NCBI RefSeq assembly: GCF_009663395.1
Contig: NZ_QKNW01000001.1
Location: forward strand, 1,178,001 to 1,242,000
From: Halosegnis longus
GTDB lineage: Archaea; Halobacteriota; Halobacteria; Halobacteriales; Haloarculaceae
Direction of reading: 5' to 3'
DNA: 64,000 nt
Position numbers and translations under genes: made by a program. Positions 1 through 64,000 of this stretch are shown in pieces (position 1 is the stretch's first letter; each line of letters opens with the position of its first letter). The notes under the pieces were generated by a model. That model was not told the DNA's origin, did no database searches, and was given only the letters and a program-made list of their open reading frames with translations.

Positions 1-369
1 GAGGAACGTTGCACCGGCCTTCTGCACCTTCTCCTCGAAGGAGGCCCGCGCCTGGTTCACGGCCTGCGGGGAGTAGGTGTCCGTCATGAATGGAACGAGC
101 TCGGGCAGATTCTCGCCGATTTTCGTCATCTCGACGCCCGTCTCGGTGCGGAAGTCGGCACACAGCCGGGCGATGGCCCACTCGCGGGCGGTGATGTATG
201 TGCGGTCGCGCAGGAACTCGTTCGCGCGGTCGTAGGTCGCGCCGTCGATCTTCGAAAAGCGGGCGTACTCCTGTACGTCCTCGGGCACGTCCGCGTCTTC
301 CGGCTCCTCGCGCTCGGCTTCGACGCGTTCGACCGCCGGCGTCGGCTCCTCCTCGGGCGTCTCTGTCAT
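1..369 (-). CDS. Haloarchaeal conserved protein, DUF5806-like (3' part cut by window edge)
   Basis: The 123 residues visible start at an ATG whose complement is at 367-369 and run off the left edge, so the C-terminus is missing. The first 30 residues are a Glu/Pro-rich acidic tail. They are followed by a soluble, probably helical domain that contains the strings YARFSKIDGATYDRANEFL and ITAREWAIARLCADF. The pattern reminds me of the haloarchaeal family DUF5806, whose function is unknown. There is no membrane segment or catalytic motif. It diverges from nothing visible and lies back to back with a SHOCT membrane protein on the same strand, 51 nt away. Confidence 0.6.
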   Translation of the reverse strand, partial: MTETPEEEPTPAVERVEAEREEPEDADVPEDVQEYARFSKIDGATYDRANEFLRDRTYITAREWAIARLCADFRTETGVEMTKIGENLPELVPFMTDTYSPQAVNQARASFEEKVQKAGATFL

Positions 370-420
370 GGCTGAAACTCCAGTACGACGGCGAAAAAGC
401 GTGTCGCCCGCCCGCCGCAG

Positions 421-759
421 TTATCGACGCTCGCGGTTTAGCTCTCGCTCGATTGAGTCGGTCGCCTCGTCGTCGGTCTCTATCAGCCGTTCGAGTCGGT
501 GTTCGAACTCCTCGTCGGTCAGTTCGCCGTCGGCGTACCGGCGCTTGAGCCGGTCGACCGGGTCCTCGGGCGTCTCCGCTCCCTCTTCCTCCTCGTCGTC
601 GGTGAGAATCCCGACGAGCGGCAGGACGACGGCGAAGCCGACGACCCAGACAATCCAGAACCACTCGACACCCAGAAAGAGGGCCGTCATGCCGAGACCC
701 AAAATCAGGAACACGGTCACGCCGGCGATGTCCTCTCGCGCGTTCGAGACGACTCCCAT
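421..759 (-). CDS. Small membrane protein with C-terminal SHOCT domain
   Basis: This 112-residue protein has two closely spaced hydrophobic segments (about residues 11-31 and 33-52), an acidic linker (DDEEEEG), and a SHOCT-type helix pair at about 67-93 (RLKRRYADGELTDEEFEHRLE). SHOCT domains are short helical oligomerisation modules at the C-terminus of many small haloarchaeal membrane proteins; their exact role is not established. It is transcribed away from uspA, with about 80 nt between the starts. The assignment of the domain is firm from the DGELTDEEF signature; the function is unknown. Confidence 0.75.
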   Translation of the reverse strand: MGVVSNAREDIAGVTVFLILGLGMTALFLGVEWFWIVWVVGFAVVLPLVGILTDDEEEEGAETPEDPVDRLKRRYADGELTDEEFEHRLERLIETDDEATDSIERELNRERR

Positions 760-810
760 AACTGGGTCTCCGTAGCTCGGAACAAAAAGCTCGTGCTCAC
801 CGCCGGGACT

Positions 811-819
811 CTTTTAAGA
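811..819 (+). promoter_or_regulatory. Probable TATA box of uspA
   Basis: The sequence ctcttttaag lies 22-30 nt before the ATG at 841, the position expected for an archaeal TATA box of a leaderless or nearly leaderless transcript. Inferred from position and A/T content only. Confidence 0.45.
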
Positions 820-840
820 CCTCCAGGCGTCACCGACCCC

Positions 841-1209
841 ATGAACGTCCTGCTTGGCATCGGCGGGAGCGAGGACTCCTTTCGCGCCCTCGATAAGACA
901 ATCGACCGGGCACAGGAGGCCGGCGACTCGCTGACCGTCGCCATCCTCGAGAACCCCGACTCCGACCCCGACCCCGACGACCTCGCCGAGCGCGCACGCG
1001 CGGCACTCGACGACGCCGGGCTCGACCCCGACGTGCACATCCTCGAAGGCCACGCCGGCAGCCAACTCGTCGAGTTCGCAGAGCGCGAGGGGTACGAACT
1101 CATCGTCCTCGGGGGCGGTGAGACCAGCCCGCTCGGGAAGGTCCAGCTCGGCTCCATCGCGGAGTTCGTCCTGTTGAACGCCACTGTCTCGGTCACCTTG
1201 GTCCGATGA
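841..1209 (+). CDS. UspA-family universal stress protein
   Basis: The protein has 122 residues. It opens with the typical beta strand MNVLLGIGGSEDSFRALDKTI and ends with the C-terminal UspA region (VLGGGETSPLGKVQLGSIAEF...VSVTLVR). This is a Rossmann-like alpha/beta fold that often binds ATP; the G-rich loop before the last helix fits the nucleotide-binding region, although spacing differs from the canonical G2xG9xGS. It is slightly short (usual 130-150). I chose the ATG at 841 because it restores the normal N-terminal strand and has a TATA box before it; longer upstream reading is unlikely. Its last 4 nt overlap the next gene, so the two are probably co-translated. Confidence 0.85.
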   Translation: MNVLLGIGGSEDSFRALDKTIDRAQEAGDSLTVAILENPDSDPDPDDLAERARAALDDAGLDPDVHILEGHAGSQLVEFAEREGYELIVLGGGETSPLGKVQLGSIAEFVLLNATVSVTLVR

Positions 1210-1751
1210 GTCGCATCTACCCCGACGAGGTCGCCGGACCGTACGACCCGCCCCCGCGCTCGTTCACCGACAAGGCCGGCCGCGACATCCAGATTCGCCG
1301 CTTCGACGACGACATGGCGGCGCTCGTCTCGATGTATCTCGACTTCGACCCCGACGACCGCGCCCAGGGGATCCCCCCGACGACCGACGAGCAGATTCGC
1401 GAGTGGCTCGACACCATCGTCACCGAGGAGGGCGTCAACGTCATCGCGTGGCACGACGGCGACGCCGTCGGCCACGCCACCCTCGTCCCGGACTTCGATG
1501 ACAACGAGGGGACGGAGGGACTCGACGAGTTCGAGCTCGCCATCTTCGTCCTCGCGGAGTACCAGGAGTCGGGCATCGGCTCACAGCTCATCACCGCGCT
1601 GCTCGGGGCCGGCCGCGAGGCAGAAATCGACCGGGTGTGGCTCACCGTCGAGCGGTGGAACCACGCCGCCGTCGCGCTGTACGAGAAGGTCGGCTTCGAG
1701 CCGTCCGACACCGGCAGCTTCGAGCTGGAGATGGGCGCGAAGCTACGCTGA
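1206..1751 (+). CDS. GNAT-family N-acetyltransferase
   Basis: This 181-residue protein carries the GNAT acetyl-CoA-binding motif A (Q-E-S-G-I-G-S, residues 120-126, matching Q/RxxGxG/A) and motif B (N152 to Y159-EKVGFE). These donate an acetyl group from acetyl-CoA to an amine; the acceptor here cannot be read from sequence. The start overlaps the stop of uspA by 4 nt, an arrangement that indicates translational coupling. The 3' end overlaps the convergent dihydroorotase gene by 9 nt. Confidence 0.85.
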   Translation: MSRIYPDEVAGPYDPPPRSFTDKAGRDIQIRRFDDDMAALVSMYLDFDPDDRAQGIPPTTDEQIREWLDTIVTEEGVNVIAWHDGDAVGHATLVPDFDDNEGTEGLDEFELAIFVLAEYQESGIGSQLITALLGAGREAEIDRVWLTVERWNHAAVALYEKVGFEPSDTGSFELEMGAKLR

Positions 1752-3008
1752 CCGGACGTTTTCGCCGGCGCGCGACCCGAACTCGCCGTCCTCGTACACG
1801 ACCGACCCGCGCACCAGCGTCAGCGACGGGAACACGCCGTCCATCCCCTCGAAGGGCGTCCACTCGCAGTTCGTATGGAGGGCGTCGCCGCGAATCGCTC
1901 GCGGCTCCGTCCCGACGAGCACGAGGTCGGCGTCGTTGCCTTCCTCGATTCTTCCCTTCCGGTCGAGCCCGAACACGTCGGCCGGAGTCGCCGCCGTGAG
2001 GTCGCGCACGCGCTCGTACGTCAGCTCGCCCCGGTCGGCGGCCGCGAGCAACAGCGGGAGCGCGGTCTCGACGCCCGGCACACCGGAGGGAGCCGACCAG
2101 ACGTCGGTGTCCTTCTCGGCGCGGGTGTGTGGCGCGTGGTCGGTCGCAATCATGTCGACGGTGCCGTCGGCGACGCGCTCGAAGACGGCCTCGCGGCGCT
2201 GTTCGCTCCGGAGTGGCGGATTCATCCGTCCGTGCGTGCCCAACTCGGCGAGGTCATCGCGCGACAAGAAGAGGTGGTGTGGCGTCACCTCGCAGGTCAT
2301 CCCGGCCTCGGCCGCGGTGTCGATACCCGCCGGCGTGGAGGTGTGGGCGACGTGAATCTGGGTGTCGTGCTCGCGGGCGGTCTCACAGGCGCGCTCGACG
2401 GCGACGGCCTCGGCCTCGGCGGTCCGGTAGGCGCTCCACGCGTCGGCGTCGTCCCGGTCGCGGGCCGACTCATCGAAGAGGGTCGCGTCCTCGGCGTGGA
2501 CCGTGACGCGGGTGTCGGTCTCGCTCGCGGCCACGAGCGCGTCCGCGAACAGGTCGCCCTCGATACCCATCTCGCCCGTCGAGTCGGCGAGGAACACCTC
2601 GCCGAGCGCGAACAGCGGGCGCGCGAGCAGGGAGTCGGGGTCCCACGACCCGGTGACGCCGCCGTTGATGCCGTAGTCGACGTACGACTCGGCCGCGAGG
2701 GCGGCCTTCTGGTCGAACGCCTCGCCGTCGACGGTCGGCGGGTCGGTGTTCGGCTGGTCGACGACGGTCGTGACGCCGCCGGCCGCGGCCGACTTCGACC
2801 CGCTCGTCCACGTCTCCTTGTGCGCGTAGCCCGGTTCCCGGAAGTGGACGTGCGCGTCAATCATCCCCGGGAGCAGTCGCTTGTCCGTCGCGTCGACGAC
2901 GCGCTCGTCGCCGGTCGGAGTGAGGTCGCCGACGGCGGCGATGGTCTCGCCGTCGACCCGTACGTCACGCACTCGTCCGTCGGCGAGCGTCGCGGCCTGA
3001 AAGAGCAT
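1743..3008 (-). CDS. pyrC: Dihydroorotase
   Basis: This 421-residue amidohydrolase cyclises N-carbamoyl-aspartate to dihydroorotate, the third step of de novo pyrimidine synthesis. Metal-binding DAHVHFREPG is at residues 51-60 (His53, His55). Further metal or substrate histidines are in HAED (about 171-174), in HTSTPAGI and in ATDHAPHT near residue 290. Length agrees with archaeal and bacterial class I enzymes. It is monocistronic here, convergent with the GNAT gene; no other pyr gene is in the window except upp (salvage) at 51.8 kb. Confidence 0.93.
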   Translation of the reverse strand: MLFQAATLADGRVRDVRVDGETIAAVGDLTPTGDERVVDATDKRLLPGMIDAHVHFREPGYAHKETWTSGSKSAAAGGVTTVVDQPNTDPPTVDGEAFDQKAALAAESYVDYGINGGVTGSWDPDSLLARPLFALGEVFLADSTGEMGIEGDLFADALVAASETDTRVTVHAEDATLFDESARDRDDADAWSAYRTAEAEAVAVERACETAREHDTQIHVAHTSTPAGIDTAAEAGMTCEVTPHHLFLSRDDLAELGTHGRMNPPLRSEQRREAVFERVADGTVDMIATDHAPHTRAEKDTDVWSAPSGVPGVETALPLLLAAADRGELTYERVRDLTAATPADVFGLDRKGRIEEGNDADLVLVGTEPRAIRGDALHTNCEWTPFEGMDGVFPSLTLVRGSVVYEDGEFGSRAGENVRSA

Positions 3009-3043
3009 ACCTCGACTCCGGCGTGCCGAGGATAAAAATGGGG

Positions 3044-3721
3044 CTACCGCAGGCGCTCGACGGTCGCGTCGCGGCCGCCGACGAGCGCCGATTCGAGCGC
3101 GCGGGCCACCCGGTCGGGGTCGCCGTCTCCGCCTGCCCGTGCGACGCTCCCGACGCTGTCGGGGTCGAAGGGAACGTCGAGCGCGTCGTACACCGCCCCG
3201 AGCACGGTGGCGATTTGCTCGTGGTCGCGCACGACGGCGATACCGGCGGTCTGTGCGACGCCCTTCGAGACGCGCTGTGCGAGGCCGACGAGTTTCCCGT
3301 CCGAAGAGAGGGAGTGTTGGCCGGGACAGAAGGCGTCGGGCGGCTCCCCCCGCGCTGCCGTCACCCCCACTGTTTCGAGTGCACGCTGTACGTCCGCGAC
3401 CGCGGCGTCGTAGCGGTCGTCCATCCCGACCCGGAGGTCGTCGAGCGGTTCGAGACGGAGAAAGGCGACCGTCGACCCCGTGTACGCGACCGCGCGGCCG
3501 CCCACGTCGCGCTCGTGTGGCGGATAGCCGTGCTCGCGGGCGGCGGCACGCGCCTGCTCGTAGCCGTCAGCGCGGGCGTCGCGGCGGCCGAACGCCAGCT
3601 GTCGGTGTGGTCGCCACGCTCGCACTGCGCCCTCGCCGTCGCTCGCCACGTCCTCACGGAGCGCGGTCGTGACCGCGCGGTCGGCCGCGATGTCTGCCGC
3701 TCGCCCGCGGACGATTCGCAT
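3044..3721 (-). CDS. Lipoate/biotin-protein ligase (LplA/LipM-like) family protein
   Basis: This 225-residue protein has the BPL/LplA/LipB catalytic fold. It shows an RDVGGRAVAY string at 71-80, corresponding to the acyl-binding RRxGGGA region, and FCPGQHSLSSDGKLVGLAQR at 131-150. In that string Lys143 corresponds to the conserved catalytic lysine. The family attaches lipoate or octanoate to E2 or GcvH domains. The C-terminal accessory domain of E. coli LplA is absent, as in LipM or two-part archaeal ligases. No lipoylated partner gene is nearby, so the substrate is inferred from family only. It is 35 nt upstream of pyrC on the same strand. Confidence 0.8.
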   Translation of the reverse strand: MRIVRGRAADIAADRAVTTALREDVASDGEGAVRAWRPHRQLAFGRRDARADGYEQARAAAREHGYPPHERDVGGRAVAYTGSTVAFLRLEPLDDLRVGMDDRYDAAVADVQRALETVGVTAARGEPPDAFCPGQHSLSSDGKLVGLAQRVSKGVAQTAGIAVVRDHEQIATVLGAVYDALDVPFDPDSVGSVARAGGDGDPDRVARALESALVGGRDATVERLR

Positions 3722-3771
3722 ACCCCTCCGACGAGCGCGACAGCTAAAGGTGTCTCCTCCTTCACTCGGGT

Positions 3772-4608
3772 ATGGTCACGCTCCCGGGGTCGGTGGTCTC
3801 CCGCTACGACCGATTCTCCCGGTACAACTCACCGTATCCGGCCCACGACCGCGGCTGTGCAATCGACCTCTATCCGGGTGACAACGGCGGGCCAGCGCCC
3901 TCGCCGGTCGCCGGGGAGGTCATCGACACCCGGACCGTCCGGTGTCCCCCGCAGCCGTACGCCGTCGACACCGACCACCTCATTTTGCTCGACACCGGCG
4001 AGCACGTCGCCCGCATCCTCCACGTCGACCCCGCCGTCGAGGCGGGCGACACGGTTGCAGTCGGTGACTCGCTCGGCCGGCTCGTCCGCTCGGGCTTCTT
4101 CGGTCGGTGGGTCGACGACCACGTCCACCTCGGCTTCCGGGCGCCCGACGCGAATCCGTATCGGGCCTCGGGGTCGCTCCCGCTCACCGTCGGCTGCGAC
4201 GTTGCGCCGCTCGCGTGGGACGGCACGGGCGAGATTGTCGAGGTCGGGGAGACGCACGTTCGGCTCGACTCCCCCGCCGGCGGGGACGGATTCGTCGCCC
4301 TCGCCAGCGACGGGGGCGTCCCGCTCGACGGCGGGCTTGCCCACTACGCCGGCGCGGGCACGTTCGGGTCGCCGTCCGGGCCGCTCTCGCTGCTCGGGAC
4401 CGAGGTCGCGACGCCGACCGAGGACGGTATCGCGTGGCGCGACGTGGCGGTCACGGTCGACGGGGTACGCGCGACGGGGCTGTCGCTGTTCGCGTCACAA
4501 ATCGAGTTCGGGACGAAGCTCGTCTTCCACGAGGGCCACGACTTCGCCGTCGGAGAGTCGGTTCGGGTCGCCATCCACGAGACGACCGACCCGATTCGGC
4601 TCGGGTAG
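3772..4608 (+). CDS. M23/LytM-like duplicated-hybrid-motif protein
   Basis: This 278-residue protein has no signal peptide and no membrane segment. The N-terminal 135 residues look like a peptidase-M23 (LytM) beta-sheet domain. H25...D32 lies in HDRGCAIDLY, the lipoyl-like turn VEAGDTVAVGDSLGRLVRSG at 90-109 is typical of these folds, and an HxH motif at 117-119 lies in DDHVHLGF. The remaining half (140-278) is beta-rich and unrecognised. M23 enzymes normally cut peptidoglycan, which haloarchaea lack, so the substrate is unknown. The spacing H-x6-D is wider than the usual HxxxD, so zinc binding needs testing. Confidence 0.6.
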   Translation: MVTLPGSVVSRYDRFSRYNSPYPAHDRGCAIDLYPGDNGGPAPSPVAGEVIDTRTVRCPPQPYAVDTDHLILLDTGEHVARILHVDPAVEAGDTVAVGDSLGRLVRSGFFGRWVDDHVHLGFRAPDANPYRASGSLPLTVGCDVAPLAWDGTGEIVEVGETHVRLDSPAGGDGFVALASDGGVPLDGGLAHYAGAGTFGSPSGPLSLLGTEVATPTEDGIAWRDVAVTVDGVRATGLSLFASQIEFGTKLVFHEGHDFAVGESVRVAIHETTDPIRLG

Positions 4609-4707
4609 CCGGCTTACCGTGGCGAGTCGTCGCGCCGATTCTGTCGCTGGATGTGGCATCCCTCCGATGCCGTGGTCTCTTTGTCGCGCGGGAAACTACC
4701 GCGAGGT

Positions 4708-6333
4708 ATGGACAACGAGGCAGTAGACGGGTTCGGCTCGCGCCGCTCGACCGTGTACGGCAGCGAGGGGATGGTCGCGACGAGCCAGCCGCTGGCGGCG
4801 ACGGCAGGGTTAGAGACGCTCGAAGCCGGCGGCAACGCCTTCGACGCGGCGGTCGCGACCGCGGCCGCGCTCAACGTCGTGGAGCCGACCTCGACGGGGC
4901 TGGGCGGTGACGTGTTCGCCCTCTACCGGACGGCGGACGGCGAGGTGGGGGCGATGCGCTCGTGTGGCGGTGCACCGGCGAACGCGACCCGACAGACGGT
5001 GCGCGAGGCAGTGGCCGACGAGGACGAGGACCCCAGCGAAGCCGAGATGCCGATGCTCGGTCCCCAGACCGTGACGGTTCCGGGGACGGCCCGCGGGTGG
5101 GAGGCGACGACCGAGCGGTTCGGCGAGCGCAGCCTCGGGGAGAACCTCCAACACGCCATCCGGTACGCGACGGAGGGGTATCCCGTCTCGCCGGTCATCG
5201 CCGACGCGTGGAGCTACGCCGAGGACCTCTTCGACAACGAGAACGCCCGCAATGCCTACCTCGTAGACGGTGAACGCGCCCCGGAGGCGGGCGAACACGT
5301 CACTCTCGACGCCCTCGGCGCGACGCTCGAAACCATCGCCGAGGAGGGCGCAGACGCCGTCTACGAGGGCGAAATCGGCGAGCAAATCGTCGAAGAGGTG
5401 CAGGAGGCCGGCGGCTTCCTCACGATGGACGACCTCACAGAGTTCGAACCGGAGTTTCCCGACCCCGTCTCGACTAGCTACAACGGGACCGAGGTGTACG
5501 AACTCCCGCCGAACAATCAGGGACTCATCGTGTTGGAGGCGCTCAACATCGCCAGCGAACTGGGCGCGAGCGAGGCCGAGGGGACCGAGCGCGTCCACCT
5601 GTTCGTGGAGGCGCTCAAGCGGGCGTTCCACGACGGCCACCGCTACATCACCGACCCCGACTACGAGGAGCTGCCGCCGCTCAACAGCGCCGAGTGGGCG
5701 AGCGAGCGCGCGAGCGACGTGGAGGAGACGGCCGGCGACGTGGAGTTCATGCAACGGACGGGCGAGGACGCCGACACCGTCCTCCTGTGTGTGGCCGACG
5801 ACGAGGGGAACGTGGTGTCGTACATCAACTCCCGGTTCGCGGGCTTCGGCTCCGGGCTGGTCGCCGGCGACACGGGCATCGCACTCCAGAACCGCGGGGC
5901 CTCCTTCTCGCTGGACGACGACCACCCGAACCGGTTCGAACCGGGCAAGCGCCCGTTCCACACCCTGATTCCGGGGCTTATCGACTTCGCACCCGACACT
6001 GAGGAGGAGGAGGACTGGGCGGCCTTCGGCGTGATGGGCGGATTCATGCAGCCACAGGGGCATCTCCAGACCGTGACGAGCCTCGTGGACGACGGGCTGA
6101 CGCCACAGCAGGCGCTCGACCGGCCGCGCTGGCGCTACCGCGAGGACGGCCGGCTGGCCGTCGAAGCGCGGTTCCCGACCGAGACGCAAAACGGGCTCTT
6201 GCGCCGGGGTCACGACCTCGCCGTGTTGCCGCCGATTCAGTTCGGCGGCGCGCAGTTCGTGCGCCGCAACGCCGACGGCGTCCTGTCGGGCGCGACGGAG
6301 CCACGAAAGGACGGAAACGCCGTCGGCCGGTAA
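4708..6333 (+). CDS. Gamma-glutamyltransferase-family (Ntn hydrolase) protein
   Basis: The 541-residue protein matches the GGT / cephalosporin-acylase-like Ntn-hydrolase family from its N-terminal ATSQPLAATAGLETLEAGGN to the small-subunit region. Thr357 in DADTVLLCVADDEGN lies ten residues before the GN turn, as the autocatalytic nucleophile does in this family, so maturation should cleave before Thr357. No signal peptide is present at the ATG at 4708 (preceded by gcgaggt), so the enzyme is probably cytoplasmic, unlike periplasmic GGTs. It may act on gamma-glutamyl thiols or other gamma-glutamyl amides; the substrate cannot be told. A 57-nt upstream in-frame extension is possible but has no typical sequence. 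Confidence 0.85.
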   Translation: MDNEAVDGFGSRRSTVYGSEGMVATSQPLAATAGLETLEAGGNAFDAAVATAAALNVVEPTSTGLGGDVFALYRTADGEVGAMRSCGGAPANATRQTVREAVADEDEDPSEAEMPMLGPQTVTVPGTARGWEATTERFGERSLGENLQHAIRYATEGYPVSPVIADAWSYAEDLFDNENARNAYLVDGERAPEAGEHVTLDALGATLETIAEEGADAVYEGEIGEQIVEEVQEAGGFLTMDDLTEFEPEFPDPVSTSYNGTEVYELPPNNQGLIVLEALNIASELGASEAEGTERVHLFVEALKRAFHDGHRYITDPDYEELPPLNSAEWASERASDVEETAGDVEFMQRTGEDADTVLLCVADDEGNVVSYINSRFAGFGSGLVAGDTGIALQNRGASFSLDDDHPNRFEPGKRPFHTLIPGLIDFAPDTEEEEDWAAFGVMGGFMQPQGHLQTVTSLVDDGLTPQQALDRPRWRYREDGRLAVEARFPTETQNGLLRRGHDLAVLPPIQFGGAQFVRRNADGVLSGATEPRKDGNAVGR

Positions 6334-6343
6334 GCCGGGAAGG

Positions 6344-6350
6344 TCTATAC
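6344..6350 (+). promoter_or_regulatory. Probable TATA box of htpX
   Basis: The run tctatac lies 22-28 nt before the ATG at 6372, consistent with a leaderless htpX-pspAB transcript. Confidence 0.45.
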
Positions 6351-6371
6351 ATCTCCACGCTAAGTGAGAGT

Positions 6372-7256
6372 ATGGAGTGGAAGACAGATTGGGGACTGCG
6401 GGCGCGCATGGGGTTCACCATGTTCCTCCTGTTCGCGCTGTATCTCGTATTCGCGGTCGTCATCACGACGTTCTTCAGCGGAAGCGCACAGCTCTTCTTG
6501 GGGCTGATGGTGCTGTTCATGGGCGCACAGTTCTTCTTCTCGGACAAGCTGGCGCTGTACTCGATGGGGGCACGCGAGGTCTCGGACGACGAGTATCCGC
6601 AGCTACACGCGACCATCGGCCGACTCGCACAGCAGGCAGACCTCCCGAAGCCGAAGGTGGCCGTCGCCGACTCGCGGGTTCCGAACGCGTTCGCGACGGG
6701 CCGCTCACAGTCCAACAGCGCGGTCTGTGTCACGACGGGCATCATGGACACCCTCTCCGAGGAGGAGCTGGAGGGCGTGATCGCCCACGAACTCGCCCAC
6801 GTCAAGAACCGCGACGTGATGGTGATGACCATCGCGTCGTTCCTCTCGACGATTGCCTTCCTCATCGTCCGGTGGGGGTGGCTGTTCGCGGGCGGCGGCA
6901 ACCGCGAGGGCGGGAATCAGGCTCCCGTCTTCGTCGCCATCATCGCGTCGCTGGTCGTCTGGATTCTGTCGTTCCTGCTGATTCGGGCGCTCTCGCGCTA
7001 CCGCGAGTTCGCGGCCGACCGCGGCGGCGCGGCCATCACGGGCAAGCCCTCGGCGCTCGCGTCCGCCCTGCTCAAGATTAGCGGGAAGATGGACAGCGTG
7101 CCGAACGACGACCTCCGCGAGCAGTCGGAGATGAACGCGTTCTTCATCATCCCCATCAAGGCCGGGGCGATTGGTCGGCTGTTCTCGACACACCCCTCGA
7201 CGGACAAGCGCGTCGAGCGGCTCCGTGAACTGGAACGCGAGATGGAAACGCAATAA
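6372..7256 (+). CDS. htpX: M48 metalloprotease HtpX
   Basis: This 294-residue membrane protease degrades damaged membrane proteins. Hydrophobic segments lie at about 13-33, 38-55, 150-172 and 186-206. The zinc motif HELAH is at 139-143, with third ligand Glu212 in the SRYREFAADR string. Length and topology agree with HtpX. It overlaps the next gene by 1 nt (TAATG), so the two are translated together, as is seen for htpX-pspAB pairs. Confidence 0.93.
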   Translation: MEWKTDWGLRARMGFTMFLLFALYLVFAVVITTFFSGSAQLFLGLMVLFMGAQFFFSDKLALYSMGAREVSDDEYPQLHATIGRLAQQADLPKPKVAVADSRVPNAFATGRSQSNSAVCVTTGIMDTLSEEELEGVIAHELAHVKNRDVMVMTIASFLSTIAFLIVRWGWLFAGGGNREGGNQAPVFVAIIASLVVWILSFLLIRALSRYREFAADRGGAAITGKPSALASALLKISGKMDSVPNDDLREQSEMNAFFIIPIKAGAIGRLFSTHPSTDKRVERLRELEREMETQ

Positions 7257-7879
7257 TGGGGCTGTTCGACTCTGTCAAACAGGCGCTCGGCGTCGCCGCC
7301 GAGGCCGACGCGACCCGCGAGGGCGACCCCGAGGCGCTGTTTGACCTCTCGACGGCCGCCGTGACGATGGAGGCGCAACTCGACTTCGCTCCGGCAGACG
7401 AGGCCGCGCTCTGCTTTTCGGGGGTGGACTCGACGGCCTTCACCGATGCGCGCGACGAGGTGGCGGCCGTCCTCGACGCCGGCGAGTCGGAGACGGGCAC
7501 CGTCTTCGAGTTCCGCACCGACGCCCACGGCTACGACTGGGTCGTCCTCGCCGACACGGAGTTCGAGGACCTCGTGACGAGCGTTCACTTCGCCGCCGAC
7601 ACGATGCAGGAGTCCGGCTTCGGCTCCCGGCTGCTCGCGGCGGCGTTCCCCTTCGAGCGGGACAACACCGTCGCCTACTGGCTCTACTCCTTCCGCCGGG
7701 GGAGCTACTACCCGTTCGTCCCGACCGGCGACCGAAACCACGACTCCAGCACGGAGTTCAAACTCGAATCCGTCCTCGGCTCGGAGCTCACCATCGAGGA
7801 GGACAAGGAGTACTGGTATCCGATGTGGCCCGAAGGCGACGCCCGTCCGTGGGGTCGCCCGCTCGAACCCGGCGAGTAG
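7256..7879 (+). CDS. PspAB-like protein associated with HtpX
   Basis: This 207-residue soluble acidic protein starts MGLFDSVKQALGVAAEADAT and is joined to htpX by a TAATG overlap. In several haloarchaea and actinobacteria the gene following htpX encodes a conserved protein named PspAB (PspA-associated). Length, N-terminus and context fit that family, but I recognise no catalytic motif. A role in a membrane-stress response with HtpX is inferred from the neighbourhood. Confidence 0.6.
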   Translation: MGLFDSVKQALGVAAEADATREGDPEALFDLSTAAVTMEAQLDFAPADEAALCFSGVDSTAFTDARDEVAAVLDAGESETGTVFEFRTDAHGYDWVVLADTEFEDLVTSVHFAADTMQESGFGSRLLAAAFPFERDNTVAYWLYSFRRGSYYPFVPTGDRNHDSSTEFKLESVLGSELTIEEDKEYWYPMWPEGDARPWGRPLEPGE

Positions 7880-7962
7880 GACTCCTACCTAAACGTACGT
7901 ATCCGCCACGAACGACTACGTTTCCGTCTGCTGATTTCACTTTCAGTACGCTGTTAACGTGG

Positions 7963-7971
7963 GTTTATATC
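7963..7971 (+). promoter_or_regulatory. TATA box of radA
   Basis: The run gtttatatc is a good archaeal TATA box, ending 23 nt before the radA ATG at 7994. Transcription should begin at or a few bases before the start codon. Confidence 0.6.
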
Positions 7972-7993
7972 CCCGGACGCACAACCGATTGGT

Positions 7994-9028
7994 ATGTCCG
8001 CAACACAGGACCTCGAAGACCTCCCGGGTGTCGGCCCGGCTACCGCCGACAAGCTCCAGGACAACGGCTACGACTCCTATCAGTCCATCGCCGTCGCTTC
8101 CCCGAGTGAGCTCTCGAACAAGGCCGACGTGGGCGAGTCGTCGGCGTCCGACATCATCAACGCCGCCCGCGAGGCCGCCGACATCGGCGGCTTCGAGACC
8201 GGGACGAGCGTGCTCGAGCGCCGCGAGGAAATCGGCAAGCTCCAGTGGCTCATCCCCGAAATCGACGAGATGCTCGGCGGCGGCGTCGAGACCCAGTCGA
8301 TCACCGAGGTGTACGGCGAGTTCGGCTCCGGCAAGTCCCAGATCACCCACCAGCTCGCGGTGAACGTCCAGCTACAGGCCGAGAACGGCGGCCTCCACGG
8401 TCGCTGTATCTTCATCGACACGGAGGACACCTTCCGGCCCGAGCGCATCGACGAGATGGTTCGAGGACTCGACGACGAGGTCATCGACTCCGAACTCGAG
8501 TACCGAGACATCGAGGGGAGCGCCGGCGACGACGAGGCCATGGAGGCGCTCGTGGACGACGTACTCGCGAAGATTCACGTCGCGAAGGCGTTCAACTCCA
8601 ACCACCAGATCCTCCTCGCCGAGAAGTCGCTGGAAATCGCGAAGGAACACGAGGACGACGACTACCCCGTCCGGCTGCTGTGTGTCGACTCGCTCACGGC
8701 CCACTTCCGCGCCGAGTACGTCGGCCGCGGTGAGCTCGCCAACCGCCAGCAGAAGCTGAACAAACACCTCCACAGCCTCGACCGCGTCGGCAACCTCTAC
8801 AACGCCGCCGTGGTCGTCACGAACCAGGTGCAGTCGAACCCGGACGCCTTCTTCGGCGACCCCACCAAGCCCATCGGCGGCAACATCCTCGGTCACAAGT
8901 CGACGTTCCGGATGTACCTGAAGAAGTCGAAGGGGAACAAGCGCATCGTCAAGCTCGTCGACGCGCCGAACCTGGCCGACGGCGAGTCCGTCATGCGCGT
9001 CGAGAACGCGGGTATCAAGCCCGAGTAG
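7994..9028 (+). CDS. radA: DNA repair and recombination protein RadA
   Basis: This 344-residue archaeal RecA/Rad51 recombinase polymerises on single-stranded DNA and drives strand exchange. It has an N-terminal helix-hairpin-helix domain (about 8-62, starting [13 protein letters not shown]), Walker A GEFGSGKS at 108-115, and Walker B LLCVDSL near 228. The L2 loop region [15 protein letters not shown] and the C-terminal [12 protein letters not shown] follow. Size agrees with other haloarchaeal RadA proteins and no intein interrupts it. The stop codon overlaps the start of the next gene by 1 nt. Confidence 0.97.
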
Positions 9029-9900
9029 TGCCCCTCGACGCGTCGACGCGCGAACTGCTCCTGCTCGCGTTCGCCCGTCGCCGGGGCATCCTCGACGCCC
9101 TGACGACCGACGCCGGCACGCCCGAGGCGGTCGCCGACGCGACGGACACCGACCCGGCGGTCGCCGAGGCGGTCACCACGGCGCTTGCAGCCCGTGGCTT
9201 CCTCGAACGCGTGGGCGACGAGTACGAGCCGACGAACCGCCTGCTCGGCTTTCTCACCAAGACTGACGTGCGCTCCGTCGGCTCGCTGCCGGCGACACTC
9301 GACACCATCGACGCGTGGACCGACCACGACACCGACCCCGAGCGCGCCCGCGTGAACCGGCTCGGCGAGCAGTGGGCGCGCGACGACCAGACCGTTCGGG
9401 CGGCCGTCACTGCCGCCGTCCGCGCCGTACCCGACGCCGAGCACGTCGTCTGTCTCCGCGACGGCCCCGGCCGCCACGCCCGCGAGTTCGCCGCTCGCGG
9501 CTACGACGCGACGGTTCTGGAATCGCCCGCCCGTGGCGACCGGGTCACACCGCTGCTCGCGCCGACCGACGTTCGACTCGAAACAGGGGGGTACGACACC
9601 GTCCCGCAGACGGATCTCGTCTTCGCGGCGGGGCTGCTCGCGCGGTCGGACGACGAGCGCGCTCGCCGGTGGCTCGCGGCCGCCGGCGAGGCTGCGTCGA
9701 CGGTCGTCTGTATCGAACCAGTGCGCGACCGGTCGGCCGACGGCGCACTACTTGACGTGGAACACCGGCTCCGAGACGGCGGTCGCGTCCGACCCGAGTC
9801 GGCGCTGCGGTCGCTGTTTACCGACGCGAATCTCGACTGCGCGCTCGCCGAAATTCCCGGGACGGAGACCGTCGCCCTCGTCGGGCGTCGGGTTCAATAG
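9028..9900 (+). CDS. Methyltransferase-fold protein (O-methyltransferase-like), coupled to radA
   Basis: This 290-residue protein starts with GTG inside the radA stop (TAGTG), so it is translationally coupled to radA. The first 85 residues resemble the winged-helix dimerisation domain of small-molecule O-methyltransferases (GILDALTTDAGTPEAVADATD, then GFLERVGDEYEPTNRLLGFL). The rest resembles a Rossmann methyltransferase domain, but the SAM-binding loop is weak (CLRDGPGRHAREFAARGYD). The final SFEL-like strands are present (ETVALVGRR). Substrate unknown; a degenerate SAM site is possible. Confidence 0.6.
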   Translation: MPLDASTRELLLLAFARRRGILDALTTDAGTPEAVADATDTDPAVAEAVTTALAARGFLERVGDEYEPTNRLLGFLTKTDVRSVGSLPATLDTIDAWTDHDTDPERARVNRLGEQWARDDQTVRAAVTAAVRAVPDAEHVVCLRDGPGRHAREFAARGYDATVLESPARGDRVTPLLAPTDVRLETGGYDTVPQTDLVFAAGLLARSDDERARRWLAAAGEAASTVVCIEPVRDRSADGALLDVEHRLRDGGRVRPESALRSLFTDANLDCALAEIPGTETVALVGRRVQ

Positions 9901-9922
9901 CATCGGCCCCCGATTTTGAGCC

Positions 9923-10663
9923 ATGGACGCGGAGCTGCTGCGGGCGGATATGGTCGATAGCCTCGAACACGAGGCGAAGGCCGTCATCGCCAGCGACGCC
10001 GTCGCAAGCGCGATGCGGACGGTTCCACGCGAGCCGTTCGTCCCCGACGACGTACTCACGTACGCCGACCGCGCGGCCGAGCAGTTCGGCACGCGCGTGC
10101 TCGCTCCCTCCGACGCCGCCCGACTGTTCGAGGCCGTCGCCCCGGACCCGGGCGAGTCGGTGCTCGTCGTCGGGGTCGGCGTCGGCTACACGGCGGCCGT
10201 GCTCGCCGAACTCGCCGGGGGCCGACACGTCCACGCCATCGACATCGACCGCAGGCTCGTCTATGAGGCCCGGTCGAATCTCCGGAAGGCGGGCTACGGT
10301 GAGGTGCTCGTGGACTGTGCCGACGGCGCGGACGGGCTTCCCGCCTACGCCCCCTACGACCACATCCTCGTTGAGGCGGCCGCCATTCGTCCGCCGAAAC
10401 GGCTGCTCGCACAACTGTCTGAATCGGGTCGACTCGTGCTCCCGCTGGGAGGTGGAAATCAGACGCTCACGGTCGTCGACGGCGACGGCGAGCGCCGCGA
10501 GCGACTCGGCACGGTCGCCTTTGCCCCGATGCTCGTCGAGGGTGAGCAGGCGACCACGCTCGAACGGAATCGCACGTCTCGCGAGGAACACGAGCGCAGC
10601 CGGCAGGCCGCGAATCGAAGGAACGGCTGGGAGCAGGAGTGGATCGACTGGGACCGCTACTGA
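9923..10663 (+). CDS. pcm: Protein-L-isoaspartate O-methyltransferase-like protein
   Basis: This 246-residue protein matches PCMT in its N-terminal VPREPFVPDD string and its SAM loop VGVGVGYT (83-90). It also has CADGADGLPAYAPYDHILVEAA and the SGRLVLPLGGGNQTL strand. PCMT methylates isoaspartyl residues to repair aged proteins. The C-terminal 40 residues are Arg/Glu-rich and specific to the haloarchaeal type. It follows the radA-linked methyltransferase by 22 nt and may be in the same transcript. Confidence 0.85.
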   Translation: MDAELLRADMVDSLEHEAKAVIASDAVASAMRTVPREPFVPDDVLTYADRAAEQFGTRVLAPSDAARLFEAVAPDPGESVLVVGVGVGYTAAVLAELAGGRHVHAIDIDRRLVYEARSNLRKAGYGEVLVDCADGADGLPAYAPYDHILVEAAAIRPPKRLLAQLSESGRLVLPLGGGNQTLTVVDGDGERRERLGTVAFAPMLVEGEQATTLERNRTSREEHERSRQAANRRNGWEQEWIDWDRY

Positions 10664-10724
10664 CGCGTGTCCGACGCGGCTTTTTGTACATCGAGAGTGA
10701 CGGGTGGGCCATGGAGGCGTCCGC

Positions 10725-11018
10725 GTGACCGACACCGAAATCGAGGTGACGGTCGCCGACCCCGGCGACCCTCGCCCCGCGGTCGTCGGCGAGTCGCGGC
10801 TCGACGTGGCCGTCGACGGACGGCTGTATCCGACGGCGGAACTCGCCGACGGCGGCTATCTCGCGTGGTGGTTCGAGGCGGCCGACTCGCCCGCGCCGGA
10901 CGCCGAGGCGACGACCGAGTGGGTCGCCGCCCCGACCCGGTTTCTGGCTGCCGCGACGCTGCGTGAACTCTGGGCCGACCCTGCGGTCTTCGACCGCATC
11001 GCCGACGGCTCCGTTTAG
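10725..11018 (+). CDS. Hypothetical haloarchaeal protein
   Basis: A 97-residue acidic soluble protein when read from the GTG at 10725 (VTDTEIEVTVADPGD). An alternative in-frame GTG at 10704 would add seven residues. It has a beta-rich first half (DVAVDGRLYPTAEL) and a helical second half (TRFLAAATLRELWADPAVF). No motif is recognised. It lies between pcm and the flippase gene on the same strand. Confidence 0.55.
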   Translation: MTDTEIEVTVADPGDPRPAVVGESRLDVAVDGRLYPTAELADGGYLAWWFEAADSPAPDAEATTEWVAAPTRFLAAATLRELWADPAVFDRIADGSV

Positions 11019-11061
11019 CCTCATCGTCGCGCTTTTCTCCGCCACCCTCTCCGGGTGAGAT

Positions 11062-12573
11062 GTGCCCGACGACGACCCCGACGAGCGACTCGCCGACGCC
11101 CTCGAACGCGTGGCACACGGGGCAGTCGTCTCGATTCCCAGCACGCTCGCCCAGCGACTGCTCGCGCTCGCGTTCACCGCCGTCCTGACCAACGGCTTCT
11201 CGGCCGGCGGGTACGGGCTGTTCGTGCTCGCGCGGCGCATCCAGCGATTCCTGCGCTCGCTCACCCGCAGCTTCACCACCGGGCTGAGCCGGTACGTTCC
11301 GAACACCGACACCGACGCCGACCGCGACATCGTGGCGACGTTCGCGCTCACGCTCGCGCTCGCGGCCGCCACCGTCTTCGGTGTCGCACTGTATCTCGCC
11401 GTGCCCGAAATCGGCCGGCTCACGGCCAAAGGAGCTGAGTTCGAGCTGTATCTGCGCGTCTTCGCGCTCGGACTGCCGGCGACGGTGTGGCTCTCCGTCG
11501 TGGGGAGTCTGCTCCAGAGCCTAGAGGAGATTACGCCGATGAACCTCACCCTCCGGCTCGGCTTCCCGACGCTCCAGCTGCTCGCCGCGGGCGTCGGGCT
11601 CTGGCTCGATAGCCTGCTCGCGGTCGCAGTCGGCGTGCTCGTCGCCGCGGCGCTCGGCGGAACCGCCGCGCTCGCCTGGCTCGCTCGCGAGCGCGGACTG
11701 CGCCCCCGGTATCGCGGGCCGACGGCCAGTTCGCTTCGCGGACGCTACCTCCGCTACACCGCGCCGCTGTTCGCGAGTTCGATTGCGACGACCGTCCAGC
11801 GGCTCGGCTTTTATCCGCTCATCGCGGTCTTTCTCACCAGCACCGCGGGCGCGGTGTTCGCGGTCGGGGAACTCGTCGGGATGCTCGTCCGGCTCCCCCT
11901 GTTCGGCATCAATCAGCTGATGCCCCCCGTCGCGGCCACGCTGTACGGCGGCGACCACCACGAGGCGCTCGCGAAGCTGTATCACGCGACCAGCCGGCTC
12001 GTACTCGTCGGCGTCACCGGACTCGCGGTGCCGGTGGTCGTCTTCCGGCGCGAGGTGATGGGGCTGTTCGGACCGGCGTTCGTCGAGCACGCACCCCTCC
12101 TGCCGGCGTTCATCCTCGCGCAGTGGATCGCCTGTGCCGCCGGCAGCGTCGGCATCCTCCTCATGATGACCGACCACCAGCGCGCGATGTTCCTCGTCAA
12201 CACCGCCATCACCGCCGGACTGGTCGTCGTCTCGATTCCGCTCACCCGCCAGTACGGGCTCGCGGGCGTCGTCGGGGTGTACCTGCTCATGCTCTCGCTC
12301 AACAACGTCCTCGAAGTGGTCGTGCTCTGGTGGCTCGAGGACCTCCAGCCGCTCACGGTCGCCCACCTCAAACCCGTCGCCGCGGCCGTCCCGCTCGCCG
12401 CGGTGACGCTGGTCGGCCACCGGCTCGTTCCCGGACTGGGCGGTGCGGTCGGGGCGACGGTCGTCGGACTCGCCGTCTATGCGGGCGTCCTGTTGTGGCT
12501 CGGATTTGCCCCCGCAGAGCGCCGGCTCGTCGGTGCACTCGCCGACCGCTACCGGTCGGTCACTCCCGGATGA
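11062..12573 (+). CDS. Wzx-type polysaccharide/oligosaccharide flippase
   Basis: The protein is 503 residues with about 14 hydrophobic segments. Together with an N-terminal region SIPSTLAQRLLALAF and the charged stretch GYGLFVLARRIQRFLRSL, it fits the PST/MOP flippase superfamily (RfbX/Wzx, and haloarchaeal AglR). These move lipid-linked sugars across the membrane for glycan or S-layer glycosylation. No glycosyltransferase cluster is in the window, so the substrate is unknown. The start is GTG at 11062, which gives the acidic leader PDDDPDERLADALERV. The stop overlaps the convergent gene by 14 nt. Confidence 0.82.
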   Translation: MPDDDPDERLADALERVAHGAVVSIPSTLAQRLLALAFTAVLTNGFSAGGYGLFVLARRIQRFLRSLTRSFTTGLSRYVPNTDTDADRDIVATFALTLALAAATVFGVALYLAVPEIGRLTAKGAEFELYLRVFALGLPATVWLSVVGSLLQSLEEITPMNLTLRLGFPTLQLLAAGVGLWLDSLLAVAVGVLVAAALGGTAALAWLARERGLRPRYRGPTASSLRGRYLRYTAPLFASSIATTVQRLGFYPLIAVFLTSTAGAVFAVGELVGMLVRLPLFGINQLMPPVAATLYGGDHHEALAKLYHATSRLVLVGVTGLAVPVVVFRREVMGLFGPAFVEHAPLLPAFILAQWIACAAGSVGILLMMTDHQRAMFLVNTAITAGLVVVSIPLTRQYGLAGVVGVYLLMLSLNNVLEVVVLWWLEDLQPLTVAHLKPVAAAVPLAAVTLVGHRLVPGLGGAVGATVVGLAVYAGVLLWLGFAPAERRLVGALADRYRSVTPG

Positions 12574-13003
12574 CGAGCAGCGCGGTGTTCTCTCTGCGGT
12601 CGACGTACTCGGCGTTCGCCGGCGGCTTCACCTCGAAGGAGACGGTGCCGTCGGCCTGATTTTCTCCCAGCGACGGGTCGATGTCGAGCGTTGCCCTCCC
12701 CGACTCGTTGGTAGTCGCCGTCGCCACGCCGTCGAGCATCGCGGAGTCGCCGCGCGCGATGACCGTCGCGCCCGAGACGCGGCCTCCGTCCGGGCCGACG
12801 ACCGCGACCGACACCGTCTCCGTCTCGCCGAGCGTCGCGACCTCCGGCTCCGGCCGTACGTCGAGTTCGCTCACGCCGATGGCCGAGATCCCCGAAATCA
12901 TGTTCATCATCACGGACAGCGACGCCACGCCGACCACCAGCGCGATGACCAGCCGAATCGGTAACCCCTCGATAGCCCGCTCGTCGTCGAGTATGTCGAA
13001 CAC
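12560..13003 (-). CDS. Membrane-anchored protein with extracellular Ig-like (Big-1 type) domain
   Basis: This 147-residue protein has a short cytoplasmic N-terminus (MFDILDDERAIEGLPI), one hydrophobic anchor at about 17-39, and a beta-sandwich-like outer domain. The outer domain carries repeats of the kind SVAVVGPDGGRVSGATVIARG and GVATATTNESGRATLDI, which resemble bacterial Ig-like/carboxypeptidase-regulatory domains. The function is unknown; an archaellum- or pilin-associated surface role is only a guess. It converges on the flippase gene. Confidence 0.6.
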   Translation of the reverse strand: MFDILDDERAIEGLPIRLVIALVVGVASLSVMMNMISGISAIGVSELDVRPEPEVATLGETETVSVAVVGPDGGRVSGATVIARGDSAMLDGVATATTNESGRATLDIDPSLGENQADGTVSFEVKPPANAEYVDRRENTALLVIRE

Positions 13004-13051
13004 GGGGTCGGTGGCCCGTCATCCGTCATAAGCTGTCGTCCCCGACTTGAA

Positions 13052-14080
13052 GTGAGATACCGCGCCACGACCGGCGTGGCGACCATCGGCCGCACGGACG
13101 GCGACGGACCGAAACTCCCACTCGGGCAGTATATCGCCCGCGACGGGAGCCACGGGGGAGACGTGACGCTCGACTGTGCCCGGCCACACGCGATGTGTCT
13201 GGTCGGGAAACGGGGGAGCGGGAAGTCGAACACGCTCGGGCTGCTCGCCGAGGGGCTCTGTGCGGTCGACGGGATCGTCCCCGTGGTCGCGGACCCGATG
13301 GGTGGCTTCGCCGGACTCGACGCACTCGGCGCCGCTGTGCGTGAGCCGCGCGTCTCCCCTGCGGCGATTCCGCCTCGGGAGTGGCCGCGGCTCGTCGGGC
13401 TCGACCCGACGGAGGCGGCCGGCGCGCTCGTCTGGACGGCCGCGAGCGAGCGTTCGACGCTCGCCGAGATGCGCGCGTACGTCGACGACGAGGGGGCCCG
13501 CCACACGCGCCGGGTCGCGGCGAACCACCTCGCCCGTGCGGCCTCGTGGGGGGTGTTCGCGCCCGAGGGCATCCGCCAGCCGACGGACCCGACCGTCCTC
13601 GACCTCGCCGGCGTCTCCGACCGCGCGGCGAACGCCGTCGTTCGCGCGGTCGCGACCGGGTTGTACGAGCGCCGACTCGCGGGCGAGGGGCCGTTGCCGT
13701 GGCTGCTCGTGGACGAGGCGCACGTCTTCCTCGATGGCGTCGCCGCGCCCGCGCTGGATACACTCCTCACTCGGGGACGTGCCCCCGGCGTCTCGCTCGT
13801 GCTCGCGACCCAGCGCCCCAACGCGCTCCCCGAGACGGCCATCTCGCAGGCCGACCTGTTAGCGACCCACCGGCTCACCGGCCGCGCGGATACGGCCGCC
13901 GTCGCGGGCGCACGCGGCGACTACGTCGACGGGTCCGTCGAGACCCGGATTCCTGCCGGCGTCGGTGACCTGCTCGTCTTCGACGACGCCACCGAGCGCG
14001 CCCACAGCGTCCGGGTCAGCGAGCGCACGACCCCACACGGCGGAACGGCACCTACCCTCGGAACCGACGGATACGAGTAG
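13052..14080 (+). CDS. HerA-like (DUF87) ATPase
   Basis: This 342-residue P-loop NTPase has Walker A GKRGSGKS at 52-59, Walker B LLVDEAHVFLDG near residue 217, and sensor string LATQRP near 250. The order and the short size match the FtsK/HerA superfamily of archaeal ATPases that pump or process DNA ends. It lacks the NurA neighbour of true HerA and is shorter than HerA (about 500), so it is a paralogue with unproven substrate. The start is GTG at 13052, divergent from the surface-protein gene by 48 nt. Confidence 0.78.
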   Translation: MRYRATTGVATIGRTDGDGPKLPLGQYIARDGSHGGDVTLDCARPHAMCLVGKRGSGKSNTLGLLAEGLCAVDGIVPVVADPMGGFAGLDALGAAVREPRVSPAAIPPREWPRLVGLDPTEAAGALVWTAASERSTLAEMRAYVDDEGARHTRRVAANHLARAASWGVFAPEGIRQPTDPTVLDLAGVSDRAANAVVRAVATGLYERRLAGEGPLPWLLVDEAHVFLDGVAAPALDTLLTRGRAPGVSLVLATQRPNALPETAISQADLLATHRLTGRADTAAVAGARGDYVDGSVETRIPAGVGDLLVFDDATERAHSVRVSERTTPHGGTAPTLGTDGYE

Positions 14081-14100
14081 GTCGCCCGCGCGACCCCGGT

Positions 14101-14466
14101 ATGGAGAGGAACCCGACGCTCGCGCTCGTCGCCGTCGGCGGTGCGCTCGGTGCCGTCTGTCGGTGGGGCGTCGGCGTCGCGCTCGCCGGTCCCGCCTTCC
14201 CAGTCGGAACGCTCGCTGTGAACGTCCTCGGCGCGTTCCTGCTTGGCGTTCTGCTGTACGACCGGCGGTTCCGGAACGCGGTCGCCGCGCGCACCCGGCT
14301 GGTCGCCGGCACCGGATTCCTCTCGTCGTTCACGACGTACTCGACGTTCGCCGCCGAAACGGTCGCGCTCGCCCCGGCGCTCGCGGGACTGAATCTCGCT
14401 GCGAACTACGCGCTCGGCTTCCTCGCCGTCCTCGCCGGCCGTCGCGTCGCGGGGTGGTCGGCGTGA
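14101..14466 (+). CDS. crcB: Fluoride channel CrcB/Fluc, copy 1
   Basis: This 121-residue four-helix membrane protein has the CrcB signatures GAVCRWGVG, TLAVNVLGAFLLGV and the Phe-box/Ser-Thr string GTGFLSSFTTYSTFAAETV. CrcB dimers export F- through two antiparallel pores. It overlaps crcB copy 2 by 4 nt (GTGA), so the two are made together. This suggests a heterodimeric channel, as in other organisms with paired genes. Confidence 0.92.
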   Translation: MERNPTLALVAVGGALGAVCRWGVGVALAGPAFPVGTLAVNVLGAFLLGVLLYDRRFRNAVAARTRLVAGTGFLSSFTTYSTFAAETVALAPALAGLNLAANYALGFLAVLAGRRVAGWSA

Positions 14467-14813
14467 CACTCACGCCGCTGCTCGTCGCTGTCGGCGGCGC
14501 AGTCGGTGCCGTCTGTCGACACGTGGTCGACGAGCACATCGGGCGCGCACGGGTCGACACGCTCGTCGTGAACGTGCTCGGTAGTCTCCTCCTCGGATTC
14601 GTGCTCGCCGCGCCGCTGGGCGAATCGGCGGTCGCGCTCGCGGGAACCGGGTTCTGTGGCGCGTTCACGACGTTCTCGTCGTTCGCGTTCGAGACGGTCC
14701 GGCTCGCAGAAGACGGGTTCGGCCGGGCGGCCGCGGTGAACGCGGTCGGCACGTTCGCGCTCGCAGCCGTCGGCGTCGCGGTCGGGGGATGGGGCGGCTC
14801 AGTTGTCTTCTAG
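14463..14813 (+). CDS. crcB: Fluoride channel CrcB/Fluc, copy 2
   Basis: This 116-residue membrane protein starts at the GTG at 14463, which overlaps the stop of copy 1. It carries GAVCRHVVDEH, TLVVNVLGSLLLGF and GTGFCGAFTTFSSFAFETV, all CrcB hallmarks. The two copies share about the same motifs but differ in charge at their N-termini, which would support opposite membrane orientations (inference). The 3' end overlaps the convergent response regulator by 15 nt. Confidence 0.92.
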   Translation: MTLTPLLVAVGGAVGAVCRHVVDEHIGRARVDTLVVNVLGSLLLGFVLAAPLGESAVALAGTGFCGAFTTFSSFAFETVRLAEDGFGRAAAVNAVGTFALAAVGVAVGGWGGSVVF

Positions 14814-15368
14814 CTCCTGGAGCGCCCGCTCGAAGTCCTCGGTGGTGAAGTCCGCCGTCGTCTCGTCGAGCTTCACGCTCAGTTCTTCTATGTCCTCACA
14901 CAGCTCCGCGTACGCCTCGCTCTCTTCGAGTTCGCGCTCGCTCTTTTGCGTTTCCAGCGCGGCGCGCTTCGAGACGAGCGCGTAGTACTCCCGCAGTTGG
15001 GCGTCGTACTCCGACCGGGAGAGCAGCTGTTCGACGGCCTCGCGAAGCTCCTCGCGCCGGACCGGCTTCACGAGATAGTCGTCGAAGCCCATCTCGATGA
15101 TATCGAAATCCGGCTCGACGGCGGTCACCATCGCGACGCGACAGCCGTATCCGGCCGCTCGGATGGCACTCAACACCTCGTCGCCGGAGGTGTCGGGCAT
15201 CAGCCGGTCGATGAGCGCAACGTCCACGTCCTCGTCGGCGGCGTCGATGCCGTCGTCGCCGCCGTAGGCCGTCCGAACGTCGTAGCTGTCGGCCAGCCAC
15301 GCGGCGTACAGGTCGGCGAGGTCGGGCTCGTCGTCGACGATCAACACCGTCGGCTGACCGTCACTCAC
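14799..15368 (-). CDS. HalX-domain response regulator
   Basis: This 189-residue protein has a receiver domain (1-110): acidic pair D12-D13, phospho-acceptor Asp54 in ALIDRLMPD, Thr82 and Lys101 in DYLVKPVRR. It is followed by a HalX C-terminal helical domain at about 115-189 (FTTEDFERALQELE at the end). HalX is a haloarchaeal output domain of unknown mechanism. No histidine kinase is adjacent; a partial kinase appears at the far right edge but is unlinked. It converges on crcB. Confidence 0.88.
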   Translation of the reverse strand: MSDGQPTVLIVDDEPDLADLYAAWLADSYDVRTAYGGDDGIDAADEDVDVALIDRLMPDTSGDEVLSAIRAAGYGCRVAMVTAVEPDFDIIEMGFDDYLVKPVRREELREAVEQLLSRSEYDAQLREYYALVSKRAALETQKSERELEESEAYAELCEDIEELSVKLDETTADFTTEDFERALQELEDN

Positions 15369-15634
15369 GATGACTCCCCCGGCTACGACTACGGTTCACA
15401 GCACCACATCAACGCCGGGGATGCATGAGGTTTTGGGCGCACTGTTGACATATGAATGTATAGCCTGGATGCACAGGGTTAACTCCCCGAACCGCAACAC
15501 AGCGGCCCACCGACCAGTCACCACTCGTGTATAAATCCTCCCGGGACCCCCGAGAGCGTGACGGTGTGCCGTGCGCGACTGACGGGGTTCGAATCAACGG
15601 CGAACCCACTCCGGAAGTTAGCGTTCGGAGAAAG
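15369..15634. other. Intergenic region between response regulator and tRNA-Asp
   Basis: 266 nt without a supported gene. The stretch is more A/T-rich than the rest and has a direct repeat GGATGCA-nn-AGG at 15419-15430 and 15467-15478, 48 nt apart. It probably contains the response-regulator promoter and the tail of the tRNA transcript. No RNA gene or insertion sequence can be recognised. Confidence 0.5.
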
Positions 15635-15707
15635 CGCCCGAGGCGGGATTTGAACCCGCGTCACGACCGTGACAGGGTCGTATGATGGGCCACTACACCA
15701 CCCGGGC
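15635..15707 (-). tRNA. tRNA-Asp(GTC)
   Basis: On the minus strand the acceptor stem GCCCGGG (from 15707) pairs with CTCGGGC (to 15636), with one G-T wobble, and 15635 supplies the discriminator G. The anticodon stem CGACC/GGTCG encloses the loop CTGTCAC with anticodon GTC, decoding GAC/GAU. The T arm has GGTTCAAATCC. There is no intron. The 73-nt length is canonical. Confidence 0.95.
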
Positions 15708-15732
15708 CGACGCATCTTCTCGTAGCCCGGTG

Positions 15733-15742
15733 GTATGTATAA
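15733..15742 (-). promoter_or_regulatory. TATA box of tRNA-Asp
   Basis: On the minus strand the sequence cttatacata lies 26-35 nt before the mature 5' end of the tRNA, the expected place for TBP binding. Confidence 0.6.
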
Positions 15743-15770
15743 GACTTTCCAACCGACGACGCGGCCGTGC

Positions 15771-15784
15771 GTGTGGTTACACAC
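15771..15784. repeat. Small inverted repeat between tRNA-Asp and rpoH promoters
   Basis: GTGTG-GTTA-CACAC is a perfect 5-bp-arm, 4-nt-loop inverted repeat, in the space between the divergently oriented tRNA-Asp and rpo operons. It may be an operator or a hairpin; the short arms mean chance is possible. Confidence 0.3.
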
Positions 15785-15947
15785 CGCACGGACACAAGAG
15801 TCTTGTACCATCACGCACCTTCGGGATGTATGGTCGCTCGGTCGGTGAGCGGTAGCCGTCTCGTGCGCGTTCCGAAAGTGCTTTGTGCTGGTGGATAATA
15901 CCTCGCTGTAGTATCTCAGAACTTCTCCCAGCGGGCCTCAGCCACAC

Positions 15948-16175
15948 ATGGTAGATGTAAGCCAACACGACCTCGTTCCAGAGCACAGGGTTGTCTCCGA
16001 TTCGGAGCTCGACGACGTGCTCGACGAGTACAATATCGACCGCACAGACTTACCGAAAATCAAACGCACCGACGCCGCCGTTCCCGACCAAGCAGAGGTC
16101 GGTGACGTGCTCGAAATCGTGCGCGACTCCCGGACGACGGACCAAGCCGTCGTCTACCGACTGGTGATTCAGTAA
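15948..16175 (+). CDS. rpoH: RNA polymerase subunit H
   Basis: This 75-residue archaeal RpoH (homologue of the eukaryotic Rpb5 C-terminal domain) forms part of the lower jaw of RNA polymerase. [19 protein letters not shown] and [16 protein letters not shown] are diagnostic. It is the first gene of the archaeal operon H-B''-B'-A'-A''; the next start is one nucleotide after its stop. The operon promoter lies in the 240 nt upstream, with ggataata at about 15892-15900 as a TATA candidate. Confidence 0.95.
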
Positions 16176-16176
16176 C

Positions 16177-17739
16177 ATGGACAGACAGAAACGCCGCGCC
16201 GTCTCAAGAGAGTACTTCTCCCGTGACCGACTCGCCGAACACCACTTCCGCTCGTTCAACTCCTTCCTCGAGCGCGGCATGCAGCGTGTCGTCGACGAGA
16301 AGGAGTCCATCGAGACGGACATCGGCGACAAGGAGGGACAGGAGCCGGTCCGCGTCGACCTCGCCGACGTGCGCGTCGAAACGCCGCGCGTCCGTGAGGC
16401 CGACGGCTCCGAGGAACTGCTCTACCCGCAGGAGGCGCGTCTCCGCAACATCACCTACTCCGCCCCGGTGTTCATGGAGATGGACATCGTCCGCGGCGGC
16501 GAGGAAGAGCCGGAACAGGTCGTCGACACCGCCGAGACCAAAATCGGTCGGATGCCGATTATGGTCGGCTCCTCGAAGTGTAATATCCACGACTTCTCCG
16601 ACGAGGAGCTCATCGAAATCGGCGAAGACCCCGCCGACCCCGGCGGCTACTTCATCGTCAACGGCTCCGAGCGCGTGCTGATGACGAGCGAGGACCTCGC
16701 GCCCAACAAGATTCTCGCCGAGTACGACACGAAGTACGGCGACGAGATTCAGGTCGCGAAGACGTTCTCCCAACGGCGCGGCTACCGCGCGCTCGTGCTG
16801 TGTGAGCGTAATCGTGAGGGGCTGCTCGAAGTGTCGTTCCCATCGGTGTCCGGCTCTATCGACTTCGTCACGCTCGTTCGCGCGCTCGGACTCGAATCCG
16901 ACGAGGAGATCGTCCACCGCGTGAGCGACGACCCCGAGATTGTGAAGTTCATGCTGGAGAACCTGGAGGCCGCCGAGGTCGGCTCCACCAACGAGGCAAT
17001 CGAGACGCTCGGCCAGCGCGTCGCCTCCGGACAGGGGAAAAACTACCAGCTCAAGCGCGCCAACTACGTCATCGACCGCTACCTCCTCCCGCATCTCCAC
17101 GAGGAGGGCATCGAGGACGAGGAGGTCCGGATGAACAAGGCCGTCTACCTCTGTCGGATGGCCGAGGCGTGTTTCGAACTCGCGCTCGGTCGGCGTGAAT
17201 CCGACGACAAGGACCACTACGCCAACAAGCGGCTGAAGGTGTCGGGCGACCTGATGAAGGACCTGTTCCGCACCGCCTTGAACAAGCTGGCACGCGACGT
17301 GAAGTACCAGCTCGAACGCGCGAACATGCGAAACCGGCAGCTCTCGGTGTCGACGGTCGTCCGCTCGGACGTGTTGACCGAGCGGCTCGAACACCCGATT
17401 GCGACCGGGAACTGGGTGGGTGGCCGCTCGGGGGTCTCGCAGCTGGTGGACCGCACCGACTACATGGGTGTGCTGTCGCACCTGCGCCGGCTCCGCTCGC
17501 CGCTGTCGCGGTCCCAGCCCCACTTCGAGGCGCGTGACCTCCACGCGACCCAGTGGGGTCGCATCTGTCCCTCCGAGACGCCGGAGGGGCCGAACTGTGG
17601 GCTCGTGAAGAACTTCGCGCAGGCGATGGAGCTGTCACAGAACGTCGAGGACGAACGAGAACTGAAGCGAGAACTCGCCTCCATGGGCGTAAACGGCATC
17701 CCCGGCATCGAGACCGTGGAGGCCCCCGCAGACGACTAA
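16177..17739 (+). CDS. rpoB2: RNA polymerase subunit B'' (N-terminal half of beta)
   Basis: This 520-residue subunit is the split N-terminal half of the archaeal beta subunit (lobe and protrusion). [17 protein letters not shown] and the C-terminal fork region ([20 protein letters not shown]) are diagnostic. Length matches haloarchaeal B''. The gene starts one nucleotide after rpoH and ends two nucleotides before the start of rpoB1, so the operon is tightly packed. Confidence 0.97.
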
Positions 17740-17740
17740 C

Positions 17741-19567
17741 ATGAGTAGCCAGAGAGAATCCAAGGTGTACGTCAACGGGTCGCTTATCGGGACCCACCCG
17801 CAGCCGCACGAACTCGCGAACAACGTCAGAGAGGCCCGCCGCCGCGGCGAGGTCTCCGAGATGGTCAACGTCTCCGTCAAGGAGGACACGAACGAGGTCA
17901 TCATCAACGCCGACGCCGGCCGTGCCCGACGACCGCTGTTCGTCGTCGAGAACGGTGAGCCGCTCGTCTCCGACGAGGAACTCGAAGCCGTCGAGAACGG
18001 CGAACTCGACTTCGACGACCTCGTCGACCGCGGCTACATCGAGTACATCGACGCCGAGGAGGAAGAGGACATCCTCGTCGCCGTCGAGGGTGACGAGGTC
18101 ACCGACGACCACACCCACCTCGAAGTCGACCCGCAGCTCATCTTCGGTATCGGTGCCGGGATGATTCCGTATCCGGAACACAACGCCTCGCCCCGCATTA
18201 CGATGGGGTCGGGGATGATCAAGCAGTCGCTCGGGCTGCCGTCGGCGAACTACCGAATCCGTCCGGACACGCGCCAGCACCTCCTGCATTACCCGCAGCT
18301 GTCGCTGGTCAAGACCCAGACGACCGAACAGATCGGCTACGACGACCGCCCCGCCGCACAGAACTTCGTCGTCGCGGTCATGTCCTACGAGGGGTTCAAC
18401 ATCGAGGACGCGCTCGTCCTCAACGGCGGCTCCGTGGATCGCGCGCTCGCGCGCTCGCACTTCTTCCGCACCTACGAGGGCGAAGAGCGCCGCTACCCCG
18501 GCGGTCAGGAGGACCGCTTCGAGCGCCCGGACGAGGACGTGCGCGGCGCGCGCGGCGAGGAGGCGTACACGCACCTCGACGACGACGGGCTCGTCAACCC
18601 CGAGACGCAGGTCGGCGAGAACGACGTGCTGCTCGGCAAGACCTCGCCCCCGCGGTTCCTCGAAGAGCCGGACGACATGGGCGGACTCTCACCCCAGAAG
18701 CGGCGTGAGACCTCCGTCACGATGCGGTCGGGCGAGTCCGGCGTCGTCGACACCGTGACCCTGATGGAGGGTGAAGACGGCTCGAAGCTCTCGAAGGTCT
18801 CGGTGCGCGACGAGCGAATCCCCGAACTCGGGGACAAGTTCGCGTCCCGCCACGGCCAGAAGGGCGTCGTCGGCCACATCGCCCCGCAGGAGGATATGCC
18901 GTTCACGCAGGACGGCGTCGTGCCCGACCTCATCCTGAATCCGCACGCGCTGCCGTCGCGGATGACCGTCGGCCACATCCTCGAGATGATCGGCGGCAAG
19001 GTCGGCTCGCTGGAAGGTCGCCGTGTCGACGGCACCGCCTTCACCGGCGAGGACGAGGAAGACCTCCGGGACACGCTCGTCGAGGACGGCTTCAAGTCCA
19101 ACGGGAAGGAGGTCATGTACTCCGGCGTGACGGGCGAGAAGATCGAGGCCGAGATCTTCGTCGGCGTCATCTTCTATCAGAAGCTCTACCACATGGTGTC
19201 GAACAAGATTCACGCCCGCTCGCGTGGGCCGGTGCAGGTGCTCACGCGACAGCCGACCGAGGGGCGCGCCCGCGAGGGTGGGCTTCGCGTCGGCGAGATG
19301 GAGCGGGACGTGCTCATCGGGCACGGCGCGGCGATGGCGCTGAAAGAGCGCCTGCTCGATGAGTCCGACCGCGAGTTCATCCACGTCTGCGGTAACTGTG
19401 GGATGAGCGCGGTGGAGAACGTCGAGCAACGGCGGGTCTACTGCCCGAACTGCGACGAGGAGACGGACGTTCACGAAGTCGAGATGAGCTACGCTTTCAA
19501 GCTCCTGCTCGATGAGATGAAGGCGCTGGGTATCGCGCCGCGGATTGAACTCACGGAGGCGGTCTGA
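17741..19567 (+). CDS. rpoB1: RNA polymerase subunit B' (C-terminal half of beta)
   Basis: This 608-residue subunit carries the hybrid-binding region and wall. [12 protein letters not shown]-like ([16 protein letters not shown]) and the [13 protein letters not shown] string are typical of the beta active-centre region. A C-terminal zinc site uses Cys550, Cys553, Cys568 and Cys571. Beta is encoded by two genes (B'' and B'), as in halophiles and methanogens. Confidence 0.97.
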
Positions 19568-19570
19568 ATC

Positions 19571-22528
19571 ATGAGCACAGGAGAAGCACCCAAACAGATT
19601 GGGTCACTCAGCTTCGGGCTGATGGACCCCGAGGAGTACCGCGAGATGTCGGCCACGAAGGTCATCACGGCCGACACCTACGACGACGACGGCTTCCCCA
19701 TCGACATGGGGCTGATGGACCCGCGACTGGGCGTCATCGACCCCGGACTCGAGTGTAAGACCTGCGGGCAACACTCGGGGTCGTGTAACGGCCACTTCGG
19801 CCACATCGAGCTGGCCGCGCCGGTCATCCACGTCGGCTTCCAGAAGCTCATCCGCCGACTCCTCCGCGGGACGTGTCGCGAGTGCTCGCGACTCCTCCTC
19901 ACCGAGGACGAGGCCGACGAGTTCCGCGACCGACTCGACAAGACGCGGAGTCTGGGCGAGGACCTCGGCGACGTGACGAAGGCCGCGATTCGCCGCGCCC
20001 GCAAGGCGTCGAACTGCCCGCACTGTGGCGAAAAGCAGTACGACATCCAACACGAGAAGCCGACCACCTACTACGAGGTGCAGGACGTGCTATCGGCCGA
20101 GTACTCCGAGCGCATCGCCGCCGCGATGGAAGGCCGTCCGGTCGGCGACGAGGAGGAAGGCGAGGTCGACCGCGAGCCGATGGGGCCGACGGACCTCGCA
20201 GAGGAGACGGGTATCGACACCTCCCGCATTCAGGACATCCTCTCCGGTGAGTTCCGCCCGACGAAGGAGGACCGCGAGGCGCTGGAGAAAGCACTCGACG
20301 TGGACCTCACCGAGGAGGACATGAACAAGCTGATGCCCTCTGACATCCGCGACTGGTTCGAGGACATCCCGGACTACGACATCGAGACGCTCGGCATCGA
20401 CGCCGAGAAGTCCCGTCCGGAGTGGATTATCCTGACCGTGCTGCCGGTGCCGCCGGTGACCGCACGGCCGTCGATTACGCTCGACAACGGCCAGCGCTCC
20501 GAGGACGACCTCACCCACAAGCTGGTGGACATCATCCGTATCAATCAGCGATTCATGGAGAATCGCGAGGCGGGTGCCCCACAGCTGATCATCGAGGACC
20601 TCTGGGAGCTGCTCCAGTACCACGTCACGACGTTCATGGACAACGAGATTTCGGGGACGCCGCCGGCACGCCACCGGTCGGGTCGCCCGCTCAAGACCCT
20701 CTCCCAGCGGCTCAAGGGGAAGGAGGGGCGCTTCCGTGGCTCCCTTTCGGGCAAGCGCGTGAACTTCTCGGCCCGTACCGTCATCAGTCCGGACCCGACG
20801 CTCTCGCTCAACGAGGTCGGCGTCCCCGACCGGGTCGCGAGCGAGATGACCCAGACGATGAACGTGAACGCGCGGAATCTGCAGGACGCGCGCCGCTACG
20901 TCGCCAACGGGCCGGAGACGCACCCGGGTGCGAACTACGTGCGCCGTCCGGACGGTCGCCGGCTGAAGGTGACCGAAAAGAACTGCGAGGAGCTGGCCGA
21001 AAAGGTCGACCCCGGCTGGGAGGTGTCGCGACACCTCATCGACGGTGACATCGTCATCTTCAACCGACAGCCGTCGCTCCACCGGATGTCCATCATGGCC
21101 CACGAGGTCGTGGTGATGCCGTACAAGACGTTCCGGCTCAACACCGTCGTCTGTCCGCCGTACAACGCTGACTTCGACGGCGACGAGATGAACATGCACG
21201 CCCTCCAGAACGAGGAGGCGCGTGCGGAAGCGCGCGTCCTCATGCGCGTGCAAGAGCAGATTCTCTCCCCGCGCTTCGGTGAGAACATCATCGGCGCGAT
21301 TCAGGACCACATCTCGGGGATGTATCTGCTCACCCACGACAACCCACGGTTCAACGAGACGCAGGCGCTCGACCTGTTGCGCGCGACGAGCGTCGACGGG
21401 CTTCCGGAGCCGGACGGCACCGACGAGGACGGTGTCGAGTACTGGACCGGTCGCTCCGTCTTCTCGGAGCTGTTGCCCGAGGACCTCAACATGGAGTTCG
21501 AGGGGACGCTCGGCGAGCCGGTCGTCATCGAGGACGGCCAGCTCGTGGCGGGGACCATCGCCGAGGACGAGGTCGGCGAGTTCGGCGGCGAAATCGTCGA
21601 CACCATCACGAAGGTGTACGGGAACACCCGCTCGCGCGTGTTCATCAACGAGGTGGCCACGCTCGCGATGCGTTCGATTATGCACTTCGGTATCTCCGTC
21701 AGTATCGACGACGAGTCGGTCGACGACGAGGCCGAAACCCGCATCCAGGAGGCAATCGACAGCGCCTACGAACGGGTCCAGGAACTCATCGAGACGTACG
21801 AGGCGGGCGAACTCGAATCGCTGCCCGGCCGGACGACCGACGAGACGCTGGAGATGAAGATCATGCAGACGCTCGGGCGCGCACGCGACTCGGCGGGTGA
21901 CATCGCCGACGAGCGGCTCGACGAGGACAACCCCGCGGTCGTGATGGCCCGCTCGGGTGCGCGTGCGTCGATGCTGAACCTCACGCAGATGTCGGCCTGC
22001 GTCGGCCAGCAGGCAGTGCGTGGCGAACGCATCAATCGCGGCTACGAGGACCGCACCCTCAGCCACTACAAGAAGGACGACCTCTCGGCGGACGCCCACG
22101 GCTTCGTGGAGTCGTCGTACCGGCAGGGGCTCAACCCACAGGAGTTCTTCTTCCACGCGATGGGTGGCCGCGAGGGCCTCGTGGACACGGCAGTCCGCAC
22201 CTCGAAGTCCGGCTACCTCCAGCGCCGGCTCATCAACGCGCTCTCGGAGCTGGAATCGCAGTACGACGGCACGGTCCGGGACACCTCGGACACGGTCGTC
22301 CAGTTCGAGTTCGGCGAGGACGGCACCTCGACGACGCAGGTCGCCCACGACGAGGAGAACCCGATCGACGTGGACGACATCGCGGCCCGCGTGATGAACG
22401 CGGAGTTCTCCGACGAGACGGAACGCGAGTCGTTCCTCAAAGGCGACACGCTCCAGACGAACCTCTCGGAGCACCAGGACACCTGGCGCACCGGCGCGAA
22501 CAGCCCGGAGGTGGAGTCGGATGACTGA
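19571..22528 (+). CDS. rpoA1: RNA polymerase subunit A' (N-terminal part of beta')
   Basis: This 985-residue catalytic subunit has the N-terminal zinc motif [17 protein letters not shown] (Cys62, Cys65, Cys72, His75) and a second C-x2-C pair further on. The catalytic Mg loop [12 protein letters not shown] has Asp534, Asp536 and Asp538. It is the usual length for haloarchaeal A'. The 3' end overlaps rpoA2 by 8 nt. No intein is inserted. Confidence 0.97.
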
Positions 22529-23717
22529 CGCCGACATCAAGGCGGTCGTCCAGGAGACGGAACTCCCGAAGCGGCTCCGCGAGGAGGTGTACGACGCGGT
22601 CGAGGAACACAACGCCAGCGTCGAGGAGGCGGAAGACATCGCGACGGCCGTCGAGTCGCGGTATCTCGCCACCCGCCTCGACCCGCTCGACCCCGTCGGG
22701 ACGGTCTCGGCACAGTCCATCGGTGAGCCGGGAACGCAGATGACGATGAACACGTTCCACTACGCGGGCGTCGCAGAGATCGACGTGACCTCCGGGCTGC
22801 CACGGCTCATCGAGCTGGTGGACGCCCGGAAGACGCCGGACACCCCGGTGATGCACGTGTATCTCGACGAGGAGCACGCTCACGACCGCGAGAAGGCCCA
22901 CGAGGTCGTCTGGAACATCGAGGCGACGCGGATTCTCGCGCTCGGTGACGTGTCCACGAACGTCGCGGATATGCTCGTGAGCGTCGACCTCAACGAGGAG
23001 ACGCTGCGCGAGCGGTGGCCCACCTACGACGACCTCGGCGAGATCGTCGACGAGGTCGCAGGCACCATCGAGTCGAATCTCGGCGTCGAGACGACGCGTC
23101 CGGAGCCGACGACCATCGAGTTCGGTCCCGACGAGCCGTCCTACCGCGAACTGCTCCAGCTGGTCGAGGAGCTTCGCGACATCGTGTTCAAGGGTATCGA
23201 CGACGTGTCACGCGTCGTCATCCGGAAGGAGGAAGTCGAGTCCGGCGACGAGGAGTTCATCCTCCACACCGAGGGGTCGGCCTTTGGCAAGGCGCTGAAA
23301 ATCGACGGCGTCGACAGCAGCCGGACGACGTGTAACAACATCCACGAGATTCACCGCAACCTCGGCATCGAGGCGGCGCGTGAGGCCATCATCAACGAGA
23401 CGCGCGACACGCTCGAAGAGCAGGGGCTGGACAACGTGAACATCCGCCACCTGATGCTCGTGGCCGACATCATGACGAACAACGGCGAAATCGAGTCCAT
23501 CGGCCGCCACGGCATCTCCGGCAACAAGGACTCCGTGCTCGCCCGCGCAGCGTTCGAGGTGACGGTGAACCACCTGCTCGATGCGGCCATCCACGGCGAG
23601 GTCGACGACCTCGACGGCGTGACGGAGAACGTCATCGTCGGCAAGCCGATCAAACTCGGCACCGGCGACGTAGACCTGCGGATGGGCGGGAGCGCACCGA
23701 CCAGCGCGGACGACTGA
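22521..23717 (+). CDS. rpoA2: RNA polymerase subunit A'' (C-terminal part of beta')
   Basis: This 398-residue subunit holds the trigger loop and jaw; [20 protein letters not shown] near residues 62-81 is the trigger-loop signature. Its start lies inside rpoA1, which supports coupled translation. It completes the split beta' subunit. The following 73 nt hold the nusA control region or simply a spacer. Confidence 0.97.
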
Positions 23718-23790
23718 GACGCCCCGTCTTTCTTCGCGGATGACACCAGCCGCGCGATACCGTTTTTGTGCGTGCGCTTCAATCTAAACT

Positions 23791-24597
23791 GTGATACGGC
23801 TCTCCGACGAGGCGCGCCAGCTCATCGGCTTCATCGAGGAGGAGTCCGGGGCGACGGTCCGGGACTGTCTCGTCGACGACGAGCGCGTCGTGTTCGTCGT
23901 CGCGCCGGGTGAGATGGCCGACGCAATCGGCCCGCAGGGGCGGACGGTCGCGCGCATCGAAGACCGCGTCAACAAGCGGGTCGAACTCGTTGAAGACGCC
24001 GACGACCCCGGGACGTTCGTGGCGAACGCGCTCCGGCCCGCGGCGGTCTACGACGTGACCGTGCGCGACCGCGAGGGCGAGACCGTCGCGTACGCGGAGG
24101 TGAACACCGCCGACTTCGGGGCGGCCATCGGGCGAGACGGCCAGAACATCCGGACGGCGACCGACCTCGCGGACCGCCACTTCGACATCGACGCCATCGA
24201 ACTCGTCCCCGAACCCGACTCCGTACTCGACACGGTCGCCGACGTGACGGGCGTCGAGCCGGCGGACGCGCTCTTTGACACGCGCGACGAGCGACTCGTC
24301 GTGCTCGCGCCCACCGGTTCGCGGGAGACGATCCAGGAGGCGCGCGGACGGTTGCGCGAGGCGCTCGGCTGGCCGGTCGCCGTCGTCACGTACGCGAGCG
24401 ACCCGGCGACGCTCATCGAGCACGCGCTCGCGCCCGCCGACGTGGAGAACGTGACCGTCTCGGCGCTCGGGACGGCCTACGTCGAGGTGAGCGAAGAGGA
24501 CCGCGGGCTGGCCATCGGATCGTCGGGCGAGCGGATTCGGCTGGCGCGACTGCTCGCCTCGGAGTACGCCGGCCTCGACGACGTGGCTCTCACCTAA
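23791..24597 (+). CDS. nusA: NusA-like transcription factor with duplicated KH region
   Basis: At 268 residues this is about twice the usual archaeal NusA (about 140). Residues 1-138 are a standard copy with two KH domains: GxxG loops G47-PQ-G50 and G114-RD-G117. Residues 145-268 look like a second diverged copy. [13 protein letters not shown] parallels the [12 protein letters not shown] string, and a degenerate first KH loop (TGSRE) follows. [29 protein letters not shown] parallels the first-copy [13 protein letters not shown]...EVNTADFG, and an intact second KH loop G243-SS-G246 closes it. The start is GTG at 23791. It sits in the normal archaeal position between rpoA2 and rpsL, so it is the genuine NusA gene. 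Confidence 0.85.
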
Positions 24598-24647
24598 CGA
24601 CGGGTAGACGCCCGCCTGCGACGGGATTCTCGACGGGACGAAAGAAG

Positions 24648-24656
24648 ATGTTTAAG
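24648..24656 (+). promoter_or_regulatory. Probable TATA box of rpsL
   Basis: atgtttaag lies 28-36 nt before the rpsL ATG (24684), at the end of a gap after nusA. It gives rpsL-rpsG their own promoter in addition to read-through. Confidence 0.45.
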
Positions 24657-24683
24657 TGGCTGGGTAGGGAAGTAGGCAGTACT

Positions 24684-25112
24684 ATGGCGAACGGCAAGTA
24701 CGCCGCGCGCAAGCTCAAGAAGGACCGTCAGCAGCGGCGATGGTCCGACTCTGATTATGCGCGACGTGCCCGTGGGCTCGGACAGAAGTCCGACCCCCTC
24801 GAGGGTGCGCCGCAGGGGCGCGGCATCGTACTGGAGAAGGTCGGTATCGAAGCGAAACAGCCCAACTCGGCGATCCGGAAGTGCGTCCGAGTCCAGCTCA
24901 TCAAGAACGGCAAGCAGGTCACCGCGTTCTGTCCCGGTGACGGTGCAATCTCGTTCATCGACGAGCACGACGAGGTCACCATCGCCGGTATCGGTGGGGC
25001 GAAGGGTCGTGCGATGGGCGACCTCTCGGGTGTCAACTACAAGGTTGAGAAGGTGAACGGCGTCGCGATGATCGAACTCGTGCGCGGCAACCAGGAGAAG
25101 CCAGTCCGATGA
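24684..25112 (+). CDS. rpsL: 30S ribosomal protein S12
   Basis: This 142-residue S12 sits in the decoding centre. [20 protein letters not shown] and [16 protein letters not shown] are diagnostic. The ATG at 24684 ([17 protein letters not shown]) is the family start; an in-frame upstream ATG at 24648 would add 12 residues but coincides with the TATA-like run. It overlaps rpsG by 4 nt (ATGA). Confidence 0.97.
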
Positions 25113-25726
25113 GCGACGAGAGCGAAGCGCCGGAGCCGGACGCCCCGGCTTCCACGGACGACGAGCGCGTCTCCGCACAGCTGTTCGGCGTCTGGAGCGT
25201 CGACGACATCAGCTACGAGGACGAGTCCACCCGTCGCTACATCAACGTCACCCCGATCGCACACACGCAGGGGCGACACTCCAACAAGCAGTTCAAGAAG
25301 TCAGAGCTCTCCATCGTCGAGCGGCTCATTAACCGTCTGATGCAGACGGAGGAGAACACGGGGAAGAAACAGCAGGCCACCCGCATCGTGCGCGAGGCCT
25401 TCGACATCGTCCACGAGCGCACCGACGAGAACCCGGTGCAGGTGCTCGTGACGGCAGTCGAGAACGCCGGTCCGCGCGAGGAGACCGTCCGCCTGAAGTA
25501 CGGCGGCATCTCCGTCCCGCAGGCCGTCGACGTGGCCCCGCAGCGCCGCGTCGACCAGGCGCTGAAGTTCATCGCCGAGGGCGTGCAGGGCTCGTCGTTC
25601 AAGACCACGACGCCGGCCGCGGAGGCACTCGCCTCCCAGCTGACCGGTGCCGCGAACTACGACGTCCAGACGTACGCCGTCAACCAGAAGGAGGAAAAAG
25701 AGCGCGTCGCGGCCGCCGCCCGATAA
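25109..25726 (+). CDS. rpsG: 30S ribosomal protein S7
   Basis: This 205-residue archaeal S7 binds the 3' major domain of 16S rRNA. KLFG-like [33 protein letters not shown] and the C-terminal [17 protein letters not shown] are typical. The first 20 residues are an acidic haloarchaeal extension. In many archaea elongation factor 2 follows soon after; here a convergent transporter operon follows instead. Confidence 0.97.
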
Positions 25727-25757
25727 TCTCTGTCGTCTTCTCTCCGTTCTCGCGAGC

Positions 25758-26534
25758 TTACAGCGGCTGGTGTGGCACGATTTCCGGTCCCTCGCGTACG
25801 GTTGCCTCGACGCCGAACACGTCCGCGAGCAGCTGCTCCGTGACGACCTCCGCCGGCGGTCCCCAGTCGTACGGCACCCCGTCGCGCAGCGCGATGAGGT
25901 TGTCCGCGTAGCGGGCCGCCTGCGCGATGTCGTGGAGGACGATACCGACGGTGACGCCGCGCTCGTCGTTGAGCGCGCGGACGGCGTCGAGCACGCCGAG
26001 CTGGTGGCGCAAATCGAGGAACGTGGTCGGCTCATCGAGCAGTAACACGTCCGGCTCCTGTGCGAGCGTCATGGCGATGCGAGCCAACTGTCGTTGACCG
26101 CCCGAGAGGTTGCCGACGCCGTCGTCGGCGAACTCGTCGGTGCCGGTGAGGTTGAGCGCCTCGTCGACGGCCGCGTGGTCGGTCTCCGAGAGGGGTTCGA
26201 GGAAGCCACGGTACGGGTGGCGGCCGTGTTGGACGAGTTCACGCACCGACAGCGACCCCGGCAGGTCGCCGTCCTGTGAGAGGAGCGCGAGCCGGCGCGC
26301 CAGCGGCTTCTTCTCCATCCCGTACACGTCGTCGGTACCGAGTCGCACGTCGCCGGCCCACGGTTCGAGTTGCCCCGACAGCGCCTTCAGCAGCGTCGAC
26401 TTCCCGGAGCCGTTCGGCCCGACGAGCGCCGTAATCTCGCCGTCCGGGAGGATGACGTTCTCACACTCGACGATGGGGTCGTCCGTCGTCGGGTAGCCGA
26501 CAGCGAGGTCGTCGCCGGTGAGCGCCGGACTCAT
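25758..26534 (-). CDS. ABC importer ATPase (iron-siderophore/cobalamin type)
   Basis: This 258-residue ATPase of the FepC/BtuD class has Walker A GPNGSGKST (39-47), signature LSGGQ (143-147) and Walker B VLLLDEPTTFLD. It energises the permease whose gene overlaps its own by 4 nt. The Q-loop is ALLSQDGDLPG. Its substrate is probably a ferric siderophore or another metal complex, judged from the permease family and the metal-type operators in the control regions; cobalamin cannot be excluded. Confidence 0.9.
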   Translation of the reverse strand: MSPALTGDDLAVGYPTTDDPIVECENVILPDGEITALVGPNGSGKSTLLKALSGQLEPWAGDVRLGTDDVYGMEKKPLARRLALLSQDGDLPGSLSVRELVQHGRHPYRGFLEPLSETDHAAVDEALNLTGTDEFADDGVGNLSGGQRQLARIAMTLAQEPDVLLLDEPTTFLDLRHQLGVLDAVRALNDERGVTVGIVLHDIAQAARYADNLIALRDGVPYDWGPPAEVVTEQLLADVFGVEATVREGPEIVPHQPL

Positions 26535-27670
26535 AGTTCACCCAACTGTTGGCGGCGGCGCATCAGATACAGGAAGTACGGCCCGCCGATGATGCCGGTG
26601 ACGACGCCGACGGGAAGCTGTGTCGGCGACCCGGTGACGACGGGCAGGAACAGCCGCGCGCCGGTGTCGGCGACGACGAGCAGCGCCGGCCCGGCGAACG
26701 CACAGCCGACGAGCAGCCGCTTGTGGTCGCTGCCGACGACGGTTCGGACGACGTGGGGGACGACCAGCCCGACGAAGCTGACGACGCCCGCCACGGCGAC
26801 CGCGGCCGACGCCGCGACGATACCGATGACCGAGAGGGCAAACCGCATCCGCTCGACGCGCATCCCGAGCGCGCTCGCCGTCGACTCACCGAGCAGGAGC
26901 ACGTTCAGCTGGCGGGCACCCAACACCGTCCCCGGGATGACGACGAGGAGGACGAACGGGAGGATGATGCGAAACTGCGCCCAGTCGGCTCCCGTCAGCG
27001 AGCCGGTCGTCCACGAGATGGCCTGCTGGACCGTCCCGAGGTCGGTCGCGAAGAAGTACAGCGCGGTCTGCAGCGAGTTCAAAACGGTGCCGACGATGAC
27101 GCCCGCGAGGACGAGCCGGACGGGCGAGGTGCCGCCCTGCCACGCAATCGCGTAGACGAGCAGGAAGGCGGCGGTTCCGCCGACGGCGGCCGTCAGCGGG
27201 AGCAGAAATCCGAAGGAGGGGATGAGGACCAGCGTGACGAGGACGGCGAAGCCGGCCCCCGAGGAGACGCCCAGGATGAACGGGCTCGCGAGCTCGTTGC
27301 GCGTGATGGCCTGGAAGATGGTCCCTGAAATCGACAGCGACAGCCCGACGAGCGCCGCGGTGAACACCCGCGGCAGCCGGATGTTCCAGACGATGTTTGT
27401 CGCGGTCGCGAGGTCATACTCCGTTGAGAGGCCGAGCGCCGCCGTCGCGCGCTCACCGAGGAAGAAGGTCGCAAGCACGTTCGGCTGGGTCCACACCGCC
27501 GGGTCGAACACCGACAGCCACGCCTGCCGGAGCGTCATCTCGTAGCTCCCGTAGCTCACCTGTATCAGCCCCGCGAGCACGGCGATCCCGAGTGCGGCCA
27601 CGCAAAACGACACCAGCGTCGTGTCGAACCAGTCCCAGCGGCCGACCGCCGTCTCAGCGCGTTCGGCCAT
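26531..27670 (-). CDS. FecCD/BtuC-family ABC permease
   Basis: This 379-residue membrane protein has about nine to ten hydrophobic segments and the FecCD strings NIRLPRVFTAALVGLSLSIS and ELASPFILGVSSGAGFAV, followed by SFVGLVVPHVVRTVVGSDHK, the ATPase-coupling loop. It is longer than most (about 330-350) because of an extended first periplasmic loop. The gene starts 20 nt downstream of a perfect TTAGG-N4-CCTAA palindrome. Confidence 0.92.
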   Translation of the reverse strand: MAERAETAVGRWDWFDTTLVSFCVAALGIAVLAGLIQVSYGSYEMTLRQAWLSVFDPAVWTQPNVLATFFLGERATAALGLSTEYDLATATNIVWNIRLPRVFTAALVGLSLSISGTIFQAITRNELASPFILGVSSGAGFAVLVTLVLIPSFGFLLPLTAAVGGTAAFLLVYAIAWQGGTSPVRLVLAGVIVGTVLNSLQTALYFFATDLGTVQQAISWTTGSLTGADWAQFRIILPFVLLVVIPGTVLGARQLNVLLLGESTASALGMRVERMRFALSVIGIVAASAAVAVAGVVSFVGLVVPHVVRTVVGSDHKRLLVGCAFAGPALLVVADTGARLFLPVVTGSPTQLPVGVVTGIIGGPYFLYLMRRRQQLGEL

Positions 27671-27690
27671 CTCCCCTCTCTCTCATTGGT

Positions 27691-27704
27691 TTAGGTTTCC
27701 CTAA
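27691..27704. promoter_or_regulatory. Candidate metal-regulator operator (permease promoter), perfect palindrome
   Basis: TTAGG-TTTC-CCTAA is a perfect 5-4-5 inverted repeat, 20 nt before the permease start. The half-site TTAGG is the core of known DtxR/IdeR iron boxes, and two near copies precede the receptor gene of the same transport system. Function as a DtxR/SirR-type operator is inference. Confidence 0.6.
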
Positions 27705-27726
27705 GACAACAAAAGTCGCGCGATTC

Positions 27727-28881
27727 TCAGATATCGCCGGCGACGATGTCCGCGACGCGCTCGCGGTCGTACAGCGACTCGCTCACGCCGTACAGCTCCG
27801 ACGCCGTCCGCTCGGTCACGACGAAGTTCGTGATGGGACCCTGATACAGCGGGCCGGCCCGGTACACGTCGCCGTTCTGGACGGCGGTGAGGTCGCTCGC
27901 CACCTCGTGGTCTTGCATGAACGAGACGACGGTGTCCTCGAACTGTGCGGCGGACTTGGCCTCCTGGCCGCGCACCAGCAGCATCTCCGGGTCCACGTCG
28001 AGCAGCGTCTCGTAGTCGATTGCGCCGCGGCTGCTGTGGAAATCCTTCACGTCGGAGGCGGCGAGCGCATCCTGCACGTTCAGGTCACGCAGGTGTTTGA
28101 AGCTCGTCCCCTCGCTTTGCACGTACGGGTAGAAGGTGTCCGGCTGGTCGCCGCTGCCCCAGACGACGGCCGCCGAGGGGGCCTCGCTCGCCGCGGGCAC
28201 GTGGGGGTCGAGGTTCGCCCGGAACTCCTCGTGGAGCGAGACGAACGCCTCGTAGCGCTCCCGTTGTTGGAACACCTGCGAGAGCTTCTCGAAGGCTCCG
28301 TACAGGTCATAATACTGGTAGGAGTCGTGCCAGCCGTAGCTCCGCGAGAAGATGCTGTTCCCGAAGAACGGGCCGACGTTCGACTCGATTTCGTCGACGT
28401 CAGCCCGGTTCCAGCTCCCGAACCGGTTTTTGAGGAAGGTCGGGTCGATGAGGTGTACGTCGGCGTCGAACTGATAGAACAGCTCCTTCGAGACGCCGTC
28501 GTTCGACATGCTCGTCATGTCGTCTTTGTCGACGGAAAGCCCGTCAATCTCGTCGTAGTACTGGGTGTGATACCGGCTCGTGAGCCAGACGCCCTTCGGC
28601 GGCTCCTGGCCGAGCGCGATACCCATGTCGGCCCAACTGCCGTTGTTGGCGACCCACGTCTCCGGCACCGACTCGAACTCCACCTCGCCGACGGGGGCCA
28701 TCTCCACCGAGTAGGGAGTGTCACTCGGCGTCGCGGTCGCGGTCGACGTGGCGGTCGGCTCCGTCCCGCCGCCGTCGGTCGGTGTCTCCGTCTCCGTGCC
28801 ACTGTTACAGCCAGCCAACAGCGCAGCGCTCGCCGCCGTTCCGGTCAGGAATGTGCGTCGTCGCATACCCACGCCTCTCAT
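27727..28881 (-). CDS. Tat-exported lipoprotein receptor of the iron/cobalamin ABC importer
   Basis: This 384-residue periplasmic-binding-like protein has a twin-arginine leader (RRRTFLTG near residues 7-14), lipobox LLAGC with Cys25, then a Thr/Glu-rich linker (about 28-55) typical of haloarchaeal lipoproteins. The mature part has the class III binding fold with DVDEIESNVGPF and LLDVDPEMLLVRG, as in FepB/BtuF proteins. Start codons at 28881 and 28866 are both possible; both precede the Tat motif. It is separated from the permease by a 56-nt control region. Confidence 0.88.
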   Translation of the reverse strand: MRGVGMRRRTFLTGTAASAALLAGCNSGTETETPTDGGGTEPTATSTATATPSDTPYSVEMAPVGEVEFESVPETWVANNGSWADMGIALGQEPPKGVWLTSRYHTQYYDEIDGLSVDKDDMTSMSNDGVSKELFYQFDADVHLIDPTFLKNRFGSWNRADVDEIESNVGPFFGNSIFSRSYGWHDSYQYYDLYGAFEKLSQVFQQRERYEAFVSLHEEFRANLDPHVPAASEAPSAAVVWGSGDQPDTFYPYVQSEGTSFKHLRDLNVQDALAASDVKDFHSSRGAIDYETLLDVDPEMLLVRGQEAKSAAQFEDTVVSFMQDHEVASDLTAVQNGDVYRAGPLYQGPITNFVVTERTASELYGVSESLYDRERVADIVAGDI

Positions 28882-28895
28882 TTTGGCCCACCTAA
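28882..28895. promoter_or_regulatory. Candidate metal-regulator operator (receptor promoter, proximal)
   Basis: TTTGG-CCCA-CCTAA matches the TTAGG-N4-CCTAA palindrome with one mismatch. It lies at the start of the receptor gene, 13 nt from the distal site, with an AT-rich candidate TATA (aattttt) between them. Confidence 0.5.
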
Positions 28896-28902
28896 ACCCG
28901 TC

Positions 28903-28910
28903 AATTTTTC
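28903..28910 (-). promoter_or_regulatory. Candidate TATA box of the receptor gene
   Basis: On the minus strand gaaaaatt lies about 22-29 nt before the ATG at 28881. It falls between two operator-like palindromes, so a bound repressor would block TBP. Inferred from position only. Confidence 0.4.
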
Positions 28911-28921
28911 GGCCGGCCTAA
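28908..28921. promoter_or_regulatory. Candidate metal-regulator operator (receptor promoter, distal)
   Basis: TTCGG-CCGG-CCTAA matches the same 5-4-5 palindrome with one mismatch. Its centre is 26 nt from that of the proximal site. Confidence 0.5.
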
Positions 28922-28935
28922 TCTGGTACGTGCGT

Positions 28936-28943
28936 GAATTTAT
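28936..28943 (+). promoter_or_regulatory. Candidate TATA box of the short-chain dehydrogenase gene
   Basis: aatttatg lies 27-34 nt before the ATG at 28970, divergent from the receptor gene. Confidence 0.45.
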
Positions 28944-28969
28944 GCCACACCGCACGCCACTCCACTGGT

Positions 28970-29833
28970 ATGGTGATGAGCGCCGCGGAGGCGATGGAGG
29001 AGTACGGACCGAGTGAGATAACGACGGACCGGATACTGACGGTCGATGACCCGGCCTACACCGACGAGAACGTCGCGCTCGTCACGGGGGCCGCGAGCGG
29101 CATCGGACGCGCTATCGCGCTGTGTCTCGCCGGCAACGGGCTGACGGTCGCCGGCGTCGACGTGGACACGGACGGACTCGACGAGGTGACGGCCCGCGCC
29201 GAGACGCTCGGACTCCCCGGCGGTATCGAGTCGGTCGAGGCCGACCTCACCGAGGAGTCAGACATCGAGCAGGCGGTCGAACGGGCCGCCGACCTCGGTG
29301 ACCTCCGGTATCTCGCCAACGTCGCGGGACTCCAGACGATCGCCCCCATCGCCGAGTTCCCGACCGAGAAGTACGACCTGATGCACGACGTGATGCAGCG
29401 TGCGCCGCTCCTGTTGAGCAAGGCCGCCTGGCCCCATCTCGAGGAGTCGGGCGGCGTCATCGGCAACATGTGTTCGGTCCACGGTCACATCGTCACGGAG
29501 GACAAGGTGGCGTACAACACCGTGAAGTTCGCGCTCCGGGGGCTGACCCAATCGATCGCCGCCGAGGGCGACGGCGACATCCGGGGCTTTTCGGTCTCCA
29601 CGGGGTTCGTGAAGACGCCCCTCGTCGCCAAACAGCTCCCCGACTCCGCCGAGTCGCGCGGCCTCTCGGTCCCCGAGACGGTCGAACAGGTCATCCTCGG
29701 GGCGAGCAAGGTCAAGCGGATGATGGAGCCGTACGAGGTCGGGAATCTGTTCGTCCACGGCTTCTCCCACCACGCCAGCCACCTCAACGGCGACGACATG
29801 ACCCACGACGGCGGGATGTCGACGACCTACTGA
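28970..29833 (+). CDS. Short-chain dehydrogenase/reductase, hydroxybutyrate dehydrogenase-like
   Basis: This 287-residue NAD(P)-dependent oxidoreductase has the nucleotide loop TGAASGIG at 39-46, a Ser in CSVHGHIV, and the active-site pair Tyr182-x3-Lys186 (YNTVK). The SVHGH string and the closing HDGGM resemble D-beta-hydroxybutyrate dehydrogenases, but substrate is not settled. The first 33 residues before the Rossmann strand are an unusual extension. The ATG at 28970 fits the TATA box; Met at 28976 is also possible. The stop lies 1 nt before the convergent ligase gene. Confidence 0.85.
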   Translation: MVMSAAEAMEEYGPSEITTDRILTVDDPAYTDENVALVTGAASGIGRAIALCLAGNGLTVAGVDVDTDGLDEVTARAETLGLPGGIESVEADLTEESDIEQAVERAADLGDLRYLANVAGLQTIAPIAEFPTEKYDLMHDVMQRAPLLLSKAAWPHLEESGGVIGNMCSVHGHIVTEDKVAYNTVKFALRGLTQSIAAEGDGDIRGFSVSTGFVKTPLVAKQLPDSAESRGLSVPETVEQVILGASKVKRMMEPYEVGNLFVHGFSHHASHLNGDDMTHDGGMSTTY

Positions 29834-29834
29834 C

Positions 29835-31334
29835 TCACAGCCACTCGGCGAACGTCCCCTCGATGAGCGTCCCCTCCTGCTCGTCGAGATACTCGGCCTG
29901 CATCCCCCACAGCGCCTCGGTGAACGGCTCGCCGGCGTCGAACCGCTCGCGGACGCGGGTACGCTTCCACGATGCGGGCGTCACGCAGCGGTCGACCCGC
30001 TCACGGAGCGGGCGGAGATACCGATTCGCCTCCTCGGGGCTGACGCCGCTGCGTTCTAGCCCGGACCGCGCGAACTCGAACAGCTCCGCGTACAGCGTCT
30101 CCGCGTTCGTCGTCACCTCGCCGTCGGCCGTCACCCACTCCATCTCGGCGTCCAACCCGTCTTCTGCGGCCGCGTAGAAGTTCTCGCGGGCGGTCTCCCA
30201 CGACTGGTCGTACACCGGGTGTTCGAGCCGGCGCAGCGACTCCATCAGCCCGGCGAAGGCCGCGAGGAACGCGATCGAGTCGCGCACGGTCGGCTGGCTC
30301 GCGATGGGGCGGAACTCGATGCGCGCGTTCGCGCTCTTGCGCGAACTCCCCTCGATGACGGGCCGCACCCACCGCCAGTAGGAGCCGTGTTTGTGCCGAT
30401 AGTGGGCAAAGCGGTCGTCGAACCGCCCGCCCTCAGACTGGAGTTCGGGGACGACGGTCGTGTCGGCCGCCACCCGGTCGACGGCCTCCTCGATGGTGTC
30501 GAAGTCGCGCGGGAACCGCACCTTCGGGTCGTCGTCGGGGTTGAGCACCGACTCGAAGACGTGGATGCGCCCGCTGTCGGGCGACTCCTCGATGACCCGC
30601 GCCGGCTCGTCGGTGTAGAGGTCCGGCGGGAAGAAGGGTGAGTTCACCCCCAGCGCGAGCAGCGGCCCCGCGATACGCAGCGCGTACCGGAAGTACGTCG
30701 GAAGCTCCGACGCCTGCGGCACCTGGTAGTGGGGCTGTATCGACGTGATGAGACTCTCCGGCATCACGGTCCGGGCGTCGAGTTCGACCCCCGGCGCGTC
30801 GAGCGCCATGTCGGCGCTGAAGTCGGTGTTCGCCATCGCGTGATACCGGACGGCGTCGCTCATGTTCGTCGCGAGCCGAATCCCGTCTTCCTCGATGGAG
30901 TCGGCGAGATACGACCCCGCGGTCTCGCCGACCGGCGGCTGGGTCCAGATGCCGTCCGAGACGAGCCGCAACCCTTCGGTCGTCGCCACCTCCTGTGCGG
31001 CCGAGAGCCGCGCTTGCACCTCGGCCTCCTGTGCGCGCAGGCCGTACCCCGACAGCGGCTGCGGGGAGGTGGACATCTCGGCGTTGTGCAGCCCCAGCTC
31101 CTTCTCGAAGCCCACGTACTCCAGCAGTCGCCGCGGGACGCGCGCGAGCGCCCCCGAGTCGTCGACGGCGTAGAACTCGTACTCGAAGCCGACGACGCCC
31201 TGCGCGTTGTCGAAGGTCCCCTCGTGGAGTTCGCGTTTCAGCTCCTCGATTTCGGCTTCGACGCGCGCCGCGAACGTCTCGGAGTCGGTGTCGAGTATCT
31301 CCCGTACTTCCGTTGCGAGCTCCGAGCCTGACAT
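29835..31334 (-). CDS. Glutamate-cysteine ligase-like protein
   Basis: This 499-residue protein carries the ATP-grasp-like GCS fold: GFEYEFYAVDDSG near 46, HNAEMSTSPQPLSG, the STQ-like SIQPHYQVP segment, LGVNSPFFPP and ARIEFRPIASQP. These match glutamate-cysteine ligase/carboxylate-amine ligase families that make gamma-glutamylcysteine, the main low-molecular thiol of haloarchaea. It is longer than the common haloarchaeal GshA (about 360), so it may be a separate paralogue with another substrate. The start at 31334 was chosen because upstream codons read like non-coding leader. Confidence 0.65.
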   Translation of the reverse strand: MSGSELATEVREILDTDSETFAARVEAEIEELKRELHEGTFDNAQGVVGFEYEFYAVDDSGALARVPRRLLEYVGFEKELGLHNAEMSTSPQPLSGYGLRAQEAEVQARLSAAQEVATTEGLRLVSDGIWTQPPVGETAGSYLADSIEEDGIRLATNMSDAVRYHAMANTDFSADMALDAPGVELDARTVMPESLITSIQPHYQVPQASELPTYFRYALRIAGPLLALGVNSPFFPPDLYTDEPARVIEESPDSGRIHVFESVLNPDDDPKVRFPRDFDTIEEAVDRVAADTTVVPELQSEGGRFDDRFAHYRHKHGSYWRWVRPVIEGSSRKSANARIEFRPIASQPTVRDSIAFLAAFAGLMESLRRLEHPVYDQSWETARENFYAAAEDGLDAEMEWVTADGEVTTNAETLYAELFEFARSGLERSGVSPEEANRYLRPLRERVDRCVTPASWKRTRVRERFDAGEPFTEALWGMQAEYLDEQEGTLIEGTFAEWL

Positions 31335-31359
31335 ACTGCGTCGGTCGGGCGCGGGGGAT

Positions 31360-32295
31360 TTAGAACCCGTCGGCTGCGCCCGCAAGCAGCGCCGCGAGCC
31401 GGTCGCGGTGGAAGTCGACCGCAGCACTCCCCGTCCGCTCCGGGTACCCCGGCCGCGTCACCTCGCCGTTGGAGTCGACGGCCGACCGGACGACCGCCGC
31501 GAGCCGGTAGAGCCGCGGCACCGACGGAAGCGGCCGCTCGGCGGCGTAGCCGTCCCGAAACGCGGCCCGCAGCGGCTCCGCGTCGCCGTACCACGCACAG
31601 ATGAGGTGGTCGGCCTTCGCCACCGACAGCGCCGGGTCCGCGGCCAGCGGCTCCCCCCAGTCGAGTACGGCTGTCACTCCGTGGTCGTCGTCGTAGACGG
31701 CGTTTCCGGGCCGAAAATCCCACGGGTAGAGCCGCGCCGGCGGTCGTTCGGGGAGGTCTGCGTCGGCGAGTGCGGTCTCCACTGGTTCGCGCAGGTCCGA
31801 CAGCGAGGGGGGGAGCGCCGCCAGCCCGGCGTCGAGGTGCTCCCCGAACCACGCCCGCCAGTCGGCGTCGGTCGCGCGTAGCTCCCCGTCCGTGAGCCTC
31901 ACGTCGCCGTAGCCGTCGAACCGGAACGCCTCGTGGCAGGCGGCGAGCCAGCGGCCGAACGAGCGGGCGACGGTCTCTCGGGTGGGTAGTGGCAGCCCGG
32001 CGAACCGCTCGTGGAGGTCGTCGCCGGACGCGCGCTCGACGACGGCGTACCGACCGCCCTCGTAGCTCTCCTCCGCGAGAATCGCGGGCGTCGGGACCGA
32101 CGTGCGCTCACGGACCGCGCGGGCCAGCGCCAGCTCCGTCCGGAACGCTGCCGGTCGCGTCGATAGCTGGACCACGACCTCGCCGTCGTCGAGCGTCACC
32201 AGGTACGTCCGCTTGTGGTTTCCCCGCTGGACGGGGTCCACCCGCCGCACCGACCGGTCGGGAAGCGCCTCGGCGACGGCGTCGGCCGCGTTCAT
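31360..32295 (-). CDS. Aminoglycoside phosphotransferase-like (APH) kinase
   Basis: This 311-residue protein has an APH/kinase-like fold. NHKRTYLVTLDDGEVVVQL is the ATP-lysine strand region, YPWDFRPGNAVYD (Asp and Asn) is the catalytic loop, and ITAVLDWGEPLAADP-like VTAVLDWGEPLAADPAL is the metal Asp loop. This family phosphorylates small molecules (drugs, choline, sugars); the substrate is unknown. The N-terminal start is the ATG at 32295. It lies 25 nt before the ligase gene on the same strand, so the two may be co-transcribed. Confidence 0.75.
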   Translation of the reverse strand: MNAADAVAEALPDRSVRRVDPVQRGNHKRTYLVTLDDGEVVVQLSTRPAAFRTELALARAVRERTSVPTPAILAEESYEGGRYAVVERASGDDLHERFAGLPLPTRETVARSFGRWLAACHEAFRFDGYGDVRLTDGELRATDADWRAWFGEHLDAGLAALPPSLSDLREPVETALADADLPERPPARLYPWDFRPGNAVYDDDHGVTAVLDWGEPLAADPALSVAKADHLICAWYGDAEPLRAAFRDGYAAERPLPSVPRLYRLAAVVRSAVDSNGEVTRPGYPERTGSAAVDFHRDRLAALLAGAADGF

Positions 32296-32341
32296 ATCTC
32301 CGGGTAGGACTGTGGACGTATGGGCCCGACGCTCGCGGCAC

Positions 32342-33010
32342 TCACGACCCGAGCACGGCAGCCAGTTCGTCGACCGACCGAAGCGTGTGGGTCGGGCGGC
32401 GGTCGCCGGGGCCGTCGCCGTCGGCATCGAGCCACGCGACCGGGAGGCCGGCATCGAGCGCGCCGTCGACATCGTGTTCCAGCGAGTTTCCCACGTAGAG
32501 GACGCGCTCGGGGGAGACGCCGAGGGCGGCAACCGCGCGATTGAACGGCTCACGGTGCGGCTTTCGCCGGTCGAGTTCGCCGGCGTACACGACCGGGTCG
32601 AACGCGCCGTCGAGCCCGAGCGCGGCGAGCTTCGTCGACTGGCGCGGCTCCGGCCCGTTGGTGAGCAGGCCGACGGGACCGTTCGCGCGGGCTGCCGCGA
32701 GCGCCCGCTCGGCCCCCGGGAGGAAGGTCACGTCCGTCCAGTCGAGCCGGGCGACGAACGCCTCGGCCCACGCGCGGGCGTCGAGCGGTCGACCGCGGTC
32801 GGCGGCGACGCGTGCAATCCCGTCCGCGAGCTGCTCGGTCTCGCCGTCGAACTCCGTGATTTCCCGCATCGCGACCCACAGGTCCGCCGGCTCGCCGACC
32901 GGCTCGACGCCGAGGTCCTCGAAGGCCCCTCGAAAGACCGGCTCGATGGCCTGCTCGTGGCGACAGAGCGTGCCGTCGAGGTCGAACAACACTGCCGCGT
33001 ACCGGCCCAT
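32342..33010 (-). CDS. HAD-superfamily hydrolase
   Basis: This 222-residue phosphatase has the nucleophile motif DLDGT (Asp10, Asp12), a cap domain, motif II LLTNGP and the C-terminal motif YVGNSLEHDVDGALDAG with acidic residues. This is the phosphoglycolate-phosphatase/YjjG-like branch of HAD enzymes. The substrate is not evident. It precedes the phosphotransferase on the same strand, 46 nt away. Confidence 0.88.
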   Translation of the reverse strand: MGRYAAVLFDLDGTLCRHEQAIEPVFRGAFEDLGVEPVGEPADLWVAMREITEFDGETEQLADGIARVAADRGRPLDARAWAEAFVARLDWTDVTFLPGAERALAAARANGPVGLLTNGPEPRQSTKLAALGLDGAFDPVVYAGELDRRKPHREPFNRAVAALGVSPERVLYVGNSLEHDVDGALDAGLPVAWLDADGDGPGDRRPTHTLRSVDELAAVLGS

Positions 33011-33128
33011 ACACGCCGAAGGGGCCGCGTCGATGCAAGGGTTTCGGGGCCGGCACGGCGACGGACCGCAGCCGCGGGCCGATGAATCCCCACGGGGCTT
33101 TTGTACCAGCGGCCGGTCTTACCATACA

Positions 33129-34202
33129 ATGAGTGATTCGCCCGGCAATCACCCGTCGATTTCGGCGGCGACGCCGGCTACAGACGCCGACCGAGCATGG
33201 ACGTTTGAGGCCGTCCACTCCGTGTCTCGGACGTTTACGCTCACCATCGAACTCCTAGAAGAGCCTGTCGACGCGTGGGTCTGTACCGGTTATCTACTCT
33301 GCCGCATCGCCGACACCATCGAGGACGATCCGTCGATTCCGCCGCGCGAACGCGCCCGTCTGCTCGAGCTGTACGACGACGTGCTCGACCCCGACCACCC
33401 CGCCACCGTCGAGGCGTTCCTCACCGAAGTCGAGCCACATCGACCCGACGACCCCAACGCCGACTGGCAGGTCGTCGGCGACACCGAGCGCGTCTTCCGC
33501 GTCTTCGCCTCCCTCGATGCCGACGTGCAGGCCGCCATGCGCTCCGTCGTCCGCGAGATGGCCACCGGGATGGCCGACTTCCTCCGCGACCACGCCGACG
33601 AGGGTGGGCTTCGGCTCCGCACCGTCGACGAACTCGAGGAGTACTGCTGGTACGTCGCCGGCACCGTCGGGAAGCTGCTCTCGAATCTCTTTCGCGTCTA
33701 CGGCGCGGAGGAGACCGACCCCGAGGACGCCCGCCAGTTCGCGCTCTTGCTCCAGCTCGTCAACATCGCGAAGGACGTGCGCGACGACTACGAGACGGAG
33801 AACAACGTCTACCTGCCGGGCGAACTGCTGGAGGCCGAGGGCATCGACCACGAGGCCGTCGCGGACCCCAGCGCGACCGACTCGGTCGCCCGCGTCGTCG
33901 CCCGCATCACGGACCGCGCGACCGACTACGCCGACGGCGCACGCCGGTATCTCCGCACCCTCCCCGAGGACGAGGTGGGTATCCTCGCCGGGATGGGGAT
34001 GCCGTATCTGCTCGCCATCGCCACCATCCGCGAACTGAACGAGCGGGCCCACGAGGCCGTCACCAACATCGACGCGGTGAAGATGAGCCGCGAGGAGGTC
34101 GAACTCCTGTACGCCGAGATGGCGAACGACGTGACCCACGAGAAAATCGACCGGCTGGCCGAGACCGTCCGCGAGCGACCGTACACGGCCTCCGAGAACT
34201 GA
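33129..34202 (+). CDS. Squalene/phytoene synthase family protein
   Basis: This 357-residue protein has SRTFTLTIELL near the N-terminus, the first Asp-rich motif RIADTIEDD, and the second motif DVRDDYETENNVYLP, which bind prenyl diphosphates through Mg. It condenses two C15 or C20 prenyl diphosphates in isoprenoid (squalene or carotenoid) biosynthesis. The TIEDD and NNVYLP strings are nearer squalene synthase than CrtB, so squalene formation is a reasonable guess. The ATG at 33129 follows a TATA-like run (gcttttgtac). No other carotenoid gene is adjacent. Confidence 0.85.
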   Translation: MSDSPGNHPSISAATPATDADRAWTFEAVHSVSRTFTLTIELLEEPVDAWVCTGYLLCRIADTIEDDPSIPPRERARLLELYDDVLDPDHPATVEAFLTEVEPHRPDDPNADWQVVGDTERVFRVFASLDADVQAAMRSVVREMATGMADFLRDHADEGGLRLRTVDELEEYCWYVAGTVGKLLSNLFRVYGAEETDPEDARQFALLLQLVNIAKDVRDDYETENNVYLPGELLEAEGIDHEAVADPSATDSVARVVARITDRATDYADGARRYLRTLPEDEVGILAGMGMPYLLAIATIRELNERAHEAVTNIDAVKMSREEVELLYAEMANDVTHEKIDRLAETVRERPYTASEN

Positions 34203-34500
34203 CCGCGAACGCCGTCGCTGTCTGCGTTCTGTCGAATCGAAAACTGAGACGCCTACTCGTCGAGTCGCTTCGGCTGTGGTCCGTGGCGCGGCTGGAGCGG
34301 AATCAGTCGGCGGTCGGTGGTCGGTGTCGGGCGAGTCGTGGTGCGTGTTGCGGTTTGTGTTGTCATGCGGGATATGGTCGGGTCGGTCTGTGAGCAGTGC
34401 GTTCGGTCACGAAGCCTGCCGGTGTACTACCATACCCTCACTGTGCGGGCGTCTATAATAAATGTTCATGTTCTATCCCGGTCCTACACGTCCGCCGAGT
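34203..34500. other. Non-coding spacer before truncated aldehyde dehydrogenase
   Basis: About 298 nt without a supported gene. It contains a short A/T-rich run (gtctataataaatgttc, about 34450) and has no continuation of the aldehyde dehydrogenase N-terminus in any frame. It may be debris of a rearrangement that removed that part. I see no terminal repeat or transposase remnant. Confidence 0.45.
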
Positions 34501-35481
34501 AGACCCGCCGTCGCGCTCGGCAACACCGTCGTCGTGAAGCCGGCGACGAACACGCCGGTGGTCGGCGGCTTGCTCTTCGGCGCGCTTGCCGAGGCCGCGG
34601 GCATCCCCGACGGCGTCATCAACGTCGTCACCGGGCGCGGCTCCGACGTTGGCGATGCGGTCGCCAGCCACCCCGAAAGCGATGCGGTCGCCTTCACCGG
34701 CTCCACGCCGGTCGGGAAACACGTCGCGAGCCTCGCGGCCGAGAACCTCGCGATTCAGGCGATGGAGCTCGGCGGCAACAACGCCCACGTCGTCACCGAG
34801 AGCGCCGACCTCGATGCGGCCATCGACAGCGCCGTCTTCGGCTCCTTCGTCCACCAGGGGCAGGTGTGTATCTCCATCAACCGCCATATCGTCCACGAGT
34901 CGGTGTACGACGAGTACGTCGAGCGGCTCACCGAGCGCGCCGCGTCGCTGCCCGCCGGCTCCGCCCACGACGACACCGTCGTCGGTCCCATCATCGACGA
35001 GAGCCAGCGCGACGAGATGCTGGGGTACGTCGAGGAGACGGTCGACGCCGGCGCGACCCTCGAAACCGGCGGCTCCACGGTCGGCCTCGACGGCGTCGAC
35101 GACTCGCTCGTCGTCGAACCGACCGTCCTCTCTGACGTGACCAACGACATGGCCGCCGCCTGCAACGAGCACTTCGGTCCCATCGCGCCGGTCATCCCGT
35201 TCGAGACCGTCGACGAGGCGGTCGACCTCGCCAACGCGACCGACTACGGGCTGTCGGGGTCGGTCCACGGTGACCTCGACACCGCCCTCGACATCGCCGA
35301 CCGCATGGACACCGGCCACGTCCACGTCAACGACCAGCCCATCAACGACGAGGCGCACGTCCCCTTCTCGGGCACGAACGCCTCCGGCATGGGTGGGTAC
35401 AACAGCGAGACCATCATGAACGAGCTCACCGAGACGAAGTGGATTTCGCTCCAGCGCGAGGAGCGCGAGTACCCCTTCTGA
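34501..35481 (+). pseudogene. 5'-truncated aldehyde dehydrogenase
   Basis: From about 34501 the frame reads like the middle of an NAD(P)-aldehyde dehydrogenase (PAVALGNTVVVKPATNTP) and runs without a break to the stop. It keeps the general-base Glu (AMELGGNNAHVV), the catalytic Cys (HQGQVCISINR) and the C-terminal EHFGPIAPVIPF and NDQPINDEAHVPFSG. The normal first 150-160 residues, including the substrate-channel and cofactor Asn region, are missing. An in-frame ATG at 34462 would give 339 residues with a non-ALDH N-terminus. The protein is therefore likely inactive. Confidence 0.8.
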
Positions 35482-35528
35482 CTCGCCGGTCGCTCCACGC
35501 TTTTCGTGCTGGCGGTCCTAACGCGGGT

Positions 35529-36608
35529 ATGCCAGCTATCGGTGTCATCGGAGCCGGAGCCGCGAGCGCGGCGGCCACGTACGTCCTCGATACCGCCCTT
35601 CCCGAGGCGAGCGTGACCGTCCTCGAAAAGTCGGGCGGGGTCTGTGGCCGCGCGGCCACCCGCCGCCGGGGCGACTACGAGTACGTCTACGACTACGGCG
35701 CGAACTACGTGAAAGACGACGACGAGCGCGTCACCGACCTGCTCACCGAGCAGCTCGACTCCGACGGGCTCGTCGACGCCAGCGAACCAATCTACGTCTT
35801 CGAAGACGACGGGGAGATACAGGAGGGACGCGACGCCGACGACCACAAGTGGAGCTACGAGCGCGGGCTCACGCAAATCGCGAAGCGGCTCTTCGCCGAG
35901 ACGGACGCCGACATCCACCGACGGACGCGCGTCGAGACCATCGAGCGCGACGGCGAGCAGTGGCGACTCCACGATACGGACGGAGGTGGTGGCGACTCCG
36001 CGTCTGACGTCACCGACGGGGAGTCGTGGGGGCCTTTCGACGCCCTGCTCGTGAACCCGCCCGCCCCCCAGACCGCCCAACTGCTCCGCGATGCTGACTG
36101 GGACCACGAGGTGCGTGAGACCCTCGCCGAGGCTTGTGAGGCGGTCCCGTATCGGAGCATCTACACCGCCGTCCTCGGCTACGAGTTCGACCTCGACGTG
36201 CCCTACTACGGCCTGGTCAACGTCGACAAGGACCACGAGGTCGGCTGGCTCTCGCGCGAGGAGTGTAAGGCCGGCCACGTCCCCGACGGCCAGTCCGTCC
36301 TCGTCGTGCAAGCGAACCACGAGTGGTCGGTCGAGCATTACGACGACGACCCGGAATCCAACGTCACCGCGCTCGCCGACCACGCCGCCGATATCGTCGG
36401 CGACGACCGCCTGCGCGACCCGGCGTGGTCGGACCAGCAGGGCTGGCGGTACGCGCTCCCCGACGACGGCGTCGCCCACGGTCCCGTCGACAGCGCCGCG
36501 TCTCACGGTCTCTACTGTCTCGGCGACTGGGTCGGCGGCGAAGCGCGGCTCCACGTCGCCCTCAGAAACGGACTCGACACCGGCGAACGGCTCGCCTACT
36601 CGCTGTAG
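35529..36608 (+). CDS. FAD-dependent oxidoreductase, renalase-like
   Basis: This 359-residue flavoprotein has the dinucleotide loop GVIGAGAASAAATY near 5-18, LEKSGGVCGRAATRR for ribose/flavin contact and YDYGANYVKD, as in renalase/amine oxidases. The C-terminal closing motif LYCLGDWVGGEARLHVALRN fits the flavin site. The substrate (amine or NAD(P)H isomer) is unknown. ATG at 35529 follows the ALDH remnant by 47 nt on the same strand. Confidence 0.82.
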   Translation: MPAIGVIGAGAASAAATYVLDTALPEASVTVLEKSGGVCGRAATRRRGDYEYVYDYGANYVKDDDERVTDLLTEQLDSDGLVDASEPIYVFEDDGEIQEGRDADDHKWSYERGLTQIAKRLFAETDADIHRRTRVETIERDGEQWRLHDTDGGGGDSASDVTDGESWGPFDALLVNPPAPQTAQLLRDADWDHEVRETLAEACEAVPYRSIYTAVLGYEFDLDVPYYGLVNVDKDHEVGWLSREECKAGHVPDGQSVLVVQANHEWSVEHYDDDPESNVTALADHAADIVGDDRLRDPAWSDQQGWRYALPDDGVAHGPVDSAASHGLYCLGDWVGGEARLHVALRNGLDTGERLAYSL

Positions 36609-36669
36609 GCTGGGCGTCTACTCCCGGCAAAGCGTCGAGCAGTCGCTAGCGACGTTAGAATTGAAGAAG

Positions 36670-36742
36670 TAGTCCGTACTGGATTCGAACCAGTGTCGTT
36701 GCCCCCAGAAGGCAACAGGATTGGCCACTACCCTAACGGACT
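36670..36742 (-). tRNA. tRNA-Gln(CTG)
   Basis: The minus strand acceptor stem AGTCCGT (from 36742) pairs perfectly with ACGGACT (to 36671); 36670 gives discriminator A. The anticodon stem TTGCC/GGCAA encloses TTCTGGG with anticodon CTG, decoding CAG. The T arm has GGTTCGAATCC. No intron is present. Confidence 0.95.
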
Positions 36743-36800
36743 GTGCAACTACCGATAGCGCGTTAGGTCATATGAGGCTTGCGAAAGCCGGCGCTCTCGG

Positions 36801-37373
36801 TCACTCTGGGTCTCCGGAGTCGTCGTGTTCCTTCCGGTGGCAGTTTGCACAGAGCACGATACACTTCTCTATCTCCTCGCGAATAGAGGCTTTCGAGAAC
36901 GCGCGATTCACCATCCGCGCGACTCCGTCCCGCTTCTCGACGCCGTCTGGATGGTGGAAGTCGAGACACGCTGGGTCGGATTCGCCACAGCGCTCACACT
37001 GACAGTGCTCGCGCTTGTACTCTGCGAGCCACGCTCGAAGCTCCTTTCGCCGTCGTTTCTTCTTTCCCTGCTGCCGGTCGCGGTTCTTCCGATACCATCG
37101 CTGGTGTGGCGACAGCTCTTCCCACACCTCGCCGTCGTCGAGTTCCACGTCGTCGGGCTTTGGCTCGACCCGCGAGATACCGGTCTGTCCGCCGGCCTCG
37201 ACCGTCTCCAACCCTGCCCGCGCTTTGGCCTCGTTCCAACCACCGACCACTCGCATGATTGTGGTCGACGCCGGCTGATATCCCAGTTCGTCGTACTGTA
37301 CCTTCGACGGCGACTCGTCGAGTTCGGCTGCCGCTTGACGGAGTGCGTCCAGACACTCCCGTTCGGTCACCAT
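36801..37373 (-). CDS. HNH endonuclease with homing-endonuclease-associated repeat
   Basis: This 190-residue protein has an N-terminal homing-associated repeat at about 5-55 (DALRQAAAELDES...GGWNEAKARAGL) that binds DNA in free-standing homing enzymes. The C-terminal HNH nuclease domain has CERCGES, the FHHPDG core and a second zinc pair CANCHRKEH. It is basic in the middle (Lys/Arg stretch). Its stop is 58 nt from tRNA-Gln on the same strand. Free-standing HNH endonucleases can spread by copying themselves into a cleavage site; no intron or intein is seen nearby. Confidence 0.82.
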   Translation of the reverse strand: MVTERECLDALRQAAAELDESPSKVQYDELGYQPASTTIMRVVGGWNEAKARAGLETVEAGGQTGISRVEPKPDDVELDDGEVWEELSPHQRWYRKNRDRQQGKKKRRRKELRAWLAEYKREHCQCERCGESDPACLDFHHPDGVEKRDGVARMVNRAFSKASIREEIEKCIVLCANCHRKEHDDSGDPE

Positions 37374-37398
37374 AGCTCGGGTCGCGCCCAATCCGCAA

Positions 37399-38406
37399 TC
37401 AACGCTCGCTCCGGTACTCGTCGTAGGCCGCCCACGAGGGGTCGCTCCCCGGATGGGCGAGTCGCTCGCCGGACTCGAAGACGCCCTCACCGTCCGACAC
37501 CGTGCCGACGACCGCGGCTGGGGTTCCCTGCTCAGCGAGTCGCTCGACCGCGCGCTCGGCGTCGGTGGGGTCGATAGCGACCAGCAGCGTCCCCGAGGAG
37601 GTGACCTGCAGCGGGTCGACGCCGATGGCGTCACAGACGGCCCGCACGCCCTCGCCGTAGGTGAACGCGTCGCGGTCGATGTCAATCCGGACGCCGGCGC
37701 TGTCTGCCATCTCGACGAGCCCGCCCTGCACTCCACACTCGGTCGCGTCGTGCATCGCGTGGGTGTCGAACGCGGCGAGCGCGAGCGCGTCCTCGACGCA
37801 GGCCACGTCGTCGAGTCGGGCCTGGCCGGCAGCGACCGTCTCGGCGTCGAGGTCCAACTGCTCGGGGAACATGGAGGCGAACAGGCCGGCCGTCTCGCCC
37901 GCCGGCCCGGTCGTCACGAGCAGGGCGTCACCGGGCTGTGCGCCGTCGGGGCGAATCACGTCGTCGTGGTCGCCGACGCCGAGGACGGTCGCCGCCCCGA
38001 CCCACGGGAACTGGACGCCGGCGTAGCGGGCGGTGTGGCCGGTGGCGACGCTGACGCCGAGTTCGCGCGCGCGGTCGTCCATCGCGCGCCACGCTGCGGC
38101 GAACTGCTCGTCGGTCAGCTCCGGCGGGAGGCTGAAGCCGACGGCGATGTGGCTCGGCGCGATACCGGAGACCGCCACGTCCGCGAGACAGATATCGAGG
38201 GCGAACCGACCGGCGCGCTCGAAGCCGAGTCCCGGCGGGAGCGACAGCGGGTCGGTCGCGAGCACGAGCGCCTGCCCGCCCACGTCGAGCACGCCGAAAT
38301 CAACGCCGGCCTGCGGGCCGATGTACACGTCCTCGCGGTCCGCGCCGAGGTGCGGATAAATCTCCTCACGGAAGAACTGGCCGCCGACCTTGCCGAGTTC
38401 GGGCAT
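37399..38406 (-). CDS. AIR-synthase-like (PurM/HypE superfamily) protein
   Basis: This 335-residue protein resembles PurM/ThiL/HypE ATP-dependent enzymes. An N-terminal GKVGGQFFREEIYPHLG is followed by the nucleotide loops IGPQAGVDFGVLDVG and LATDPLSL. GDALLVTTGPAGE and the HDATECGVQGGLVEMAD string are diagnostic. The ATG at 38406 is the usual start (MPELGKV). These enzymes activate or cyclise small molecules; the exact reaction is unknown, though HypE- and ThiL-like roles are possible. It is divergent from purO, sharing a 103-nt control region with two palindromes. Confidence 0.78.
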   Translation of the reverse strand: MPELGKVGGQFFREEIYPHLGADREDVYIGPQAGVDFGVLDVGGQALVLATDPLSLPPGLGFERAGRFALDICLADVAVSGIAPSHIAVGFSLPPELTDEQFAAAWRAMDDRARELGVSVATGHTARYAGVQFPWVGAATVLGVGDHDDVIRPDGAQPGDALLVTTGPAGETAGLFASMFPEQLDLDAETVAAGQARLDDVACVEDALALAAFDTHAMHDATECGVQGGLVEMADSAGVRIDIDRDAFTYGEGVRAVCDAIGVDPLQVTSSGTLLVAIDPTDAERAVERLAEQGTPAAVVGTVSDGEGVFESGERLAHPGSDPSWAAYDEYRSER

Positions 38407-38453
38407 ATCCCCCCGACTCGCGCCACCGGCAAAGCCGTCCCGCTTGCTTTCCG

Positions 38454-38471
38454 TTGGACAGGAGTGTCCAA
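38454..38471. promoter_or_regulatory. Perfect palindrome in the purO/AIR-synthase-like divergent promoter
   Basis: TTGGACA-GGAG-TGTCCAA has perfect 7-bp arms and a 4-nt centre, typical of a dimeric repressor site. It is 48 nt from the start of the AIR-synthase-like gene and 39 nt from purO. The regulator is unknown. Confidence 0.5.
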
Positions 38472-38491
38472 TCGCCACCGCTAAGTTGTGA

Positions 38492-38503
38492 AGCTGTACA
38501 GCT
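38492..38503. promoter_or_regulatory. Perfect 12-bp palindrome near the purO start
   Basis: AGCTGTACAGCT is a perfect palindrome ending 6 nt before the purO ATG. Together with the upstream 18-bp palindrome it suggests regulator binding, or alternatively a small hairpin over the start. Confidence 0.45.
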
Positions 38504-38509
38504 GTGTGC

Positions 38510-39082
38510 ATGTACGTTGGCCGATTCGTCGTCGTCTCGCCGGAGGTCGCCGCCTACCGCGTCTCCTCGCGCTCGTTCCCGAACCGTCACGTCTACGAGC
38601 GTGACGGCGCGCTCGTCGTCGGTCCGACCGAAGACGCCCCCGAGACCGACAACCCGTATATCGCCTACAACTGCGTCCGGACGACCGACGACACCGCCGT
38701 CGTCGGCAACGGGAGCCACGTCGATTCCATCACGGAGAAGCTCGCGCTCGGCTACCCCGCACGTGATGCCCTCGTCACCGCGCTTCACGCGCTCGACTTC
38801 GAGAAGGACGACTACGACACGCCCCGCGTCGCCGGTACCGTCTCCCCGGAGGGCGCGTACATCGCCACCGTCCGCCGGGATGCGCTTCACGTCCAGGCGG
38901 TCACGGAGCCGACGCTCGTCGCCACCTACGAGCGAGATACGCCCGCCGGCTACGACCTCGACGCGACCGACCCCGCGGGCGCGGCCCGCGAGCTGTACGA
39001 CGCCGACTTCGAGCACGCCGTCTGTGCGGCCGCCGTCGCGCCTGTCGACGATGGATTCGAGACTGCCTACGTGAACGAGTAG
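38510..39082 (+). CDS. purO: Archaeal IMP cyclohydrolase
   Basis: This 190-residue PurO closes FAICAR to IMP, the last step of de novo purine synthesis in archaea that lack bacterial Pur[43 protein letters not shown] and the [18 protein letters not shown] string are diagnostic. ATG at 38510 gives the usual N-terminus. It is divergent from the AIR-synthase-like gene. Confidence 0.93.
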
Positions 39083-39118
39083 GCCCAGTTTGAAGCCGCC
39101 TGCGACCGAACTGCGGGT

Positions 39119-39769
39119 ATGCTCGTCGGCGTCCTCTCTGACATCCACGGCAACAAGCCGGCCCTCGACGCGGTGCTCGATGACATGCCCGCCGTCGACG
39201 CGCTGGTCTGTGCGGGCGACGTGGTCGGCTACAACCCGTGGCCCGGCTACTGTGTCGACACCATCCGCGAGCGCGACGTACCGACGGTGATGGGCAACCA
39301 CGACCGTGCCGTCGTCACCGACACCAGCTTCGGCTTCAACTCGATGGCCGGCGCGGGCGTCCGGTACGCGCGCGAGACCCTCACCGACGCGCAGTTCGCG
39401 TGGCTGGAGTCGCTGCCGGCCGAACGCACCAGCTACGGCATCGACGTCGTCCACGGCCACCCCGACGACCCCGACCGCTACACTTACCCCGACATGTTCA
39501 GCGAGTCGCTGCTCGACGGGGACGCGCTCGTCATGGGCCACACCCACGTCCAACACCACGAGCGGTACGACTCGGGCGTCGTCCTGAATCCGGGCAGCGT
39601 CGGCCAACCCCGTGACGGCGACCCGGACGCGGCGTACGCACTGCTGGACACGGACGAGTGGACGGTCGAGGAACGCCGCGTCGGCTACGACATCGAACGC
39701 GTAGTGGAGCGCGTCAGAGAGAGCGACCTCCCCGAGGAAATCGGGACGCGGCTCCGGAAGGGTCGCTAG
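39119..39769 (+). CDS. Metallophosphoesterase (YfcE/MJ0936-type)
   Basis: This 216-residue protein shows all five calcineurin-like motifs: SDIHGN (Asp8, His10), GDVVGY (Asp34), GNHD (Asn60, His61), HGHPDD and GHTHVQ. It probably hydrolyses phosphodiesters, with substrate unknown. Its stop and the convergent lysC stop overlap by 4 nt. Confidence 0.88.
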   Translation: MLVGVLSDIHGNKPALDAVLDDMPAVDALVCAGDVVGYNPWPGYCVDTIRERDVPTVMGNHDRAVVTDTSFGFNSMAGAGVRYARETLTDAQFAWLESLPAERTSYGIDVVHGHPDDPDRYTYPDMFSESLLDGDALVMGHTHVQHHERYDSGVVLNPGSVGQPRDGDPDAAYALLDTDEWTVEERRVGYDIERVVERVRESDLPEEIGTRLRKGR

Positions 39770-40953
39770 AAGTCGACGCCCTGCATCAACTCGAGCGCGC
39801 GCTCTTTGGCCTCCCAGTCGACGAAGATGGCCACGGAGGTCGCGGAGCTGATCACGTCGTGGACGGTGAGCCGCTCGTCTGCGAGCGGCGTCAGCGCCCG
39901 GTAAATCATCCCCGGCTCGCTCGGGAGGTTCCCGCCGGTGACGCGGATGACGGCGATGCTGTCGTCGACCGTGACGGACGACAGTGCGTCCTCGGCGACG
40001 ACGGCCTCGTGGAGAATCGTCTCGGCCTCCTCGGCCTGCGCTGCGTCCACGTAGAAGGTGACCGAGTCCATCCCGGAGGCGACGGCGTCGATGTTGATTT
40101 CGGCCGCCGACAGCGGCGCGGAGAGCTCATTCAGGATGCCCGGGCGGTTCCGAATCGCTCGCCCCGCGACCGTGATGCAGGCGAGTTTCCCCTCCCGGAG
40201 GTCGATGAGGTTCTCGAACTGGCCTTCGATGTTGGTGCCGCCGGCGAGCAGGTCGCCGTGTTGGTAGTGGACGACGCGCACGTCCATCTCCTCGGTCTTG
40301 TACGCGAGCGCGGAGGGTGCGACCACCTCGGCCCCGCGGAAGGAGAGATTTCGGAGCTCGTCGACGCTGATTTTGCCGACGTTGCGCGCCCCCTCGACGA
40401 CGGATGGGTCGCCGGTCATGACGCCTTCCACGTCGGTGACGATGACGACCTCGTCGGCGTCCATGTGTTTCCCCAGCATGACGGCGGTGGTGTCGGAGCC
40501 ACCGCGGCCGAGCGTCGTCACGTTGCCGGCGTGGTCCTGTGCGAGAAAGCCCGTGATGACGGGGACGAACCCCTCTGCCGACATCGCCTCCGCGAGCGCG
40601 AGCGCCCGCCGGTTCGTCTCCTCGATGTCCACCTCGCCGTGGGCGTCGGTGATGATGGGCCAGTCCTCGCTGCCGGGTTCGAGAAACCGCGCGTCGATAT
40701 CGCGGGCCGTGAGGGCGGCCTTCAACATCCGGACGGACGTTCGTTCGCCCATCGAGACGATTTCGGCGCGGTCGGCGTCGTCGGTCTCGAACTCGATTGA
40801 GTCGAGCAGATAGTCGGTCGTCGACCCCATCGCGCTGGCGACGACGGCCACGTCGTGGCCCGCCTCGACCGCGTCGGCAATCGAGTCGGCCGCCCGATTG
40901 ACTCGGTCACCGTTGCCAAGCGAGGTGCCGCCGAACTTCGCTACAACGCGCAT
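39766..40953 (-). CDS. lysC: Aspartate kinase
   Basis: This 395-residue enzyme starts the aspartate family of amino-acid synthesis (Lys, Thr, Met). The N-terminal KFGGTSLGNGDRVN is the ATP-Asp motif, FLAQDHAGNVTTLGRGGSDT is the kinase core, and two ACT domains fill the C-terminal 130 residues, indicating allosteric feedback control. The start at 40953 follows an 84-nt gap after the RAD55-like gene. Confidence 0.95.
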   Translation of the reverse strand: MRVVAKFGGTSLGNGDRVNRAADSIADAVEAGHDVAVVASAMGSTTDYLLDSIEFETDDADRAEIVSMGERTSVRMLKAALTARDIDARFLEPGSEDWPIITDAHGEVDIEETNRRALALAEAMSAEGFVPVITGFLAQDHAGNVTTLGRGGSDTTAVMLGKHMDADEVVIVTDVEGVMTGDPSVVEGARNVGKISVDELRNLSFRGAEVVAPSALAYKTEEMDVRVVHYQHGDLLAGGTNIEGQFENLIDLREGKLACITVAGRAIRNRPGILNELSAPLSAAEINIDAVASGMDSVTFYVDAAQAEEAETILHEAVVAEDALSSVTVDDSIAVIRVTGGNLPSEPGMIYRALTPLADERLTVHDVISSATSVAIFVDWEAKERALELMQGVDF

Positions 40954-41037
40954 CTGCTCACCCGTAGGTCGTGTACGTGCATAGCAGAACTACCCTACCG
41001 TGGGGGATAATCCCTTTCATGCCACGAAAGATTGCCC

Positions 41038-42084
41038 TCACTCCGCGGCCGCATCGTCAGCCGTCTCCTCGCCCGACTCCTCGCCGTCTTCGTCGGCTGG
41101 CTCGTCGGGGTCGCCGGCCGTCTCGCCTTCGTCGCTCGCCTGCCTCGGCCACTTCTGCGTCACCATCCCGGTGCCGGGTTCGAAGTCGTAGCCGTGCCAC
41201 TCGGGGTCGACGGCCGCGCCGTTCAGCTTCCGAATCCGCACCTGCTTCACCAGCCGGTCGCCCGAGGGCTCCTCGTCCAGCTTCAGCTCGATGAGTCCAT
41301 CCATCACGTAGGTGAGGTCGTGGGGGAACGAGTCGCCTCTCCCCCCACCCCCACCGAAAGCCGCCCCTGCGAAGATGGGGACGAACCGCCCCTTGCACAC
41401 GTCGGCACGCACGTCCTTCACGAAGTCGTACGCCTGTACCGGCTGGGTGAGCGTCCCCATCTCCGTCAGCGAGTCGATGACGACCAGCCCGTCGTCGACC
41501 ATCTCGCGGCCCTCGAGCGCGTTGTCGAGCTTGTTCTCGATTTCGCGAATGTCGGTGGGGTCGCGGACGGTCGTGGTCGCGGCCTGTGCGACCGTCGAAA
41601 GATAGCGGTTCCACTCCCCCATCCGGTCGAACAGCCGGTCGCGGCCCTGGCCGTCCAGTCGGTAGGTGAAACAGTCGACGATGTGGAGCTGGCCCGACTC
41701 CAGGTACGGAAGCACGTTCCACTCCATCGCGATGAACTGCTGGACGACCGCGCTGGGCGGCTCCTGGAACGACGTGAAGACGACCGGCTCCCCCCGCTTG
41801 AGTGCGCGCCACACCAACTCCGCGCCGAGCGCGCGGTCGCGCGTCCCCGCCTCGCTGGCGACGAGGACGAAGGCGTTGCGCGGAAACCCGTTCGGCAGCG
41901 AGGCGTCGAGTCCCGACACGCCCGGCTGGATGCGGCGGTGGCTGTCGGCCGCGACGAAGGGCGTCCCCGTCTCGGCCAACCGGTTCCGACACGCCGTCGA
42001 ACAGAACTGGTTGCCCCCGTGCTCGACTGGCGATTCGGGTATCGCCATCCGACAGAAGGCACACTCCCCCGAGTCGTCGCTCAT
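41038..42084 (-). CDS. RAD55/KaiC-like protein with N-terminal zinc motif and degenerate P-loop
   Basis: This 348-residue protein begins with Cys8-x2-Cys11...Cys28-x3-Cys32, a zinc-finger/TRASH-like site. It is followed by a KaiC-like domain (IQPGVSGLDASLPNGFPRNAF). At the Walker A position, about 76-83, the sequence reads ASEAGTRD, with no GKS/GKT, so ATP hydrolysis is doubtful. A Walker B-like LVVIDSLTEMG and LIELKLDEEPSGDRLVKQVRIRKL strands remain. The last 40 residues are a highly acidic tail. It is probably a sensory or DNA-linked regulator of the haloarchaeal RAD55-like set; the function is unknown. Confidence 0.75.
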   Translation of the reverse strand: MSDDSGECAFCRMAIPESPVEHGGNQFCSTACRNRLAETGTPFVAADSHRRIQPGVSGLDASLPNGFPRNAFVLVASEAGTRDRALGAELVWRALKRGEPVVFTSFQEPPSAVVQQFIAMEWNVLPYLESGQLHIVDCFTYRLDGQGRDRLFDRMGEWNRYLSTVAQAATTTVRDPTDIREIENKLDNALEGREMVDDGLVVIDSLTEMGTLTQPVQAYDFVKDVRADVCKGRFVPIFAGAAFGGGGGRGDSFPHDLTYVMDGLIELKLDEEPSGDRLVKQVRIRKLNGAAVDPEWHGYDFEPGTGMVTQKWPRQASDEGETAGDPDEPADEDGEESGEETADDAAAE

Positions 42085-42159
42085 GCGCGGCGGTATGTCA
42101 CCCACCCACGAACCGGTTTCGGTCTCACGTATCAAGTGGGTCGCCCTCCAAACGACGGT

Positions 42160-42558
42160 ATGCACCTGCGTGACGCCGTGGAACGCGACGCCGACTGGAT
42201 GGCAGAGCTGACGGGCCGCCCGACGGACGTGACCCGGAATCTCGTCCACGACCGGACCGTTCAGGTGGCGGTCGCCGACGAAGACGACGACGATGACGAC
42301 GACGAACCGGTCCGGGGCTTCGTCGCCTACGACGCGCGCCGCGAGACGGTCCACGTCACCCAGATTCAGGGGACGGCCGAGGCCTGTCGCCGGCTGTTGG
42401 ACGCGCCGCTCGAATTCGCCCGGCAAGAGGAGATGTCCGTCGAACTACTGCTCGCTGTGGACGACGAGCTACGCGAGGTGGTGGAGTCGAAAGGGTTCGA
42501 GGAAGCGGGCGAGGGACCGCGGTTCGAGGGGACGCGGACGATTCGGTACCGGCGCTAG
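42160..42558 (+). CDS. Small GNAT-like hypothetical protein
   Basis: This 132-residue protein begins MHLRDAVERDADWMAELTG, a common N-terminus in haloarchaeal GNAT proteins. It has an acidic insertion of eight Asp residues (about 42-50), a strand GFVAYDARRETVHVTQIQG and a helix typical of GNAT folds, but no clear Q/RxxGxG/A site. It is divergent from the RAD55-like gene and converges on the Fe-S gene. Acetyl transfer is not proven. Confidence 0.6.
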   Translation: MHLRDAVERDADWMAELTGRPTDVTRNLVHDRTVQVAVADEDDDDDDDEPVRGFVAYDARRETVHVTQIQGTAEACRRLLDAPLEFARQEEMSVELLLAVDDELREVVESKGFEEAGEGPRFEGTRTIRYRR

Positions 42559-44783
42559 TCGTCGGCCGGCGTGCCGGGCGCGCCGGCGTCGGTCGCGCTC
42601 GCGGAGACGCCGCCCGCGTCGATCGCTTCGACGACGAGTTCGGCGATGTCGACGATCTCGATGTCGTCCTCGAAGTCGCCGGTCTTGCGGCCGTCCTCGT
42701 ACATCGTCATGCACATCGGGCAGGCGACGACGAACTTCTCGACGGCGCTGCCGGCGTCGGTGTCTTCGAGCGCCTCGCGGAGCCGCTCCTCGCTCGGCTT
42801 CTCCTCTTCCTCGTGTTCGAGCCACAGGCCGCCGCCGCCGCCGCCACAGCAGTAGGAGTTGTCGCGGTTGCGGGGCATCTCGTGGAGGTCGACGCCCGTC
42901 GCGCGGATGAGCGAGCGGGGGGCCTCGTACTCGTCGTTGTACCGGCCGAGGTGACACGGGTCGTGGTAGGTGACGGTGTAGTCGAGCTCCGTCCCGTCGA
43001 GCCCGAGGGCGTTCTCCTCGATGAGCTCCTCGACCACCTGCGTCCAGTGGTACACGTCGATTTCGCCGTCGGGGTTCCACGGCTCCTCCACGTCGAAGGG
43101 CATCATCGGGTCGTCGGCGAACTCCTCGAAGTCGACCTCCGGGTACTCGTTTTTGAACGTGTTGTACGAGTGGGGGTCGGTGGTGACGAGCGTGTCGAAC
43201 TCACACTCGTCGAACGTCTCGACGTGGTGGCCCGCAAGCTCGACGTAGAGGAACTCCTCGCCGACCCGGCGGATGTCGTTGCCGTCGTACTTCTCGTCGT
43301 CGAACAGGATGCCGAAGCTCACGTCTGCGGCATCGAAGATGCGAGCGAGCGAGTGGGCGATTTTCTTGTTGCGGTCGTCGTAGCTGGGGTAGTCGCCCAC
43401 GTACCAGAGGTAATCGACCTCCTGCTCGCGGGCGTCCGGCACGTCCACGTCCACGTCCTCCGTCCAGTCGCCGCGGGTGCGCTGGCTGTTGCCGAAGGTG
43501 TTGCCCTTCTGCATCACGTTCTGGAACACCTCCTGCAGGCTCGGCTGGATGTCGCCCTGGTCGGTGAGCTGACGATTCAGCTTGGTGAAGTGTTTGAGAT
43601 GCTCGATTTCGACCGGGCACGCGTCCATGCAGGCCATACAGGACATGCAGGACTCCATCGACTCGCTGGCGATGACCTGACCGCCGTCGGCGACGATGTC
43701 GGTCGTCTCGCCGCCGGCGTCGACGGACTCACGGTACTGTTTCAGGTCGAGAATCACGTCACGCGGGTCGAGGTCACGACCAGAGGCCTTCGCCGGACAG
43801 ACGGACGAACAGCGGCCACATTTCGTACAGGCGTCCTGGTCGAGCATCTCCTTCCACGAGAAGGAGTCGACGGATTCTGCCCCCGAGTCGGCGTCGAGTG
43901 CCGCCGGCACGCCCGGCAGTCGCTTGCCCGCCTTCTCGTCTTTGACGACGATGTTGGCGAAGCTCGAAATCATGTGGAACGGCTTCATGAACGGGATGGA
44001 GGCGACGAAGACGAACGCGAGAATCGAGTGTGACCACCACATAATCGGGTAGGCCGCCTCCGCCATCCCGGGCGTCATCCCGCCGACGAACATCACGTCG
44101 GCGACGAAGTGGCCGACGAACGACACCTCCTCGTAGGAGGTAATCGCGAGCGACCCGGCCTCGACGGAGGCCGTCCCGAGCAGTCGCAGTCCTTCCTGGA
44201 CGTAGCCGCCGACGCCGAGGGCGAACAGCGACCAGACGAGGAAGTCGTCCTCGCGGGAAGTGTGTTTCCCGTGGAGCCGGTCCGTGCGGGAGACGTAGCG
44301 CCGCCACAGCGCGATGGAGACGCCGGCGACGAACAGCAGCCCCATCGCGTCCATCACGAGCGAGTAGGAGAGGTAGAAGTCACCGACGAAGAACGACTGG
44401 CGCTCCCCGGTGACGATGGCGGTGAGGTTCCGGAAGATGTCGATGTCGATGGCGATGATGGTGGTCCCGATTAGCAGCGTCATGAATCCCCAGAAGATGA
44501 ACGCGTGCATCACTCCGCCCACGAGGTCGCGGTTGAACTGCTTCTCGTTGGACGCGACGGTCTTGGCGGCCGACGTGATTCGGCCCGGCAAGTCGTCGAG
44601 ACGGTCGAACCAGTCTTCCGAGCCACGGGTGTACCGAGCAAAGCGCTGGTAGACACCGTAGAGGAAGACGATGATTGTCACCGCCGCCAGATAGTAGAAG
44701 ACGGCTTCACCGACGTGCGAGATGCCCCAAAACGTCTCTCGGGTGACCTGTTCACCCGACTGGAGCAGCGGACTCTCTAGCAT
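42555..44783 (-). CDS. Membrane Fe-S oxidoreductase, EtfD/heterodisulfide reductase-like
   Basis: This 742-residue fusion has an N-terminal NarI-like membrane domain with several helices (HEAVFYYLA-like, CVHAFIFWGFMTLLIG and others). Two 4Fe-4S clusters follow, CTKCGRCSSVCPA near 317 and CMSCMACMDACPVE near 380. A CCG domain with PCHLGRYNDEYEAPRSL and the motif CCGGGGGG near 645 is at the end. It resembles mycobacterial EtfD, which carries electrons from electron-transfer flavoprotein to quinone. That role here is inferred from architecture; no etf gene is in view. The start at 44783 (MLESPLLQSG) is the most likely. Confidence 0.82.
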   Translation of the reverse strand: MLESPLLQSGEQVTRETFWGISHVGEAVFYYLAAVTIIVFLYGVYQRFARYTRGSEDWFDRLDDLPGRITSAAKTVASNEKQFNRDLVGGVMHAFIFWGFMTLLIGTTIIAIDIDIFRNLTAIVTGERQSFFVGDFYLSYSLVMDAMGLLFVAGVSIALWRRYVSRTDRLHGKHTSREDDFLVWSLFALGVGGYVQEGLRLLGTASVEAGSLAITSYEEVSFVGHFVADVMFVGGMTPGMAEAAYPIMWWSHSILAFVFVASIPFMKPFHMISSFANIVVKDEKAGKRLPGVPAALDADSGAESVDSFSWKEMLDQDACTKCGRCSSVCPAKASGRDLDPRDVILDLKQYRESVDAGGETTDIVADGGQVIASESMESCMSCMACMDACPVEIEHLKHFTKLNRQLTDQGDIQPSLQEVFQNVMQKGNTFGNSQRTRGDWTEDVDVDVPDAREQEVDYLWYVGDYPSYDDRNKKIAHSLARIFDAADVSFGILFDDEKYDGNDIRRVGEEFLYVELAGHHVETFDECEFDTLVTTDPHSYNTFKNEYPEVDFEEFADDPMMPFDVEEPWNPDGEIDVYHWTQVVEELIEENALGLDGTELDYTVTYHDPCHLGRYNDEYEAPRSLIRATGVDLHEMPRNRDNSYCCGGGGGGLWLEHEEEEKPSEERLREALEDTDAGSAVEKFVVACPMCMTMYEDGRKTGDFEDDIEIVDIAELVVEAIDAGGVSASATDAGAPGTPADD

Positions 44784-44855
44784 GGTCGTGACACAGGCGA
44801 CTGGTCGCTTAAATCTTCTCACAGCCGCAGACGCCGTCGTGTCCGTCTGTTTCGG

Positions 44856-45563
44856 TCAGATGACGGCGACCACGAGCAGCCCCGCGGCGAGCGCGAGCGC
44901 GGGCGCGTCACGGCGCGCGAATCGGAGCCGCGGCAGCGTCGGATTCCACGCCAGACACCGCGCCTGCAAGGCGAGTTCGAACGTCTCGGCCCGCCGGAAG
45001 GCGCGATTCAGCCCGCCGACCGCGACCAGCCGCATCCGTTCGCGGACCGACCGCTCCGTCCCCAGCCGTGCGGCCGACCCGTCCCGGAGCCGCGCGATAT
45101 CGCGTCGCAAGAGCGGGAGAAACCGGAAGACGAAGCCGACGCCCACGCCGAGCAGTTGCCCCGGCCTTCCGGGTATCGTCCGCTGGATGGCGGCCCGCGA
45201 CTCCCGCACGGGCGTCGTCCGGACGTACACCGCCGCGACGAGCAAGAGCAGGAGAGTCCGGTAGGCTGCGAGCGCGGGGGGAATCGCCTGCTCGACGGAA
45301 AAGCCGACCGGCGCAATCGTCACGCCCTCGATGAGCGGCCCGCCGACGAGAAACGGGACGACGAGCGTGAACTCCGCGAGCGCGGCCGTCGGCGAGGTGC
45401 GCGCGAGCGCGAGAATCACTCCCGTCAGCAGGGTAAGCGCGACCAGCCCACGCGGGGTGGTGTGTGCGAGCGCGGCGACGGCGATGCTCACCTGCGTGGC
45501 TAACTTCGTCCGCGGGTCCAGCCGGTGGACGACCGTCGCGCCCGGTTCGTAACGGACGCTCAC
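44856..45563 (-). CDS. ecfT: Energy-coupling factor transmembrane protein EcfT (biotin ECF importer)
   Basis: This 235-residue protein has about five membrane segments, the N-terminal VHRLDPRTKLATQVSI string and the C-terminal coupling helices FRRAETFELALQARCLAW, where the ARG-like motif contacts EcfA. It is the T component coupling EcfA ATPase to the substrate-binding protein BioY. It overlaps the ecfA gene by 4 nt. Confidence 0.88.
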   Translation of the reverse strand: MSVRYEPGATVVHRLDPRTKLATQVSIAVAALAHTTPRGLVALTLLTGVILALARTSPTAALAEFTLVVPFLVGGPLIEGVTIAPVGFSVEQAIPPALAAYRTLLLLLVAAVYVRTTPVRESRAAIQRTIPGRPGQLLGVGVGFVFRFLPLLRRDIARLRDGSAARLGTERSVRERMRLVAVGGLNRAFRRAETFELALQARCLAWNPTLPRLRFARRDAPALALAAGLLVVAVI

Positions 45564-46258
45564 GGCGGGCGCACGTCGAACTCGGCGAGGCGGTCGCGGG
45601 CCTGTTCGGGCGGCGCGTCGACGGCGATTTCCCCCGCAGAGAGCACGAGCACGCGGTCGGCCGCGTCGATGTGGTCGCGCAGGTCGTGGGTGACGACGAG
45701 GACGGCGGTTCCGTCGCGTGCGAGCGCGCGCAGACGCTCGAACACCTCGCGACGGGCGGGCCAGTCGAGCCCGGCGAACGGCTCGTCTAAAATCAGGTGG
45801 TCCGGCTCCATCGCGAGCGCGCCGGCGATTGCGACGCGCATCTGTTCGCCGCCCGACAGCGCGTCGACGCGGTCGTCCGCTCGGCCCTGCATGTTCACCG
45901 CGTCGAGTGCGTGACGCACCCGGCGGTCGATCTCTTCGTGTGCGAGCCCCAGATTCTCCGGCCCGAAGGCCACGTCGGCACCGACGGTGGCGGCGACGAA
46001 GCCGTCGCGCGGGTCCTGAAACGTCATCCCGACGGCGGTACGTGCGGCCACCGGATTCTCGGCCGCTTCGGTTCCGTTGACGAGGACGCGCCCCTCGTCG
46101 GGCGAGAGCAGCGCGTTCAGATGCCGGACGAGCGTCGTCTTCCCGGAGCCGTTCGGTCCCGCGAGCACGACGTACTCGCCGTCTGGGAGCGTCAGGTTGA
46201 CGCCGTCGACGGCGGTCGCCTCGCCGTACCGGTGGACGAGCCGCTCGACGCGAATCAC
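45560..46258 (-). CDS. ecfA: Energy-coupling factor ATPase EcfA (biotin ECF importer)
   Basis: This 232-residue ABC ATPase has Walker A GPNGSGKTT, signature ALSGGEQMRVAIAG and Walker B HLILDEPFAGLD. I set the start at the GTG at 46258 because it gives the usual MIRVERLVHRYGE N-terminus and overlaps the bioY stop by 4 nt (GTGA). It energises BioY-EcfT. Confidence 0.9.
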   Translation of the reverse strand: MIRVERLVHRYGEATAVDGVNLTLPDGEYVVLAGPNGSGKTTLVRHLNALLSPDEGRVLVNGTEAAENPVAARTAVGMTFQDPRDGFVAATVGADVAFGPENLGLAHEEIDRRVRHALDAVNMQGRADDRVDALSGGEQMRVAIAGALAMEPDHLILDEPFAGLDWPARREVFERLRALARDGTAVLVVTHDLRDHIDAADRVLVLSAGEIAVDAPPEQARDRLAEFDVRPP

Positions 46259-46836
46259 GTCGCCGACAGCTCGTCCGCGCGGACGATACCGACCGCGACG
46301 GCCGCCTTCACCGCCTCCGCGGGCAGGAAGGTCAACGTTCCGCCAACGACGGCGGCCCCGACGCTCAGGTTCCCGAGCACGACCAGCCCGGCCGCGCCGA
46401 GCGCGTAGATGATAATCGTGCCCGCGACCAGCGCGGCAATAAGCTGCCACAGCGGGGCGTCGAGGTCACCGTCCGTTTCGACGCCGCCGTACGCGATAGC
46501 GCCGATGGCGATTGCGGCGAGCGGATACGACCAGAGGAACCCAGCGGTCGTCCCGACGAGCGGGCCGAAGCCGGCCGCGGCTCCCTCGAACACCGGGACG
46601 CCGACCGCACCGGCCGCCAGATACAGCGTCATCGAGACGCCGCCCCACACCGGTCCCAACAGCAGTCCGGCCATGAAGACGCCCAGTACCTGTAGCGTGA
46701 CGCTCGTCGGCGAGGCCGGATTCGGGAAGGTGACGTACGCGAACGCGCCTGTCAGCGCGGCCAGAAGCGCCGCCCGCACCAGATTCCCGACGACCTCGTC
46801 GCCGATGAGTTCTACCTGCTGTGTCTCGGTGCTCAT
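46255..46836 (-). CDS. bioY: Biotin transporter substrate-binding component BioY
   Basis: This 193-residue S component binds biotin in the membrane. The characteristic FPNPASPTSVTLQVLGVFMAG near residue 40 and the GFLWSYPLAAIAIGAIAYGG segment match BioY, with six hydrophobic segments. It is the first gene of bioY-ecfA-ecfT, and a BirA-type operator lies 13 nt upstream. The cell therefore imports biotin in a regulated way. Confidence 0.93.
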   Translation of the reverse strand: MSTETQQVELIGDEVVGNLVRAALLAALTGAFAYVTFPNPASPTSVTLQVLGVFMAGLLLGPVWGGVSMTLYLAAGAVGVPVFEGAAAGFGPLVGTTAGFLWSYPLAAIAIGAIAYGGVETDGDLDAPLWQLIAALVAGTIIIYALGAAGLVVLGNLSVGAAVVGGTLTFLPAEAVKAAVAVGIVRADELSAT

Positions 46837-46849
46837 TGCTCTCCTGTTC

Positions 46850-46881
46850 TCGTAAACTCACTTTTGTGTAGTGGTTTACGA
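46850..46881. promoter_or_regulatory. BirA-type biotin operator
   Basis: TCGTAAACT at 46850-46858 and GGTTTACGA at 46873-46881 form an inverted repeat with a 14-nt spacer. It fits the known BirA box (TTGTAAACC-N14/15/16-GGTTTACAA) described for bacteria and archaea, differing in only two positions per arm at most. It lies just upstream of bioY, so biotin-charged BirA should repress the importer. Confidence 0.78.
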
Positions 46882-46926
46882 ACCTGTCCCACAAGGATAA
46901 GTCGCTGCTACACGTACGTCTGGGGA

Positions 46927-47514
46927 ATGGACGAGCAAACCGAAGAGCTTCGTGACATCTTCATGGAGGTGTCCGACGAGGGGACCGTCACGGAGTCACA
47001 GGAGGCGGACAGGGGCTCGCTCACCGGCGGTGACGACGCCGACCGCATCGCCGCAGTCATCGACCAGATGCGCGAGCGGTACGAGTTCGCGACCGACCTC
47101 GACGCCGACGCGCTCGAAACGGTCGTCCGGGGCTACTTCGACGGCCGCACGGACAGCGACCTCGCCGCCGACCTCGACGTGTCGCGCGACACGGTCGCGC
47201 GTGCCCGACTCGATTTACATCTGATTCGCGACCGCGACCGCGAGGCACCATTCGACCTCGACTCCCTGCGTGACCTCGCCGACGCCTCGACTGCCGAGGC
47301 GGCTACCGAACTCGGCGTCTCCGACTCGACGGTGCGCCGCTACCGACGCGTCCTCGACGCCGAGGCGGAGTCCCGGCGCGTCTCCAAGCGGTTTTACTCC
47401 GCGTTCACCGACGCGATTCCCGACGCCGACCTCTCCGAGGCGATGACACAGGAGGCCGTCGAGGACGGCCTCGACGACGCCACCGACGGGATGGAGACGA
47501 ACGTCTCTTTTTAA
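46927..47514 (+). CDS. Cmi4-like helix-turn-helix protein
   Basis: This 195-residue protein has an acidic N-terminus and two helix-turn-helix-like segments, at about 65-100 (GRTDSDLAADLDVSRDTVARAR) and 105-140 (ASTAEAATELGVSDSTVRRYRRVL). It resembles the haloarchaeal family called conditioned-medium-induced protein 4. A DNA-binding regulatory role is inferred from the HTH pair. It is divergent from bioY and shares its control region. The stop overlaps a T-rich terminator. Confidence 0.7.
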   Translation: MDEQTEELRDIFMEVSDEGTVTESQEADRGSLTGGDDADRIAAVIDQMRERYEFATDLDADALETVVRGYFDGRTDSDLAADLDVSRDTVARARLDLHLIRDRDREAPFDLDSLRDLADASTAEAATELGVSDSTVRRYRRVLDAEAESRRVSKRFYSAFTDAIPDADLSEAMTQEAVEDGLDDATDGMETNVSF

Positions 47515-47515
47515 C
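47504..47515 (+). terminator. Oligo-T terminator at the end of the Cmi4-like gene
   Basis: gtctctttttaa ends the gene with five consecutive T residues overlapping the stop, consistent with archaeal T-tract termination. Confidence 0.4.
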
Positions 47516-47574
47516 CAATCGCGCACCACCGGGCCCATCGTCTGAGCGTTGCGGTGGCGGGCCACGGCGGTTGT

Positions 47575-47605
47575 ACGGTCCACCCGCTACCGACCGGTGG
47601 ACCGT
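47575..47605. promoter_or_regulatory. Perfect 10-bp inverted repeat upstream of the MATE gene
   Basis: ACGGTCCACC at 47575-47584 and GGTGGACCGT at 47596-47605 with an 11-nt spacer. This is the right size for a dimeric regulator (for example of the TetR or PadR kind, by analogy). It lies 57 nt before the efflux gene; alternatively it is a hairpin after the Cmi4-like gene. Confidence 0.45.
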
Positions 47606-47661
47606 CTGTTCGCCACTTCCGCGGTCGATAGACTCAACGGCGACGGTGCCGTCGGCTGGGT

Positions 47662-49032
47662 ATGGAGTGGGCTCGACTGCGAAGCGTCTGGAAGCGGACG
47701 CTCTCGCTGTCTGCGCCCATCGCGGCCGAGACCGTCGTCCGGACGGCGATGCGCACGACCGACGTACTCGTCACGGCGCTGTTTTCGCCTGCGGCCGTCG
47801 TCGCCGTCACGCTGGGTGACCTCTACGCCCGGTTCCCGCTGCGTATCGGTCTCGGACTCGGCGGCGGTGCGATTGCACTCTCCTCGCAGGACACGGGAGC
47901 CGGTGAGACAGCCAGCCGCGACGAGGCCATCACGCAGGCGCTGCTCATCGGGTTCCTCGTCGGACTCCCCTTCGCCGTCGGTGCACTCCTGTTTGCAGAG
48001 CCCGCCATCCGGCTGTTCGACCCGAGCGCAGAGGCGGTCCGACTCGGCGCGACGTATCTGGGCATCGTCCTCGTCACCGCCCCCGCCCGGCTCGTCACCC
48101 TCGTCGCGGCGCGCTCGCTCCAGGGGACCGGCGACACCCGCACCCCGATGTACATCAACATCTTCGTGAATCTCATCAACATCGTCGGCTCCGTCGTGCT
48201 CGGGCTCGGCCTGTTCGGCGCGCCCGACCTCCGGGTGGCCGGCGTCGGCTACGCCACCGCTACTGCCAACGTCACCGCCGCGACCCTGTTTCTCGGGGCG
48301 CTCGCCTCCGCCCGCACCGCACCGACCTTCGTCCGCCCGCGCAGTTTCACCGTCACGAAACAGCTGTTGCAGGTGTCGGTCCCCCGGACGCTGGAGGGAC
48401 TCATCTCCGAAGCGGCGCAGTTCCCGTTCAACGCCCTGCTGCTCTCGTTTCCCGCCGGGGACTCGGTCACCGCCGGCTTCCAGATTGCGCGTCGGCTCTA
48501 CCAGCAGGTGACCGCGCCGATTTCGCGCAGCTTCAACGTCGCGGCGTCCGTCCTCGTCGGGCAGGCGCTCGGTGAGGGTGACGCCGACCGCGCCCACTTC
48601 GAGGGCCGGGCCGTGGCCGGCCTCAGCGTCGCGCTCGTCGGACTGCTCGGTCTCGCGCTCGCGCTCGCGGCACCGTTCGCCGTCGGCGTCTTCGCGAGCG
48701 ACCCCGTGGTCGTCGAGTACGGCGTCGCCTTCGCGCGCGTCTACGGACTCGCCGGCGTGGCACTCGCGGCCTTCTCGGCGCTGTCGGGTGGACTACAGGG
48801 CGCAAGCGAGACGCGAATCCCCCTTCTCGCCCGGACGACCGCCCGGTTCGGCCTGTTCGTCGGGCTCTCGTGGCTGCTCGCGCTCACGCTCGGCTACGGT
48901 CCCGTCGGCGTCTACGTCGGGATGGGACTGTCGTATCTGTGGATGGCACTCGTCGTCTGGTGGGGCTTCGAGCGGACGGCGTGGGCACCCCGCGCCGCCG
49001 AGATGATGTCCGAGCGTGCAGAAAGCGTCTAG
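47662..49032 (+). CDS. MATE-family efflux transporter
   Basis: This 456-residue protein has twelve hydrophobic segments in two homologous halves and the MATE string SAPIAAETVVRTAMRTTDVL near the start. QGTGDTRTPMYINIFVN follows at mid-length and GGLQGASETRIPLLART in the second half. It exports drugs or metabolites with Na+ or H+; the substrate is not predictable. A perfect inverted repeat upstream suggests regulated expression. It converges on citrate synthase with a 4-nt overlap. Confidence 0.9.
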   Translation: MEWARLRSVWKRTLSLSAPIAAETVVRTAMRTTDVLVTALFSPAAVVAVTLGDLYARFPLRIGLGLGGGAIALSSQDTGAGETASRDEAITQALLIGFLVGLPFAVGALLFAEPAIRLFDPSAEAVRLGATYLGIVLVTAPARLVTLVAARSLQGTGDTRTPMYINIFVNLINIVGSVVLGLGLFGAPDLRVAGVGYATATANVTAATLFLGALASARTAPTFVRPRSFTVTKQLLQVSVPRTLEGLISEAAQFPFNALLLSFPAGDSVTAGFQIARRLYQQVTAPISRSFNVAASVLVGQALGEGDADRAHFEGRAVAGLSVALVGLLGLALALAAPFAVGVFASDPVVVEYGVAFARVYGLAGVALAAFSALSGGLQGASETRIPLLARTTARFGLFVGLSWLLALTLGYGPVGVYVGMGLSYLWMALVVWWGFERTAWAPRAAEMMSERAESV

Positions 49033-50180
49033 CGCTCTTCGAGCGGGACGAACTCGCGGTCCTTCTCGCCGGTGTAGCGAGCGCGCGGACGGATGAGTCG
49101 GTTTTCCGCCTGGTACTCCAGCGTGTGGCCGACCCAGCCGCCGGCGCGGGCCATCGCGAAGATGGGCGTGAACATGTCGACCGGGATTCCGAGCTGGTAG
49201 TAGACGGTGCCGGAGTAGAAGTCGACGTTCGGCGCGATGCCCTTCGAGACGAGTCCCTGCTCCTCGAAGTGCTGTTCGATGGCGTCGGCCAGCTCGTACC
49301 AGTTGGTCCCCTCGGCCGTCGCGTTCAGCTCCTCGGACTTCTTCTCTAGGATGACCGCACGCGGGTCCTTCACGCCGTAGACGCGGTGGCCCATGCCGGG
49401 GACGCGCCAGTCTTCCTGCTCGCCCTTCTTCTCGACGTACTCGACGGGGTCGGCACCCTGCTCGTCGATGTCGAGCAGCATCTCCATCACGTCCTGATTT
49501 GCCCCGCCGTGGAGCGGCCCGGAGAGCGCGCCGATGCCGCCGGTCACGGCCGAGTACATGTCGGCCATCGTGGAGCCGATGACCATCGAGGTGAACGTGG
49601 AGGCGTTCAGCCCGTGGTCGGCGTGAAGCGTGAGCGCCTGGTCGAACGTCTCCTCTGCCACCTCGTCCGGCTCCTCGCCGGTGAGCATGTAGAGGAAGTT
49701 CGCGGCGTAGCCGAGTTCGGGGTCCGGGTCGACCGGCTCCTCGCCGCGTCGGTAGCGGTCGAACGCCGCTAGCACGGTCGGAATCTTCGCCGTCAGCCGG
49801 CGACCCTTCCGGCGCGAGGCGGCCTGGTCCGCGGCCGGCACGTCGGCCTCGTCGTCTTCTGCGGAGAGATACGAGACGAGCGTCCGGAGCGCGGCCATCG
49901 GCTCTTCGTCGGCCGCCGCGAGCGCCTCTGCGGTCTCGAGGACGGCGTCTTCGACGCCCCGCTCCTCGGCGATGGAGTCAGCGAAGGCCGCGAGTTCGGA
50001 TTCGGTCGGTAGCTCGCCGTTCCAGAGCAGATACAGCACCTCCTCGAAGCTCGCTTCCGTCGCGAGGTCTTCGATGGCGTAGCCGCAGTAGACCAGCTTT
50101 CCGGCGTCCCCGTCGATGAAACTGAGTTCCGACTCCGCGACGAGCACACCTTCGAGCCCCTTCCTGAGTTCGTCTGACAT
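49029..50180 (-). CDS. Citrate synthase
   Basis: This 383-residue enzyme condenses oxaloacetate and acetyl-CoA at the entry to the citric acid cycle. The catalytic strings GALSGPLHGGANQDVME, MGHRVYGVKDPRA and APNVDFYSG hold the active His and Asp residues. N-terminal LVYCGYAIEDLA fits type I-archaeal enzymes. The start at 50180 (MSDELRKGLEGV) agrees with family length. A 2-methylcitrate synthase cannot be excluded from sequence alone. Confidence 0.93.
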   Translation of the reverse strand: MSDELRKGLEGVLVAESELSFIDGDAGKLVYCGYAIEDLATEASFEEVLYLLWNGELPTESELAAFADSIAEERGVEDAVLETAEALAAADEEPMAALRTLVSYLSAEDDEADVPAADQAASRRKGRRLTAKIPTVLAAFDRYRRGEEPVDPDPELGYAANFLYMLTGEEPDEVAEETFDQALTLHADHGLNASTFTSMVIGSTMADMYSAVTGGIGALSGPLHGGANQDVMEMLLDIDEQGADPVEYVEKKGEQEDWRVPGMGHRVYGVKDPRAVILEKKSEELNATAEGTNWYELADAIEQHFEEQGLVSKGIAPNVDFYSGTVYYQLGIPVDMFTPIFAMARAGGWVGHTLEYQAENRLIRPRARYTGEKDREFVPLEER

Positions 50181-50279
50181 ACCCCGGATTCTGAGGGCGC
50201 TACAAAAAGGATTGTCGTTCAGGCACATCCATGACAGTCCGGGACGGACGCTTTTGTCATCTCCCGGCGAAGGCGGGGT

Positions 50280-51488
50280 ATGCCACAGGAAGTCGAGTAC
50301 GAACCGGTCAGCGTGAAGGAGCTACTGGCGGAGATGAAAGACACCGCCGAACTGCTCATCGACCTCTCGTACTCCGCCATCCTGTTGCGGTCGAACGCCG
50401 TCGCCGAGGAGGTGCTGGAACTCGAATCCCGGATGGACGTGCTCCAGCTTCGCGCCCGGATGAGCCTGCTGATGGCCGCACGCAGCCCCGACGACGCCGA
50501 AGCGCTCGCCCCCGTCCTCGGTATCGTCGGCGCGGCCGAGAAGGTGTCCGACGCCGCGGGCGACATCGCGAAGGTCATCCTCGAGGACGTGGGGCTGCCG
50601 GAGGCGATGCGCGCCGCGCTCCCCGAGTCGGTCGAGACGCTGGTTCGCACGGAAATCAGCGCCGACTCCCCGCTCGTGGGGCAGTCGCTCGGCGAGTCGA
50701 ACCTGGAGACCGAGACGGGCGTGCGCGTCATCGCCGTCCGGCGAGCGGGCGACTGGCTCACCGACCCCGACGCCGAGACAGTGCTTCGGGGTGGCGACGT
50801 GGCGCTGCTCCGCGGGCCCGAACTCGGCATCACGGGCGTCTACGAGAAGCTCTCGGGCCAACAGTACGAGCCGCCCGAACCGCCGGCCGAATCGTCCGCC
50901 GACCTCGAACGCGCGATGGACTCCGTCGTCCTCATGAAAGACGTGTCCGAACTGGCCGTCGACTTGGCGTACGGTGCGGTGTTGTTCGACGACGACGCGC
51001 TCGCCGAGGAGGTGCTCGACTTGGAAGCCGAGGTGGACGCGCTCCAGTCGCGGTTCGAGGCGTGGACCCTGCAGGCGGCCGCCGAGGTCGACGACCCGGT
51101 CTCGCTGCGCGGACTGGTCCACCTCGCGGCCGCGACGGAGGTCATCTCCGACGCGGCGCTCGAAATCAGCGAGGGCGTGCTCCGGGGGTTGGACAGTCAC
51201 CCGGTCATCCGCGAGGCCGTGCTCGAATCCGACGAAATCATCGCCCGCTACGTGGTCGGCGAGGGAAGCCCGCTCGCGGGTCGCACCCTCGGTGAGGTGG
51301 CCGTCAAGACCGAAACCGGGATGCGCGTCATCGCCGTCAGACGGGGCGACGAGTCGCGTGCGCCGACCGGCAAGCAGACCGGTTGGGTCGTCTCGCCCGG
51401 CCCGGAGACGAAACTCGACGCCGGCGACGTACTCATCGCGAAGGGGACGCGGACCGGGGCCGAGCGGATGGTCGAGCTAACCGCGTAG
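50280..51488 (+). CDS. PhoU/TrkA_C tandem-repeat protein (potassium-channel-related)
   Basis: This 402-residue soluble protein has two repeats of PhoU-like helices followed by TrkA_C (RCK_C) domains, about 10-190 and 215-400. The helical parts share NAVAEEVLELESRMDVLQ versus DALAEEVLDLEAEVDALQ. The TrkA_C parts share LVGQSLGESNLETETGVRVIAVRR versus LAGRTLGEVAVKTETGMRVIAVRR. Such proteins gate or sense with K+ channels; no channel gene is adjacent, so partner and ligand are unknown. Confidence 0.82.
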   Translation: MPQEVEYEPVSVKELLAEMKDTAELLIDLSYSAILLRSNAVAEEVLELESRMDVLQLRARMSLLMAARSPDDAEALAPVLGIVGAAEKVSDAAGDIAKVILEDVGLPEAMRAALPESVETLVRTEISADSPLVGQSLGESNLETETGVRVIAVRRAGDWLTDPDAETVLRGGDVALLRGPELGITGVYEKLSGQQYEPPEPPAESSADLERAMDSVVLMKDVSELAVDLAYGAVLFDDDALAEEVLDLEAEVDALQSRFEAWTLQAAAEVDDPVSLRGLVHLAAATEVISDAALEISEGVLRGLDSHPVIREAVLESDEIIARYVVGEGSPLAGRTLGEVAVKTETGMRVIAVRRGDESRAPTGKQTGWVVSPGPETKLDAGDVLIAKGTRTGAERMVELTA

Positions 51489-51761
51489 CTACTCCGCGCG
51501 CGCGAGCCGAATCGCCGAGCCGAGCGTGAAGATGGCCGCGAGCAGCAAGCCGAGTCCGACCGCGAGCACGAAGCCGAGCGCGAGATACGCCGCGTCGGGA
51601 CGCGGGCCGTCGGCTCCGACGATGGTGCCGTGCGTGAACACGGCGGCGACGAGGATGCTGATAGCGAAGCCGATGGCCGCGTTCCGGCGGACGTGGAGGG
51701 CGGCGATGAACCGCGCGACGCCCGGACGGTCCGGGGCCTCCGGCTGGTCTGTCTCGCTCAC
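51489..51761 (-). CDS. Small two-helix membrane protein
   Basis: This 90-residue protein has an acidic and basic leader, then hydrophobic segments at about 31-48 and 59-82, with GADGPRPDAAYLALGF between. It is a conserved haloarchaeal type of unknown function. It abuts the PhoU/TrkA_C gene convergently, with adjacent stop codons. Confidence 0.65.
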   Translation of the reverse strand: MSETDQPEAPDRPGVARFIAALHVRRNAAIGFAISILVAAVFTHGTIVGADGPRPDAAYLALGFVLAVGLGLLLAAIFTLGSAIRLARAE

Positions 51762-51800
51762 ACCTCCCGTACGCTTGTCGTCGGCAAAGCCGTTGTGCCG

Positions 51801-52475
51801 TCAGGTCGTGCGGAAGGCGCGGTCGCCCGCGTCACCGAGTCCGGGCACGATGAAGCCGTCCTCGTCGAGCCGCTCGTCGATAGCGACGGTCAACAGGTCC
51901 GTCTCCGGGAACGCCTCGTTGACGCGGACGAGTCCCGGCGGGCCGGCCACGGCCGAGAGCACGAGCGTGCGCTCCGGGTTCGCGTCCTCGAGCACGTGGT
52001 CGAGTACCGTCACCATCGTGGAGCCGGTCGCGAGCATCGGGTCGGCGATGATGACCGTGTCGTCCTCGGAGATGTCGGGCAGCTTCACGTAGTCGACGGT
52101 GATGGGGAACTCGCCGTCCTCGTTCATGCCCGCCTCCTCGTCGCGGCCCGCCGAGATGACGCCCTGCTTCGCGCGGGGGAACGCCTTCAGTAAGCCTTCG
52201 ACGAACGGCGTCGCGGCCCGGAGGACGTTGATGATGACCACGTCGTCGAGTCCCTTCACGCGCTCGCCGGTCGTCTCGGAAAGCGGCGTGGTGATGGAGA
52301 CGAACTCCGTCTCCATCGCGCCGTCGATGATTTCGTAGCCACAGATGCGACCCAACTTTACGAGCCCCTTGCGGAAGCCCACCTGTTCCGTCTCGACGGA
52401 GCGAAGCCGCGAGAGCGTGTGTTTCGCGAGCGCGTGGCCGACGACGTATGCGTCGTCGCGGTCCTCGATTGGCAT
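51801..52475 (-). CDS. upp: Uracil phosphoribosyltransferase
   Basis: This 224-residue salvage enzyme makes UMP from uracil and PRPP. The PRPP motif [20 protein letters not shown] and the uracil site [14 protein letters not shown]-like string are typical. Full length. It is located apart from pyrC, which serves de novo synthesis. Confidence 0.94.
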
Positions 52476-52514
52476 ACACGAAGGCCCAACGCCCGAGCGG
52501 ATAAATTCCTCCGT

Positions 52515-52697
52515 TTATTGTCGCAACACGACCAGATACGTTAAGACGGTGATGACGGCGGTCGCGGTGACGAAGTTCTGGGTCGTCAGCTGTGCGATGT
52601 CGGCGAACTCCAACCCCCACAGGACGACGTAGCTGAACACGGCAGACAGGAGCACGTCAAGCACGAGCAACACGCGAATGTCCCCATCACTGGCCAT
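52515..52697 (-). CDS. Small membrane protein
   Basis: This 60-residue protein has two hydrophobic helices at about 10-30 and 37-58 (LLVLDVLLSAVFSYVVLWGL, then FVTATAVITVLTYLVVL). Similar small genes follow upp in haloarchaea. The function is unknown. Confidence 0.6.
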   Translation of the reverse strand: MASDGDIRVLLVLDVLLSAVFSYVVLWGLEFADIAQLTTQNFVTATAVITVLTYLVVLRQ

Positions 52698-52775
52698 TGG
52701 TTGTCACTCCCCGCTGGTCCACTTAGTTCCCTCGCCCGACACCACACTGATGAATCCCCCCAGCGTACGCCGGCT

Positions 52776-53171
52776 ATGCGCGAGGTCTCCGTCAGCCGGT
52801 TCGTCCCCGCTCCCCCCGAGGAAGTCGAGCGGCTGCTCACGCCGGCCCGACTCATCGAAGCCGAGGGGAGTTTCACCGTCCGCGACACGACCGAACGCGA
52901 CGGCCAGACGGTCGTCACGGCCGGCCGCGCCGGACTCGAACTCACCTTCGTCTTCGAGGCCGGCGAGCGCCGTCTCAGCTACGAGCAGGTGCGCGGCCCG
53001 CTCGCACACCTCGCAACGACGGTCTCCTACGAGCCGGACGACGAAGGGACGACGCTCACGCTCGACTCCACTGTCGCCACCGGCGGTCCCGGCATCGTCG
53101 ACAGAGTCGCCGCGTGGAAACGCAAGGGCGAACTCAAACGCGCCATCGCGACGCTCACGCGCGAACTCTGA
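52776..53171 (+). CDS. SRPBCC (START-like) superfamily protein
   Basis: This 131-residue protein begins REVSVSRFVPAPPEEVERLLTPARLIEAEGSF, typical of polyketide-cyclase/START-like hydrophobic-cavity folds. It ends with a long helix VDRVAAWKRKGELKRAIATL. It likely binds a lipid-like or coenzyme Q-like ligand; the ligand is unknown. The ATG at 52776 was chosen because it begins the first beta strand. Confidence 0.75.
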   Translation: MREVSVSRFVPAPPEEVERLLTPARLIEAEGSFTVRDTTERDGQTVVTAGRAGLELTFVFEAGERRLSYEQVRGPLAHLATTVSYEPDDEGTTLTLDSTVATGGPGIVDRVAAWKRKGELKRAIATLTREL

Positions 53172-53211
53172 GCCGCGCCAGAACTATGTGTCCGTGTACC
53201 ACACATGGGGT

Positions 53212-53436
53212 ATGGGACTGTTGAGCACGGCCAAGGAGGTCCTCGAAGCGTCCACCCAGTCACCGAACCGCGGGGAGTCGAGCGAGGAGGTCTCCGACGG
53301 CTCCTACTGGTGTTACGACTGCAGCGAGCGCATCCGTGACGTCGACCACGACGGTGAGGAGACGCCGGCGTGTCCGTCGTGTGGCGACGACATGGAGTTC
53401 GAGCGGAGCGCCTCGACGACGGGGTGTGCCTGCTAG
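53212..53436 (+). CDS. Zinc-ribbon protein
   Basis: This 74-residue protein carries a four-cysteine zinc ribbon: Cys34 and Cys37 (WCYDCSE), then Cys55 and Cys58 (ACPSCGDD), with two further cysteines at the end (TTGCAC). A Ser/Glu-rich region comes first. The function is unknown. Its 3' end overlaps the convergent CobW GTPase gene by 4 nt. Confidence 0.75.
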   Translation: MGLLSTAKEVLEASTQSPNRGESSEEVSDGSYWCYDCSERIRDVDHDGEETPACPSCGDDMEFERSASTTGCAC

Positions 53437-54593
53437 AAGTCGTACGTCGCGTCCACCGGAAACCGATTTTCGTACTCGCCGTCGGCGTCGACGAGACACG
53501 CCTCGAACGACTCTCGTATCTGTGTTTCGTCCATCTCGCGGCCGATGACGACGAGCTCGGTTCGACGGTCGCCGTGGTCGCCCCACGCGAGGTCCGGGTG
53601 CATCCGGCGTTGCATCTCCTGTCTGGTCTCCGACATCGCGGCCACCCACTGCTCGCCGGGGGTGAGCCGCGCCGACGGGCCGGCCTGACTGAACTGATGG
53701 CGGTGCTCGTCGTTGCCGGCGACCCACACCTGTCCTTTCGACCGGACGACCGACTCGGGCAGCGAGTCGACGAACGCCTCGAACGCCTCGCCGTCGACGG
53801 GTCGCTCGGCCCGGATGACGAAGGAGTCGATGCCGTACTCCGACTGGGGCGAGTGGTCGTGATCGTGATCTGCGTGTTCTGCCGCCCGCTGCCACGCCGC
53901 CGTCTCGCTGGTCGTCTCGAGGTCGAACAGCCCGGTGGCGAGTATCTCGCCGGGGTCGACGGCCCCCTCCTCCGTTCGGACGATGCGGGCTTCGGGGTTC
54001 AGCGATTCGAGCAGCGTCTCCGTCTCGCCGAGCGTCTGTTCGTCCACGAGGTCGCACTTGTTGAGGAGGATGACGTTCGCACACTCCACCTGACCGACGA
54101 GCAGGTCAGAGAGCGGCCGGCGGTCGGTCTTCCGGTCGGCCTGGCCGGTCCGGGTGCGGCGCACGTCCTCGACGGCGGCCGTCTCGTCTGAGCTGAGGGT
54201 CTCGCGGAACGTCTCGGCGTTGACCACCGTCGCGAGCGTGTCGAGGTCATACGGGGCCGACGCCGCGCCGGTGGTGAACAGCCGCGCGACGGGGGCCGGC
54301 TCGGAGATGCCCGACGACTCCACGACCAGCGCCTCGAACTCGCGTTCGCGTGCCAGCCGGCTCACCTCGACCTCGAGGTCGTCTCGCAGGTCACAGCAGA
54401 TACAGCCGTTGGACAGCTCCGCGACCCCGTCTTCCTGATTTTCGACCAACTGCGCGTCGACGTTCACCTCGCCCATGTCGTTGACGAGGACGGCGATTTC
54501 GCGCCCGCCGGCGTTTTCGAGCAGGTGATTCAGCGTCGTGGTCTTGCCCGCGCCCAACGCACCGCTGAGTATCGTTACCGGTATCCCGTCCAT
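53433..54593 (-). CDS. CobW-family GTPase (metal chaperone)
   Basis: This 386-residue protein has the P-loop GALGAGKT (11-18), the metal-binding Cys64-x-Cys66-Cys67 (SNGCICC) and GTP motifs VVESSGISEPAPV and LNKCDLVDE. Between the domains lies a His/Asp run (EHADHDHDHSP), typical of metal sensors or chaperones of the G3E family. It probably delivers Zn or Co to a target enzyme. The C-terminal domain has the CobW_C fold. Start at 54593 (MDGIPVTILSGALGAGKT). Confidence 0.88.
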   Translation of the reverse strand: MDGIPVTILSGALGAGKTTTLNHLLENAGGREIAVLVNDMGEVNVDAQLVENQEDGVAELSNGCICCDLRDDLEVEVSRLAREREFEALVVESSGISEPAPVARLFTTGAASAPYDLDTLATVVNAETFRETLSSDETAAVEDVRRTRTGQADRKTDRRPLSDLLVGQVECANVILLNKCDLVDEQTLGETETLLESLNPEARIVRTEEGAVDPGEILATGLFDLETTSETAAWQRAAEHADHDHDHSPQSEYGIDSFVIRAERPVDGEAFEAFVDSLPESVVRSKGQVWVAGNDEHRHQFSQAGPSARLTPGEQWVAAMSETRQEMQRRMHPDLAWGDHGDRRTELVVIGREMDETQIRESFEACLVDADGEYENRFPVDATYDF

Positions 54594-54668
54594 GGGTGGC
54601 GTTCGACACGGGGGCACTTAGCAACCACGCGGGTCAGGGTTAAGTCGTCGTACCCGAGTCGTTGTGAC

Positions 54669-54965
54669 ATGGATATCGAGACGCGTATCAGGCAGTTCCG
54701 CGAGTGGCTCGAAGCGTGGGCCCGCGGGCTCTACCACGGGATGGTGTCACACCCGGCGTACGAACTCATCGAGAAGGAGGCCGAAGATCAAGAGGACGCC
54801 TTCCTGCTCGCGTGTTTCCCCGACGCCTTCGGCATCCCGAGTCCGGTCTCCTACTACACGGCCGAACTGCTCCCGTATCTCGCCGAGGAGTTCGCCCAGT
54901 GGGAGCGCCGGATGTGGGACCGCGAGTCGGTGCTCGAACGCAAAGGCCAGCAGTACCACTTCTGA
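54669..54965 (+). CDS. Small helical protein coupled to the Get3-like ATPase
   Basis: This 98-residue helical protein has tryptophans and tyrosines but no known motif (GLYHGMVSHPAYELIEKEAED, then FPDAFGIPSPVSYYTAELLP). Its stop overlaps the start of the ArsA/Get3-like gene by 1 nt (TGATG). The tight link suggests a partner for the ATPase or a shared membrane target; this is inference only. Confidence 0.65.
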   Translation: MDIETRIRQFREWLEAWARGLYHGMVSHPAYELIEKEAEDQEDAFLLACFPDAFGIPSPVSYYTAELLPYLAEEFAQWERRMWDRESVLERKGQQYHF

Positions 54966-55915
54966 TGGCACGGTTCACATTCTTCGGCGGGAAGGGCGGC
55001 GTCGGCAAGACCTCGATGTCGGCCGCCTTCGCACACAAGCGCGCCCGCGCCGGCGAGGACGTACTCATCGTCTCCACCGACCCGGCCCACTCGACGGCCG
55101 ACGTGTTCGACCAGCCCTTCGGCGACGAACCGACTCCCGTCGACGGCTACGACTCGCTCGACGCCATCGAAATCGACCCCGAACAGGAGGTGACCGACCA
55201 CCTGATGGAGACGAAACGCGCGCTCGGCGACCAGGTCAGCGCCGGCATCGTCAACGAAATCGACCGCCAGATCGAACTCGCACACCAGACCCCCGGCGCA
55301 CACGAGTCGGCGCTGTTCGACCGATTCATCGAACTCATGCGCGAGGCCGACCACGACCGCGTCGTCTTCGACACCTCCCCGACGGGCGGGACCCTCCGGC
55401 TCCTCTCGCTCCCGGAGTATCTCGGCAGCTGGATCGACCGGCTCGTCGAGAAGCGAGAAGCGAGTATCGACCTCTACGAGAAGGCGGCAATCGGGAGCCG
55501 AGAGCCGCGCCGGACCAGCCTGGGCGACCCGATTCTCGCCCGCCTGCGCGACCGGAAAGAGCGGTTCGAGTTCGCCCGCGAAACACTGCGCGAGGACGCT
55601 TCCTTCGTCCTCGTGGCGAACCCCGACGCCCTGTCCGTCCGCGAGAGCGAGCGAGCCATCGAGAGTCTCCGCGAGCGCGACCTCCCGGTCGAGGGCATCA
55701 TCGTGAACCGGCTCACGCCCGCACCCGACGACGACGAGAACGGCCGAGGGGCGAAGTTCCTCAGACAGCGCATCGAGACCGAACAGAAGCGACTCGCCGA
55801 ACTCCGCGGATTCGAGCCGCCGATTGTCGCCGAAATCGAGACCCGCGTCTCCGAGGTGAAGGGGTCGTTCCTCGACGAGGTGGCGAGCGAACTGGCGTTC
55901 GAGCAGACGGTATAG
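54965..55915 (+). CDS. ArsA/Get3-family ATPase
   Basis: This 316-residue P-loop ATPase has deviant Walker A GGKGGVGKTS (8-17), switch I DPAHSTAD, and VVFDTSPTGGTLRLLSLPEY. It has no cysteine at all, so it lacks both the arsenite ligands of ArsA and the CxxC zinc site of eukaryotic Get3. Archaeal Get3 homologues insert tail-anchored membrane proteins; that is the family role. It is coupled to the small gene before it and lies ahead of cstA. Confidence 0.85.
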   Translation: MARFTFFGGKGGVGKTSMSAAFAHKRARAGEDVLIVSTDPAHSTADVFDQPFGDEPTPVDGYDSLDAIEIDPEQEVTDHLMETKRALGDQVSAGIVNEIDRQIELAHQTPGAHESALFDRFIELMREADHDRVVFDTSPTGGTLRLLSLPEYLGSWIDRLVEKREASIDLYEKAAIGSREPRRTSLGDPILARLRDRKERFEFARETLREDASFVLVANPDALSVRESERAIESLRERDLPVEGIIVNRLTPAPDDDENGRGAKFLRQRIETEQKRLAELRGFEPPIVAEIETRVSEVKGSFLDEVASELAFEQTV

Positions 55916-56009
55916 GCTTTCTGTTCGGCTCGGATATGTATTTCACACTACAAACGGGCGCTGTCCCCCGGTTTTCGATGTGTCTGTTACTGTACCTCAA
56001 AGCCGAAGG

Positions 56010-56015
56010 TTTATG
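56010..56015 (+). promoter_or_regulatory. Probable TATA box of cstA
   Basis: tttatg lies 30-35 nt before the ATG at 56045 in a locally A/T-rich region. Confidence 0.45.
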
Positions 56016-56044
56016 TTGTGCATTTCCATGATATACGGTAGCCC

Positions 56045-57901
56045 ATGGTACAAATTGCCGTACTGGTCGTTGCCAGTCTGATAACGTTCTCGGTGGGATA
56101 TCTCGGCTACTCCAGATATCTCGCTCAGTTCGTCGAACTCGACGACGAACAGGAGACGCCCGCACACAAGTACGAGGACGGACAGGAGTACGTCCCCTCG
56201 AAGAAACCAGTGCTGTTGGGACACCACTACTCCAGCATCGCCGGGGGCGCACCCATCGTCGGTCCGATTACGGCGGGTGCAGCCTTCGGGTGGCTCCCCG
56301 CAATTCTCTGGATTGCCATCGGGAACCCGCTGCTCGGGGCCGCACACGACTTCATGGCGCTCTCCTCGAGTGTGCGCCACGACGGCAAGTCGATTGGCTC
56401 CATCATCGGGGAGTACGTCGGCGACCGCGGGAAGGACATGCTCCTGTGGTTCGCGTTCCTGACCATCATCCTCGTCATCGCGGTGTTCGCGTTCGTGGTC
56501 GCAATCGTGTTCAACGCGTTCCCGTCGGCGGCGACCGCGAGCTTCATCTATCTCGCGCTCGCCGTCGTGTTCGGCGTCTACTTGTACCAGCTGAATCTCC
56601 CGTTCCTGCCGGGAGCCGTCGCGTTCGTCGCGATGGTGTTCGGCGGGGTCTGGGTGGGACTTCAGTACCCGATTGCGCTCGTCGGCACGGAGTCGACCGC
56701 CGCAGACACCATCGTCCTGCTCGGACAGGCCTCGGCGTGGGACTGGCTCCCGCTCGCAGGCAGTGGTGTCAACGTCGCGGCGTGGGTGCCGGTCGTCGTC
56801 CTCTACGGCTTCATCGCGAGCGTGCTCCCGGTGTGGGTGCTGCTCCAGCCGCGTGACTTCCTCACGTCGAGTCTCCTCTACACCGGTGTCGGGGGGATGC
56901 TGCTCGGCGCGATTCTCGCACCCGTCCTCGGTTTCACCGCGGTCGACGTGTCGGTCCTCGGTAACACACAGACGATTACCTCACTCGAAACCAGCTACCC
57001 GGCGTTCCGTGGCTTGACGAGTTCACTCGGGCCGATCTTCCCGTTCCTGTTCGTCACCATCGCCTGCGGGACCATCTCAGGGTTCCACGCGCTCGTCTCC
57101 TCGGGGACGACCGCAAAGCAGCTGGACAAGGAGTCGGACGCTCGCGACATCGGTTACGGTGCGATGCTCGGTGAAGGCCTGCTCGCGACGACCGCGGTCG
57201 GTGCCTTCGCCGTCATCGGCTTCACCGACTTCTCTGCCGGTGCGGCCGGCGCACTCGCGAACTTCCCGGCCGGCGGGGCAGCGATGTTGTCGATGTTCGG
57301 CCTGCCGGTCGCGGCCGGCTCGGCGTTCATCGGGCTGGTCTTCGTCAGCTTCCTGTTGACCTCGACGGATACGGCCGTGCGACTGGGTCGATACATGATG
57401 GAAGAAATCGTCGAAGTGCCGGAGACGCGAACGCAGGAGCTGGCGGTGAACCGGTACGTCACCTCCGGCGTGCTGCTTTGTCTCCCGGCGTACCTGCTCG
57501 TCGGCTCTGGCGCGTGGGAGAGTCTGTGGCCGCTCTTCGGTGCGGCGAACCAGACGCTCGCCGCGCTGGCACTGCTGGCCGCGACGCTGTGGCTCGCCAA
57601 CTGGAACGACTCCAAGCAGCTCCTCTCGACCGGTCTCCCGATGGTGCTGATGATCGGCGTCACGATGACGGCGCTGCTCACCCTCGGGCTGTACCGCAAC
57701 CCGCTGGCGACGCTGGACGCGATTCAGAACCTCGGGGCCACCGGCGAGAACGCGTCGACGATATTCGACGTCATCTCGTACGGGCTCCAGAGCGTCCTCG
57801 CGTTAGTGCTCGCCGGACTCGCCGGCTCGCTCGCCTACATGGGATACAAGAACATCAACCGCGTCCGTGACAGCTACACCGGCGCGCCCGCCGACGACTG
57901 A
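56045..57901 (+). CDS. cstA: Carbon starvation protein CstA-like transporter
   Basis: This 618-residue protein has about sixteen hydrophobic segments and the CstA signatures HHYSSIAGGAPIVGP near residue 59 and GNPLLGAAHDFMALSSSVRHDG near 97. CstA proteins import peptides or pyruvate during starvation. The C-terminal half contains a LIGxSTDTA-like SFLLTSTDTAVRLGRY segment. The substrate here is unknown. It is the largest gene of this strand block. Confidence 0.9.
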   Translation: MVQIAVLVVASLITFSVGYLGYSRYLAQFVELDDEQETPAHKYEDGQEYVPSKKPVLLGHHYSSIAGGAPIVGPITAGAAFGWLPAILWIAIGNPLLGAAHDFMALSSSVRHDGKSIGSIIGEYVGDRGKDMLLWFAFLTIILVIAVFAFVVAIVFNAFPSAATASFIYLALAVVFGVYLYQLNLPFLPGAVAFVAMVFGGVWVGLQYPIALVGTESTAADTIVLLGQASAWDWLPLAGSGVNVAAWVPVVVLYGFIASVLPVWVLLQPRDFLTSSLLYTGVGGMLLGAILAPVLGFTAVDVSVLGNTQTITSLETSYPAFRGLTSSLGPIFPFLFVTIACGTISGFHALVSSGTTAKQLDKESDARDIGYGAMLGEGLLATTAVGAFAVIGFTDFSAGAAGALANFPAGGAAMLSMFGLPVAAGSAFIGLVFVSFLLTSTDTAVRLGRYMMEEIVEVPETRTQELAVNRYVTSGVLLCLPAYLLVGSGAWESLWPLFGAANQTLAALALLAATLWLANWNDSKQLLSTGLPMVLMIGVTMTALLTLGLYRNPLATLDAIQNLGATGENASTIFDVISYGLQSVLALVLAGLAGSLAYMGYKNINRVRDSYTGAPADD

Positions 57902-57922
57902 CGACCCGGTCTTTTATTTTCG
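57902..57922. terminator. Convergent terminator region after cstA
   Basis: gtcttttattttcg is an A/T-rich tract between the cstA stop and the opposite gene, and may stop transcription in both directions. Confidence 0.35.
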
Positions 57923-58501
57923 CGTCAACAGCCCGCGAATCCGCTCGATGAGCCGCGGCTCCGGGTCCGGGTCGGAGTCCGCCCACGGCGCGAACGCCCG
58001 CCACACGTCCGCCTCCTCGCTTGCGACGTAGGCGTCTTCCTCGGGCGCGACGACGACCAGATTCACCTCGTAGTGGCCGTTGTAGCCGTACCGGAGCAGC
58101 GTCCGGTCGCGGAACTGGTGGACGAACTCACGAACCGGCTCGGGTACCGCCGGCACGACGAACACGAACGTGAAGTCCGTGCTCCGGTGTGTCTCGTCGG
58201 CCGTAATCCAGTCGCCCGTCTCCGCGAGCTCGTGGCCCAACTCGACTGCCGACTCGATATCGCCGACCGACACCGACTCGCGCCGGGTGGCAAACAGGTG
58301 TTCGTTGACGTTCTGGTTGGCGTAGTTGATTGACTCGTGGAGGAACTGCTTGCGGCTCTGGATACGGAGTCGGCCGTACAACTCGAACCGCTGGCCGCCG
58401 GCCCGCTTGTCGCGGTCGAGGTCGTAGTTGTAGACGAGTCGGGCAGCGACGTCGTCGAGATACTCGTCGTCGAACGTCGGCCGCTCTGGCTCGTCGCTCA
58501 T
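57914..58501 (-). CDS. Hypothetical haloarchaeal protein
   Basis: This 195-residue soluble protein has no recognised motif. It includes VSVGDIESAVELGHELA, TDFTFVFVVPAVPEPVREFV and LLRYGYNGHYEVNLVVVAPEED, suggesting an alpha/beta domain. It overlaps the cupin gene by 4 nt, so the two are co-translated. Confidence 0.6.
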   Translation of the reverse strand: MSDEPERPTFDDEYLDDVAARLVYNYDLDRDKRAGGQRFELYGRLRIQSRKQFLHESINYANQNVNEHLFATRRESVSVGDIESAVELGHELAETGDWITADETHRSTDFTFVFVVPAVPEPVREFVHQFRDRTLLRYGYNGHYEVNLVVVAPEEDAYVASEEADVWRAFAPWADSDPDPEPRLIERIRGLLTRK

Positions 58502-58866
58502 GTGTCGTCGTACGGGTGAACGTCGTCGACGGCGGGCGCGCCGACGACGAAGGCGGTCGTCGCCTCGCCGTCCTTGGGGACGAAGGCGAACTGCGGGCTC
58601 TCCGGCTCACAGACGAACGCGTCGCCGGCGGGGACGGCGAACTCGCCCTCGGGCGTCTCGACGTGAAGCTCCCCCTCGGTGACGTAGAACACCTCCTCCT
58701 GTTCGTCGTGGTAGTGGTACGCCAGCGGAATCTCCTCGCCGGGCGCGACCTCGTACACGTGTGCCGCCAGCCGTTCAAGTCCCACCGCGCCACTGATAGA
58801 GCGTTGCGTGGACGGGCGGTCCGGTTCGGGGTCGAGTTCGCCGACGGCGACGTGGTGGTATCCCAT
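58498..58866 (-). CDS. Cupin-domain protein
   Basis: This 122-residue single-domain cupin has motif 1 (PLAYHYHDEQEEVFYVTEG: His, His, Glu) and motif 2 (EFAVPAGDAFVCEPESP). A metal is expected at the histidines of motif 1. The substrate is unknown. The start is ATG at 58866. Confidence 0.82.
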   Translation of the reverse strand: MGYHHVAVGELDPEPDRPSTQRSISGAVGLERLAAHVYEVAPGEEIPLAYHYHDEQEEVFYVTEGELHVETPEGEFAVPAGDAFVCEPESPQFAFVPKDGEATTAFVVGAPAVDDVHPYDDT

Positions 58867-58938
58867 ACGCTCGCTGTGTGGTGCATGGTCAAAACACCCA
58901 CGACAAGACCTAACTAACTGGAGGCGAATCATAGCGGC

Positions 58939-59139
58939 ATGGGAGGAAAGAAGGTAGAATCGTGCGGTCGGTGCGCGATGAGCACGACGAGCGACCTGCT
59001 CGATGACCCAGCCGACCCGTACGAGGGGGGCATCGAGGTCGACGAACAGGACGCCCGGCGAGTGTCGCCGGCGGCGTGGCTCGAAGGCGTCAAGGACCGG
59101 CTCGACGCGTGGGCGACCCGCGTCACATACGGCCGGTAA
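58939..59139 (+). CDS. Small hypothetical protein
   Basis: A 66-residue open frame starting MGGKKVESCGRCAMSTTSDL, or 53 residues from the Met at 58978. It has an acidic middle (DDPADPYEGGIEVDEQDARR) and a helical end (WLEGVKDRLDAWATRV). A short TATA-like run (taactaact) precedes it. No homology is evident; the start is uncertain. Confidence 0.5.
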   Translation: MGGKKVESCGRCAMSTTSDLLDDPADPYEGGIEVDEQDARRVSPAAWLEGVKDRLDAWATRVTYGR

Positions 59140-59178
59140 GCGCGAAAGGTTATCTCTGCGGACCCTGTAACACTGATA

Positions 59179-59877
59179 ATGGAGGAGAGTGTCGCTGGTT
59201 TCAAACAGCGCGGCACGTGGGGCGATATCGTCGAACACGGTGAGCGCGTGACGCGCGCGCTGCGAGAGCTTCTCGACGAGGACAACGACGCCTTGGAGGA
59301 GTGGAACGAGTGGCGACCCAAACAGCACGAACGGCTCGACGAGGACGTCAACGAGAAGACGGCACAGCAGGCGAGCGTTGGCGAGGGAGCCGGCGAGCGC
59401 GAAGGGGTCGGGCCCGACGAGGACGTGAAGGCCGCCGGCGACAAGCTGGCGGATTCATACGAGAAACTCGACGAGCCGGACGACGCGCTCGAACGGTGGC
59501 GCGAGTCAGTCGGCCACCTCGCGCGGGCGGCCGACTCGGCGGGCCGGAAGGCGCTGCGCAAGGTGGAGGGAGCAGTGTACAAGAACGTCATGACACAGAT
59601 TGCGCCCTACTACTTCGACAACGGTCTCGTGAGCGCGAACGTCACGCGCCACGACAACGCCGACTACGCGCTCGAAATCAACATCAACGACGACGACCTG
59701 AAGATTCGGGTTTCGAACAAGCTGGCCGACTACGAGCAGTCGGTCGACCGCTGGCACGTCGACACCGAGAAGGTGACCGAGGTGGCCGAGGCCGCCGAGG
59801 GGGTCGAGACGCCGGAGGAACAGGCCACCGGCGACGAGGGCGTCACCGAGGGGCAGTCACACCCCACGACCAACTGA
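59179..59877 (+). CDS. DUF5828-like haloarchaeal protein
   Basis: This 232-residue acidic protein has long helices (VEHGERVTRALRELLDEDNDALEEWNEWRP, an acidic linker, then a helix ending DKLADSYEKLDEPDDALERW). It closes with a beta-containing part (GLVSANVTRHDNADYALEININ) and a Glu/Thr-rich tail. It resembles the haloarchaeal family DUF5828 of unknown function. GGTTATCT at 59149-59156 is a TATA candidate. The 3' end overlaps the convergent MFS gene by 21 nt. Confidence 0.6.
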   Translation: MEESVAGFKQRGTWGDIVEHGERVTRALRELLDEDNDALEEWNEWRPKQHERLDEDVNEKTAQQASVGEGAGEREGVGPDEDVKAAGDKLADSYEKLDEPDDALERWRESVGHLARAADSAGRKALRKVEGAVYKNVMTQIAPYYFDNGLVSANVTRHDNADYALEININDDDLKIRVSNKLADYEQSVDRWHVDTEKVTEVAEAAEGVETPEEQATGDEGVTEGQSHPTTN

Positions 59878-61035
59878 GCGTCTGACCGCCGCCAACACGA
59901 CTACTAACAGCCCGGCACAGCCCGCCAGCAGCAGCCACCCCGCGCCGTAGCCGACGGTGTCCGCGAGATAGCCGAACGCCGGCGGGAAGAACAGCCCGCC
60001 GACGTTGATGGCGGTCTGGCCGCCGGCGCTCGCCGCCCCCACCTCCTCTCGGGGAACGAGCGCGGTGAGACAGGAGTAGTAGACGCCCGTGGAGCCGAGG
60101 ATGGAGACGCCAAGCACCAACAGCGCCGCGAGCGCGACCGGCCGCGGTATCGCCCCGACACCGAGGAGGGTGAACGCACCCGTCGCGACGGCCGCCTGTC
60201 CGCCGGTGACGGTCGCCGCGGCCCGTGCCCCGCCGCCCAGTCGGTCGGCGAGCGACCCGGCACCGAGCCGGCCCGCGCTGCCGGCCGCCTGCACCGCCGC
60301 GAGGACGACGCCCGCCGCGACCGGCGAGAAATTCAGTAGCTCGTCGGCGTACAACAGGGTGTAGCCGACCGTCGTGAAGATGGTCGCGCCGACGAACAGG
60401 CCGGCGAGGACGACGAGCACGTACGCGCGATTCTGGCTGAACGCCCGCACGTCGGGGAGTGTCCACTCGCCGCTCCCGCTCGTCCCCTCGTAGCTGACCG
60501 CGAAGACCAGTGCGTACCCGCCCGCGAGCGCGGCAATCGCGCCGAAGCCCCACCGCCACGTCGCGACCGCGGCGACGCCGGCGACGAGTAACGAGGCTGC
60601 TCCCGACCCGGCGGTCACGCCGACCTGCTTGAGTCCCATCGCCGAACTGCCCTTCCCGGACGGCGCGCTCGACAGAATCGCGCGGTTCGAGGCGGGCATC
60701 CCCGGCGCGTACGAGACGCCCAAGAGGAAGGCCGCGGCGAACAACACGAGCGGCGTGGGGGCGAGTCCGATGAGCGCGGCCGAAACCGCCAGCCCGCCGA
60801 CCGCGACCAGCATCACCCGTCGCTCGCCGAACCCGTCGACGGCCGCCCCGCTGGGAAAGAGGTTCAGCGTGTAGCCGAGCGTCGCCACCGCGGTCAACAC
60901 GCCGATGAGCGTGCGCGAGAGCCCGAACTCACCCCGGAAGTACGTCGTCGCCGAGAAGAGCGCGTAGTAACACAGCGATACGGCCGCCTGCCAGCCGGCG
61001 ACGACGGCGACGGTTCGCCAACTCCGGGTTGTCAC
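59857..61035 (-). CDS. Major facilitator superfamily transporter
   Basis: This 392-residue protein has twelve hydrophobic segments, with GFGERRVMLVAVGG and GSLADRLGGG matching the conserved MFS loop between helices 2-3 and 8-9. It is probably a nitrate, sugar or drug carrier; the substrate cannot be assigned. It is convergent with the DUF5828-like gene and 48 nt from hemD, on the same strand as the hem operon. Confidence 0.88.
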   Translation of the reverse strand: MTTRSWRTVAVVAGWQAAVSLCYYALFSATTYFRGEFGLSRTLIGVLTAVATLGYTLNLFPSGAAVDGFGERRVMLVAVGGLAVSAALIGLAPTPLVLFAAAFLLGVSYAPGMPASNRAILSSAPSGKGSSAMGLKQVGVTAGSGAASLLVAGVAAVATWRWGFGAIAALAGGYALVFAVSYEGTSGSGEWTLPDVRAFSQNRAYVLVVLAGLFVGATIFTTVGYTLLYADELLNFSPVAAGVVLAAVQAAGSAGRLGAGSLADRLGGGARAAATVTGGQAAVATGAFTLLGVGAIPRPVALAALLVLGVSILGSTGVYYSCLTALVPREEVGAASAGGQTAINVGGLFFPPAFGYLADTVGYGAGWLLLAGCAGLLVVVLAAVRRSVGRGV

Positions 61036-61083
61036 TACGACACGTTCACGACACCCGCGTTAAAATCAAGCGACGGCGGCAGG

Positions 61084-61809
61084 CTACTCCTCGACCGCTT
61101 CGACCACGTCGCGCGCGAGCGCGTCGAAGCTTGCGCTCGCCGGCACCACGTCGACCCCGAAGCCGGCCTCGCGGGCGGCCTCGCGGGTCGGCTCGCCGAT
61201 ACAGCCGACGACCGCCTCGTCGAGTGCCGCGCGGACGGCCTCGCGGCTCGCGGTCTCGGCGGCCGCATCGAGGAAGAACTCCACCGTGAGCGGCGAGGTG
61301 AACGCGACGCCCGCGAGTTCGCCGTCGGCGGCCAACCGTGCGGAGCGCCCGCTCTCTGTGGGACGGGTCAGCCGGTACAGCGTCGTCTCGTGGACATACC
61401 CCCCGGCGTCGGTCAGCCCGTCGGGCAACACCTCGCTCCCGTGGTCGGAGCGGGCAATCTCGACGCGCTTCCCGTCTACCTCGTCCGTCAGCCGCTCGAC
61501 CAGTCCGGCCGAGGAGAACTCTTCCGGGACGATATCGACCGTATAGCCCGTCTCGCGCAGGGCGTCGGCGGTGGTCGAGCCGATTGCACACAGCGTCGTC
61601 TCGGCCTGCCAGTCGTGGTCCGCGAGGATTCCGACGCCCGTCGTGGAGGTGACGACCGTGTAGTCGCCGTCCGTGCGCGCGACCGCCCCCGTCGCTTCCG
61701 TCGTCAACATCGGGTCCGCGACCGGCTCGACGCCCAGCTCCGCCAACAGCGCGCTCGCCGTCTCGATTCGCTCGCCGGCCGGCCGAAACACCGCAACTTT
61801 CGGTTTCAT
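61084..61809 (-). CDS. hemD: Uroporphyrinogen-III synthase
   Basis: This 241-residue HemD closes hydroxymethylbilane to uroporphyrinogen III. The N-terminal PKVAVFRPAGERIETASALL, the central TVVTSTTGVGIL string and FTSPLTVEFFLDAA match this low-identity family. It is the last gene of hemC-cobA-hemD, 15 nt after cobA. Confidence 0.82.
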   Translation of the reverse strand: MKPKVAVFRPAGERIETASALLAELGVEPVADPMLTTEATGAVARTDGDYTVVTSTTGVGILADHDWQAETTLCAIGSTTADALRETGYTVDIVPEEFSSAGLVERLTDEVDGKRVEIARSDHGSEVLPDGLTDAGGYVHETTLYRLTRPTESGRSARLAADGELAGVAFTSPLTVEFFLDAAAETASREAVRAALDEAVVGCIGEPTREAAREAGFGVDVVPASASFDALARDVVEAVEE

Positions 61810-61824
61810 ATCGTAGTATGTGGT

Positions 61825-62577
61825 TTACTGCTCGTACGGGCTGTCGAGAAACGCCCGCACCGTCTCGCGTGTCTTCGCCACGGGACCGATAACGGTCACC
61901 GCTGGGGGTTCGATACCTTCCGCGTCGCGCACGTCGACGATGGTGTCGAGGGTGCCGACCGCGACCCGCTGGTCGGGCCAGGTGCCTTCCTCGACGAGCG
62001 CGACCGGCGTCTCGGGGTCCATCCCTGCCTCCCGCAACACCGCGGTGTAGTCGGGCAGTTTGCCGACGCCCATGTAGACGACGATGGTGCCACCGGTCGC
62101 TGCAAGCGCCGGCCAGTCGACGGCCGATTCCTCCTTCGTCGGGTCCTCGTGGCCCGTGACGAAAGAAACGCTGGAGGTGTGGTCGCGGTGGGTGACCGGT
62201 ATCCCGGCGACGCCCGGTCCCGCGACTCCTGCCGTCACGCCCGGTACGATCTCGAACTCGACGCCGTGGTCGGCGAGATACTCCATCTCTTCGCCGCCCC
62301 TGCCGAAGACGAACGGGTCACCGCCCTTCAGTCGGACGACGGTCTTCCCCTCCTTCGCGAGTTCGACCAGCCGCTCGTTCGTGTACTGCTGGGAGGTGCG
62401 TTCGCCGCCGGCGCGTTTGCCGACGTCTTCGGCCCGCTCGTCGTCGACGAGTTCGAGTGACGGCCCCGGAAGCTTGTCGTGGAGCACCACGTCGGCCTCC
62501 TGAAGCAGCCGGTACGCCTTCCGGGTGAGCAGCTCCGGGTCGCCCGGGCCGCTCCCGACGAGATACACCTTACTCAT
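61825..62577 (-). CDS. cobA: Uroporphyrinogen-III C-methyltransferase
   Basis: This 250-residue SAM-dependent enzyme makes precorrin-2, the branch to siroheme, cobalamin and archaeal heme. VGSGPGDPELLT (7-18), RLKGGDPFVFGRGGEE, GVTAGVAGPGVAGIPVTHRD and VVYMGVGKLP are diagnostic. It overlaps the hemC stop by 8 nt. Together with HemC and HemD it supplies uroporphyrinogen III and immediately commits it to precorrin-2. Confidence 0.93.
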   Translation of the reverse strand: MSKVYLVGSGPGDPELLTRKAYRLLQEADVVLHDKLPGPSLELVDDERAEDVGKRAGGERTSQQYTNERLVELAKEGKTVVRLKGGDPFVFGRGGEEMEYLADHGVEFEIVPGVTAGVAGPGVAGIPVTHRDHTSSVSFVTGHEDPTKEESAVDWPALAATGGTIVVYMGVGKLPDYTAVLREAGMDPETPVALVEEGTWPDQRVAVGTLDTIVDVRDAEGIEPPAVTVIGPVAKTRETVRAFLDSPYEQ

Positions 62578-63619
62578 GGTTCTCGCGGGCCGTCTCGACC
62601 AGTTCGTCCGCGCCGCGGTCGATGAGTTCCTCCGCCAGCCGGACGGCACCGCGCCCGTGGGTCGCGATGGGGATGTCGCGGCTCGTCTGTATCGACTCGG
62701 TGCCGTCGACCGAGAGCACCCGCACCACGGTGTGGACGTACTGACCGCGAACGACGGCGTAGACGCCAATCGGGGCGATACAGCCGCCGTTCAGCTCTGC
62801 CAGAATCGTCCGCTCGACGGTCGTCTCCACCCGCGTCCGCGGGTGGTCGATATCGGTGAGGAGTTCGGCCATCTCGCCGTCGGGAGCGGTCACGGCAATC
62901 GCGCCCTGGCCCGCTGCGGGAACGAACGTCTCGGGGTCGAACCGCTCGAAGGGGACGTGGTGGAGCAGTCCGGAGCGTTCGAGTCCCGCCTCCGCCATCA
63001 CCAGCGCGTCGTACTCGGTGTCGACATCGCGTTCGAGCGCCCGCTGTTCGATCGGCGAGAGACCTTCGAACCACTCGTCGACCGCGCCCTGTCCCAGTTC
63101 GCCGTTTTCCACCTTCTCGACCCGGCGCTCGTGTTCGCGCTGGAGCGACGGAGCGAGCAGCTTCTCGATGCGCGTGTCGACGTTGCCGCGAATCGGCTCC
63201 ACGTTCACGTCGTCGCGCTGTGCGTTCAGCTGGGCGGTCCGTCGCAGACTCCCGGTGCCAATCGTCGCGCCCGCGGGCAGTTCCTCGAAGCTCGACCCGT
63301 CGGGCGTCACGAGCACGTCGCCCGCCGGTCCCCGTTCGAGGACGGCCCCGACGACGAGGTTCTCGGGAAACTCCGTCGGCATGTCCTTCATCGAGTGGAC
63401 GGCCGCGTCGAGTTCCCCCGCGAGCACCTGCTCGTCGAGCGCGCGCACGAACGCGCCCGTCTTGCCGAGTCGGTGGAGCAGTTCGTCCTGAATCTGGTCG
63501 CCTTTGGTCTCCACCTCGACCAACTCGACCGACCGCCGCCGGTTCGAGAGCCGGTCTTTCACCGTCCCCGCCTGTCGTACCGCCAACTCGGAGCCGCGAG
63601 TGGCGAGCCGTATGTCCAT
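62570..63619 (-). CDS. hemC: Hydroxymethylbilane synthase
   Basis: This 349-residue enzyme assembles four porphobilinogens. GTGSLRRTAQ (121-130) and the dipyrromethane-cofactor Cys280 in ELNGGCIAPIG are the key sites. It is longer than usual (about 310) because of an acidic insertion at about 153-200, seen in other halophilic HemC proteins. The ATG at 63619 was chosen because MDIRLATRGSELAVRQA is the normal N-terminus; a further ATG nine bases upstream is possible. Confidence 0.92.
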   Translation of the reverse strand: MDIRLATRGSELAVRQAGTVKDRLSNRRRSVELVEVETKGDQIQDELLHRLGKTGAFVRALDEQVLAGELDAAVHSMKDMPTEFPENLVVGAVLERGPAGDVLVTPDGSSFEELPAGATIGTGSLRRTAQLNAQRDDVNVEPIRGNVDTRIEKLLAPSLQREHERRVEKVENGELGQGAVDEWFEGLSPIEQRALERDVDTEYDALVMAEAGLERSGLLHHVPFERFDPETFVPAAGQGAIAVTAPDGEMAELLTDIDHPRTRVETTVERTILAELNGGCIAPIGVYAVVRGQYVHTVVRVLSVDGTESIQTSRDIPIATHGRGAVRLAEELIDRGADELVETARENHE

Positions 63620-63750
63620 ACCCGGCATGGGTGGCCGACGCTCAAACCCCCTTCGGCTCTCGGACGATAAATCGCATGCCGCGATATCGAATACGTGGTA
63701 TCGGCAAACGGCTGCCGTCTCGGTCGCTGTAACTGGGCGTCTCGGGCCGA

Positions 63751-64000
63751 TTACCGCGTCTCGACGCCGGTGAACTCGAAGCGTGCGCCGCCGGTCGCGC
63801 TCTCGGTGGCGGTGAGCGACCAGCCGTGTGCCTCGGCGATGGAGTCGACGATGGCGAGCCCGAAACCGGTGCCGTCGTCGCTCGTCGAGAACCCCTGTTC
63901 GGTGACGCGCTCTCGCGACTGCTCGGGAATTCCGGGTCCGTCGTCGTCGACGCAGAAGCCGTCCGGGAGGGTGTCGACGGTGACGACCACGTCGGCGGCC
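63751..64000 (-). CDS. Histidine kinase, C-terminal fragment (cut by window edge)
   Basis: The visible 82 residues are the HATPase_c end of a sensor kinase: VDDDGPGIPEQSRERV (N/G1 region) and GTGFGLAIVDSIAEAHGW (G2), ending in the final strand GGARFEFTGVETR. The rest lies beyond the right edge. The input domain is therefore unknown. Confidence 0.8.
   Translation of the reverse strand, partial: AADVVVTVDTLPDGFCVDDDGPGIPEQSRERVTEQGFSTSDDGTGFGLAIVDSIAEAHGWSLTATESATGGARFEFTGVETR

Follow-up and report, generated by a model that had tools for sequence, protein, structure and literature searches.

Our data suggest, with a probability of roughly 85%, that three 14-bp boxes in the control regions of a FecCD-type importer of Halosegnis longus act as operators for a DtxR-family repressor that responds to iron and is most likely the TroR ortholog. 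The window, i.e. the whole 64-kb stretch of DNA that was analysed, carries the importer genes, the boxes and a divergent short-chain dehydrogenase (SDR) gene at the following positions:

25758-26534, minus strand: ABC ATPase of the importer (Pfam PF00005, E 1e-30)

26531-27670, minus strand: FecCD-type permease (Pfam PF01032, E 2e-81)

27691-27704, no strand: putative iron box 1, TTAGGTTTCCCTAA, with perfect palindrome arms

27727-28866, minus strand: lipoprotein receptor, Peripla_BP_2, FhuD/FecB-like (Pfam PF01497, E 6e-16)

28882-28895, no strand: putative iron box 2, proximal, in the receptor promoter, TTTGGCCCACCTAA (minus strand TTAGGTGGGCCAAA)

28891-28896, minus strand: TTTAGG within box 2, the likely TATA-like element of the receptor promoter, at -25 to -30 relative to ATG 28866

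28908-28921, no strand: putative iron box 3, distal, in the receptor promoter, TTCGGCCGGCCTAA

28937-28944, plus strand: candidate TATA of the SDR gene, AATTTATG, -33 to -26 from ATG 28970, from sequence reading

28970-29833, plus strand: SDR, 3-hydroxybutyrate dehydrogenase-like, divergent from the receptor

All three sites that a sequence-only reading of this DNA had proposed are present, identical in letters and coordinates. Box 1 is an exact TTAGGNNNNCCTAA palindrome with a 4-bp spacer, placed 21-34 bp before the start codon of the permease gene (27670). Boxes 2 and 3 carry one mismatch each, at the tolerated position 3, and lie at -16 to -29 and at -42 to -55 relative to the receptor ATG 28866, box 3 being at the same time 49-62 bp upstream of the divergent SDR start. 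The boxes sit on core promoters of iron-uptake genes. The receptor carries a Tat signal, MRRRTFL, and has an alternative in-frame start at 28881; ATG 28866 is the more likely start, because the MRRR ATG is conserved in 3/4 orthologs and position 28881 is not ATG in the sister genome G002, the upstream ATG being out of frame or absent in the other orthologs. Boxes 2 and 3 are kept in five related genomes (G002, G004, G005, G013 and G032), always with 26-bp spacing, and box 1 is kept before FecCD in G004, G005 and G032 but not in G013.

The sequence-only reading had recognised TTAGG as the half-site of DtxR/IdeR iron boxes, and the motif of the window indeed equals the redefined 14-bp single-dimer consensus of IdeR/DtxR, TTAGGNNNNCCTAA (PMC8464063). 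In that structural study one IdeR dimer binds half of the 19-bp box with a KD of 78 nM; consensus and geometry are identical here, and one dimer per site, observed there, is predicted for H. longus. Since the boxes match a known DtxR/IdeR binding site, we take them as the iron switch of the transporter. Actinobacterial operators usually have the 19-bp form, in which two dimer sites, 5 bp apart, overlap, whereas the boxes found here are of the single-dimer type and occur singly or paired at 26 or 34-37 bp. The classical 19-bp form TTAGGTTAGSCTAACCTAA was rejected as the class of these sites, because the boxes do not overlap: a second overlapping box is absent in the window, where the pair is 26 bp apart.

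A DtxR-type iron box before an iron importer is an already known kind of element, to which the present locus adds one more example, its geometry now being better described. For the fhu genes of Haloferax volcanii a DtxR-family (‘ferR’) signal was reported by Leyn and Rodionov 2015, as cited in PMC11349517, and in this regulon the signal stands before fhu receptor and permease genes, as here; by this likeness, taken from the citing paper, the H. longus locus would belong to it. Five FhuD paralogs of H. volcanii increase >4-fold in iron starvation (PMC11349517). Haloferax alexandrinus served as stand-in for the H. volcanii receptor loci, and its counterpart of HVO_A0557, which is among those paralogs, has three boxes in its promoter region, which is that of a divergent receptor pair adjoining an HVO_A0556-family gene.

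Random palindromes, arising where an AT-rich gap interrupts the GC-rich genome, are an alternative that two counts favour: the window has 4 motif matches with ≤2 mismatches against 3.3 expected, which is weak as a count, and the genome (2.77 Mb) has 21 sites with ≤1 mismatch against 31 for the control motif, i.e. TTAGG-N4-CCTAA read backwards. The one-mismatch count was therefore dropped as a significance test; since this total is below control, the signal is not in the number of sites but in their arrangement. Exact sites number 6 in the genome against 2 for the reversed control, and 6 pairs lie within 50 bp of each other against 0.007 expected for 20 sites, whereas no such pair was found among the 31 control sites of the same genome. 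Moreover, the mismatch falls at half-site position 3 in 13/15 one-mismatch sites (26% by composition, P ∼2e-6). A sample of 126 high-quality haloarchaeal genomes contains 1517 copies of the exact motif but 143 of the control, and each genome has at least one exact copy (126/126). The 30 receptor loci examined, one from the window and 29 from relatives (122 kb in total), contain 45 exact sites with N4 and zero with any other spacer between 0 and 15; for about 210 kb surrounding two DtxR-family genes the spacer scan likewise returned zero. The earlier judgement that such an arrangement is unlikely by chance is thus upheld by pairing, the strict N4 spacer, conservation in 126 genomes, position-3 mismatches and the target genes, and the comparative data already refute a chance origin, whose probability we regard as negligible. 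One match, at C1:1132714, was not counted among the promoter boxes, since no protein genes are predicted in the stretch around it, which is probably rRNA.

In this genome, boxes precede three receptor paralogs (in the window, at C1:345.7k and at C1:384.8k), the FecCD permease of the window and several genes of an Fbp-like ABC cluster with an SBP_bac_6-type binding protein and a BPD permease (C1:2270-2278k), at the head of which two exact boxes stand 27 bp apart. Also boxed are a NifU-domain gene, a DtxR-family gene (C1:1924916), a ZIP transporter (single box), a glycosyltransferase, a DUF7552-DUF7260 pair, the divergent Dph2/YlbF pair and a GMC oxidoreductase. This putative regulon appears to be dominated by iron-uptake and iron-related genes, with some targets lacking an evident iron role. 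The refuting condition named by the sequence-only reading, a motif common at unrelated promoters, was checked genome-wide and did not refute it, and the proposal that iron is the transported metal gains support from this set of genes and from the match of the boxes to the DtxR/IdeR site. Iron is hence the likely cargo of the importer, and the genome gains a candidate iron regulon.

For several of the single boxes, among them those of Dph2/YlbF and the glycosyltransferase, look-alike sites with unchanged or nearly unchanged letters turn up in genomes of the same genus (compared by letters). The one-mismatch box at C1:2264636-2264649, between the divergent genes for Dph2 (diphthamide synthesis) and YlbF, recurs letter for letter in G002 and G004, while G003 and G005 have similar sites. 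The GMC-type oxidoreductase gene (L027:5760-7361, plus strand), without known iron role, is preceded by an exact box, 19 bp from its predicted start, and a bacteriorhodopsin-family gene (L033:9826-10656, minus strand) stands at the end of the boxed iron-type ABC cluster.

The 24 box pairs of the receptor loci fall into two classes, 19 with a spacing of 34-37 bp (class I) and 5 with 26 bp (class II), to which the receptor promoter of the window belongs. The proximal box is 4-6 bp from the start codon in class I and about 15 bp in class II, beginning at about -19 or -29, i.e. one helical turn apart; given the different spacings, the distal box therefore stays at about -55 from the start codon in both classes. 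This shows a conserved haloarchaeal promoter design with a fixed distal box and a proximal box that shifts by one helical turn. Named plasmids of Halobacterium hubeiense and Haloferax larsenii have such pairs immediately in front of receptor genes, with spacings of 36 and 34 bp. In class I, a BRE-like and a TATA-like sequence lie between the two boxes. When class II is aligned with class I, TTTAGG of the proximal box falls at -30, which is the TATA position of a leaderless haloarchaeal transcript, and the receptor TATA thus probably lies inside box 2. The AT-rich tract between the receptor boxes, previously put forward as a TATA candidate, is not conserved.

With box 2 on the likely TATA, occlusion is the likely mechanism of repression; we infer binding, occlusion, the iron response in H. 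longus and the assignment of the regulator, whereas the sites with their geometry and conservation, the target genes and the regulator gene itself are observed. One repressor dimer would bind each 14-bp box. When iron is sufficient, dimers would cover the likely TATA by occupying box 2 and the adjoining upstream BRE side by occupying box 3, and would block assembly of TBP, TFB and RNA polymerase at the receptor gene, while a dimer on box 1 would likewise block the permease-ATPase unit. When iron falls, the repressor would leave the boxes and the importer would be made.

The control region with boxes 2 and 3 is common to the receptor and the SDR gene at 28970. These boxes might primarily control the SDR gene with the receptor as a passenger. 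The SDR-receptor divergent synteny is kept in G004, G005, G013 and G032, and its SDR side persists in G002 after loss of the transporter. In this sister genome (L193:5697-5920) an internal deletion took nearly the whole importer, including the permease, and left a remnant of receptor codons 1-35 fused to ATPase codons 217-258 (the last 42), with both receptor boxes retained and an SDR 97% identical. As the boxes outlast the transporter, the SDR gene may be a further target of theirs; alternatively, the deletion may be recent. The latter would remove the argument from G002; moreover, receptor paralogs here and elsewhere carry the same box pairs at a constant distance from their start codons, the permease is the only gene served by box 1, and the box positions suit the receptor core promoter rather than the candidate SDR TATA, which is free of overlap with the boxes. 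We therefore consider primary control of the SDR gene unlikely and keep the importer genes as the main targets. The SDR and receptor genes share the boxed intergenic region in five genomes, and an iron-linked role of the SDR is possible.

Three DtxR-type genes of the genome were compared: TF1 (C1:1936229), which encodes an FeoA-containing SirR/MntR-type protein, TF2 (C1:2131003) and TF3 (C1:1924916, Idr-like). Cognate DtxR-family regulator genes are thus present, and one of them is the TroR ortholog:

C1:2131003-2131446 of the H. longus genome (L036:5004-5450), plus strand: TF2, TroR ortholog (PF01325, E 1e-15; PF02742, E 3e-13)

TF2 has the winged HTH and the Fe_dep_repr_C dimerisation domain of the DtxR family. 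In two Haloferax genomes the start of the TF2 ortholog is about 540 bp from a primer published as flanking HVO_0863 (PMC6801745), which identifies TF2 as the TroR ortholog. A title quoted in PMC11834397 (Martinez Pastor 2024) names TroR as the primary regulator of iron in H. volcanii, and our comparison with that network draws on this title. The H. longus protein is 69.6% identical to TroR (HVO_0863), and the suf-linked gene order is the same.

A TroR-like gene and the box are both present in 126/126 genomes, hence co-occurrence at class level is uninformative. Two genomes, G035 and G051, have no exact box and lack TF2 (TroR-like) and TF3 (Idr-like) while keeping TF1; this co-occurrence carries little weight, as nearly all genomes have the TroR-like gene and the exceptions come from a single clade of small incomplete genomes. 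In G012, at 81% completeness, a TroR-like gene was not detected, yet 5 sites are present. TF2 and TF3 both have Glu at the position of the DNA-contacting Gln43 and share a recognition helix, from which that of TF1 differs. On balance these comparisons favour TroR, perhaps together with the TF3 protein, and TroR specifically is probably the regulator of these boxes, although its Glu in place of Gln43 and its lack of canonical metal ligands count against it. TF3 itself has a nearby box in 10/15 loci, with pairs further upstream in L117, L119, L121 and L122 and no close box in G002, and its product possibly shares the boxes with TroR.

The main reader could instead be the TF1 protein, in which case the signal could be manganese. 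TF1 is universal (59/59), has every canonical metal ligand intact in 30/30 orthologs, and SirR was proposed for iron genes in H. mediterranei (PMC11218638). However, TF1 is also found in both box-free genomes, and its recognition helix is unlike that of TroR and the Idr-like protein. Manganese is further opposed by boxes on siderophore-type receptors, the Fbp-like ABC cluster and NifU, and among the boxed genes no Mn-specific transporter was seen, only one ZIP gene with a single box. Manganese is thus an unlikely signal and TF1 a quite improbable main reader. From the earlier suggestion of an iron- or manganese-responsive DtxR/SirR regulator, the DtxR family stands, while TroR is a better candidate than SirR.

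The canonical metal ligands of the family (M10/D8, H79, E83, H98, C102, E105 and H106) are largely gone from TroR: in 28 orthologs only E83 (28/28) and E105 (27/28) are kept, and the others are replaced in essentially all 28. TF3 also lacks the canonical ligands. The tie of TroR to the DtxR family hence rests on homology, not on a canonical metal site, and how iron is sensed becomes a testable question. Four Cys are invariant in the 28 orthologs, one beside the old metal site and the others in a CPDC...C tail. It is conceivable, though we hold it rather doubtful, that TroR senses iron by a chemistry unlike that of classical DtxR, perhaps with an Fe-S cluster or Fe(Cys)4 bound to it; if so, TroR would report Fe-S status. 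With a mean pLDDT of 66, and <50 in the cysteine tail, the AlphaFold model of this protein is too weak to judge cysteine geometry. The gene for a conserved 160-aa protein precedes troR in 32/32 loci examined, and sufD precedes that gene in most loci with enough upstream sequence, the order in H. longus being sufCBD.
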